33,330 bases of DNA, from IMG/VR virus record IMGVR_UViG_3300033141_003795, positions 1 through 33,330 of that record; one strand, 5' to 3'. Positions 1-33,330 of this stretch are shown in pieces (position 1 is the stretch's first letter; each line of letters begins with the position of its first letter). The translations under genes and the position numbers were made by a program. This stretch comes from a virus. The notes beneath the pieces were generated by a model. That model worked only from the letters and a program-made list of their open reading frames with translations, made no database searches and was not told the DNA's origin.

Positions 1-1
1 A

Positions 2-34
2 GAAATGAGAAAAGGAGCGCTCTCGCAAGGCTAA
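2..34 (+). CDS. possible 3' end of an upstream early gene (partial)
   Basis: The window opens inside a gene-dense region. The frame starting at base 2 reads through to TAA at 32-34, ending in MRKGALSQG. The stop lies 6 nt before the strong Shine-Dalgarno of the next gene, which is the spacing typical of this operon. Another frame (from base 1) is open to 84 but would overlap the next gene by about 30 nt. Too little is visible to assign a product or to be sure which frame is used. Confidence 0.25.
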   Translation, partial: EMRKGALSQG

Positions 35-52
35 AGAGAAAGGAGGTGAGAC

Positions 53-232
53 GTGAAACAAAGAAAACTAAAAATAATTTATAAAAATATGGATTCACAA
101 GCTACTCTGATGGACGCCAGAGATAGCATTAAGGATTCAATTAGAAATCAAATTATAGCTTTAACACATATAAATAAATCACTGGCGCACTCCAGGGAAG
201 CGAACAGGATACTATCAAAGGAGGCGGCGTAA
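53..232 (+). CDS. small early protein, 59 aa, unknown function
   Basis: A GTG start follows an excellent ribosome binding site (AGGAGGTGA at 41-49) and the frame runs 59 codons to TAA. The product is basic at its N-terminus (MKQRKLKIIYKN) and then a probable amphipathic helix with alternating charged and hydrophobic residues and no cysteines. It has no motif I recognise. It sits 29 nt before the next gene in the same early operon. The strong RBS is the main reason to believe it is translated. Confidence 0.6.
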   Translation: MKQRKLKIIYKNMDSQATLMDARDSIKDSIRNQIIALTHINKSLAHSREANRILSKEAA

Positions 233-261
233 GATCCGCCTCCAGTATTAAGGAGATTTAG

Positions 262-660
262 ATGATTAGATGGACAGAAAAGGAATTACCCATAAAATGC
301 AAAAACTGCGATATGCCGGAAAGTTATAAGAAGAATGCTTACGGCAGATGTGGTTATTGCTATGAGGAAAAAAGAAAAGGAGTAATTATGGATACGAGAG
401 TTTTTTTTGATATAGAAAAATTTGATAGCGATCATCTATCAATACTACACTATGCAAACAACGATTATAAGATTGTGTATGTCTACGGAAAGATAACTAT
501 AACATTCCACAGCAGGGAAGATTTAATTGGATTTGTAAAGAAACTGGAAGAAGAAATAAGACTAAAGATAGAAAGAGAAACAGACAAAGAAATTGAAATG
601 TTTAGGGCAACTGATGATTACAAAGCAGAAGTATTTGGAGAAGATGATGGAGAATATTAA
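262..660 (+). CDS. early protein with N-terminal zinc-ribbon, 132 aa
   Basis: The start is ATG after AGGAG at 251-255. Residues about 12-33 contain two CxxC knuckles (CKNC and CGYC), which should bind one zinc ion. The remainder is acidic, with a predicted helical stretch rich in E and K near the C-terminus. No enzyme motif is visible. The stop overlaps the next small zinc-ribbon gene. It is one of several short CxxC-containing proteins in this early operon, a class often involved in protein or nucleic acid binding in phages. The specific role is unknown. Confidence 0.75.
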   Translation: MIRWTEKELPIKCKNCDMPESYKKNAYGRCGYCYEEKRKGVIMDTRVFFDIEKFDSDHLSILHYANNDYKIVYVYGKITITFHSREDLIGFVKKLEEEIRLKIERETDKEIEMFRATDDYKAEVFGEDDGEY

Positions 661-790
661 ATGTAGCAATTGTAAACATTTATATGACTTCGGGACAAGC
701 TGGTATTGTTTCTTTGTTGAATCTGATATTAGTGATCCTGATAGAGATGTAACTGGATGTGAATACCACGAGGAGATAGAAGATGAGTAA
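647..790 (+). CDS. small zinc-ribbon-like protein, 47 aa
   Basis: The frame is open from an upstream ATG at 593, but GGAG at 637-640 sits 6 nt before ATG 647 (a second ATG lies at 644), so the short form is preferred. The product begins MENIKCSNCKHL and carries CxxC, then a single Cys in WYCFF and a final CEYH. This gives four possible zinc ligands. The 5' end overlaps the previous stop and the 3' end overlaps the start of the nuclease gene at 783, so translation is probably coupled. Function unknown. Confidence 0.65.
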   Translation: MENIKCSNCKHLYDFGTSWYCFFVESDISDPDRDVTGCEYHEEIEDE

Positions 791-1475
791 AATAAAAAAA
801 GTAAGACTTAATTTTAACGAACCGCATATCACCTATAAAGATAAAAACGAACAGAAAATCCCTGGAGTTACCACTGTTCTAAATGTTTTAGCGAAACCTG
901 CTCTAATTGTGTGGGCTTACAATAAAGGAATAAATGGAGAAAATTTATACGAAAGGGATGAGTCAGCAAATACTGGAACCGTAATACACGCCCGAATACT
1001 CGGCTATTTTTTAGGATACGAGATAGACAATTACAACATCAGCCCACAGGTCTGGGATTGGTCAGAAAACAGCCTTAACTCATTTAAGGAGCTTATAAGG
1101 AAAAAGAAAATAAAACTTATAGTTGCAGAAACTCCGCTTGTCTCTGAAAAATACGGTTATGGTGGAACCCTTGATCTTTACGCTTATTTTGATGATAGGC
1201 GAGAACTGTGGGATTTTAAAACCGGTTCAGGGATTTATGAAACAAATATTTATCAGCTTGCCGCACTTAATAATCTTTTGATTGAAAATGGCTATGAACC
1301 ACCAGAAAGGGTTGTTCCGGTAAATATTCCTAAAAGTCCTGATGATAGTTTTTCAATACAGTCAATTTCAGCAGACAATCTTAAAGATGAGTTTGAAATA
1401 TTTTTAAGCTGTTTAAAAATTTATAAGCTACAGAAAAAAATTAAAAACAAAAAGAAAGGAAAGATATGCCAATAA
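783..1475 (+). CDS. RecB/Cas4-like PD-(D/E)XK exonuclease, 230 aa
   Basis: Probable phage recombination exonuclease that resects DNA ends. The visible RecB-family motifs, in order, are His69 in GTVIHARI, Glu116 in VAETPLV, Asp131 in GGTLDLYAY, Asp144 and Lys146 in WDFKTG, and Gln158 in IYQLAAL. These are the metal- and phosphate-binding positions expected for the PD-(D/E)XK fold. The C-terminal tail is lysine-rich. It overlaps the next gene by 10 nt, suggesting a nuclease plus partner pair like other phage recombination modules. The fold assignment is firm; the exact substrate is inferred. Confidence 0.85.
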   Translation: MSKIKKVRLNFNEPHITYKDKNEQKIPGVTTVLNVLAKPALIVWAYNKGINGENLYERDESANTGTVIHARILGYFLGYEIDNYNISPQVWDWSENSLNSFKELIRKKKIKLIVAETPLVSEKYGYGGTLDLYAYFDDRRELWDFKTGSGIYETNIYQLAALNNLLIENGYEPPERVVPVNIPKSPDDSFSIQSISADNLKDEFEIFLSCLKIYKLQKKIKNKKKGKICQ

Positions 1476-2419
1476 AAGATTTTGAAGGAAGGGGACGGAT
1501 TCCACGCATTGGCAAAATCCGACTCGGTGAGAAAGTAAAAGGTTCTAAAGTAGAATATCCAAAAGCAGTAGATTATTTTGTATGTCCGCCGGAAGTTAAG
1601 GCGGTATACGGAGAAAAACCAAAGCGTCTTAACATCACTTTTCACTCCGATAATATTGAGGAGATTTTTCCGCAGTACTATAAACGTTATGGAAAATCTA
1701 CTGGTCTTGTCTGCAAGGGAGACGGAGAAGTAGCCAACGCCATAAATCCAAAAACAGGGGAATTTGAAGAAATTGAATGTTTGGGAAGAAACTGCGAATA
1801 CTGGAAAAAGAATCAGTGTAAAACTATAGGGAACTTGCATTTTATTGTTTTAGGCGTTAATCGTTTTGGTGTTTACCAGCTGGATACATCAAGCTATAAC
1901 TCAATTCTGAATGTAAATGGTGGTTTAAAGTATGCAAAAGAACTAACACGTGGAAGACTGGCAATGATCCCTTTTATTCTAGAAGTTGTCCCGCAGGAAG
2001 TAAATCCGGAAGGAAAGAAAAAAATTGTCTATGTCCTGCGCCTTGAGGCAAATATTGCAGAAATGATGAAGTCCTTAGGGGCGGATCCCGGAGAAGTGCT
2101 TAAGCTTAAAAAACCAGTACCGGAAGTCGTAGATATAGAGGAAGATCTACACGAAAAAAATCTTGTTGAAAGCATGCCTGTAACAATTGATGAGCTTAAA
2201 GACATGTGGATAAAGGTTTCCAAACTTGGAAAAACCAAAGAAGAAATTAAAGAGTATTTAATTAAAAAATACAAAATAAAAGAATCTTCAAAGGAACTTA
2301 CAAGAAAACAATTTGATGAATTTATGGCCTATTTGAAAAAAGAACTGGATAAAAAAGATGCCGAAGCAGAAGAAATAGAAAAAGGCTATGAAGAAGCAGA
2401 ACAAAAAGGATTAATTTAA
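1466..2419 (+). CDS. phiC31 Gp3-like protein, candidate recombination directionality factor, 317 aa
   Basis: The N-terminus (GRGRIPRIGKIRLGEKV, then a YPKAVDYFVCP region) and a central four-cysteine cluster (C83 in VCKGDGE, C105, C110, C118) resemble the family that contains phiC31 Gp3. Gp3 binds a large serine integrase and switches it to excision. The C-terminal third is helical and highly charged. Many homologues are annotated only as metal-binding or hypothetical and sit beside recombination genes, as here next to the RecB-like nuclease, so a second role in DNA recombination is possible. A large serine recombinase is encoded at 28378-29799. The family call is moderate; the RDF role is inference. 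Confidence 0.55.
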   Translation: MPIKDFEGRGRIPRIGKIRLGEKVKGSKVEYPKAVDYFVCPPEVKAVYGEKPKRLNITFHSDNIEEIFPQYYKRYGKSTGLVCKGDGEVANAINPKTGEFEEIECLGRNCEYWKKNQCKTIGNLHFIVLGVNRFGVYQLDTSSYNSILNVNGGLKYAKELTRGRLAMIPFILEVVPQEVNPEGKKKIVYVLRLEANIAEMMKSLGADPGEVLKLKKPVPEVVDIEEDLHEKNLVESMPVTIDELKDMWIKVSKLGKTKEEIKEYLIKKYKIKESSKELTRKQFDEFMAYLKKELDKKDAEAEEIEKGYEEAEQKGLI

Positions 2420-2423
2420 AAAT

Positions 2424-2494
2424 GGGGAGTCCATAGCTATAGCATTAGTTGCCTGCTGAATATATTAGCTGTAACAAAGCCAGCAGGTCTCCCT
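2424..2494 (+). ncRNA. structured RNA element with nested stems and possible pseudoknot
   Basis: This lies in the only sizeable gap of the first 8 kb. GGGGAG (2424-2429) pairs with CTCCCT (2489-2494), using one G-U pair. Immediately inside on the 3' side, GCCTGCTG (2451-2458) pairs with CAGCAGGT (2481-2488). The 21-nt 5' bulge contains TAGCTA (2434-2439), which can pair with TAGCTG (2466-2471) in the inner loop, making a pseudoknot. It ends 12 nt before ATG 2507, which lacks a clear Shine-Dalgarno. No U-tract follows, so it is not a simple terminator. It could be a cis-regulator or a small phage RNA. Confidence 0.45.
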
Positions 2495-2506
2495 AGATAA
2501 AATATT

Positions 2507-2851
2507 ATGAAATATAAACACAACAACCTAAATCCACAAGAAGCCGATATAGTAGAATACCTTAAAAATTACTGCAATGGTATTAGTCATGCTATATCTA
2601 ATGATGCACTAGCTTATAAGTTTCAGATAAACAAACGTAAGATGAGAAACTTGATAGTGCATTTAATTGTAAACTGTGGTGTTCCTATCGGCTCTTGCTC
2701 TACTAATCACAGCGGAGTTTATTTTATTGAGACTGAAGAGGATTTTAAAATAGCACACAGAGAGCTTATATCAAGAATTAAAAAACTCTCAAAAAGAGCA
2801 AAAGCTATAAGAAAATCTTTTTATAAAAATAGGCAATTACAACTAATATGA
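2507..2851 (+). CDS. winged-helix-like phage protein, 114 aa
   Basis: The sequence has the pattern of a small phage winged-helix protein: NPQEADIVEYL, a recognition-like segment (NKRKMRNLIVHLIVNCGVPI), a wing ending in SGVYFIETEEDF, and then a basic helical tail. Related proteins are common in the replication regions of Firmicutes phages and may bind origin or promoter DNA. ATG 2507 has almost no Shine-Dalgarno and is preceded by the structured element at 2424-2494, so translation may be controlled. The stop overlaps the next start (ATGA). Confidence 0.6.
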   Translation: MKYKHNNLNPQEADIVEYLKNYCNGISHAISNDALAYKFQINKRKMRNLIVHLIVNCGVPIGSCSTNHSGVYFIETEEDFKIAHRELISRIKKLSKRAKAIRKSFYKNRQLQLI

Positions 2852-2931
2852 TAACTCAATATATACTTTTAGCAGTTATATTAATCTTAATAATAGCTTA
2901 TTTAATTTTAACAAATAAGAGGATTAAATGA
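2848..2931 (+). CDS. single-pass membrane micro-protein, 27 aa
   Basis: ATG overlaps the previous stop as ATGA. The peptide is one hydrophobic helix (YILLAVILILIIAYLIL) with a short TNKRIK tail, so it should lie in the inner membrane with a basic cytoplasmic C-terminus. Its stop overlaps the next ATG in the same way, which argues that it is translated by coupling. It could be a host-envelope effector or an early regulator. No family recognised. Confidence 0.5.
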   Translation: MITQYILLAVILILIIAYLILTNKRIK

Positions 2932-3098
2932 ATTACGATAGATTACAAAAATTTAGTAAAGAAAAATTAATTGAGTTTATCTTATATAAAGATGAACGGA
3001 TTGAGCAATTAGAAAATAGAGTTAAGAATTTAAAGTATATTGGAAGGCTCTATATTGATTGCAAACCTTATAGTTTTTATATTAAAAAAGATGATTAA
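2928..3098 (+). CDS. small charged protein, 56 aa
   Basis: Starts at ATG inside an ATGA overlap and ends inside the start of the 3D-domain gene (ATG 3091). The N-terminal two thirds (KFSKEKLIEFILYKDERIEQLENRVKNL) looks like a short coiled coil. The C-terminus contains YIGRLYIDCKPYSFYIKKDD. No known domain. The chained start-stop overlaps on both sides are the main evidence that it is real. Confidence 0.5.
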   Translation: MNYDRLQKFSKEKLIEFILYKDERIEQLENRVKNLKYIGRLYIDCKPYSFYIKKDD

Positions 3099-3621
3099 CT
3101 ATAAAAAATTAATCCTAATACAACGAATAGTAGCTTTACTTATAATCTTAACCCTCGTGGCTGGATTGATAGTATTTTACTGGATTGATAATTATCCCAG
3201 AATAGAAGTAAAAAAAGAAGTTGTAACAGAAGTAAAAGTTGTAAAAGAAAAAGAATACATAAAAGTTAATAAATATATAAATAAAAAATTAGGTTACTGG
3301 GATATATACAACGTCAGCGCTTATACCTCACTTGATGAAGGATGTAATAACATATCCGCAATTGGTCTGGATATAGCAAAATGGGATAAATATTTTAATT
3401 TTTGTGCCGTAGACCCCGAGTTAATCCCTTACGGTTCTACAGTTTTGGTTGAAATTGAAGGCAAAATATATTCCTTTTTAGCTGCTGACTGCGGGTATTT
3501 AATTAAAGGTAAAAAAATTGACTTATATTTTAATTATGACTTAGATAATGCGTTTAAATTTGGAAGAAGAAATTTAAATGTGCTTGTAATTGAGAGTAAG
3601 GAAGTGGCTTTAAGTGATTAA
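3091..3621 (+). CDS. membrane-anchored 3D-domain protein, 176 aa
   Basis: The start at 3091 is chosen because it overlaps the previous stop. An upstream in-frame ATG at 3040 would bury 17 residues in the neighbour. Residues 11-30 form one transmembrane helix, followed by a K/E/V-rich stalk. From about 75 on there is a 3D (Asp-Asp-Asp) double-psi barrel domain like that of MltA-type lytic transglycosylases: SAYTS, VDPELIPYG (D108), AADCG (D133) and KIDLYF (D144), then FGRR. The likely role is peptidoglycan cleavage or remodelling at the outer face of the membrane. It is far from the lysis cassette, so its early placement is odd. Confidence 0.75.
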   Translation: MINYKKLILIQRIVALLIILTLVAGLIVFYWIDNYPRIEVKKEVVTEVKVVKEKEYIKVNKYINKKLGYWDIYNVSAYTSLDEGCNNISAIGLDIAKWDKYFNFCAVDPELIPYGSTVLVEIEGKIYSFLAADCGYLIKGKKIDLYFNYDLDNAFKFGRRNLNVLVIESKEVALSD

Positions 3622-3679
3622 ATCAACACAAGCGCAATATAGGGAAGCTGTAGAATATTTAAAAAGTAGGAAAAAGTGA
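3614..3679 (+). CDS. possible micro-ORF, 21 aa
   Basis: GTG overlaps the stop of the 3D-domain gene, and the reading frame (MIKSTQAQYREAVEYLKSRKK) ends in an overlap with the next GTG. It shares the GTGATTAAA start context with the micro-ORF at 4488. It may be a translation-coupling leader rather than a functional protein. Confidence 0.3.
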   Translation: MIKSTQAQYREAVEYLKSRKK

Positions 3680-3855
3680 AAATAGAAGATTTATCTAAAA
3701 ATTTGAAAATAGAAATAAAAAGACATAGCTATTTCCAAGAGTGTCCCGATTGTGGAGTAAGAACAAGTTTTAATGTTTGTCCTTATTGCAATGAAATTAT
3801 AGATGAATTTGACATAAAGAAAGTTGACATAAAGAAAGTTAGGAAAAATGAATAA
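3676..3855 (+). CDS. small zinc-ribbon protein, 59 aa
   Basis: A GTG start within a GTGA overlap. Residues 24-38 contain CPDC and CPYC knuckles separated by 11 residues, a typical rubredoxin-like zinc ribbon. The C-terminus contains a duplicated pentapeptide (DIKKV twice) made by a perfect 15-bp tandem repeat. The stop overlaps the next gene's start. It is probably a protein- or nucleic-acid-binding adaptor; the partner is unknown. Confidence 0.55.
   Translation: MKIEDLSKNLKIEIKRHSYFQECPDCGVRTSFNVCPYCNEIIDEFDIKKVDIKKVRKNE
3811..3840 (+). repeat. 15-bp tandem direct repeat, two copies
   Basis: GACATAAAGAAAGTT occurs twice head to tail with no mismatch (3811-3825 and 3826-3840), adding one DIKKV to the small zinc-ribbon protein. 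It contains two TTGACA-like boxes (3809-3814, 3824-3829), but no good -10 follows at 16-18 nt. It is a recent in-frame slippage or duplication. Confidence 0.9.
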
Positions 3856-4495
3856 AACAAAAATAGAATGGACAGATTATAGCTGGAATCCGATTACAGG
3901 TTGCCTGCGTAATTGCTGGTATTGTTATGCAAAAAAGTTATTTACCAGGTTTCATAGAAGTTTTGAGCCAACCTTTTATCCCGAAAGATTATCTGAACTA
4001 AGAAAACTAAGAAAACCGGCAAAAATCTTTGTATGTTCTGTGGCAGATTTATTTGCTGAATGGACACCAGAAGAATGGCGTGATGCAGTTTTAAATGAAA
4101 TCTCAAAACCAGAATATAAACATCTTACTTTTCAATTATTAACTAAAAATCCAGAAAATATTAGATTACAAGCTAAAGAAAACATCTGGATTGGTGCAAC
4201 AATCACAAAACAAAGAGAATTAGACTTAATGTATGCCCTCGTTAACAACTATCAGGGATTAAAGTTTTTATCTTTTGAGCCGTTACTTGAAGCAATTACC
4301 CCATCGCGGATAGATGGATATTTTAGGAAAATTGACTGGGTTATTATAGGGAAATTAACAGGAAGCAATAAAGTTAAATTGGAAAAGGAATGGGTGTATT
4401 TTTTAATTAGGAATTGTAGGGCAAATAATATACCAATATTCCTAAAAGACAATCTCAAATGGCATGAAAAAATACAGGAGTTTCCAAGTGATTAA
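3848..4495 (+). CDS. DUF5131 (phage Gp37/Gp68-like) radical-SAM-type protein, 215 aa
   Basis: The N-terminus KIEWTDYSWNPITGC is the signature of the phage Gp37/Gp68 family. Cys19, Cys23 and Cys26 form CxxxCxxC (CLRNCWYC), the [4Fe-4S] ligand pattern of radical SAM enzymes. Further family-like stretches are KIFVCSVADLF, FQLLTKNPENI and FLSFEPLL, with an IWIGATI strand between. The reaction catalysed by this family is not established to my knowledge. It sits among early genes, so it could modify a nucleic acid or a host factor. A weak AGGA precedes the ATG. Confidence 0.8.
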   Translation: MNKTKIEWTDYSWNPITGCLRNCWYCYAKKLFTRFHRSFEPTFYPERLSELRKLRKPAKIFVCSVADLFAEWTPEEWRDAVLNEISKPEYKHLTFQLLTKNPENIRLQAKENIWIGATITKQRELDLMYALVNNYQGLKFLSFEPLLEAITPSRIDGYFRKIDWVIIGKLTGSNKVKLEKEWVYFLIRNCRANNIPIFLKDNLKWHEKIQEFPSD

Positions 4496-4583
4496 ACCAT
4501 ATTATGAAGATCCGTATTTTGTGCCTGTGGGAAATGGAGTAAAGATTGGAACAACTTACTTTAGATTTGGAAGAAAAGCTTGA
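4488..4583 (+). CDS. possible micro-ORF or gene remnant, 31 aa
   Basis: GTG overlaps the previous stop. The peptide begins VIKPYYEDPYF, which resembles the first residues of many phage DNA methyltransferases (I/MKPYYED...), but the frame soon leaves that pattern and ends. The 66-aa gene with a good RBS starts inside it at 4546. It is either a decayed N-terminal fragment or a coupling leader. The same first residues recur at 4743. Confidence 0.25.
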   Translation: MIKPYYEDPYFVPVGNGVKIGTTYFRFGRKA

Positions 4584-4765
4584 ATATAATTTCAAAAATT
4601 ATGACTGGCTTAAAGGTAATACAGATAATTTGATAATTTTTTTTAAAGATAAATTAAAGGATAGGAATTTAAAACCTCACTTAAGGAAAGATTGCATAAG
4701 AAGATTAAAGGAATTAGAAAGAGGTGAAAGAGGTAAGGGTAATTGATTAAACCATATTACGAAGA
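4489..4765 (+). repeat. 22-bp near-perfect direct repeats flanking a small gene
   Basis: Bases 4489-4510 and 4744-4765 are identical except for one T/C change (TGATTAAACCATATTA then T or C then GAAGA). They are 255 bp apart and bracket the 66-aa gene at 4546-4746. Both copies begin at a gene stop codon and encode IKPYYE. This suggests insertion or duplication of the intervening gene by short-homology recombination. Confidence 0.85.
4546..4746 (+). CDS. small charged protein, 66 aa
   Basis: A TTG start with GGAG at 4536-4539 at ideal spacing. The product (MEQLTLDLEEKLEYNF..., ending RLKELERGERGKGN) is helical, acidic at the N-terminus and basic at the C-terminus. It contains no conserved motif I recognise. 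The gene lies between two 22-bp direct repeats, so it may be a recently acquired cassette. Its stop overlaps the next possible micro-ORF. Confidence 0.55.
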   Translation: MEQLTLDLEEKLEYNFKNYDWLKGNTDNLIIFFKDKLKDRNLKPHLRKDCIRRLKELERGERGKGN

Positions 4766-4799
4766 AGAGAATATAACAAATTGTAATTTAGGAAGGTAA
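4743..4799 (+). CDS. possible micro-ORF or remnant, 18 aa
   Basis: A TTG overlapping the previous TGA opens LIKPYYEEENITNCNLGR. The first residues repeat those of the micro-ORF at 4488. The stop lies just before the TTG start of the replication gene at 4802, and GGAAGG (4791-4796) within it serves that gene. It is probably a leftover of the direct repeat rather than a functional protein. Confidence 0.2.
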   Translation: MIKPYYEEENITNCNLGR

Positions 4800-4801
4800 A
4801 T

Positions 4802-5554
4802 TTGAGTAGGCCAAAAAAACAAACAGTAGATTATTTCCCACATTACTGTATACACGGTAAGACTATGTTTATTTTAGAGCAAAAATACGGTAATGACGGT
4901 TATGCTTTCTGGTTTAAATTATTGGAACTTCTGGGAAGCTCGGAAGGACATTACCTGCATTTAGAAAATGGAGCGGATTGGGAATATTTAATAGCTAAAA
5001 CAAAAATGGATAAGGAAAAATGTAATGAAATTCTAAATCTTTTAGCCACATTAAAAGCTATAGACAGGGATTTATGGGAACAGGAAAGAATAGTTTGGAG
5101 TGATAATTTTATTGAAAATGTTAAAGACGCATATCGTAATAGGGTTGTAGATATCCCTAAAAAACCTAATTTCTTACGTAAGAAATCCCGAAAGAAAAAG
5201 GATAAACAACGTAAGAAATCCACAAATGAAATGAAAGTAAATGAAATGAAATTAAATAAAAATATATATAGCTCTGACCTTAAAAATAAGTCAGAGCAAA
5301 AACCTAAAATTAATTTCAATTTTTCTACTTCTAAATGGGAAAATATAAGCGAAGAAAATAAAAAGCTGTGGAATGAGGCATATCCAGCTTGTGATATAGA
5401 GCTTGAGCTTAAAAAAATGAAAGCATGGATACTTTCAGCTGGAGCTAAAGGACATAAAAGGAATTGGCTAAAGTTTATAACAAACTGGCTATCTCGGACA
5501 CAGGATAAGGGTGGAAGTGTTAATAAAAAAAATAAAGACTGGAGGAGGACGTAG
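4802..5554 (+). CDS. DUF4373/DnaD-like replication initiator, 250 aa
   Basis: The start is TTG after GGAAGG. The N-terminal 100 residues (YFPHYCIHGKTMFILEQKYGNDGYAFWFKLLELL) match the Lin1244/Lin1753-like domain that begins many phage replication initiators, normally a winged helix. A lysine-rich linker (about 125-165) follows. The C-terminal part (ELELKKMKAWILSAGAKGHKRNWLKFITNWLSR) resembles the C-terminal segment shared by phage primosome and DnaD-type proteins. It likely binds the phage origin and recruits the replicative helicase. It overlaps the next gene by one base, and that gene is a helicase-loader candidate. Confidence 0.75.
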   Translation: MSRPKKQTVDYFPHYCIHGKTMFILEQKYGNDGYAFWFKLLELLGSSEGHYLHLENGADWEYLIAKTKMDKEKCNEILNLLATLKAIDRDLWEQERIVWSDNFIENVKDAYRNRVVDIPKKPNFLRKKSRKKKDKQRKKSTNEMKVNEMKLNKNIYSSDLKNKSEQKPKINFNFSTSKWENISEENKKLWNEAYPACDIELELKKMKAWILSAGAKGHKRNWLKFITNWLSRTQDKGGSVNKKNKDWRRT

Positions 5555-5943
5555 TGTTAGATAGAAAAGTATTTGATGATGGCATAGAAGAAATTGAAAA
5601 CGCATTTGATAATTTTATAATGACAAAAACCAAAGGGGATATCTGGTATAAATACTGTAACTACCTAACTGACGAGGATTTTAAAAAGAAAATAAAAAAC
5701 GTAATACGGGGTTGCCGAAGAACCCCCACCCTTGCAGATATCATAGATTGGAAAGGATACTATGTAGACGGTAAATTAGAAGAAGACTTGAAAGCAAGGC
5801 AGCAGGAAAAAGAATGGCAGGCAAAAAAAGAAGAAGAAAAAATACCGCCTCGTAGTAGGAAAATGACCATATTAACATATAGGACATTGGCAAAGTTTAA
5901 ACCAAAATATTATGAAAAATTAAAACAATTGGAGGGGAAATGA
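5554..5943 (+). CDS. G39P-like helicase loader/inhibitor candidate, 129 aa
   Basis: A GTG start shares one base with the previous TAG and follows GGAGGAGG (5541-5548). The middle (IWYKYCNYLTDEDFKKKIKNVIRGCRRTPTLADI) matches the pattern of SPP1 G39P-type proteins: a helical N-domain with W..Y...L.D.DF...I..VI......PT.ADI. The C-terminal half is charged and probably disordered, as in G39P, where that part contacts the helicase. With the upstream initiator it forms a loading module. No DnaB-type helicase is visible in this window, so the host helicase is the likely partner. The assignment is by pattern only. Confidence 0.55.
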   Translation: MLDRKVFDDGIEEIENAFDNFIMTKTKGDIWYKYCNYLTDEDFKKKIKNVIRGCRRTPTLADIIDWKGYYVDGKLEEDLKARQQEKEWQAKKEEEKIPPRSRKMTILTYRTLAKFKPKYYEKLKQLEGK

Positions 5944-6059
5944 TATTAAATTGTAGTAGATGTGAGAAAGAGATATTTGTACCAGATAGCTGGACACTGT
6001 CTGAAAGGGATTACAAAGAGATTTTATGTCAAGAGTGTAAAGAAAGTGATGAGAAATAA
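5940..6059 (+). CDS. zinc-ribbon micro-protein, 39 aa
   Basis: ATGA overlap with the previous gene. Two knuckles, CSRC and CQEC, separated by about 22 residues, make a compact zinc ribbon filling most of the protein. The stop overlaps the next ATG (TAATG). It is part of a run of coupled mini-genes; role unknown. Confidence 0.55.
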   Translation: MILNCSRCEKEIFVPDSWTLSERDYKEILCQECKESDEK

Positions 6060-6193
6060 TGACACAGAATAAAAATCTGGATGAGGAAATTAAAGAATGG
6101 TTAGAAAGTTTTTCAAAGGAAGAATGGATTAAGAAATTAGATGAAGAAAAGAAAATATTTCTTAAAAATTTAAAAGAAAGCGAGGAGAGCTAA
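6059..6193 (+). CDS. small helical protein, 44 aa
   Basis: TAATG coupling on both sides. The peptide is very acidic and helical (DEEIKEWLESFSKEEWIKKLDEEKK). No motif recognised. GAGGAG near its 3' end provides the RBS of the next gene. Confidence 0.5.
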   Translation: MTQNKNLDEEIKEWLESFSKEEWIKKLDEEKKIFLKNLKESEES

Positions 6194-6318
6194 TGGGAGT
6201 ACCTTGGACCAGAGATATGGTTAAATTTTTATTTGGTGATAAACAATCTAGTGATAAACAAATTAAGAAAATCAGAAAAGTGAGGAGAAATGAAATATTT
6301 TACAAAAGAATATATTGA
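6193..6318 (+). CDS. small basic protein, 41 aa
   Basis: ATG overlaps the previous TAA, with GAGGAG (6182-6187) at good spacing. The peptide (MGVPWTRDMVKFLFGDKQSSDK...) has a basic C-terminus. Its last 29 nt overlap the start of the 133-aa gene at 6290, whose RBS is inside it. Function unknown. Confidence 0.45.
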   Translation: MGVPWTRDMVKFLFGDKQSSDKQIKKIRKVRRNEIFYKRIY

Positions 6319-6691
6319 GTTATGCAGAGATGAGAGAATACAGAAATTGAAAAAAGTATTTAAAGCTGGAGATATTGTCCAGTATAAAACATTTTTACCT
6401 GAATGTTATGGAGGCTCACTTAGTAAGAATATTATGGTAATGGACAGAAGAGAAGATTTAACTTGGCTACCGACAGGAGACCAATTAGATGAGGAAATAG
6501 TGAAGATATGCAAGAGGAATAAATATGATTATTATTCTATATTTATTCAAAAAGAGGGATATAAAGATTATGTAGCATTTATAAGAGACAACATCGGTAA
6601 CCAACTTCATAAACTTTATATGAATTATAATAATCCCCTAATAGCTAAAATAAAATTATTATTAGAGTTATTAGAAAAGGAGAAAGAATGA
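6290..6691 (+). CDS. early protein of unknown function, 133 aa
   Basis: The start is ATG after GTGAGGAGAA, the first of several near-identical start cassettes in this operon. The product (MKYFTKEYIELCRDERIQKL...) is a mixed alpha/beta sequence with the segment FKAGDIVQYKT and a leucine-rich C-terminal helix (IAKIKLLLELLEKEKE). I do not recognise the family. The stop overlaps the next ATG. Confidence 0.7.
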   Translation: MKYFTKEYIELCRDERIQKLKKVFKAGDIVQYKTFLPECYGGSLSKNIMVMDRREDLTWLPTGDQLDEEIVKICKRNKYDYYSIFIQKEGYKDYVAFIRDNIGNQLHKLYMNYNNPLIAKIKLLLELLEKEKE

Positions 6692-6882
6692 ATAACCAGA
6701 AAGAAAGTAAGTATAAATATTGGGATGAGAAGAGTACCGAAGAAAAGATTGAAAGTCTTAGATTAGAAGTTAAGAGTTTAGAGAGAAGTGTAAAGGAATT
6801 GGTGGATACTGTTTGGGAATTGAGAAATCATAAACATAATGAAAATGGGGAAGCAGTAAGCATAACACGGCTTGCTGAGTAA
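6688..6882 (+). CDS. coiled-coil protein, 64 aa
   Basis: ATGA-coupled to the previous gene with AAGGAGAAAGA upstream. Residues 15-46 form a heptad-like helix (EEKIESLRLEVKSLERSVKELVDTVWELRNH). It probably oligomerises. No enzymatic residues visible. It is followed by a repeated start cassette. Confidence 0.6.
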   Translation: MNNQKESKYKYWDEKSTEEKIESLRLEVKSLERSVKELVDTVWELRNHKHNENGEAVSITRLAE

Positions 6883-6894
6883 AGTGAGGAATAA

Positions 6895-6927
6895 ATGAAT
6901 AAACATGATATTGTTTTGGAAGATTAG
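6895..6927 (+). pseudogene. truncated start cassette with 10-codon ORF
   Basis: AAAGTGAGGA at 6881-6890 is followed by ATGAATAAA, as in the genes at 6941 and 7500, but the frame (MNKHDIVLED) stops after 10 codons. From 6903 on it is part of the 46-bp direct repeat. It looks like the stump of a gene left by recombination at the repeated start sites. Confidence 0.4.
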
Positions 6928-6948
6928 AAAGTGAGGAGAAATGAATAA
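6903..6948 (+). repeat. 46-bp direct repeat, left copy
   Basis: Bases 6903-6948 are identical to 7462-7507 (46 of 46). The unit begins ACATGATATTG and ends GAGGAGAAATGAATAA, so it carries the Shine-Dalgarno, start codon and first three codons of the gene at 6941. The two copies are 559 bp apart and bracket two genes. Confidence 0.95.
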
Positions 6949-7291
6949 AGAAAGGATATTAAATATAATGTATGCGCTGGTTAGAGATATATTTGATGTA
7001 CAGGAGGGTTCACAGGTAAATGAACTTATTCAAAAAACAGCAAACGAAATAGTAAGGGAAATTGAAGAGGAAGTGGAGTTAGTTGTACAGGATAGAATAA
7101 AAGAATTAGAAAATAGGATAAAAGAATTAAAACAGGAAAGAAATCAAATAGCAGAATTCTATGAAGACTTGGGAGAATATAATAGTGCTGAAGCAGAAGA
7201 AAAGGCGAAATACGAAGCCGAAATGCAAGCCCAAGAGGAAGCATATAAGCAAGCAGAATGGGAAGAGCGTCAGAGATATGAAGAATATTAA
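6941..7291 (+). CDS. long coiled-coil protein, 116 aa
   Basis: The start lies inside the left 46-bp repeat, after GAGGAGAA. The N-terminal 30 residues (MNKERILNIMYALVRDIF) are mixed. From about 35 to the end the chain is almost purely E/K/Q/R-rich helix (IKELENRIKELKQERNQIAEF, then EAEEKAKYEAEM), a probable dimeric coiled coil. It is one of the two genes in the cassette bounded by 46-bp repeats. Function unknown; scaffold or adaptor roles are possible. Confidence 0.65.
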   Translation: MNKERILNIMYALVRDIFDVQEGSQVNELIQKTANEIVREIEEEVELVVQDRIKELENRIKELKQERNQIAEFYEDLGEYNSAEAEEKAKYEAEMQAQEEAYKQAEWEERQRYEEY

Positions 7292-7308
7292 AATGAAAGC
7301 AAGGAAAA

Positions 7309-7467
7309 ATGAAAATATCATCAAATATTAATTTAGAAACCTGTCCATATTGTGAACAAAATACTTTTGGAATGCACAGAAGAGATTGTCCTCTTTTTAT
7401 TGATAATGAAATTATAGAAGCAAGTAATGCGATTTATAGGGTTGGGGAACAGAATAAAGATACATGA
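7309..7467 (+). CDS. CCHC-type zinc-finger mini-protein, 52 aa
   Basis: ATG after AAGGAA. Residues 12-27 hold CPYC, a His in FGMHRRD and a Cys in DCPLF, a plausible single zinc-binding unit similar to phage CPxC-H-C mini-proteins. The last codons run into the right copy of the 46-bp repeat, whose ACATGA supplies the stop. Function unknown. Confidence 0.55.
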   Translation: MKISSNINLETCPYCEQNTFGMHRRDCPLFIDNEIIEASNAIYRVGEQNKDT

Positions 7468-7507
7468 TATTGTTTTGGAAGATTAGAAAGTGAGGAGAAA
7501 TGAATAA
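7462..7507 (+). repeat. 46-bp direct repeat, right copy
   Basis: Identical to 6903-6948. It supplies the stop of the 52-aa gene and the RBS, start codon and first codons (MNK) of the gene at 7500. Recombination between the copies would delete both intervening genes and place the gene at 7500 behind the left start cassette without changing its frame. Confidence 0.95.
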
Positions 7508-7772
7508 GAATAAGATATTTGCCATACATACAGTACAAAAAGAATTGGTTCAGAAGTATTGTTTTGATAAATGTGGGGAAATTTTGTTTGGTGGATTAAT
7601 GGATAAAGAGCTTGGAGAATTTTTCCCCTGTGATGTAGATAAATGTCCTTTTGAAGAAAAAAGAGCAAAATTAGGTAAAGTTAATGATGGTAGAGAAGTT
7701 TGGATAAGAAAACTAATAGAAAGTGAGGAAAAGTTAGAGGAGAAAAGTTGCAAACAAAAGAATACAGAATAA
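7500..7772 (+). CDS. small cysteine-containing protein, 90 aa
   Basis: The start is in the right 46-bp repeat (GAGGAGAA then ATG). It contains CFDKC, a later FPCDVDKCPF group and one more Cys, so it may bind zinc through C21, C25, C44 and C49. The C-terminus is a charged helix. It overlaps the next gene, whose RBS (GAGGAG) lies inside it. No family recognised. Confidence 0.6.
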   Translation: MNKNKIFAIHTVQKELVQKYCFDKCGEILFGGLMDKELGEFFPCDVDKCPFEEKRAKLGKVNDGREVWIRKLIESEEKLEEKSCKQKNTE

Positions 7773-7957
7773 AACTAATCGCTAATAATAGAGAGCATCA
7801 GAAAGTACGTAGAGAAGTAGAAAAATTATATAAAAAACTATTATCCCAGCTGGATGGAGAAATTGAGTTTTATATCCAAAAGCAAAAAAACCCAAAATAC
7901 TGGGGTAATGTACTATATGGTCTTGGAAGTAGGGCGAGCTTGAAATCTGTAAAATAA
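7748..7957 (+). CDS. small basic protein, 69 aa
   Basis: TTG start with GAGGAG about 6 nt upstream. The sequence is basic and helical (REHQKVRREVEKLYKKLLSQLDGEIEFYIQKQKN), then NPKYWGNVLYGLGSR. No motif known to me. It ends 22 nt before the next ORF. Confidence 0.55.
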   Translation: MQTKEYRIKLIANNREHQKVRREVEKLYKKLLSQLDGEIEFYIQKQKNPKYWGNVLYGLGSRASLKSVK

Positions 7958-7979
7958 AATTATAATATCCATATTAAGT

Positions 7980-8147
7980 ATGACAATTACAGAACAATTA
8001 CATAAAGTAATAAATGAACTGGAAGAAGAAATCAACAAGGACAAATTTGCCACCTTAATTTTCAGAATAAAAAATGGAGAAATAGACAAATTTGAAAAAA
8101 ATTATTCAATTAAAATAAAGGAAGTAGGTATAGAAATAACAGATTAA
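7980..8147 (+). CDS. small protein, 55 aa, last gene of early operon
   Basis: ATG without a clear Shine-Dalgarno, preceded by an AT-rich stretch. The protein (MTITEQLHKVINELEEEI..., then FATLIFRIKNGEIDKFEKNYSIKI) has a helix followed by two or three strands. This is loosely like the small YezD-type fold, a weak resemblance only. It is followed 41 nt later by the early-operon terminator. Confidence 0.5.
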   Translation: MTITEQLHKVINELEEEINKDKFATLIFRIKNGEIDKFEKNYSIKIKEVGIEITD

Positions 8148-8188
8148 CAAAATTTAAATAAATCACCAATCAAAAATTAGAAAGAATT

Positions 8189-8223
8189 GGGATTATGACC
8201 TAATAGGTTGTAATCCCTTTTTT
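8189..8223 (+). terminator. intrinsic terminator of the early operon
   Basis: GGGATTA (8189-8195) pairs with TAATCCC (8211-8217). An inner ACCT/AGGT stem (8198-8201, 8205-8208) extends it, and six T residues follow at once. It separates the early operon from the HNH gene, whose ATG is only a few nt past the T-tract. Confidence 0.85.
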
Positions 8224-8226
8224 ATT

Positions 8227-8586
8227 ATGAAGAAAAAGAACTTAAAAAGAAAATTGGATGCATTATGGAGTGAGATAATACGCTCAAAAGTTTACTGTGA
8301 AAGATGTGGAAATTTTGGAAATAATGCTCACCACATAATAGGAAGAGTAAATCTCGTTTTAAGGTGGGATTTACGGAATGGTTGTCTACTGTGCTCTAAC
8401 TGCCACTACTTGCAGAAATATTCAGCACATCAGGATCCGCTTGGTTTTATGGAATGGTTTAGGAAAAAAAGGCCGGAAGATTATGAATACTTAAAAGCTA
8501 AAAAGAATGAAACCAGGACTTTTACGATTCTTGATTACATAAAAATTTATAAAAACTTAAATGAAATACGGCAAAGTAAAATTTAA
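8227..8586 (+). CDS. NinG-like HNH nuclease, 119 aa
   Basis: Contains a zinc-stabilised HNH core: C24 and C27 (CERC), H35-H36 in AHHIIGR, N51 in RNG, C56 and C59-H60 (CSNCH). The W-E-I-I-R start and the AHHIIGR...R.D.RNG..LC..CH layout match lambda NinG (Rap)-type recombination endonucleases and related phage HNH proteins. It probably cuts branched or recombination intermediates. It starts right after the early terminator with no good RBS, so expression may depend on read-through. Confidence 0.7.
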   Translation: MKKKNLKRKLDALWSEIIRSKVYCERCGNFGNNAHHIIGRVNLVLRWDLRNGCLLCSNCHYLQKYSAHQDPLGFMEWFRKKRPEDYEYLKAKKNETRTFTILDYIKIYKNLNEIRQSKI

Positions 8587-8749
8587 ATATACCTTAATTG
8601 AGCTTATAACTGACAAGGAAATAGAAAAACTGAACAGCTTGTTTGGTACAAAATATACTAGAAAGCAGATTAAAAAGGTAAAGAACGCTAAACAATTTAA
8701 ATTTTGGAAGAAGCTAATGGAAACTCCACCAGGGTTTGAGGATAAATGA
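8561..8749 (+). CDS. small basic protein, 62 aa
   Basis: Overlaps the nuclease gene by 26 nt and is ATGA-coupled to the next gene. It has a KEIEKLNSLFGTKYTRKQIKKVKNAKQFKFWKKLMETPP core, helical and basic, which may contact DNA. No clear RBS. Family not recognised. Confidence 0.5.
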   Translation: MKYGKVKFKYTLIELITDKEIEKLNSLFGTKYTRKQIKKVKNAKQFKFWKKLMETPPGFEDK

Positions 8750-8994
8750 GAAGAAAAAGCAGAAAACCAATAAATAGATTAATTGAAGATATGAATCTGT
8801 TGGAAGAACTTGTTGAAAATCCAGAAAAGTTTGGAACGTTTATTCTACTCAAAAAATTAAAATATAATGATATAAAAATTCCTACAAACATCAATCTGCT
8901 TGATTTTAAGATAAAGATGGAAAAAGAGATTATAAGAATTTCACGCAAGATTGAAAGGAAGCTTGGTTTTGGGCTTCCAGATGGCTTAAAATAA
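8746..8994 (+). CDS. small basic protein, 82 aa
   Basis: Starts in an ATGA overlap. The product has a basic N-terminus (MRRKSRKPINRL), acidic middle (LLEELVENPEKFGTFILLKKL) and basic C-terminus. Helical throughout by pattern. It is the last gene before the late promoter. Possible late regulator by position, but no domain supports this. Confidence 0.55.
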   Translation: MRRKSRKPINRLIEDMNLLEELVENPEKFGTFILLKKLKYNDIKIPTNINLLDFKIKMEKEIIRISRKIERKLGFGLPDGLK

Positions 8995-9020
8995 CTCCTG
9001 TATAAGTAGACTTGACAGAT

Positions 9021-9049
9021 TTGCAATTTTTTAGAAAATGTGCTACAAA
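9021..9049 (+). promoter_or_regulatory. candidate late promoter
   Basis: TTGCAA (9021-9026), 17 nt, then an extended -10 TGC-TACAAA (TG at 9041-9042, hexamer 9044-9049). A second possible extended -10 (TGC-TATAGT) is at 9060-9068, and a TTGACA box lies just upstream at 9012-9017. The 145-nt gap between the last pre-late gene and the HNH/terminase genes is the expected place for a late promoter. Confidence 0.5.
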
Positions 9050-9092
9050 TTGATATACTTGCTATAGTTATATAAAAAACTAAATATAAATC

Positions 9093-9122
9093 AAAAGAGT
9101 TCTTTTTTAGGGCTCTTTTTTT
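9093..9122 (+). terminator. strong intrinsic terminator just downstream of the late promoter
   Basis: AAAAGAGTTC (9093-9102), a 7-nt loop and GGGCTCTTTT (9110-9119) form a 10-bp stem with two G-U pairs, followed by more T. It ends 17 nt before the HNH start. Placed about 40 nt after the late promoter, it would stop late transcription unless read through. Confidence 0.8.
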
Positions 9123-9139
9123 ATACTCAAAAGGTAATA

Positions 9140-9472
9140 ATGCCTTATAAGTCCTTAAAATCCTGTAAATATTATAGATGTCCTAACTTAATAAAACCTG
9201 GAGAGATATACTGTAAAGAACACAGATACTTAGCCAAAAGAAAATCATCTACAAAACAGGGATATGGCTACAGGTGGCAGGTGGAGAGTAAAAAATTCTT
9301 AAGAGATAATCCTTACTGTGCCTATTGCTTAAGAGAAGGAAGATACACGAAGGCTACAGTAGTAGACCATATAGTACCACATAGAGGAGATATGGATTTA
9401 TTTTGGGATAAAAGTAACTGGCAGGGTCTGTGTGTAAAACATCACAATAAGAAAACAAGGAAGGGAGCATAA
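9140..9472 (+). CDS. HNH endonuclease next to terminase, 110 aa
   Basis: The N-terminal zinc-binding group (C9, C14, C25, H28) is followed by an HNH core: C60 and C63 (CAYC), D76-H77 (VDHIVPH), N93 and C98...H101-H102 (LCVKHHN). HNH proteins of this type stand directly before P27-type small terminases in HK97-like phages and assist terminase cutting at cos. It acts in DNA packaging. RBS AAAAGG precedes ATG. Confidence 0.85.
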   Translation: MPYKSLKSCKYYRCPNLIKPGEIYCKEHRYLAKRKSSTKQGYGYRWQVESKKFLRDNPYCAYCLREGRYTKATVVDHIVPHRGDMDLFWDKSNWQGLCVKHHNKKTRKGA

Positions 9473-9567
9473 GGGGCATAGGGGTATAAATCGCTATAGC
9501 TTCCGATATATAGAGCGTCGCTCAGCTTTCTTAAATATTTCGCAGTTTAAATATTGGGGGTATTAAT

Positions 9568-9798
9568 TTGTCTAAGAGTTTAGAGTTTTCGTTTGTTGCC
9601 TCACTTCCAGCTATACAGTCAGCTATAAAAATTGATGGTAACGGAGATGGTGCAAGAATACAAATGGAAGTTCCAGGGAGTGAACTTGAAGCAATAATAA
9701 AATTACAGATACTTTGTGGTAAAGCTTTTAGAGTGACTATAAAGGAAATAGATAATGAGAAAATTAAAGAGAGCAAAGGGATTAAATTTATAAGATGA
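9568..9798 (+). CDS. conserved small phage protein beside terminase, 76 aa
   Basis: TTG start with GGGGG at 9556-9560. The sequence (LEFSFVASLPAIQSAIKIDGNGDGARIQMEVPGSELEAIIKLQILCGKAFRVTIKE) is a compact beta-rich fold and reminds me of an unnamed phage family that regulates or modifies neither DNA nor protein by any visible motif. It overlaps the small terminase start by 4 nt. Function unknown; by position it may be a packaging accessory. Confidence 0.65.
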   Translation: MSKSLEFSFVASLPAIQSAIKIDGNGDGARIQMEVPGSELEAIIKLQILCGKAFRVTIKEIDNEKIKESKGIKFIR

Positions 9799-10250
9799 GC
9801 AAGTTCAAACCTACAGCATTAAAAATTTTAGAAGGGAATCCAGGTAAACGTCCTCTTAACTTAAATGAGCCTAAACCTAAGCCCATAACGCCTAATTGCC
9901 CCAGGTGGTTACTGCCTGAAGCAAAAAAAGAATGGAAAAGAGTGGTACCAGAGTTAGAAAGGTTAGGGCTACTTACCTGCGTTGACGGAGCTGCACTTGC
10001 TGGTTATTGCCAATCTTGGGCAAGATACGTAGAAGCAGAAAAATATCTATCAAGTCATAGTACAGCATTCGAAACACAGTCAGGGTATATGCAGCAAGTT
10101 CCTCAAGTTAGCATAGCTCAAAAATATTTAAAAATATGCCAGTCTTTTATGGCAGAGTTCGGATTAACCCCTTCTTCCCGTGGGAGAATGTCACTTCCTA
10201 ATAAAAAGGAAGAAGATGATCCTTTAGAAGAACTTCTAAGGAGTAGTTAA
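9795..10250 (+). CDS. terS: terminase small subunit, P27 family, 151 aa
   Basis: The N-terminus KPTALKILEGNPGKRPLN..EPKP is the signature of the P27/Terminase_4 family. It is followed by PRWLLPEAKKEWKRVVPELERLGLLTCVDGAALAGYCQSWARYVEAE, the DNA-recognising helical region. It binds the packaging site and loads the large subunit. It starts in an ATGA overlap and is followed after 7 nt by the large terminase gene. Confidence 0.92.
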   Translation: MSKFKPTALKILEGNPGKRPLNLNEPKPKPITPNCPRWLLPEAKKEWKRVVPELERLGLLTCVDGAALAGYCQSWARYVEAEKYLSSHSTAFETQSGYMQQVPQVSIAQKYLKICQSFMAEFGLTPSSRGRMSLPNKKEEDDPLEELLRSS

Positions 10251-10257
10251 TGCTGAT

Positions 10258-11790
10258 ATGTTTGACAAAGAAAAAGCAGATAGGGCTGTAAACTTCATAA
10301 AGTCTCTTAAGCATACTAAAGGTAAATGGTACGGGCAACAATTTAATTTAATGTCCTGGCAGGAAAAGATTGTAAGAGACTTATTTGGAATGGTAAATAA
10401 AGATGGAACAAGACAATACCGAGAAGCATACATTGAAATACCGAGAAAAAATGGTAAGACAGAGTTTGGAGCAGCACTTGCATTATTTCTTTTGTTTGGA
10501 GATGGGGAAAAGGGATCAGAGATATATTCGGCAGCAGGGGACAGAGATCAGGCTTCCTTAGTCTATAATGCTGCAAAACCAATGGTGGAACAAGCTCCCG
10601 CACTACTTAAAAGATGTAAGGTAATAGACAGCCAGAAGAGAATTGTTTACTACAGGACAGGGAGTTTTTATAGGGTTATTTCGGCGGAAGCAAAAACAAA
10701 ACACGGTTTTAATGCGCATGGAGTTATAATAGATGAACTACATGTACAGCCTAACAGAGAATTAGTCGATGTTCTTACAACTTCTACAGGGTCAAGGGAG
10801 CAACCGCTTATAATTTATCTCACAACGGCTGGCTATGATAGAAATTCCATCTGCTGGGAGAAACATGCCTATGCTGAAAAGGTACTGAAAGGAGTAATAA
10901 AGGATAAAACTTTTTATCCTGTAATTTATGCAGCAGATAAAGGAGATGATTGGGAAAATGAAAAAACCTGGTATAAGGCAAATCCTGCTTTAGGTAATTT
11001 TCGGTCTCTGGAAGAAATGCGGGCTTTATATAGCAAGGCAAAAGAAACTCCAGCTTTGCAGAATACTTTTAAAAGGCTTTATCTAAATATCTGGACACAG
11101 CAAGAGACACGTTGGATTGACATAAAAAGATGGGATGAGACTGCCGGGATAGTAGTAGAAGAAAATCTAAAAGGCAAAGTTTGTTATGGTGGGCTTGATC
11201 TTGCTTCCACAAATGATATAGCAGCTTTTGTTTTAGTATTCCCGGTTAAAGATAACTATAAGGTTTTGCCATATTTTTTTGTACCAGAAGATAATATGAC
11301 TACCCGTGTTAAAAAAGATAGAGTGCCCTACGATGTATGGGTAAAGCAAGGTTATATAAATGCTACTCCTGGAAACGTTATTGATTACAGCTTTATAGAA
11401 AATAAAATTGACCAGCTTGCAGCAAAATATCAAATAAAGGAAATAGCTTATGATAGGTGGAATGCAGACATGATAGTTCAAAGACTTACAGAAAAAGGAA
11501 TGACGATGATACCAACGGGAATGGGATTTGCTTCTATGAGTGCACCTACCAAACAGCTTGAAACTTTAATACTTTCAAAGAAAGTACATCATAATGCTAA
11601 TCCGGTTTTGCGCTGGATGATGGACAATGTGATGGTAAAGCAAGATCCAACTGGAAACTTGAAACCAGACAAAGAGAAATCTACAGAGAAAATAGACGGT
11701 GTTGTGGCTTTAATACTTGCAATAGACAGAGCAATGAGGCACGGAGGGGAAGGCTCGGTGTATGATAGAAGAGGAGTACTAACGGCATGA
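10258..11790 (+). CDS. terL: terminase large subunit, 510 aa
   Basis: Packaging ATPase and nuclease. Walker A-like PRKNGKT at 62-68, Walker B VIIDE at 156-160 and coupling motif TTST at 174-177 define the ATPase. The nuclease half has D314 in GGLDLAST, D399 in AYDRW and D480 in KIDGVVA. The length is normal for the Terminase_1 family found in HK97-like phages. Its stop overlaps the start of a small membrane protein. Confidence 0.96.
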   Translation: MFDKEKADRAVNFIKSLKHTKGKWYGQQFNLMSWQEKIVRDLFGMVNKDGTRQYREAYIEIPRKNGKTEFGAALALFLLFGDGEKGSEIYSAAGDRDQASLVYNAAKPMVEQAPALLKRCKVIDSQKRIVYYRTGSFYRVISAEAKTKHGFNAHGVIIDELHVQPNRELVDVLTTSTGSREQPLIIYLTTAGYDRNSICWEKHAYAEKVLKGVIKDKTFYPVIYAADKGDDWENEKTWYKANPALGNFRSLEEMRALYSKAKETPALQNTFKRLYLNIWTQQETRWIDIKRWDETAGIVVEENLKGKVCYGGLDLASTNDIAAFVLVFPVKDNYKVLPYFFVPEDNMTTRVKKDRVPYDVWVKQGYINATPGNVIDYSFIENKIDQLAAKYQIKEIAYDRWNADMIVQRLTEKGMTMIPTGMGFASMSAPTKQLETLILSKKVHHNANPVLRWMMDNVMVKQDPTGNLKPDKEKSTEKIDGVVALILAIDRAMRHGGEGSVYDRRGVLTA

Positions 11791-11930
11791 AAGGAAAAAT
11801 AGGTTTAAAGGATATATTGATTATTGTAGGGACGGTTATGTTATTCGCTGGAATTTACTTAATTTATCCTCCAGCTGCGCTAATAACTATAGGCGCAGGT
11901 TTTATTTGGCTTGGACAGAGGGGTAAGTAA
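11787..11930 (+). CDS. small membrane protein between terminase and portal, 47 aa
   Basis: ATGA overlap with terL, and the stop abuts the portal ATG. Two hydrophobic segments (DILIIVGTVMLFAGIYLIYP and ALITIGAGFIWLG) form a helical hairpin. Small membrane proteins in exactly this position are known in several Firmicutes phages (DUF1056-like). The role is not known. Confidence 0.65.
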   Translation: MKGKIGLKDILIIVGTVMLFAGIYLIYPPAALITIGAGFIWLGQRGK

Positions 11931-13898
11931 ATGGGAATTATAACGAAGCTCTTTGAAAAGCGAGATATGACTGCAAAACAATGGCTGACAAACTGGCTTG
12001 GCGGGACAGAATCGGCAAGCGGTATTAGAGTAAGCGAAGATAAGGCAATGAAATATACGGCAGTTTTTGCTTGTGTAAAAGTAATCTCGGAAACCATTGC
12101 CTCACTTCCTCTTATAACTTACAGAAGACTTAAGCGGGGAAAAGAAAGAGCGGTAGAACATTCGCTATATAATATTTTGCATAGGAGACCAAATAGTGAA
12201 ATGACCTCTTTTAATTTTTGGGAAACAGCAATGGTTCACCTGCTTTTGTGGGGAAATTTCTATAGCGAGATTGAATACAATAATGCGGCAAAGGTAAAAT
12301 CTTTATGGCTGCTTCTTCCCTGGAATATGAAAGTTAGTAGGGTGAATGGTGAGCTTATATACAAGTACACTCTTCCTGATAACACTGAAAAAATAATTCC
12401 TAAGGAGTATATCCTGCATATACCAGGACTTGGATTTAACGGAACTGTTGGTAAATCTCCTATTGCAATGGCAAGAGAGGCAATAGGGCTTGGCTTGGCA
12501 ATGGAAGAATTCGGGGGAAGATTTTTTGGAAATAATACTAATTTAGGCGGGATAGTTTCGCATCCTAGAGAACTCTCAAAGCCAGCCTATAATAGACTAA
12601 AAAAACAGCTAAAGGAAAAATATGAAGGACTTGGTAAATCACACAGATTGCTCATACTTGAAGAAGGAATGAAGTATGAAAAAGTTACAATACCCCCAGA
12701 TGATGCACAGTTTTTAGATAGTAGGAAATTTCAGCTTGTAGAAATTGCAAGAATTTATAGAGTGCAACCTCATAAGATTATGGATTTGGAACATGCTACA
12801 TTCTCAAACATTGAGGAACAAAATATAGAATTTGTAGTAGATACAGTAAGACCCTGGCTTGTCAGGATTGAGCAAGTTATAAATACTAAATTGTATCCTT
12901 CTTCAGAACAGAAGATCTACTTCTCAGAATTTTTGGTAGATGGACTTCTTAGAGGTGATACTAAATCAAGATATGAAGCATATGCAATTGGCAAACAGTG
13001 GGGCTGGCTATCTTCAGACGATATAAGGGAACTTGAAAATATGAATCCAATACCCAAAGGTGGGGATATATATTGGATGCCTTTAAATATGATTTCTGCA
13101 GGAAGCACAACTGAACCAAAAGAAGAAAAGATGATACCTGCACAAGTAGAGACAAGGCAAATTCGTTCAGCTTCTACTAAAAAAAGACTTTCTGACAGCT
13201 ACAGGAGTTTAGTTGAGGATGCAACAGTTAGGATAATAAAGATTGAAAAAGCAGATATTCTAAGAGCTGCAAAATCAATATTTGATAAAAGAAGTGGGAA
13301 GATAATAGCTTTTTATGACTTTCTTGAGGAATACTACGAGAAGATGCCAGATACTATTACAAAGAGAATTAGGCCGGTTTTTGCAAGTTTTAGCGAAGCT
13401 ATATACAAGGAAGCATTAGAGGAGATAAACGCTGAAGATAAGATAGGAGCAGAGCTTGAAAAGTTTATGCAGGAATATCAAGATACTTTTAACAAACGTT
13501 ATATTGGATCTTCCAAAGGACAACTGAAACAGGTGGTAAGACAGGCAATAGAGGAAGATTTAGACCCTGTTGTGCAACTGGAGGATAGATTTACAGAATG
13601 GGAAGATAAGCGACCTAAAAAAACAGGGCTAAACGAAGTAGTAAAAATAGCTGGAGCAGTATCGTTATTCACTTATGCCACCAGTGGAATTACAAAGATT
13701 GTCTGGCATAATACAGGCAGTAAGTCATGCCCTTACTGCGAGGAACTTGATGGAACAGTTGTGGGAATTGACCAGCCGTTTATGACTAAACTTGATACAT
13801 TTCAGCCAGAAGGGGCAGAAAAGCCACTTACCTTTTCGGGTAATGTTAGACATCCTCCCTTACATGGAGGTTGTGTTTGTATGATAACTGCTGGGTAG
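11931..13898 (+). CDS. portal protein fused to MuF-like minor head domain, 655 aa
   Basis: Residues 1-400 are an HK97-type portal (KYTAVFACVKVISETIASLP, LLLWGNFYSEIE, FQLVEIARIYRVQPHKIMD, IEFVVDTVRPWLVRIE). The portal forms the dodecameric DNA channel. From about 405 a helical region leads into a Mu gpF-like domain with C600 and C603 (CPYC..LDG) and a C-terminal HPPLHGGCVC. These two functions are usually separate genes. There is no stop or frameshift between them, so this is a genuine fusion. MuF would be carried on each portal subunit inside the head. Confidence 0.9.
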   Translation: MGIITKLFEKRDMTAKQWLTNWLGGTESASGIRVSEDKAMKYTAVFACVKVISETIASLPLITYRRLKRGKERAVEHSLYNILHRRPNSEMTSFNFWETAMVHLLLWGNFYSEIEYNNAAKVKSLWLLLPWNMKVSRVNGELIYKYTLPDNTEKIIPKEYILHIPGLGFNGTVGKSPIAMAREAIGLGLAMEEFGGRFFGNNTNLGGIVSHPRELSKPAYNRLKKQLKEKYEGLGKSHRLLILEEGMKYEKVTIPPDDAQFLDSRKFQLVEIARIYRVQPHKIMDLEHATFSNIEEQNIEFVVDTVRPWLVRIEQVINTKLYPSSEQKIYFSEFLVDGLLRGDTKSRYEAYAIGKQWGWLSSDDIRELENMNPIPKGGDIYWMPLNMISAGSTTEPKEEKMIPAQVETRQIRSASTKKRLSDSYRSLVEDATVRIIKIEKADILRAAKSIFDKRSGKIIAFYDFLEEYYEKMPDTITKRIRPVFASFSEAIYKEALEEINAEDKIGAELEKFMQEYQDTFNKRYIGSSKGQLKQVVRQAIEEDLDPVVQLEDRFTEWEDKRPKKTGLNEVVKIAGAVSLFTYATSGITKIVWHNTGSKSCPYCEELDGTVVGIDQPFMTKLDTFQPEGAEKPLTFSGNVRHPPLHGGCVCMITAG

Positions 13899-13921
13899 CT
13901 TATAAAAAATTAAATATATTT

Positions 13922-13949
13922 AGCACTCAAGAAATTGAGTGCTTTTTTT
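13922..13949 (+). terminator. intrinsic terminator after portal gene
   Basis: A perfect 9-bp stem AGCACTCAA / TTGAGTGCT closed by a GAAA tetraloop, followed by six to seven T. It lies 23 nt after the portal-MuF stop and 20 nt before the protease start, inside the late operon. Confidence 0.9.
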
Positions 13950-13968
13950 ATGCAACAAGGAGAACAGA

Positions 13969-15099
13969 TTGCCACTGCCTAAACCAAAAAAGAATGAAAG
14001 TAAAAAAGATTTTCTCAAGCGCTGCATGGCTGACGAGATTATGAATGATGAGTATCCAGACGAGAAGCAGCGTTGGGCAATCTGTAACTCCTTATGGGGT
14101 AAGGAGAGAAGTATGAAAATATTAGAATTGCGAGGAGCAATAGGAATACATCACACAGGACTATCAGATAAAGCCTGGGATGGTCCTAAAGCAAAGGCAA
14201 ACCTGAAAAATGACGGTAACGCGGCTTATTACAGAAAAGCATTTGCCTGGGTAGATCCCGAAGGTGATAAAGATGTTAAGGCTTCTTATAAGTTTATCCA
14301 TCACGAAGTTTCTTCAGATGGAGTAATAGGGGCAGCAAATATAAGGGGATGTCAGGCTACTATAGCTATCCTCAATGGAGCAAGAGGTGGAACAAAAATT
14401 CCTGATAAGGATAGAAAAGGAGTATATAACCATGTTGCAGCACACTTAAAAGACGGTGATATAGAACCAGCAGAACTTAAAAGCACGACTGAAGAAATAG
14501 AAATCAGAACATTTACAGAACTTGAACTTAGAACAGATGAAGGAGAAAAGCCAAAACTTTTTGGTTATGCAGCACTCTTTAATGAACTTTCAGAACCCCT
14601 TGCTGGCTTTAGAGAAAAAATTAAAAAAGGAGCTTTTACAAAAACACTTGAGGAAGACGATATAAGAATGCTTTTTAATCATGATCCAAACTATGTTCTG
14701 GGACGAACAGGAAATGGCACGCTAGAACTGGAGGAGAAAGCAAAAGGATTATATTTTGAAGTAGAGCCACCGGAAACAAGCTGGGCAAAGGATTTAATAG
14801 TCTCCGTTAAGCGTGGAGACTTGCATCAGAATTCATTCGGATTTTATACAATAAAAGACTTATGGGATAACTCGGATCCGGATAATGTAATAAGAACTTT
14901 GTTAGAGGTTAGGCTTTTTGATACTTCAATTGTAACTTTTCCTGCATATCCTAAAACTTCCGTAAAAGTCAGGAGTGCAGGAGATGTATATAGGCAATAT
15001 CTTGACGAGCTTCGGGAGAATAAGTCAAGAGAGGAAAGCAAATGGCAGGAGCGTATTGCTATAAGAAAGAAAAAACTTGAACTAATGGAAAAGGAGTAA
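13969..15099 (+). CDS. prohead protease (S78, HK97 type) with N-terminal extension, 376 aa
   Basis: TTG 13969 after AAGGAGA is chosen; the frame is open upstream only into the terminator. Residues 12-43 (DFLKRCMADEIM...QRWAICNSLW) and 66-170 (DKAWDGPKAKANL, SYKFIHHE, NGARGGTKIPDKDRKGVYNHVAAHL) are domains often seen ahead of phage proteases. The protease proper is about 178-300, with catalytic H238 in FNHD and S289 in QNSFGF. It cleaves the capsid N-terminus. A second in-frame ATG at 14113 has a perfect AAGGAG (14101-14106), so a shorter 328-aa form may also be made. Confidence 0.88.
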   Translation: MPLPKPKKNESKKDFLKRCMADEIMNDEYPDEKQRWAICNSLWGKERSMKILELRGAIGIHHTGLSDKAWDGPKAKANLKNDGNAAYYRKAFAWVDPEGDKDVKASYKFIHHEVSSDGVIGAANIRGCQATIAILNGARGGTKIPDKDRKGVYNHVAAHLKDGDIEPAELKSTTEEIEIRTFTELELRTDEGEKPKLFGYAALFNELSEPLAGFREKIKKGAFTKTLEEDDIRMLFNHDPNYVLGRTGNGTLELEEKAKGLYFEVEPPETSWAKDLIVSVKRGDLHQNSFGFYTIKDLWDNSDPDNVIRTLLEVRLFDTSIVTFPAYPKTSVKVRSAGDVYRQYLDELRENKSREESKWQERIAIRKKKLELMEKE

Positions 15100-15101
15100 A
15101 G

Positions 15102-16334
15102 ATGGACAAAATATTAAAAATGAGACAGGAAAGAGCGAAGCTAATAAAGCAGGCAAGAGATATGTTGGACAAAGTAGAAGCTGAAAAAAGAGATATGACT
15201 GATGAGGAAAATACAAACTATGAAAAAATTATCTCTGACGTAGATAAGCTTCGTGAGAAAATCGAAAGGGAGGAAAGACAGTTAGAGCTGGAAAAAGATT
15301 TGGAAAAATCTATAAATGAGCCTATAAAAGTAGAACCTGAAAGCAGGGAAGACAAAAATACAGAGAAGAAAGAGGAAATAATCAAACAATTCCGTACATT
15401 CCTAAGAAATGGATATGTTGGGGCTGAACTGAGAAAGCTAACGGAGCAAAGAGCACTTCAGGCTGATTCTGGAGAGGCAGGCGGCTATACAGTAGCTCCT
15501 CAGGAATTTGTAGCAAAATTAATAAAAGCGGTTGATGACCAGGTATTTATAAGACCCCTTGCTACAATAACACAAGTTACTAAAGCAGACAGTCTTGGAG
15601 CTCCTGCTCTTGACGCAGATCCTGATGATGCTGATTGGACATCTGAGCTTGGGACTGGAGACGAAGACAGCACAATGGATTTTGGAAAGAGAGAGCTTGA
15701 CCCTCATCCGCTTGCAAAGAGGCTAAAGGTTTCAAACAAGCTTCTTAGGGCTTCTGCAATAAACATTGACGCCTTAGTTCAGCAAAGGCTTGCCTATAAA
15801 TTTGGGATAACTGAGGAAAAAGCATTTTTGACCGGTTCTGGTTCAGGCCAGCCTCTGGGGATATTTACAGCTTCAAGCGATGGAATTTCCACCAGTCGGG
15901 ATGTTTCTACAGGCAATGAAACTACATCAATTAAGTTTGATGGACTAATAGAAGCAAAGTACACACTGAAAGGAAATTACTGGACCAAAGCTAAATGGAT
16001 ATTCCATAGAGATGCACTAAAACAAATCTCCAAGCTGAAAGATGGTGATGGTCAGTACATTTGGCAGCAGTCAGTGCAAGTAGGGCAGCCTGATAAATTA
16101 TTAGGGTTTCCTCTTATGATGAGTGAGTACGCTCCTAATACATTTACTACTGGGCAGTATGTTGGTGCATTAGGGGATTTCTCTTTTTACTGGATTGTTG
16201 ACGCACTTGACATGACTATCCAGAGGCTTGTTGAGCTCTACGCTGCTTCTAACCAGACTGGATTTATTGGGAGACTTGAATGTGACGGAATGCCTGTGTT
16301 AGAGGAAGCTTTTGTGCGGGTAAAATTAGCTTAG
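15102..16334 (+). CDS. major capsid protein, HK97 fold, 410 aa
   Basis: Residues 1-70 are a heptad-like coiled coil (RAKLIKQARDMLDKVEAEKRDMTDEE), the delta/scaffold domain removed by the protease. The mature shell begins near 115-125 (QRALQADSGEAGGYTVAPQEF), followed by FIRPLATI, LKVSNKLLRAS, EEKAFLTGSGSGQPLGI and an A-domain with YVGALGDFSFYWIVD. This is the HK97 order: scaffold, N-arm, E-loop, P-domain, A-domain. It immediately follows the protease (3 nt gap). Confidence 0.95.
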   Translation: MDKILKMRQERAKLIKQARDMLDKVEAEKRDMTDEENTNYEKIISDVDKLREKIEREERQLELEKDLEKSINEPIKVEPESREDKNTEKKEEIIKQFRTFLRNGYVGAELRKLTEQRALQADSGEAGGYTVAPQEFVAKLIKAVDDQVFIRPLATITQVTKADSLGAPALDADPDDADWTSELGTGDEDSTMDFGKRELDPHPLAKRLKVSNKLLRASAINIDALVQQRLAYKFGITEEKAFLTGSGSGQPLGIFTASSDGISTSRDVSTGNETTSIKFDGLIEAKYTLKGNYWTKAKWIFHRDALKQISKLKDGDGQYIWQQSVQVGQPDKLLGFPLMMSEYAPNTFTTGQYVGALGDFSFYWIVDALDMTIQRLVELYAASNQTGFIGRLECDGMPVLEEAFVRVKLA

Positions 16335-16360
16335 TAAAAAAATAAATATTAGGAGGAACA

Positions 16361-16798
16361 ATGGATTTACTTAAGAATATAAAAGTTACTACCGCTTTGG
16401 ATTATGCAAGCGGTACTGCTACAAGAAATGGTGCAACTCTTGACATGAAAGGATACGAAGGGGTCTTAATGATTGTCAAATTTGCAACCATAGCAGCTAG
16501 CGCAGCTGGTGATATTCATGCCGAGCAGGGGGCTGAATCTGATTTGTCTGATGCCGCAGACTTGGAAGGAACAAAGATAGCAGTAGCAGATGATGACGAT
16601 AACCAGATATTTATAATAGACCTCTGCAAACCCCAGGAGAGATATGTAAGAGTAGTAGTAACAAAGGATGGTTCTAACGCGATGGCTGAAGATGCAGTAT
16701 ATATTCAATATGGTGCTAAAAAGTACCCTATAGATAACAATGTAACTGATGAAGTTACTGTTGAAACTCATGTTTCACCAGACGAAGGAACTAAATAA
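16361..16798 (+). CDS. small virion protein after capsid, probable head decoration, 145 aa
   Basis: Strong RBS AGGAGGA. The sequence (ATRNGATLDMKGYEGVLMIVKFATI, KIAVADDDDNQIFIIDLCKPQERYVRVVVTKDGSNAMAEDAVYIQYGAKKYP) fits a beta-sandwich family found just downstream of phage capsid genes. The RYVR...V..Y pattern is typical. Likely a head decoration or minor head protein. A strong terminator follows at once. Confidence 0.65.
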   Translation: MDLLKNIKVTTALDYASGTATRNGATLDMKGYEGVLMIVKFATIAASAAGDIHAEQGAESDLSDAADLEGTKIAVADDDDNQIFIIDLCKPQERYVRVVVTKDGSNAMAEDAVYIQYGAKKYPIDNNVTDEVTVETHVSPDEGTK

Positions 16799-16805
16799 AC
16801 TATCA

Positions 16806-16835
16806 AGAGAGCAGGTAGTTGCCTGCTCTCTTTTT
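16806..16835 (+). terminator. intrinsic terminator after capsid block
   Basis: AGAGAGCAGG (16806-16815), loop TAGTTG, CCTGCTCTCT (16822-16831) and a T5 tract. A 10-bp perfect stem. It lies in the late operon between the capsid/decoration genes and the following fibre-like gene, so it could set the capsid-to-tail expression ratio. Confidence 0.93.
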
Positions 16836-16852
16836 ACTGAAAGGAAGGAAAA

Positions 16853-17614
16853 ATGGGAAGTTATAACGCTAATGTATATATGAAACAGGGAGCTGATGCT
16901 CAAGTAATAGCAGACGGTGGATATATATACTTTGGTTCCGATGAAGACATAATCTGGGATTATGATGCGGACAACAGCAAAATTACCTTAAATCCAAAGA
17001 CAGATGATGCTTATTCGTTTGAAATAGGCGATGGCACTTATGATATGGATGTTAAGGTTTTTTTGGGGGCATCAACAAAGTATGTACTTTTTGATGTAGG
17101 CAATACACTTCTTACACTGGAGGATGTGGATTTAAGATTGGGCGATAATGATGTTCTTCAGTTTGGTGATGGGTCAGATGTAACTATTACTTGGAATGGA
17201 ACTCTTCTTCAAATTTCTCCAGCAACAGATGATACAGGCTCAATTAACATCGGAAATGGAACCAAAGATTTAGACGTAAAAATATTCTGCGGTGCTGCTG
17301 CGGACTATGTTCTTTTTGATGTCGGCAATGGAATAATTGATAGTCAGGTATTTTTGCAGTTTAAAACTGCTAAAGGAATAAGAACAACCACATCCGATAA
17401 TGAGTATCTTGACATTATGGCATATGATGTTGATGGTACGGCCTACACAAGTGTCATAAGAGTCCAGAATGCAAATGAAGTTGAGCTAGGATTTTTCGGG
17501 GTAACCCCTGTACCACAGCAATCTCATATTGCCGACAGCTCTGGAGATGATGCAACAGCGGTTAATGCGATACTTGATGTACTTGAAGCTTTTGGACTAG
17601 TGGCAACTTCATAA
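16853..17614 (+). CDS. repeat-containing fibre or decoration-like protein, 253 aa
   Basis: Two tandem repeats of about 67 residues (about 22-88 and 92-159) share the pattern G-D/N-G-T-x-D-x-DVK-(V/I)-F-x-G-A-x-x-x-YVLFDVGN, an acidic Gly/Asp-rich beta-repeat. The C-terminus (GFFGVTPVPQQSHIAD...AVNAILDVLEAFGLVATS) matches a terminal segment seen in many phage fibre-like structural proteins. It probably forms a surface filament or trimer on the head or neck. AAGGAAGGA precedes the ATG. Confidence 0.65.
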   Translation: MGSYNANVYMKQGADAQVIADGGYIYFGSDEDIIWDYDADNSKITLNPKTDDAYSFEIGDGTYDMDVKVFLGASTKYVLFDVGNTLLTLEDVDLRLGDNDVLQFGDGSDVTITWNGTLLQISPATDDTGSINIGNGTKDLDVKIFCGAAADYVLFDVGNGIIDSQVFLQFKTAKGIRTTTSDNEYLDIMAYDVDGTAYTSVIRVQNANEVELGFFGVTPVPQQSHIADSSGDDATAVNAILDVLEAFGLVATS

Positions 17615-17634
17615 AAACATAGAAGGAGTATTAT

Positions 17635-17943
17635 ATGAAGCTTTCTGTTTTTGAAAGGTTGATGCTACTCAGTATTTTGCCTCGTGAAGGGGATTTTACT
17701 ACTCTTAAAATCATAAAGGATTTAAGAGACAGCCTATCCTTTACAGAGCTGGAACATAGAAAATATCAGTTTAAAAAAGATGATAATTCAATTAGATGGA
17801 AGACTGATATTGAGCAAAATAAAGAAATTAAAATAGGCGAGAAGGCTACTGATATAATTGTGGAAAGCTTAAAGAAACTGAATAAACAGAAAAAATTAAC
17901 AATGCAGCATTATTCCCTTTGCGAGAAATTTAAAATTGATTAA
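17635..17943 (+). CDS. phage structural-region protein, 102 aa
   Basis: AAGGAG RBS. The N-terminus KLSVFERLMLLSILPREGDFTTLKIIKDLRDSLSFTELE belongs to a small family I have seen in phage structural operons without known role. The rest is basic with a helical C-terminus. It lies between fibre-like and connector genes, so it may be an accessory assembly factor. Confidence 0.6.
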   Translation: MKLSVFERLMLLSILPREGDFTTLKIIKDLRDSLSFTELEHRKYQFKKDDNSIRWKTDIEQNKEIKIGEKATDIIVESLKKLNKQKKLTMQHYSLCEKFKID

Positions 17944-17953
17944 GGAGCAAGTC

Positions 17954-18187
17954 ATGAAAGTAAAAATTAAAATGGGCTCTACTCTTGCAGCTTCTCCTGC
18001 AGGTATTCTGAATCCCGGCAAGGTGGTACTTGTTGATAGCAAGCTTGCAGATGAACTTGTTAAAGCTGGTTATGCAGAGCTTATCAGGAGCAAAAAAATT
18101 GAGACTGCAACGGTAAAGCCAAAAGAGAAAACTATAAATGTCAAGCTGGAGAAAAGAAGCAAAAAAGGCAGTAAGGCGGTGAAGTAG
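17954..18187 (+). CDS. small structural-region protein, 77 aa
   Basis: The start at ATG 17954 is chosen because AAGGAG (17942-17946) is well spaced; an upstream TTG in the previous stop lacks an RBS. The protein starts with a small beta fold (MKVKIKMGSTLAASPAGILNPGKVVLVDSKLADELVKAGYAELI), then a lysine-rich tail. The G..A..L...GYAE pattern is common in small phage head-tail-region proteins. Role unknown. Confidence 0.65.
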   Translation: MKVKIKMGSTLAASPAGILNPGKVVLVDSKLADELVKAGYAELIRSKKIETATVKPKEKTINVKLEKRSKKGSKAVK

Positions 18188-18188
18188 T

Positions 18189-18569
18189 ATGTCTTATGCA
18201 GAAGCTCATACGATTACAGTTACAACTGACGCAAGCGGCAATGCTACGGAATACAGCCCGGTGGTTACTGGAAGGATTATGACTATAATTTACACGAAGC
18301 CCGGTTCTGGCGGATTTGATACTGGAGTAGATTTCAGTATCACTACAGAGGATACAGGACAGGATGTATGGGTTGAAGATAATGTGGATGCTTCTAAGAC
18401 TATATCGCCCCGTCAGCCAACTCACGATAAAGCAGGGACAGCTTCCTTGTATGCTGGTTCAGGCGAGCCAGTGGAAGATTATATTATTGCAGCTTCAGAG
18501 AGAATAAAAGTAACAATTTCAAACGGGGGAGACACAAAAACCGGTACATTTGTAATAATTATAGCTTAG
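18189..18569 (+). CDS. beta-rich virion-region protein, 126 aa
   Basis: A family of phage proteins with this layout (VTGRIMTIIYTK..., DTGVDFSITTEDTGQDV, SPRQPTHDKAG, EDYIIAASERIKVTISNGGDTKTGTFVIII) lies near head-tail genes in many siphoviruses. The ASERIKV...GG..KTGTF ending is the strongest part. It is most likely a minor structural component (decoration or stopper). No catalytic residues. Confidence 0.6.
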   Translation: MSYAEAHTITVTTDASGNATEYSPVVTGRIMTIIYTKPGSGGFDTGVDFSITTEDTGQDVWVEDNVDASKTISPRQPTHDKAGTASLYAGSGEPVEDYIIAASERIKVTISNGGDTKTGTFVIIIA

Positions 18570-18577
18570 GAGTTGAT

Positions 18578-19135
18578 ATGGCAGTAGATGATTCCACAAT
18601 AGTAGAACTTGCAGATATGAGAGAATTTCTAAATATCCCTGATGGACAAACAGCTATGGATAGTCTTCTGGAATCCTTGCTTGATAGCTTTAATGATGTG
18701 ATTGAGGATTATCTTGGCGTTACCTGTATCAATACGGAATATACGGAAACTTATGATGGTGATGGCACAGATACTCTGTTTCTAAAGCATTATCCTATAG
18801 CTTCGGTATCTTCACTTTCCGTAGATGATGAAACAGTCTCAAGTGATGATTATTCTATCTACAAAGAAGAGGGATTCATAAGACTTGATAGCAGTATATT
18901 TACTAAGGACAACCAGAATGTAAGCATAACTTATACAGCAGGTCATGGAGCAACAAGGGTGGCAGTCCCAAATCCGCTTAAGCTTGCCTTAAAAACTTGG
19001 GTTGCAAGAGCATATAAAGCTGAGTATGTTGACTTTGCCCCTGAAGTTGGAGAAGAAGCTGCAAGAAGTATCCCATTTGCCAATATTCCGTGGGATATAA
19101 GAATAATGCTTGCACCTTATAAGTGCGGGAAGTAA
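18578..19135 (+). CDS. head-tail connector (gp6-like adaptor), 185 aa
   Basis: ATG after AGGAG. The pattern of the HK97 gp6-like DNA-packaging/connector family is visible: LADMREFLNIPDG.TAMDSLLESLLDSFNDVIEDYLG at the N-terminus, a strand-rich middle (YPIASVSSLSVDDETVSSDDYSIYKEEGFIRL) and ISYTAGHGA..VPNPLKLALKTWVARAYK. It would form the ring below the portal. Confidence 0.85.
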   Translation: MAVDDSTIVELADMREFLNIPDGQTAMDSLLESLLDSFNDVIEDYLGVTCINTEYTETYDGDGTDTLFLKHYPIASVSSLSVDDETVSSDDYSIYKEEGFIRLDSSIFTKDNQNVSITYTAGHGATRVAVPNPLKLALKTWVARAYKAEYVDFAPEVGEEAARSIPFANIPWDIRIMLAPYKCGK

Positions 19136-19138
19136 AGG

Positions 19139-19564
19139 ATGGAATTTAACGTAAAACTTAAAATAGACCCGAGCTTTGAGAGGTTCTTAAAAAGTCCAGA
19201 CCCTATATATAAAAAATATCTTGACATAGCAGTTGATAGAAGTTTTAAACGTGTAAAGCAGGTAATGTCAGAAAATCCCAAAACTCCAAAAAAGACAGGG
19301 GAAATGATACGAAGCTATCGGGAAAATGTAAGGTCAAGGGAAATGACCTCAACTCTTCCGAGAGCAAAAGCACATGAGACTGGAGCATATATCAGACCTA
19401 AAAAAGGTAAGTTTTTGCACTGGGTGGAAAGCGGGAGAGATATATTTGTAAAGGCAGTAAGAATAAAACCAAAAAGATATGTTTCCTCTTCTATAAGCAA
19501 AAGCAGAAAAGATGTAATAGAAATTTTTTCTAAAACATTCAGAGAAATGTTAGAGAGGGTATGA
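19139..19564 (+). CDS. HK97 gp10-like neck/tail completion protein, 141 aa
   Basis: Follows the connector after 3 nt. The sequence (TPKKTGEMIRSYRENV, KAHETGAYIRPKKGKFLHWVESGRDIFVKAVRIKPKRYVSSSISKSRKDV) has the layout of HK97 gp10-type proteins: a strand pair with a P..TG..R.S motif, then H/F..P and a terminal helix. It joins head and tail. Confidence 0.75.
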   Translation: MEFNVKLKIDPSFERFLKSPDPIYKKYLDIAVDRSFKRVKQVMSENPKTPKKTGEMIRSYRENVRSREMTSTLPRAKAHETGAYIRPKKGKFLHWVESGRDIFVKAVRIKPKRYVSSSISKSRKDVIEIFSKTFREMLERV

Positions 19565-19565
19565 A

Positions 19566-19973
19566 ATGGCAGATAGCAATGTGGATTTAATAGTAAACCA
19601 AATAGAGACAATACTTAAAGCAAGGGTTGATCAGGTAGTAAAGTATTTACCTAGATATTTGGATAAGCATACAACTTTATCCATATTCTGGAAGGGGGCA
19701 ACTTACGAAAATGCTACTGTAAACTCTAAGTTTGTAAATTACCGCTTTATTTTGACGACCAGCATATATATGTATGATGAGGTAGAAGTACAAACCATAC
19801 AAAAAGATTTAGCCTTGAACATGGTAGATGATCTGTTTGCAAAGCCTGACCTGAACGGTAGTTGTCTTTATCACACCATAGAAAGTGTGGATTGTGATTT
19901 TGAAATGTCAAGCAAAGGAACTTACGCACTTATACAAATTGTATTAATTGCGACAAAGGAGGAATTTGACTGA
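19566..19973 (+). CDS. tail terminator-like protein, 135 aa
   Basis: By gene order (connector, gp10-like, then this, then tail tube) and size this is the tail terminator/completion protein that caps the tail tube. Start ...DLIVNQIETILKARVDQVVKYLP, a helix, then strands (YRFILTTSIYMYDE, LNGSCLYHTIESVDCDFEMSSKGTYALIQIVLIAT). The sequence motif itself is weak, so the call rests largely on synteny. TGATG overlap with the next gene. Confidence 0.6.
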   Translation: MADSNVDLIVNQIETILKARVDQVVKYLPRYLDKHTTLSIFWKGATYENATVNSKFVNYRFILTTSIYMYDEVEVQTIQKDLALNMVDDLFAKPDLNGSCLYHTIESVDCDFEMSSKGTYALIQIVLIATKEEFD

Positions 19974-20143
19974 TGAAAGGAAAGGAAAAGAAAATACCAA
20001 AATACATCGGGGGAGAAGAGGTTTACTTTCCTGATTTTAAGAAAAAAATTGTAAAAAATGGAGACCTGGTAGAAGAAATGCCACTTGAGGAAGCAGAAGC
20101 TAGGTCAGATTTTGAAATTGTTACGAAAGGGAGTGAAAAATAA
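19973..20143 (+). CDS. small acidic/basic protein before tail tube, 56 aa
   Basis: ATG overlaps the previous TGA, with AAGGAGG upstream. The product (MKGKEKKIPKYIGGEEVYFPDFKKKIVKNGDLVEEMPLEEAEARSDFEIVTK) looks like the small fold with a GDLVE-type turn often found before tail tube genes. The stop overlaps the tube start (TAATG). Function not known. Confidence 0.6.
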   Translation: MKGKEKKIPKYIGGEEVYFPDFKKKIVKNGDLVEEMPLEEAEARSDFEIVTKGSEK

Positions 20144-21096
20144 TGGGGGTAAGAAGTAGTGATGGATACCTAGGTATTGGCAAGCAAACAACTAAAGGAA
20201 CAAGCGTTGCACCAACGAAATTCTTAAGGCTTGCAGCAGCAGAGAGTATAGTACAAAATCAGGAAGTTTCAGAAATTAGAACACTAAATGGAGATGAAGA
20301 GCTTGACGCTATTTACAAGACTGGCCATGCACCAGATGGCGGGTTTCAGACATTTGCAAGACCAGATATAGGGGCGTTTCTTTTAGCAATGATACTTGGA
20401 GCAGATAGTATATCAGGGACAGAAGCACCCTACACGCATACTATAACAAGAGCAAATACTATACCCTGGCTTTCTATTGAAAGAAAGCTAACAGACGCAG
20501 AAAGAATTTCAGACTGTAAATTAAATCAGCTCGTAATAAGTGGAGAAAGCGGTAATCCAGTTCTTATAGACTGCTCGTTTTTTGGAATTGACAGCACAAT
20601 AGAAAGTGCAGCAAGCCCGAGCTATGAAACAAATGAGCCTTTTATGTTTTTTGATACGGGTTCTTATACACTTGATAGCGGGGCAGTAACTATAGTTAAT
20701 TCATTTACAATCACGATAAATAGAAATCTTGAGAAGATAAAGACTATAAGCTATAAGATAGACGATATGCTGGAGACTGCATTTGATATCGAAGTAGCAA
20801 TGAGACTTAAGTATGAAGACAATGCAAAATACAAAGATATCCTTTTTGCTGGTGGTAGTGCCCTTACGGATGTCTTAGATGATGGAGATTTGACAATTGA
20901 CCTTACTTACGGAAGTGGTGCCGATCTAAAACAATTTAAAATTGAAATTCCAGCCTTAAAACACTTAGGAGCAGAAAAACATTTAGACCCGGAGCCTAAA
21001 GCAGTATTTCTTGATATCAAAAGCAAAGCAGTAAAAAGTGCTTCTGAGATTATAACTGTGACTTGCAAGAATGCAGTTGCAGCAGCTTACATATAG
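20143..21096 (+). CDS. major tail tube protein, 317 aa
   Basis: Starts GVRSSDGYLGIGKQTTKGTSVAPTKFLRLAAAESI, a typical tube-protein opening (phage_tube_2-like). Mid-sequence strands HTITRANTIPWLSIERKL, LIDCSFFGID and a C-terminal domain (SGADLKQFKIEIPALKHLGAEKHLDP) fit a beta-barrel tube subunit with an added domain. It stacks as hexamers to build the non-contractile tail. Confidence 0.85.
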   Translation: MGVRSSDGYLGIGKQTTKGTSVAPTKFLRLAAAESIVQNQEVSEIRTLNGDEELDAIYKTGHAPDGGFQTFARPDIGAFLLAMILGADSISGTEAPYTHTITRANTIPWLSIERKLTDAERISDCKLNQLVISGESGNPVLIDCSFFGIDSTIESAASPSYETNEPFMFFDTGSYTLDSGAVTIVNSFTITINRNLEKIKTISYKIDDMLETAFDIEVAMRLKYEDNAKYKDILFAGGSALTDVLDDGDLTIDLTYGSGADLKQFKIEIPALKHLGAEKHLDPEPKAVFLDIKSKAVKSASEIITVTCKNAVAAAYI

Positions 21097-21104
21097 GAGG
21101 GTAA

Positions 21105-21470
21105 ATGAAACAAGTAATAGATATGGGCGGATTTGAGAATAAGGAAATAGAAGTTCGCTTTGGAGACAAAACTTATAAGATTATGGCAGATCCACCGGTA
21201 GAAGCGTATAGAAGATTCATAGAAATACAGGATTTAAAACTTGATAGTGAGGAAAGTTGGGATAAAGTAAAAGATTTTGTAACTCTCATAATATCGCTGA
21301 GCAATGACATAGACAAGGACAAATTCAAAAAATCTCTTACAAAATTTGCAGTTGGAAATTTTCTTGAAGGCTATACAGAAATAATATCTGGGGTAGTTGA
21401 TTCAAAAAACCAGCAAAGCCTTCCAAAGAAGGCAACGAGAGCAAAGGCGAGGGCAAAAAGGAAAAAATAG
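21105..21470 (+). CDS. tail assembly chaperone, gpG-like, 121 aa
   Basis: GGAGGG RBS. Acidic/helical protein (MGGFENKEIEVRFGDKTYKIMADPPVEAYRRFIEIQDLKL) between tube and tape measure, the standard position of the gpG-type chaperone. It ends with a basic tail after a frameshift site at 21404-21410. It coats the tape measure during tail assembly. Confidence 0.8.
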   Translation: MKQVIDMGGFENKEIEVRFGDKTYKIMADPPVEAYRRFIEIQDLKLDSEESWDKVKDFVTLIISLSNDIDKDKFKKSLTKFAVGNFLEGYTEIISGVVDSKNQQSLPKKATRAKARAKRKK

Positions 21471-21691
21471 CCTGGATAGATATCGTCGCACCATTTGATA
21501 AGTTCTACAACAAAGACTACGAAGAATACAAATGGAAAATGCCTATTACAAGATTTTTTGGCTATATTGACTATATGGACAGGTACTACCAAAGTCAGAA
21601 GATCAGTACTTTCCAAAACAAAATTGCAAGTGCTAAACGTCTTGACTGGGCTGATGAGGTAAGAAGGATAAAAGAGCAAGAGGTAAATTAA
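21105..21691 (+). CDS. tail chaperone gpGT-like -1 frameshift product, about 195 aa
   Basis: Ribosomes slipping by -1 at AAAAAAC (21404-21410, codons TCA AAA AAC) continue in the frame starting at CCA 21410. This frame is open to TAA 21689-21691, giving 102 residues of the G part plus 93 residues that contain IAWIDIVAPFDKFYNKDYEEYKW and KISTFQNKIASAKRLDWADEVRRIKEQEVN. That downstream frame has no good start of its own and overlaps the tape measure start. This is the arrangement known from lambda G/GT and many siphoviruses. Confidence 0.75.
21404..21410 (+). other. programmed -1 ribosomal frameshift site (A AAA AAC)
   Basis: In the zero frame the codons are TCA AAA AAC, so the last A of TCA plus AAA AAC form the canonical X XXY YYZ heptamer. 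The -1 frame has its previous stop at about 21398 and the zero frame ends at 21470, so the slip must occur in this short window. An alternative GAAAAAA stretch lies near the zero-frame stop. Confidence 0.75.
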
Positions 21692-23544
21692 TGGCAGTTA
21701 AAGAGACAATAATAATTAATATTGATGGCAAGTCAACAGGTGCAGTAAACGCCACCAAAAAGACGGAGAGCGCTATATCTCAACTTGGCGGCGTCTTAAA
21801 GAAAATGGCTATAGCGGGTGGCGCATTATTCTTAGCTAAGAAAGGCTTTGATATATTTTCTGCTGCACTGAAAAAAACTATCAGTTTTTTAAAAAGCTCT
21901 ACAGAGGCAGCAGCATTCCAGGAACTACAGATTAAAAAACTTGATACTGCTTTAAAGTCAACAGGTAACTATACTGAAAAAGTATCAAAAGCGTTACAGG
22001 ATTATGCTTCTTCTTTGCAGAATGTAACAATGTATGGAGATGAAACAATTATCGGTGTTGAAGCTATGCTTGCTACTTTTAAGTTGAGCGAGGAACAGAT
22101 AAAGGTTGCAACTCAGGCAACGCTTGACTTGGCAGCAGCTACAGGGCAGGACTTGCAATCTGCAGCAATTTTGCTTGGTAAAGCTATGGTTGGGGAAACT
22201 GGAATGCTTAAGCGCTATGGAATTATCGTTGATGAGAACAAGCTCAAGAGTGAAGGCTGGCGAGCAGTAATAGAGGAGATAAACACTGAATTTGGCGGGC
22301 AGGCAGTAGCACAGGGCGAAACCTATACAGGTATGATAGCGAGGATGAAAAATGCTTTCGGGGATATGAAAGAAAAAGTAGGAGAAGCATTAATACCTAC
22401 CTTGAAAAAACTCGTGGATTGGTTCACTAAAGGCTCTGATATTATAGGACCTTTCGGACAAAAAATTGGAGAGACTGCAAGTCCATTTGAAAAATTAAAA
22501 AGCTGGGTAGGAGAAGCTACAGAGAAATTTAGGAATTTCTTAGAGCTGAACTGGGATAAAATAATAGGACTTGCTGAAAGCACTTTTGAAAAGATAGAAA
22601 ACTTTATAACTATAGTAAAAGAAGCTGACTATTCAGAGATACAACAAGGAATTAAGGATTTAGGTGCTGCATTCGGGATTTTAATTGGTGATAGCTCTTC
22701 AGGTATAACAGGTGCAGATAAGAAGTATCAAGAATTTATTAATACTGTAGGAAGATCTATCCAAACAGTTGCTACAATAGCTGTCTGGTTTAAAGCAATT
22801 GGGGATACTATTTATTTTGTAGTAGGAACAATAACTAACTCCATTGCAATTTTAATTGAATTCTTAGGAGCATTGGGATTATGGTTTATATCTGTAGGAA
22901 CTGAGGGGCAAAAAGAATTTGAACATGTTGACCTAATGATGCAGGCTTTAAAAGATACCACCATTGAAGGTTACGAACATATGAAAGAAAGTTGGAGTAC
23001 TTTCATAGAATTTATGGATGATAGTACATCTACAACAACTAAAGAGGTTAAAAGTAACCTTGAAGAAATAAAGAAAAAAGGAATTGAAGTAGGAGGGTAT
23101 TCTTATCCGCAAATTACTTTTACGGATAACACAAATGAAGTAAGAAAGCATATAGATACCTTACAAGAAGCTATAAATAAGTTGCGTGGCAAAAACATTA
23201 CAAATACTATTACTACGATTTATAAAGAGACAAGAGTTGCAACCATGTCTCCCTGGAGTCCTTGGGGCAGACAATCGGGCGGATTAGCAAGGAAAAATGA
23301 GTATGCTCCAGATTTACGAATACCAATTTTTCAGGGCGAAGCAGTACTCCCAGCTTCTATAGTCAGGGCAATAAAAGAAAATAGGGGTTCTTTTGCAGGA
23401 CTTAATAGTAGAAGTGGCAATACTATAAAAATAAATGTAAGCGGAAACTACATTGCAGACGACAGAGACGAGGAAGAACTTGCTGAAAGGATAGGAAATA
23501 TAATTGTACGAAAATTAGATGAGCAGGGAGCTCTGACAGGATAA
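21691..23544 (+). CDS. tail tape measure protein, 617 aa
   Basis: N-terminal signature IIINIDGKSTGAVNATKKTESAISQLGGVLKKMAIAGGALFLAKKGFDIFSAALKKT is typical of tape measures. Long helical, Ala/Leu-rich body with hydrophobic stretches near 360-390 (TVATIAVWFKAIGDTIYFVVG, ITNSIAILIEFLGALGLWF). The C-terminal part (NYIADDRDEEELAERIGNIIVRKLDEQ) is helical. Scaled at about 0.15 nm per residue, the tail would be around 90 nm. It sets the tail length and is injected with DNA. Confidence 0.92.
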   Translation: MAVKETIIINIDGKSTGAVNATKKTESAISQLGGVLKKMAIAGGALFLAKKGFDIFSAALKKTISFLKSSTEAAAFQELQIKKLDTALKSTGNYTEKVSKALQDYASSLQNVTMYGDETIIGVEAMLATFKLSEEQIKVATQATLDLAAATGQDLQSAAILLGKAMVGETGMLKRYGIIVDENKLKSEGWRAVIEEINTEFGGQAVAQGETYTGMIARMKNAFGDMKEKVGEALIPTLKKLVDWFTKGSDIIGPFGQKIGETASPFEKLKSWVGEATEKFRNFLELNWDKIIGLAESTFEKIENFITIVKEADYSEIQQGIKDLGAAFGILIGDSSSGITGADKKYQEFINTVGRSIQTVATIAVWFKAIGDTIYFVVGTITNSIAILIEFLGALGLWFISVGTEGQKEFEHVDLMMQALKDTTIEGYEHMKESWSTFIEFMDDSTSTTTKEVKSNLEEIKKKGIEVGGYSYPQITFTDNTNEVRKHIDTLQEAINKLRGKNITNTITTIYKETRVATMSPWSPWGRQSGGLARKNEYAPDLRIPIFQGEAVLPASIVRAIKENRGSFAGLNSRSGNTIKINVSGNYIADDRDEEELAERIGNIIVRKLDEQGALTG

Positions 23545-24942
23545 ATGACTATTACGATTAATGGGGCAGATAAATCTTCTTTAGTAGAGCTTTCAAGCCT
23601 TAAAATTTATGATTATATCACGCAGCGGATTAATATCTGTAAGTTTAAACTCATAACTCCAAATACCTACACTCCAGAAGTAGGGCTTGAGGTGCTGGTT
23701 ATAGAAGGCTCTACCAAACTTTTTGGTGGCTACATTACAAGTAGGGAAGTAAAAAGGATAAATGATAATAGGGTAGAATACAACATTACCTGTCAGGATT
23801 ATACATTACTTCTGTATCACAGAAGGGCAGTTGAAACATACGAAGATAAAACCTGCTACTACATAATAAACGACCTTGTAACTAAATACTGTAGTGGATA
23901 CGGACTTGATGTAACAAATGTAGAGACAGGAGCAACGCTTGACAGGATACAGTTTAATTACATGTATATTGGCGACTGTATAAAAAAGATTTGTAAGTAC
24001 ACGGGTTATGATTGGTATGTAGACTATGACAAAAAGATATACTTCTTTGACGCAATTTCAAATGCTGCGGCTTTTGACATAACAGACAGCTCGGCGGTAA
24101 GCGATTTAAAAGTAAAAAGAGATTTAAGCAAAGTTAGAAATAGAATATTCGTAAGAGGTGGATCTTACTTATCTGATAGTTATACACAGTATGAAACTGG
24201 AGATGGTACACTAAAATCTTTCAACTTAAATTACAAGCCTCATGACATCACTTGTACAGTTAACGGAGTATCGCAGGCAATCGGAACTGGGTACATAGAT
24301 GAAGATGATTTAGGGACTACTTATGACGCTTTAGTATATTTTGAGGAGAAGGTACTAAAATTCTATACTGCTCCCGGTAGTGGAGTGGCAGTAAATATAA
24401 CATACAAGTATGACATACCTGTCCTTATACGGAGGCAGGAACTATCTTCTATAGAAGCTTTAAAGGCTCTTGGCGATGTAGATGGTATAAGGGAGAAGTA
24501 CATTGTAGACAATTCCCTTAAGACAAAAGAAGAGGCAAGAGATAGGGCTGATTTTGAACTTGAAAAATACGCTAATCCTAAATGGACAGCTTCTTACAAC
24601 ACGAGGACACCAGGGCTAAAGTCAGGAACGATACAAAATATAAATTCAACGCTACTTGGAGTAAATGAAGATTTTATTATAACTTCTGTCGTGATAAAGA
24701 TTATGCCTAATGGAAAGCATATATACAGTGTCGGACTTGAAGGAAGGCTGTATGGACTTACAGAGTTGCTGCTGGATTTACTGGACAAATCAGATGTACT
24801 TGCTGATAGGGAAGATGAAGTGCTTGATAAGATACAGGTACTGACAGAACAGGTAAATGTATCCGACAGCCATACCAAGACAAGCACAGCCCCACCATTT
24901 AAGTGGGGAAGTTTTAAATGGGATTTCGGACAGTGGGGATAA
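23545..24942 (+). CDS. tail hub/baseplate protein, 465 aa
   Basis: Starts immediately after the tape measure stop. The N-terminus (ITINGADKSSLVELSSLKIYDYITQRINICKFKLI) and middle (VEYNITCQDYTLLLYHRRAVETYED, KICKYTGYDWYVDYDKKIYFF, RNRIFVRGGSYL) match the tail hub domains of gp27-like/BppU-type phage proteins. The C-terminus ends in an aromatic repeat-like FKWGSFKWDFGQWG. No separate distal-tail gene is visible between it and the tape measure. It probably forms the tail-tip ring. Confidence 0.75.
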   Translation: MTITINGADKSSLVELSSLKIYDYITQRINICKFKLITPNTYTPEVGLEVLVIEGSTKLFGGYITSREVKRINDNRVEYNITCQDYTLLLYHRRAVETYEDKTCYYIINDLVTKYCSGYGLDVTNVETGATLDRIQFNYMYIGDCIKKICKYTGYDWYVDYDKKIYFFDAISNAAAFDITDSSAVSDLKVKRDLSKVRNRIFVRGGSYLSDSYTQYETGDGTLKSFNLNYKPHDITCTVNGVSQAIGTGYIDEDDLGTTYDALVYFEEKVLKFYTAPGSGVAVNITYKYDIPVLIRRQELSSIEALKALGDVDGIREKYIVDNSLKTKEEARDRADFELEKYANPKWTASYNTRTPGLKSGTIQNINSTLLGVNEDFIITSVVIKIMPNGKHIYSVGLEGRLYGLTELLLDLLDKSDVLADREDEVLDKIQVLTEQVNVSDSHTKTSTAPPFKWGSFKWDFGQWG

Positions 24943-24949
24943 ATAGAAA

Positions 24950-25477
24950 ATGAGAAAAAGAAAACTAAAGAAAATAAGAAAGAACGGAAACGTGCTTCTA
25001 TCAGAAGAGGAAAGAAATATAAAAGTAAAAGGCACAATACTTATTACTAAACGAAATGCTAAAACTGGCAAGATAGTAGAAAAGAAAATCTATACTAATC
25101 TTGTAACCAATGTTGGTTTGCAGCTAATTTGCAATGCCTTAATTGATAATGCCTCTTTTACTGAAGGAATTACATACCTTGCTTTAGGCTCGGACAGTAC
25201 AGCCGCAGCAGTAACAGATACTACTTTGGGAGCAGAAGTATTTAGAAAAGCTTTGACCTTACGCACAAGAGAAGATCAGTCAATCGAGTTATCGCTATTT
25301 ATGAATACATCAGAAGGCAATGGTACTCACTATGAGCTTGGACTTTTTGGCAATGGTGCAACTGCTTCTGCAGATAGTGGAGATTTGTTTAACAGGCTTG
25401 TTATGTCTGGCGGAGAAACTAAGGTGGATACTGAAACATGGACAATTGAAGTAACAGTAAGTTTTGTAAATGGATAG
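24950..25477 (+). CDS. tail-tip/fibre-associated protein, 175 aa
   Basis: The first 20 residues are very basic (MRKRKLKKIRKNG), then KGTILITKRNAKTGKIVEKKIYTNLVTNVGLQLICNALI, LALGSDSTAAAVTDTTLGAEVFRKAL. This resembles small phage tail proteins of unknown function that sit before fibre genes (LALG.....A..DT.LG.E..R). It lacks a clear RBS. Likely a tail-tip structural component. Confidence 0.6.
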   Translation: MRKRKLKKIRKNGNVLLSEEERNIKVKGTILITKRNAKTGKIVEKKIYTNLVTNVGLQLICNALIDNASFTEGITYLALGSDSTAAAVTDTTLGAEVFRKALTLRTREDQSIELSLFMNTSEGNGTHYELGLFGNGATASADSGDLFNRLVMSGGETKVDTETWTIEVTVSFVNG

Positions 25478-25489
25478 GGAGGATAAATT

Positions 25490-25993
25490 ATGACAATAGC
25501 AACTGGAGAAGACGTATTAGCAGCAGATGTTAATGCACTTGTACCACCAGGAGTAATACTTCCTTATGGTGCTGCAACTGCTCCGAGCGGATACTTGCTT
25601 TGTGATGGTTCAGCAGTATCAAGAACAACTTATGCTGACTTATTTAGTGTAATTGGAACAACTTATGGTGCTGGTGATGGTTCTACTACTTTTAATCTTC
25701 CAGATTTAAAGGGAAAAGTTCCTGTTGGTAAAGATAGTTCACAATCAGAATTTGATACATTGGGAGAAACAGGTGGAGAAAAAACACACACGTTAACAGT
25801 TGATGAAATGCCTTCTCATAAACACGTTCAACATAGTTATTCAGACCCTTCTGGTTCTCTTAACAGAAATTCAAGAGACACTACATCAAGTGGTGATACT
25901 GAAACTGGACATAGTACCAGTTCAACAGGTGGAGGGCAAGCGCATAATAACTTACAGCCTTATATCACGTTAAATTATATTATTAAGACTTAG
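25490..25993 (+). CDS. tail fibre with collar (phage_collar-like) domain, 167 aa
   Basis: GGGAGGA RBS. Residues 19-85 hold the collar signature: PPGVILPYGAATAPSGYLLCDGSAVSRTTYADLFSVIGTTYG, then TFNLPDLKGKVPVG. The rest is GG/S/T-rich, ending GGQAHNNLQPYITLNYIIKT, the typical collar-domain end. It is likely a receptor-contact tip. Its length is short for a full fibre. Confidence 0.85.
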   Translation: MTIATGEDVLAADVNALVPPGVILPYGAATAPSGYLLCDGSAVSRTTYADLFSVIGTTYGAGDGSTTFNLPDLKGKVPVGKDSSQSEFDTLGETGGEKTHTLTVDEMPSHKHVQHSYSDPSGSLNRNSRDTTSSGDTETGHSTSSTGGGQAHNNLQPYITLNYIIKT

Positions 25994-26033
25994 TATTATC
26001 AGAAGCTAAAGGTAAAGTTTTTAGATAAAAAGG

Positions 26034-26055
26034 ACCTCCTAAAAGGGAGGTTTTT
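26034..26055 (+). terminator. intrinsic terminator before lysis cassette
   Basis: ACCTCC (26034-26039) / GGAGGT (26046-26051) with an inner T-G pair and an AAAA loop, followed by a T-tract. It sits between the fibre gene and the lysis genes and continues into the G-run that serves as RBS of the next gene. Confidence 0.75.
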
Positions 26056-26059
26056 ATTT

Positions 26060-26067
26060 GGGGGGGG
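26060..26067 (+). promoter_or_regulatory. eight-G run acting as RBS
   Basis: Eight consecutive G residues lie 3 nt before ATG 26071. No AGGAG is present, so this G-run is the only purine-rich SD-like element. Such tracts are prone to slippage, which would change spacing and possibly expression of the first lysis gene. Confidence 0.45.
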
Positions 26068-26070
26068 TAA

Positions 26071-26376
26071 ATGGCAAAGGAAAGCAAAACAAATCAGATA
26101 CTGTTCGCAATAGTGGAAATTAGAAAAGACATTAAACAAATATTTTTAAGGCTGGACAAAATAAACGGGTCAATAGCAGATTATCCGGTATTACGGGAAA
26201 GATTAGCGAATACCTGCAACGATATGAACAGCATTAATCATAAGATTGAAAATAAGATTGAGCCCGCTCTTACGAATATGAAGATCAAATTTTACACAAT
26301 TGTAAGTTTTACTGCCTTAATTTCAGGCGGAATAGGGTCAGCTATTGGGGCTCTTATTGTTAGGTCAACAGGATAG
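26071..26376 (+). CDS. coiled-coil/TM lysis-associated protein (XhlA-like), 101 aa
   Basis: Residues 1-70 are a long charged helix (EIRKDIKQIFLRLDKINGSIADYPVLRERLANTCNDMNSINHKIENKIEP). Residues about 73-97 are one TM helix (FYTIVSFTALISGGIGSAIGALIV). This is the topology of XhlA/hemolysin-type phage lysis accessories. It precedes the endolysin and holin, so a role in lysis timing or membrane targeting is likely. Confidence 0.65.
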   Translation: MAKESKTNQILFAIVEIRKDIKQIFLRLDKINGSIADYPVLRERLANTCNDMNSINHKIENKIEPALTNMKIKFYTIVSFTALISGGIGSAIGALIVRSTG

Positions 26377-26393
26377 CAAACTAAGAGGTAATT

Positions 26394-27506
26394 ATGAGTA
26401 TAAGAATTGGTTCAAGTTGTACCTTAAACCTTTCAATGGCAATAGGGAAAGTAGTTGAGACACGTAGATTTATAGGTTCATGGTCAGATTGGGATAAAGT
26501 TTCTAGATATGCAATTGCAAATAGTATTTATCTAATTGTAACTCCTTGTATTAACCGTAACGATGGTAGCGGATATCTCCCAAATGGCAGTGAATGGTCT
26601 TACTTTATAGAGGATACTTGCAAGAATTTAAAATCATGGGGGCTGGGTAGGTACAATGGTTATATCTCTTTAGTAAATGAGCCTATGAAATTTTGCAGTA
26701 AAGAAGAATATACACAATTAATTAATATAGCTTATCCGATTGTTAAAAAATATGGTTTCTTATGTGGTGCGGGTAATGAGGAATTTATAACTGCACAGGC
26801 AAAAGGAGGTATGTATCAGTATATATTAGCAAATGCACAATTTGATATTTTAAATATACATATTCAGGGTAGCTGTGATAGTAAAGAAAAAACAGAATAC
26901 TGGACAAATACAGCAAGGCGGTGGACAAATAAACCTATAGACTGCACGGAAGCATTTTATGATGACATTTCAACTTCTAGAGGCTGGGAATTACTTAAGT
27001 CCCAGCTTTATCATGCAGAAAGAATTGGATGTAAAAATTTTTGTAATGTATTTAACAATCTGGATTATTCCGCATTTCCAGATTCAATTTTAGAGCACGT
27101 AAAAAAATGGAACAGACTCTCCTTTTTAGTTAATGGAAATATAAGAAGCCCATACTGGGGAGAATGGAAAAATCTAATAGAAGCTAAAGCACCTAAACCA
27201 AATATATTTATACCAGAAAGTGAGGATGATATGAAACTTAATGTATTAAAAAAAGGCTCAAGAGGAAATCAGGTTTTATGGTTGCAGGAAATCTTAAAAG
27301 AAGAATATGGATTTGAAAATGAAGGAGGTTATGACGGGATTTTTGGAGTTTTAACAGAACACCAAGTAAAGGAATACCAAAGCGCAAATAATCTTTTAGT
27401 TGATGGAATTATTGGGAAGAATACAACTTTTGATTTAATTATAAAATCATCTAAACCTGAATACTGGAAAACTAAACTACAGGTTTATATGGCTTATGAG
27501 AAGTAG
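26394..27506 (+). CDS. endolysin: clan GH-A-like glycosidase plus peptidoglycan-binding domain, 370 aa
   Basis: Residues 1-255 look like a TIM-barrel glycosidase: strands YLIVTPC, YISLVNEP with the acid/base candidate E96 in N-E-P, NIHIQG, and PIDCTEAFY with the nucleophile candidate E186. The N-E-P motif is the mark of clan GH-A. Residues 281-350 are a peptidoglycan-binding domain (LKKGSRGNQVLWLQEILKEE..., YDGIFGVLTEHQVKEYQSANNLLVDGIIG). Together with the M15 peptidase and holin downstream this is the murein-degrading lysin. Substrate is inferred; the family is unusual for endolysins. Confidence 0.7.
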   Translation: MSIRIGSSCTLNLSMAIGKVVETRRFIGSWSDWDKVSRYAIANSIYLIVTPCINRNDGSGYLPNGSEWSYFIEDTCKNLKSWGLGRYNGYISLVNEPMKFCSKEEYTQLINIAYPIVKKYGFLCGAGNEEFITAQAKGGMYQYILANAQFDILNIHIQGSCDSKEKTEYWTNTARRWTNKPIDCTEAFYDDISTSRGWELLKSQLYHAERIGCKNFCNVFNNLDYSAFPDSILEHVKKWNRLSFLVNGNIRSPYWGEWKNLIEAKAPKPNIFIPESEDDMKLNVLKKGSRGNQVLWLQEILKEEYGFENEGGYDGIFGVLTEHQVKEYQSANNLLVDGIIGKNTTFDLIIKSSKPEYWKTKLQVYMAYEK

Positions 27507-27513
27507 AAAAGCA

Positions 27514-27912
27514 ATGAATAAAAACGATAAACTTACTGACAATTTCACGTGGGGAGAATTCTGGAGCGGTGATATAATACACGGCTTAAAATCAATAGAA
27601 CCACCATCAAAATATTATCACAGAATTTTAGATATGGCAGAGGAACTTCAGATAGTCAGGGATTATATCGGCTCACCGATTATAATTACTTCTGGATACA
27701 GAACCCCAAAGTGGAATAAATATGTGGGGGGAGTAAAAAACAGCTATCATACTCAGGGGTTAGCTGTTGATATAAGAGTAAACGGAATGTGTCCGTATGA
27801 CTTGGCAGTGTACGTTGCAAAGCTAACTGATTTTAAAGGCTTTGGAATTAACCTAAAAAAGAATTTTGTACACTGTGATATGAGAAATGGATTTACAGTA
27901 TTTAAATATTAA
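27514..27912 (+). CDS. M15-type D-Ala-D-Ala peptidase, 132 aa
   Basis: ATG 27514 is preferred (8 nt after the endolysin stop); an in-frame ATG at 27496 would overlap it. Zinc ligands are H79 and D86 in SYHTQGLAVD and H120 in VHCD. The preceding SGYRTPKWN is also typical of peptidase M15. It cleaves peptide cross-links in the cell wall, complementing the glycosidase gene. A second lysin domain as a separate gene is notable. Confidence 0.85.
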   Translation: MNKNDKLTDNFTWGEFWSGDIIHGLKSIEPPSKYYHRILDMAEELQIVRDYIGSPIIITSGYRTPKWNKYVGGVKNSYHTQGLAVDIRVNGMCPYDLAVYVAKLTDFKGFGINLKKNFVHCDMRNGFTVFKY

Positions 27913-27924
27913 AGGAGGTGAAAA

Positions 27925-28278
27925 ATGTTAATAATATTTAAGAGCTTAATAATCGGTTTTATTGTAATTCTTTTACTAATGTTACTTGACTTTATTCTAG
28001 CGGTTGCAATAAGGCTAAAATTTGGAGGATTTGACTGGAAGAAGTTTTTAAACTTTATGAAGTCTGGGCTTCTTCCGTATATTTTGATTTGGTCTTCAGT
28101 CGCGGCAATAAATATTGGCATACCGTACCTGGTGGAATTTTTAGGCTATGAAATTGGACTAGAAACTATAATACCCTTGACATCAATTACCAGTGTAGTC
28201 TGGTTAGCTATAACTACTAAGGCGGTTGCCTCTATCTACGGGAAATTCAAGGAATTAGAAATTGAAATAAAAAAATAA
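27925..28278 (+). CDS. holin, 117 aa
   Basis: Perfect AAAGGAGGTG RBS. Three to four hydrophobic segments: IFKSLIIGFIVILLLMLLDFIL, LLPYILIWSSVAAINIGIPYLVEFL, IIPLTSITSVVWLAITTKAVASIYG, then a charged C-terminus (KFKELEIEIKK). This topology and its place after the lysins fit a phage holin that opens the membrane. Confidence 0.75.
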   Translation: MLIIFKSLIIGFIVILLLMLLDFILAVAIRLKFGGFDWKKFLNFMKSGLLPYILIWSSVAAINIGIPYLVEFLGYEIGLETIIPLTSITSVVWLAITTKAVASIYGKFKELEIEIKK

Positions 28279-28284
28279 CCACAG

Positions 28285-28300
28285 CAAGGGTAGAACCTTG
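28285..28300 (+). other. short stem-loop after holin
   Basis: CAAGG (28285-28289), loop GTAGAA, CCTTG (28296-28300), extendable by ACA/TGT around one bulged G. It is the first of three dyads between the convergent late operon and the integrase gene. No T-tract follows it directly. Confidence 0.5.
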
Positions 28301-28305
28301 TGTTG

Positions 28306-28336
28306 AGGGGGTAGGTATTATGTATCTGCTCCCTTT
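28306..28336 (+). terminator. late operon terminator hairpin
   Basis: AGGGGGTAG (28306-28314) pairs with CTGCTCCCT (28326-28334) with two G-U pairs over an 11-nt loop, followed by TTT. It is the most likely end of the late transcript, since the next gene is on the opposite strand. Confidence 0.55.
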
Positions 28337-28351
28337 ATACATTAATACTAT

Positions 28352-28377
28352 CTGACAATTACTACAGTGATTGTCAG
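28352..28377. other. 8-bp perfect dyad abutting the integrase stop
   Basis: CTGACAAT (28352-28359) and ATTGTCAG (28370-28377) form a perfect stem with a 10-nt loop, directly beside the recombinase stop codon. It could be the terminator of the - strand integrase transcript or part of a recombination site. Function not decided. Confidence 0.5.
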
Positions 28378-29799
28378 TTAGTTCCAATGTATTACTACTC
28401 TATCTTTATAATTTCTACACCCCTGGTATTTTGCTGGTTTTATTTCTATTTTACCTATAAATATATCAATTAAATTTCTTTTAGCTTCATAATCAATATT
28501 TAAGATATTATCTATATCAAAATTCTTTATAAATTCGTATATATCGCTTTGCAGGTCGGTATCATCTTTTTGTTTTTGCCTTCTTAATATCTGCTCCTTT
28601 TCAAATTTAAGTTCACTGTTTCTTTTTCTGTAAGTTTCAATGTCGATTATTTTTGCAAGGTAGCTGTCAAGTAACCTTGACATTTTAGTGTCAATTTCTG
28701 CAATCTCTTTTTTGAAATTTTCCTTATCCATTTTGAACTCTTTCAAGTATTCTGAAAACCCGTCCTCAAAATCTATCTTAAACTTTTTTATTTTCTCTTT
28801 AATCTCATTCATAACATAATCATCAATTCTTGCAGTTATTTTGTTTTTGCAGGCCTTATATACAATTCCATAACAAAAATAACCGCCCCTATATCTTCTA
28901 AGTTTTTCCCTTACCATCTTTGAACCATAATCAATATTACCTTTCATCCCCCGACCGCATACTCCGCATTTTATATACCCAGTTAAAAGAAATTTTGAGG
29001 GCCTTGTAGGATTAACCCTTCTTGCTATGGTAATTTTTTTATTTACCTTGTCAAATATTTTTTTATCTATTATGGGTTTATGCTTACCCTTTACGACTTT
29101 GCCATTTGTTCTTATCATCCCGATATATATTGGGTTCTGGAGTAATCTTGTAACGGTTCTTATACAATACACACTGCCTCTTGGAGTTCTTATTCCAGCC
29201 TTATATAGATATTTTAAAAGTCCTGATACAGTCATACCCTCATAGAATAAACTGAAAATAAGTTTTACGTTTTTTGAGTGGATAGGGTCTACTATAAGTT
29301 TTCTATCTTTTCTTATATATCCAATTACATCTCCGCCTTCATATTCTCCATTTTCAAGTTTCTGAAGTTTTCCTCTTGATACACGCCTGCCTATCATGCG
29401 CCGTTCCAATTTTGAGAAGATATTTATCATATCCGAGAGAGCGTCTTTTGTTATATCGGACTGGTCAATTATACCTTCCTTTTCGGTGATAATAGAGGTC
29501 TTTGATTTTGCCAATTCATTTTTTAGTAGCCAAAAATCATTGCCTCTGGACAGCCTATCCTGGTCTGTAGCAATCAAGTAATCGGGTTTTAATTTAGGGA
29601 GGTCCTCAAGAAGCTGTAACATTGATGGTCTTTTCTCAATAGTAGCTCCCGATACTGCCTCATCTTCATAAACCTGTATTATTTTTATTTCATGCTTTTC
29701 GGCAAGCTTTTTTGTAATACTCCGCTGAGCTTCAAGAGTATAACTGTCTCTCTGCATCTCGGTTGAATATCTGTGGTATGCAAAGGCTGTTTTCATCAT
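28378..29799 (-). CDS. int: large serine recombinase (phage integrase), 473 aa
   Basis: Catalytic S12 in YHRYSTEMQRDS, then IATDQDRLSRG and FSKLERRMIGRRVSRG of the resolvase domain. A recombinase domain (VIGYIRKD..., LLKYLYKAGIRTPRG) is followed by a zinc-ribbon with CGVC and CYGIVYKAC, and then a coiled-coil segment and a C-terminal IEI..... The length is normal for phage serine integrases. It catalyses attP x attB integration. It has no Shine-Dalgarno and starts just after a promoter-hairpin unit on the + strand. Confidence 0.93.
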   Translation of the reverse strand: MMKTAFAYHRYSTEMQRDSYTLEAQRSITKKLAEKHEIKIIQVYEDEAVSGATIEKRPSMLQLLEDLPKLKPDYLIATDQDRLSRGNDFWLLKNELAKSKTSIITEKEGIIDQSDITKDALSDMINIFSKLERRMIGRRVSRGKLQKLENGEYEGGDVIGYIRKDRKLIVDPIHSKNVKLIFSLFYEGMTVSGLLKYLYKAGIRTPRGSVYCIRTVTRLLQNPIYIGMIRTNGKVVKGKHKPIIDKKIFDKVNKKITIARRVNPTRPSKFLLTGYIKCGVCGRGMKGNIDYGSKMVREKLRRYRGGYFCYGIVYKACKNKITARIDDYVMNEIKEKIKKFKIDFEDGFSEYLKEFKMDKENFKKEIAEIDTKMSRLLDSYLAKIIDIETYRKRNSELKFEKEQILRRQKQKDDTDLQSDIYEFIKNFDIDNILNIDYEAKRNLIDIFIGKIEIKPAKYQGCRNYKDRVVIHWN

Positions 29800-29833
29800 A
29801 TTTATTTAAAATTTGAAAATATTTTAAAACTGT

Positions 29834-29862
29834 TTGACAAATATTTCATATAATTGTAGAAT
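29834..29862 (+). promoter_or_regulatory. consensus-like promoter firing away from the integrase gene
   Basis: TTGACA (29834-29839), a 17-nt spacer and TAGAAT (29857-29862) on the + strand. No + strand gene follows; only a hairpin with a T-tract lies within 80 nt. Both neighbours are on the - strand, so this promoter would make a short untranslated RNA. Confidence 0.6.
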
Positions 29863-29868
29863 AAACTC

Positions 29869-29939
29869 CCGAAAATTATAGATCAAATCGATAGGTCTTG
29901 ATAAAGGTTTTGTCCTTTATCATCACCTATCATTTTTTT
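29869..29939 (+). ncRNA. putative small RNA with long hairpin terminator
   Basis: Downstream of the promoter at 29834-29862. GATAGGT (29890-29896) pairs with ACCTATC (29925-29931). Inside, GATAAAGG (29900-29907) pairs with CCTTTATC (29914-29921), separated by unpaired CTT/ATC. A seven-T run (29933-29939) follows. The expected transcript is about 70 nt and its 3' end touches the stop of the NYN gene on the other strand. It may instead be the terminator of leftward genes or part of the integrase attachment site. Confidence 0.5.
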
Positions 29940-30438
29940 AGAATGAAAGTTTAAATCTCATATCATTCATAAAAAATAGATATTTTCTATATTTCTTCTT
30001 TTTATAAAGTTTAGAAAAATAATATCTATCAGGTATTATTAAGCGTAATAGTTTTCCACCTCTATCTAAATACTTTACTAAGCAATAATAATCACCATCA
30101 CTCGCAACTATTACTGCCTTATCATAATTTGTTATTTTTGTTAGAGTATAAAGTATTAAATTAGAATCTACATTGCCTTTCGTATCCCCATACCTATTGA
30201 TGATTATATGCTTAAATTTTAAAATAAATCCATATTTTATTAATTCTTTGTAAAGAGTTTTTTTTCTAGGAATATATCCTATAAAATAATATGCTTTTAC
30301 GACATCAAATTTATCTTTCAAATATAGCCTAAATTTTTTATAATCTAATTGCCATGCTTGATATTGAATACCTAAATGTAAATTATTCCCATCTATAAAA
30401 GCATAGTTTTTATGTTTTCTTTTTACCTCGTGATTCAA
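29938..30438 (-). CDS. NYN-domain (PIN-like) RNase, 166 aa
   Basis: TTG start with AAGGGA upstream. D16 in FIDGNNL, D91 in GNVDSNL and D114/D116 in ASDGDYY form the acidic site expected for NYN/LabA-type nucleases. It is followed by a basic C-terminus. It overlaps the PD-(D/E)XK-like gene by 29 nt and is likely transcribed with it. A cytoplasmic metal-dependent RNase role is inferred; target unknown. It is in the lysogeny region, where cargo and defence genes are common. Confidence 0.8.
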   Translation of the reverse strand: MNHEVKRKHKNYAFIDGNNLHLGIQYQAWQLDYKKFRLYLKDKFDVVKAYYFIGYIPRKKTLYKELIKYGFILKFKHIIINRYGDTKGNVDSNLILYTLTKITNYDKAVIVASDGDYYCLVKYLDRGGKLLRLIIPDRYYFSKLYKKKKYRKYLFFMNDMRFKLSF

Positions 30439-30691
30439 GTTCTATCCCTTTTTTTCTTGCTAATTCAATTGCTGGTTCAGTGAAACCACTTTTACTAATT
30501 ATTTTTTTTATTCCTTTCTTTGCTGAATCTTTTACTACTCCGCTGTGAACTCGTTCTTTCCAATCTTTGACTTCCACTTTTATTTCACCTCGAGTATAAT
30601 CAGGTTTCCCAGGTCCGCCTATGTGCTTACCTCCATGTTTTTTTGCTTGTTGCTTTTCGTATCTATATCCTCTTCTTTGAGCTTTTTTCAT
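30410..30691 (-). CDS. PD-(D/E)XK-like small nuclease, 93 aa
   Basis: GAGGAGGA RBS. The sequence GYRYEKQQAKKHGG (E12), GGPGKPDY (D31) and IKVEVKDW (E40, K42) shows a PD-X8-ExK pattern expected of a restriction-endonuclease-like fold, close to Holliday-junction-resolvase or Mrr-type nucleases. The C-terminal KSGFTEPAIELARKKGIELESRGKKK also fits. At 93 residues it is very small and may work as a dimer. It overlaps the NYN gene, so the two may form one system. Confidence 0.65.
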   Translation of the reverse strand: MKKAQRRGYRYEKQQAKKHGGKHIGGPGKPDYTRGEIKVEVKDWKERVHSGVVKDSAKKGIKKIISKSGFTEPAIELARKKGIELESRGKKKT

Positions 30692-30946
30692 TTTTCCTCC
30701 TCAATTATATTTCCTATCCAAACTTTATCTATAATATACGAATACTGTTTTCATGGTTTAAAACCTATGTTATCATAGTAATCACCACTATTATCATTAC
30801 TAAAATTTTTAATATCATTTTCAATTTTGAAGGAGTACATTATTTTTTTGCGCATGATGATTAAGGTTAAAAACCAGTATAATATTCAAATTTTCCATCA
30901 AAATTTTTCTTTATCTCATGTTTGAATATTTATTTACTTTACGTTT
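30692..30946. other. 255-bp AT-rich intergenic region
   Basis: Between a membrane protein and the nuclease pair, both on the - strand. No convincing ORF. It holds a likely - strand promoter region for the nuclease pair (TATATTATAG-like AT stretch), an 11-bp dyad (GGTTTAAAACC, 30755-30765), and a 10-bp inverted repeat at 30881-30930. Confidence 0.5.
30881..30930. repeat. 10-bp perfect inverted repeat with 30-nt spacer
   Basis: AATATTCAAA (30881-30890) and TTTGAATATT (30921-30930). It lies just downstream of the membrane-protein stop on the - strand and could form a stem in its 3' UTR or be a protein-binding dyad. No function assigned. Confidence 0.7.
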
Positions 30947-31243
30947 TTATTTAAATATCTTTTTATCTTTTTCGTCTTTATTTATATAATATCTTCTTAT
31001 TTTATTATATTGTTTTCTTTGTCTTATTTTATATACAGCATAGGAAATTAGTGTCCATATAATGCTAATAATTAATGATAGACCCAGTGCTGATGCTATT
31101 CTATATTCACCAACCATTAAAGCAATAAACAAGCCAATTGTAGCAAAAATCATGAAGGCTATAGCACAGCCACCACGTAGAATTATGCCACTTTCTTCCT
31201 TAATTCTACCAATTAAGTTTTTAGTCTTTATGAATCTTCTCAT
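30947..31243 (-). CDS. two-TM small membrane protein, 98 aa
   Basis: Two hydrophobic helices (GGCAIAFMIFATIGLFIALMVG and ASALGLSLIISIIWTLISYAVYKI) with a basic C-terminus. It begins 1 nt after the ImmA/IrrE stop, so translation is likely coupled. No strong RBS. The position in the immunity operon suggests a lysogenic or superinfection-exclusion role. Confidence 0.65.
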   Translation of the reverse strand: MRRFIKTKNLIGRIKEESGIILRGGCAIAFMIFATIGLFIALMVGEYRIASALGLSLIISIIWTLISYAVYKIRQRKQYNKIRRYYINKDEKDKKIFK

Positions 31244-31244
31244 G

Positions 31245-31664
31245 TTATTTAAGGTATTTTTTATTCACCCATACATTCCACCTGAACTCCAAAAATTCCT
31301 TGGTCACCCCAAACTCTTCCGCTATATCACTCAAATCCAAATCCCAAAAATCCCTTCCGATAGTCTTTTTAAATATTCTGTCAGGAATCAGAAACTCAGC
31401 TGCCCATTTTCTAGCCAAGTATTCATTTTTACCTAAAGTTACAAAGTCAGGTCTTGATAAATTAAATGTATTTCCAAAAGAGGTAAAATGATGCCCGAGC
31501 TCCTCAGCAAATACTATTCTTTTGTTTATATAGGTTAATCTTTTCTCAAGGCAGATCAGCTGAGATTTACCTTTCCGGAAATAAAATCCCTTTATCCTAT
31601 AGGGCAAGTATTTTTCTATTACATCTATGTTTTCGTTTTCGGATAGTTCGTATAACCTTTTCAT
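31245..31664 (-). CDS. ImmA/IrrE-type metallopeptidase, 139 aa
   Basis: The segment VFAEELGHHF (E54-E55-L56-G57-H58) is the ImmA/IrrE site with Glu replacing the first His of HExxH, a variant I have seen in related phage proteins. It is followed by KNEYLARKWAAEFLIP, the family's second helix. ImmA-type enzymes cleave the CI repressor of the same phage to trigger induction. It lies in the same operon, downstream of the repressor. Confidence 0.78.
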   Translation of the reverse strand: MKRLYELSENENIDVIEKYLPYRIKGFYFRKGKSQLICLEKRLTYINKRIVFAEELGHHFTSFGNTFNLSRPDFVTLGKNEYLARKWAAEFLIPDRIFKKTIGRDFWDLDLSDIAEEFGVTKEFLEFRWNVWVNKKYLK

Positions 31665-31673
31665 GATTGTTAA

Positions 31674-32366
31674 TTAGCTCTCTGGTGTAAGGGGCGGTAC
31701 TAATTTTATTACTGCTGGAGGATCACAATAACAGGGAGAGGCAAGTATTTCAACCATCGTGATATCATCTGGTATATCTAAAGTTACCCATCCTCTCATT
31801 TTATCTCCAGGAGCTAAATCACCTGCTCCTAATCTTGGTTCTTTACCACCCCAAGCTGCATTATCATATCTATAAGAGTCTGCATCTCTTAGAGCATAAT
31901 TAAGTCCATTATATCCATGAACTTCATCACTTAAATTTTGGATTTCAACATCTAATACTGCTAACCTTCTCCCTTCATCAGGAGCTGAATATTTATCATA
32001 ATCAGTATAGTTTTCTACAGAATGTATTATTACTGAGCAAACCTCTTCTCCTGTATAGGAATCTAAGAATAAAATCTCATCACCTATTCTAAATTCTTGC
32101 GGCGCTTTTGGTTCTTCCTCGATTTTCTCTTCAGCTTCTTCAGCAAGCTTTTTATCTAATTCACCTTGTACTCGTTGTAAATCTTCTTTTACAGCTTTAA
32201 GTTCTTTATCAAGATCTCTTATAACTTGATTTTTACTTTCTAATTCTTTTTGGAGTTCTTCAACTTTACCACTGGAACTACTATCAGGTGAGCAGGATAT
32301 AAAACTAAAAATTAATGCTAAAATAAGAAAAATGATACTAAAATATAACTTTTTTTTAATTTTCAT
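31674..32366 (-). CDS. prophage lipoprotein with DUF4352-like domain, 230 aa
   Basis: AAGGAG RBS 7 nt before ATG. Signal peptide with lipobox ending in C25 (FSFISC), so it is anchored to the outer face of the membrane. Residues 35-90 are a long coiled coil (EELQKELESKNQVIRDLDKELKAVKEDL), then an immunoglobulin-like DUF4352/telokin-type domain (RRLAVLDVEIQNLSDE). Lipoproteins in this position between repressor and integrase in Firmicutes prophages can block superinfecting phages (Ltp-type). Role inferred from position and architecture. Confidence 0.75.
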   Translation of the reverse strand: MKIKKKLYFSIIFLILALIFSFISCSPDSSSSGKVEELQKELESKNQVIRDLDKELKAVKEDLQRVQGELDKKLAEEAEEKIEEEPKAPQEFRIGDEILFLDSYTGEEVCSVIIHSVENYTDYDKYSAPDEGRRLAVLDVEIQNLSDEVHGYNGLNYALRDADSYRYDNAAWGGKEPRLGAGDLAPGDKMRGWVTLDIPDDITMVEILASPCYCDPPAVIKLVPPLTPES

Positions 32367-32413
32367 AAGTTATCTCCTTTCATACTTATATTCCGCAATT
32401 TACATTAAAAAAA

Positions 32414-32779
32414 TTATTTATTTCTCTTTCTAAAATGCTCATCAATTATATTTTTCAGATATTCTATTTCTTCATTAGAGAGCGGAACATCATAACTTTC
32501 TTTATGAAAATTAAGAGTATTAAGCTTTTCTGCTAATCTGCGCTGGCGATATTCTTTAAAGTATTCCGGTTTTAGGTTAAAAGCTTTTGCTATCTTTTTT
32601 ATATATTTATCCTTTGGCGGTAGAGCCTTTTTCTGAACTAACAATACTAAATAACTATCTGATAGACCCGATTTTATTGCAATTTGCATATACGATAGGC
32701 CTTTTCTTTCTTTTAGCTCTTTTAATGCATCGCCAAAATCCTTATTAGTATATTCTTTATTTATACTTATATCAGTCAT
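32414..32779 (-). CDS. CI-like phage repressor, 121 aa
   Basis: HTH XRE domain from about residue 10 (FGDALKELKERKGLSYMQIAIKSGLSDSYLVLLVQKKALPPKDKYIKKIAKAFNL). The ATG at 32779 is chosen because the likely -10 (TATAAT on the - strand, 32792-32787) overlaps the upstream ATG 32788; the transcript would start at or one nt before 32779 and be leaderless, as for lambda cI. Its first codons contain one of three operator copies. It is short, so it lacks a cleavable LexA-like C-domain. Confidence 0.8.
   Translation of the reverse strand: MTDISINKEYTNKDFGDALKELKERKGLSYMQIAIKSGLSDSYLVLLVQKKALPPKDKYIKKIAKAFNLKPEYFKEYRQRRLAEKLNTLNFHKESYDVPLSNEEIEYLKNIIDEHFRKRNK
32765..32776 (-). promoter_or_regulatory. 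operator copy O1 in repressor codons 2-5
   Basis: ACTGATATAAGT on the - strand, 10 of 12 positions two-fold symmetric (ACT-GATATA-AGT). It overlaps the first codons of the repressor (M-T-D-I-S). It lies just downstream of the repressor's presumed transcription start. Confidence 0.7.
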
Positions 32780-32786
32780 AGTAATC

Positions 32787-32792
32787 ATTATA
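32787..32792 (-). promoter_or_regulatory. -10 box of the repressor promoter
   Basis: TATAAT on the - strand, with its last bases overlapping the ATG at 32788. No good -35 is seen 16-18 nt upstream, only T/A tracts, so activation or a weak promoter is possible. It implies a leaderless repressor mRNA. Confidence 0.5.
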
Positions 32793-32823
32793 TACCAAAA
32801 ATTTAAAAATTTTTAAAAAAAAC

Positions 32824-32852
32824 TTGACATTAGCCAAAATATCACTTACACT
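32824..32852 (+). promoter_or_regulatory. rightward early promoter before cro-like gene
   Basis: TTGACA (32824-32829), 17-nt spacer, TACACT (32847-32852). It drives the Cro-like gene and early genes. The start site falls within operator O2. Confidence 0.65.
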
Positions 32853-32867
32853 GATATAAGTTTAAGT
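32850..32867 (+). promoter_or_regulatory. operator copy O2 at the rightward promoter start site
   Basis: ACTGATATAAGTTTAAGT, an 18-nt sequence identical to that at 33072-33089. Its first 12 nt equal the O1 core. It overlaps the -10 end and the start of transcription of the rightward promoter. Confidence 0.75.
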
Positions 32868-32879
32868 ATTAGGAGAAAA

Positions 32880-33110
32880 ATGTATAAACTAAAAGAAATA
32901 TTAAGAGAAAGAGGCTTAAAGCAAAGATGGCTGTCAAAGCAATTGGGTGTAGATGAGACCCAATTAAGTAGATGGATTAACGGTATTAATAAACCTAATT
33001 ACGAGATAATAAAAAAAATATGTAAAATCTTAGATATAAAACCAGAAATTTTTTTTACCGATAATACTGAAACTGATATAAGTTTAAGTGATAAGCAAAA
33101 AGCAATCTAA
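32880..33110 (+). CDS. Cro-like HTH protein, 76 aa
   Basis: AGGAGA precedes ATG. XRE helix-turn-helix (LKQRWLSKQLGVDETQLSRWINGINKPNYEIIKKICKIL). Divergent to the repressor, so a Cro-type antagonist is likely. Its C-terminal codons (TDISLSDK) contain operator O3, and its stop overlaps the next start (TAATG). Confidence 0.85.
   Translation: MYKLKEILRERGLKQRWLSKQLGVDETQLSRWINGINKPNYEIIKKICKILDIKPEIFFTDNTETDISLSDKQKAI
33072..33089 (+). promoter_or_regulatory. operator copy O3 in the end of the cro-like gene
   Basis: An 18-nt exact repeat of O2 lying in the 3' coding end of the Cro-like gene. It could give a third site for repressor binding, roadblock or looping. The same T-D-I-S residues occur at the start of the repressor because the operator is coded there too. 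Confidence 0.7.
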
Positions 33111-33235
33111 TGGAAATAACAAAAGAAGAAATAACTGAAGAAAATGTTACATCCGAGCAAATCAAAAAAATAAAAGAAGTAATTTGGGATTGGGCTATAA
33201 GGGAAATTAATAAGGAAAATAAAAACAGAATTTAA
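33110..33235 (+). CDS. small acidic protein after cro-like gene, 41 aa
   Basis: ATG overlaps the cro-like stop (TAATG). The peptide (MEITKEEITEENVTSEQIKKIKEVIWDWAIREINKENKNRI) is a helical, E/K-rich chain with no known motif. First gene of the early rightward operon after cro. Confidence 0.5.
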   Translation: MEITKEEITEENVTSEQIKKIKEVIWDWAIREINKENKNRI

Positions 33236-33242
33236 TTTTAAA

Positions 33243-33256
33243 GCACTTTAAAGTGC
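33243..33256. promoter_or_regulatory. 14-bp perfect palindrome
   Basis: GCACTTTAAAGTGC, fully symmetric, lies between the 41-aa gene and the ORF that begins at 33276. It differs from O1-O3, so another dimeric regulator may bind there. Confidence 0.6.
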
Positions 33257-33275
33257 GTATAGCTAAAGAAAAGAT

Positions 33276-33330
33276 ATGAATAATACATTTATAGATAAAA
33301 CAATAAAATATTACCGCAGGAAGCAGAATT
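33276..33330 (+). CDS. partial early ORF at window edge
   Basis: ATG 33276 opens MNNTFIDKTIKYYRRKQN, in an otherwise likely intergenic stretch with a weak AAAG SD. It runs to the window end. If the window is circularly joined to its start the frame would stop at once after joining (T + AG), giving 18 aa. Its status is uncertain. Confidence 0.35.
   Translation, partial: MNNTFIDKTIKYYRRKQN

Follow-up and report, generated by a model that had tools for sequence, protein, structure and literature searches.

The window analysed here is the IMG/VR record IMGVR_UViG_3300033141_003795 at its full length (33,330 nt), a tailed temperate phage that carries genes for terminase, portal, protease, HK97-type capsid, tail, endolysin, serine recombinase, repressor and an ImmA-like protease. 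At about 57%, its terminase is closest to those of phages infecting Lachnospiraceae and kindred clostridia of the gut, and a scan with the integrase found no kin phages. This integrase, a large serine recombinase, is encoded on the minus strand at 28378–29799 (Pfam Resolvase, 2.2e-26; Recombinase, 1.7e-17). Between it and the immunity genes lie two further minus-strand genes, one for a 166-aa NYN-fold nuclease (29938–30438, TTG start, stop codon at 29938–29940) and one for a 93-aa mini Mrr_cat protein of the PD-(D/E)XK type (30410–30691, ATG start). A small structured RNA gene (29869–29939) occupies the plus strand between the start of the recombinase gene and the NYN stop codon. The Mrr-like gene overlaps the start of the NYN gene by 29 nt and, because the TTG of NYN falls within it, the two genes are likely to be co-transcribed.

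The lysogeny region also encodes a predicted lipoprotein with a DUF4352 domain (31674–32366, minus strand; Pfam 3.1e-12), which may be exposed at the surface as a factor in superinfection or immunity. A 29-nt direct repeat with 76% identity stands on either side of the NYN/Mrr segment (29768–29796 and 30726–30754); it is probably due to chance, the alternative being a relic of an insertion. At 3848–4495, on the plus strand, the phage encodes a Gp37/Gp68-like protein that has a CxxxCxYCY motif and belongs to phrog_2045 (unknown function, E 4e-57).

The 166-aa protein matches the Pfam NYN family (PF01936) with 48.3 bits, against a curated cut-off of 24.2 (E=2e-12), and its nearest solved relative is VPA0982 (2qip, E=2.2e-6). 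The AlphaFold model (pLDDT 93.1) has a PIN-like fold, for which 2qip is the top Foldseek match (E=1.3e-6) and the MARF1 NYN is among the next ones; no ToxN-type structure is present among the 50 listed matches. Across 38 homologues, residues D16, D91, D114 and D116 vary little or not at all. The protein is accordingly named here as a NYN-fold nuclease, with ribonuclease activity predicted from its sequence. A search of the PADLOC defence library returned nothing beyond the generic NYN model PDLC01154.

The match of the 93-aa protein to Mrr_cat (PF04471) is narrowly over the cut-off of 21, with 22.6 bits (E=1.2e-4). Its residues E12, D31, E40 and K42 are all kept in a CPR homologue of 52% identity, so the PD-(D/E)XK motif is not a product of chance. 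The AlphaFold model of this protein, with one sequence as input, reached a pLDDT of 57.7 and was too poor for use.

The RNA gene has its own promoter (29834–29862, plus strand), formed by TTGACA at 29834–29839, a 17-nt spacer and TAGAAT at 29857–29862, which agrees with the consensus at 11 of 12 positions. The transcript, whose start we infer at about 29869, carries a leader AUCA at 29882 and a 16-bp, two-part hairpin (29890–29931). The hairpin is composed of the outer stem GATAGGT/ACCTATC (29890–29896 and 29925–29931), the inner stem TGATAAAGG/CCTTTATCA (29899–29907 and 29914–29922) and the apical loop TTTTGT (29908–29913), and its fold z-score is -5.3. The terminator U7 (29933–29939) overlaps the NYN stop codon, with the RNA gene running toward NYN in a convergent, tail-to-tail arrangement. 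From the -10 box to the leader there are 19 nt, rather than the 6–9 nt of most CPR copies, so the 5' end of the phage RNA probably extends some 12 nt further. A covariance model (R2), trained on CPR sequences only and on no viral sequence, has its top match in the window at 29880–29938 (23.1 bits, E=0.0023; next-best, 14.3). None of the 4227 Rfam covariance models matches the RNA in the window or at about 40 related loci. Two other readings of the element were rejected. A hairpin in the 3' UTR of the NYN transcript is ruled out by the promoter, the U-run and the -10 geometry, all of the opposite strand; a small ORF is hardly compatible with the finding that a start-codon ORF of at least 12 codons, starting within the first 22 nt, occurs in only 16 of 56 cases.

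Most of what an earlier note had read from the letters of this DNA is sustained by these results: the two ORFs with their overlap, the cargo site, the NYN fold with D16, D91 and D114/116, the PD-(D/E)XK mini-protein and the lack of a nameable defence system. The structure prediction that it had proposed gave a confident model for NYN. Its small RNA at 29869–29939 is a real sequence feature as well, corrected here in that the gene has a promoter of its own, is directed toward NYN and places its U-tract over the stop codon.

Occurrence in Patescibacteria and in viruses

The first bacterial match to the phage NYN protein came from a Candidatus Yanofskybacteria genome. Strong matches are present in 86 of 287 Patescibacteria (CPR) genomes, with as many as four or more copies in one genome, and most of these proteins share 38–55% identity with that of the phage. 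The CPR NYN loci have no neighbouring protein family in common. A Mrr homologue beside NYN was found neither in the first set of CPR NYN loci nor in the viral NYN loci, and a search of the 287 genomes with the Mrr protein gave a single homologue (52%, E 2e-21). The gene of this 95-aa protein stands beside those of a DUF4145 protein, an N6/N4 DNA methylase and a BsaWI-type restriction enzyme (L116:889-3252, in genome G176, contig C3), a restriction-modification cluster from which NYN is absent. The phages, plasmids and viral contigs scanned yielded no mini-Mrr homologue, with either single-sequence or alignment queries.

The earlier note had interpreted NYN and mini-Mrr as one unit, a possible two-nuclease defence or abortive system. 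The overlap of the two genes on the same strand and the conservation of both active sites would suit such a system, but its check for co-conserved neighbours failed, in the scanned CPR and viral NYN loci as well as around the lone Mrr homologue, and we regard the system as very improbable. While the two nuclease-like genes, their cargo position and the adjacent small RNA remain from that interpretation, the unit does not. Since the NYN loci scanned lack Mrr and the only Mrr homologue found lies in a cluster without NYN, the pair is not, on this genomic evidence, a conserved system. The Mrr-like gene is probably an unrelated neighbour on a common transcript and not a component of the module; its product may be an accessory restriction nuclease.

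The RNA gene, on the other hand, recurs beside NYN. In CPR it has a regular layout. The leader AUCA(C)NA comes 6–9 nt after a sigma-70 promoter (TTGACA-17-TATAAT); next is the hairpin, in which an internal loop separates the outer from the inner stem and a conserved loop caps the latter, and last a U-run. The RNA is about 55–60 nt long and lies on the strand opposite to NYN, its U-run abutting or overlapping the NYN stop codon, and a promoter equivalent to that of the phage is found in most CPR loci. A descriptor of promoter, leader, hairpin and U-run matched 52 of 74 NYN 3' ends versus 10 of 211 control ORF ends (p~4e-29), one of the 10 control matches being the RNA of a second NYN. An initial, stricter version had matched 35 of 74 and was relaxed equally for cases and controls. 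With the remaining loci judged by eye, about 69 of 75 NYN copies have an RNA gene; about 5 of the 75 are without one, L005, L032, L041, L056 and L070 being the clear exceptions.

The covariance model R2 gave 79 matches in 61 of the 287 CPR genomes, 63 of which adjoin NYN, either as a gene or as a fragment (58 at no more than 250 nt from a listed NYN match and 5 on closer reading, some of them partial or at a contig end). An R2 match and NYN co-occur in 51 of the 61 genomes (p=2e-23). Fifteen matches are orphan RNA genes, with no NYN in the fetched DNA (up to 1.5 kb per side), and one of the 79 was left out. Lone RNAs are thus commoner than lone NYN genes (15 versus about 5 of 75). Promoter and hairpin are intact in most orphans, and no alternative partner common to their loci was seen (L081–L083, L086, L087, L089–L095, L097, L098 and L100). 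On the strength of these comparisons, a NYN+RNA module is well supported, with the small RNA as the conserved partner of NYN.

Some loci depart from the simple arrangement. Tandem RNA hairpins are found 3' of one NYN at L055:1469-1599 and in L045, and L076 has one hairpin on each side of NYN. In nine loci (L011, L013, L014, L018, L020, L024, L026, L028 and L035) the two genes overlap, such that the strand opposite the RNA gene codes for C-terminal NYN tails such as GRSKP or RKDETLQG.

NYNs from plasmids of Alphaproteobacteria and cyanobacteria (25–35% identity) are without the RNA gene, and the RNA partner therefore marks this NYN subfamily. An AUCACGA leader and hairpin 3' of NYN in plasmid pMl1 of S. 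meliloti (L105) is not repeated in related rhizobial plasmids and is likely a chance match.

Three further viral contigs carry NYN and the RNA, without Mrr, and R2 recognizes their RNAs with E values of 9.7e-15, 8.9e-9 and 5.5e-8. As judged from gene roles read from sequence, the pair lies between portal-type and other phage genes in L078, after tail genes in L079/L102 and beside an integrase in L080/L104. These loci were recovered with an alignment query; when viral contigs, phages and plasmids were scanned with one sequence of NYN or Mrr, nothing close came up. An RNA pattern scan of viral contigs found two known loci again and two new matches without NYN, which look like chance. Judged by these three loci, the module behaves as a self-promoted moron. 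The window NYN forms a long branch inside a CPR-dominated tree, and the phage may infect either a member of CPR or a clostridium into which the module has passed.

Structure and inheritance of the RNA

The RNAs were assigned to classes by eye from the loop sequence, prior to tree building. Class A, with the loop UUUYGU, has the same architecture in CPR and viral relatives. Double changes are present in 14 of its 15 tested pairs, and its covariation of 0.366 exceeds both the shuffled value of 0.254 (0/500) and the slid controls. In class C (loop CUACGUG, 10 sequences), the inner stem shows 4 to 6 double changes per pair and is rewritten in most sequences, with the bases of the loop and the internal loop fixed. 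The loop and leader bases of the RNA are conserved while the stems covary, which reads as the pattern of a protein-recognized RNA. A leader–loop pseudoknot was tested too; pairing is possible in 72% of cells, with no double changes and no better than in shuffles.

The RNA class follows the phylogeny of the nuclease. On the maximum-likelihood NYN tree the class changes 13 times, versus 37.2 times when shuffled (0/200). Class C corresponds to one clade, and its aligned members L038, L048, L058, L065 and L077 have in common a NYN insertion of about 13 residues. Since single genomes hold different classes with different NYN copies (G006, G079, G107 and G249), the class goes with the nuclease and not with the genome. 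Co-inheritance alone would be no proof of contact, because the two genes are linked; combined with the conserved unpaired bases, it makes contact between NYN and the RNA likely.

Two other explanations of the hairpin can be weighed against these data. It could serve as a mere terminator, or be a REP-like DNA element that a mobile NYN gene has left behind, with no functional RNA; it does end in a U-run, orphan copies occur, and NYN copies are scattered and multicopy. This is scarcely credible given a conserved TTGACA/TATAAT promoter that reads into the hairpin, the conserved transcript start and loop, the covariation, the agreement of class with NYN phylogeny, the promoter retained by most orphans and the low rate of matches at other ORF ends. 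Alternatively, the convergent RNA could pair with the 3' end of the NYN mRNA and lead to its decay, as in type I systems, with no protein–RNA complex. The tail-to-tail overlap makes the RNA complementary to that end by construction, but antisense pairing has no need of a conserved loop and leader across copies 40–50% identical, nor of covarying stems. The RNA is mostly a tight terminator hairpin, and orphan copies retain promoter and hairpin; antisense control is, in our judgement, improbable.

Proposed function and comparison with known systems

The reading that we favour, and to which we give an even chance, is that NYN is an RNA-neutralized ribonuclease of a kind similar to type III toxin–antitoxin systems, although convergent and self-promoted, carried by the phage as a moron. 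The unit would consist of a NYN-fold ribonuclease and a structured RNA of about 55–70 nt with its own strong promoter, arranged tail-to-tail. The RNA would fold as a two-part hairpin; its cognate NYN would bind the unpaired bases of loop and leader and be kept inactive by the bound RNA. If transcription halted or the RNA were lost, through infection or loss of the element, NYN would be released and could cut RNA of the cell or of a phage. The moron could serve the present phage for superinfection exclusion or prophage stabilization.

Linkage, promoter, covarying hairpin, conserved unpaired bases and the match of class to NYN phylogeny are observed in the sequences; we infer RNA–protein binding, inhibition, toxicity and an anti-phage role. 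NYN+RNA may act as a toxin or in anti-phage defence. An RNA-controlled ribonuclease is the best supported reading because of the linkage, the excess of lone RNAs, the patchy multicopy distribution, the phage carriage, the class matching and the occasional tandem hairpins. Several observations speak against toxin–antitoxin: the leader–loop pseudoknot is unsupported, the RNA is in most cases single and its gene convergent, the orphan RNAs could point to an action of the RNA on other targets, and the phage RNA has a leader spacing of 19 nt and a modest R2 score (23 bits).

A ribonucleoprotein that is not a toxin–antitoxin pair is unlikely, though it deserves consideration. The RNA would then target or activate NYN as its guide, scaffold or cofactor, or NYN would mature the RNA, for instance in anti-phage cleavage or RNA processing. 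Conserved unpaired bases and class-specific co-inheritance suit any specific complex, orphan RNAs occur, and there is a precedent in the trimming of small RNAs by NYN proposed in type III CRISPR (PMC11346440). The RNA, however, has no variable guide-like segment, orphan RNAs whose contig region holds no NYN would be left with no partner, and the solitary, patchy distribution and the phage carriage would seem to suit a toxin–antitoxin better.

We tentatively propose, at somewhat under even probability, an undescribed protein–RNA system in which NYN and a dedicated, structured, convergent RNA with a separate promoter, occurring widely across Patescibacteria and mobilized by phages, act either as a toxin with an RNA antitoxin outside types I and III or as an RNA-dependent NYN ribonucleoprotein in phage conflict. 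In CPR, to our knowledge, conflict systems have rarely been characterized and small RNAs hardly at all. If true, the proposal would add a widespread nuclease-plus-RNA module of about 0.6 kb to these bacteria and a new mode of pairing between a ribonuclease and an RNA partner. The class-specific conserved loops predict which RNA pairs with which nuclease, and phage carriage suggests superinfection control.

Convergent antisense RNAs are known from type I toxin–antitoxin systems such as txpA/RatA and bsrG/SR4. The NYN module resembles them in its tail-to-tail RNA over the 3' end of the protein gene, hence antisense to the NYN mRNA. It differs in that NYN is a 166-aa globular enzyme, whereas the usual type I toxin is a small hydrophobic membrane peptide, and in the conserved unpaired motifs and stem covariation of its RNA.

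With type III systems (ToxIN, CptIN and TenpIN/AbiQ), the module shares a nuclease protein joined to a structured small RNA, an RNA class matched to the protein clade, presence on mobile elements and phages, and occasional tandem RNA repeats (here L045 and L055). A pseudoknot is a hallmark of type III antitoxins, and a leader–loop pseudoknot is not supported for this RNA. In type III operons the antitoxin RNA lies upstream as repeats under one promoter (PMC5086642). The NYN module RNA is convergent and has its own promoter, rather than being upstream on the same strand with a shared promoter and a terminator between (PMC5086642); it has one hairpin in the window and at almost every locus, two in tandem being confined to L045 and L055; and the fold assigned here to the protein is NYN/PIN-like, not of the ToxN/CptN/TenpN type. 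As promoter layout, repeats and toxin fold all fall outside the type III definition (PMC5086642), the module is not filed under it.

As for the proteins, NYN shares fold and catalytic aspartates with NYN/LabA-like nucleases (PF01936; PADLOC PDLC01154; VPA0982; the B. fragilis CRISPR NYN), and differs from the 25–35% identical plasmid members in having an RNA gene. The 93-aa neighbour has the motif and C-terminal region of Mrr_cat restriction endonucleases (PF04471), but it is short, lacks a specificity domain and stands outside the conserved module. No literature on a NYN and RNA pair was found in the open-access papers covered here. Set beside these systems, the NYN+RNA module appears as a variant of RNA-antitoxin modules, with a real chance of being a new kind.
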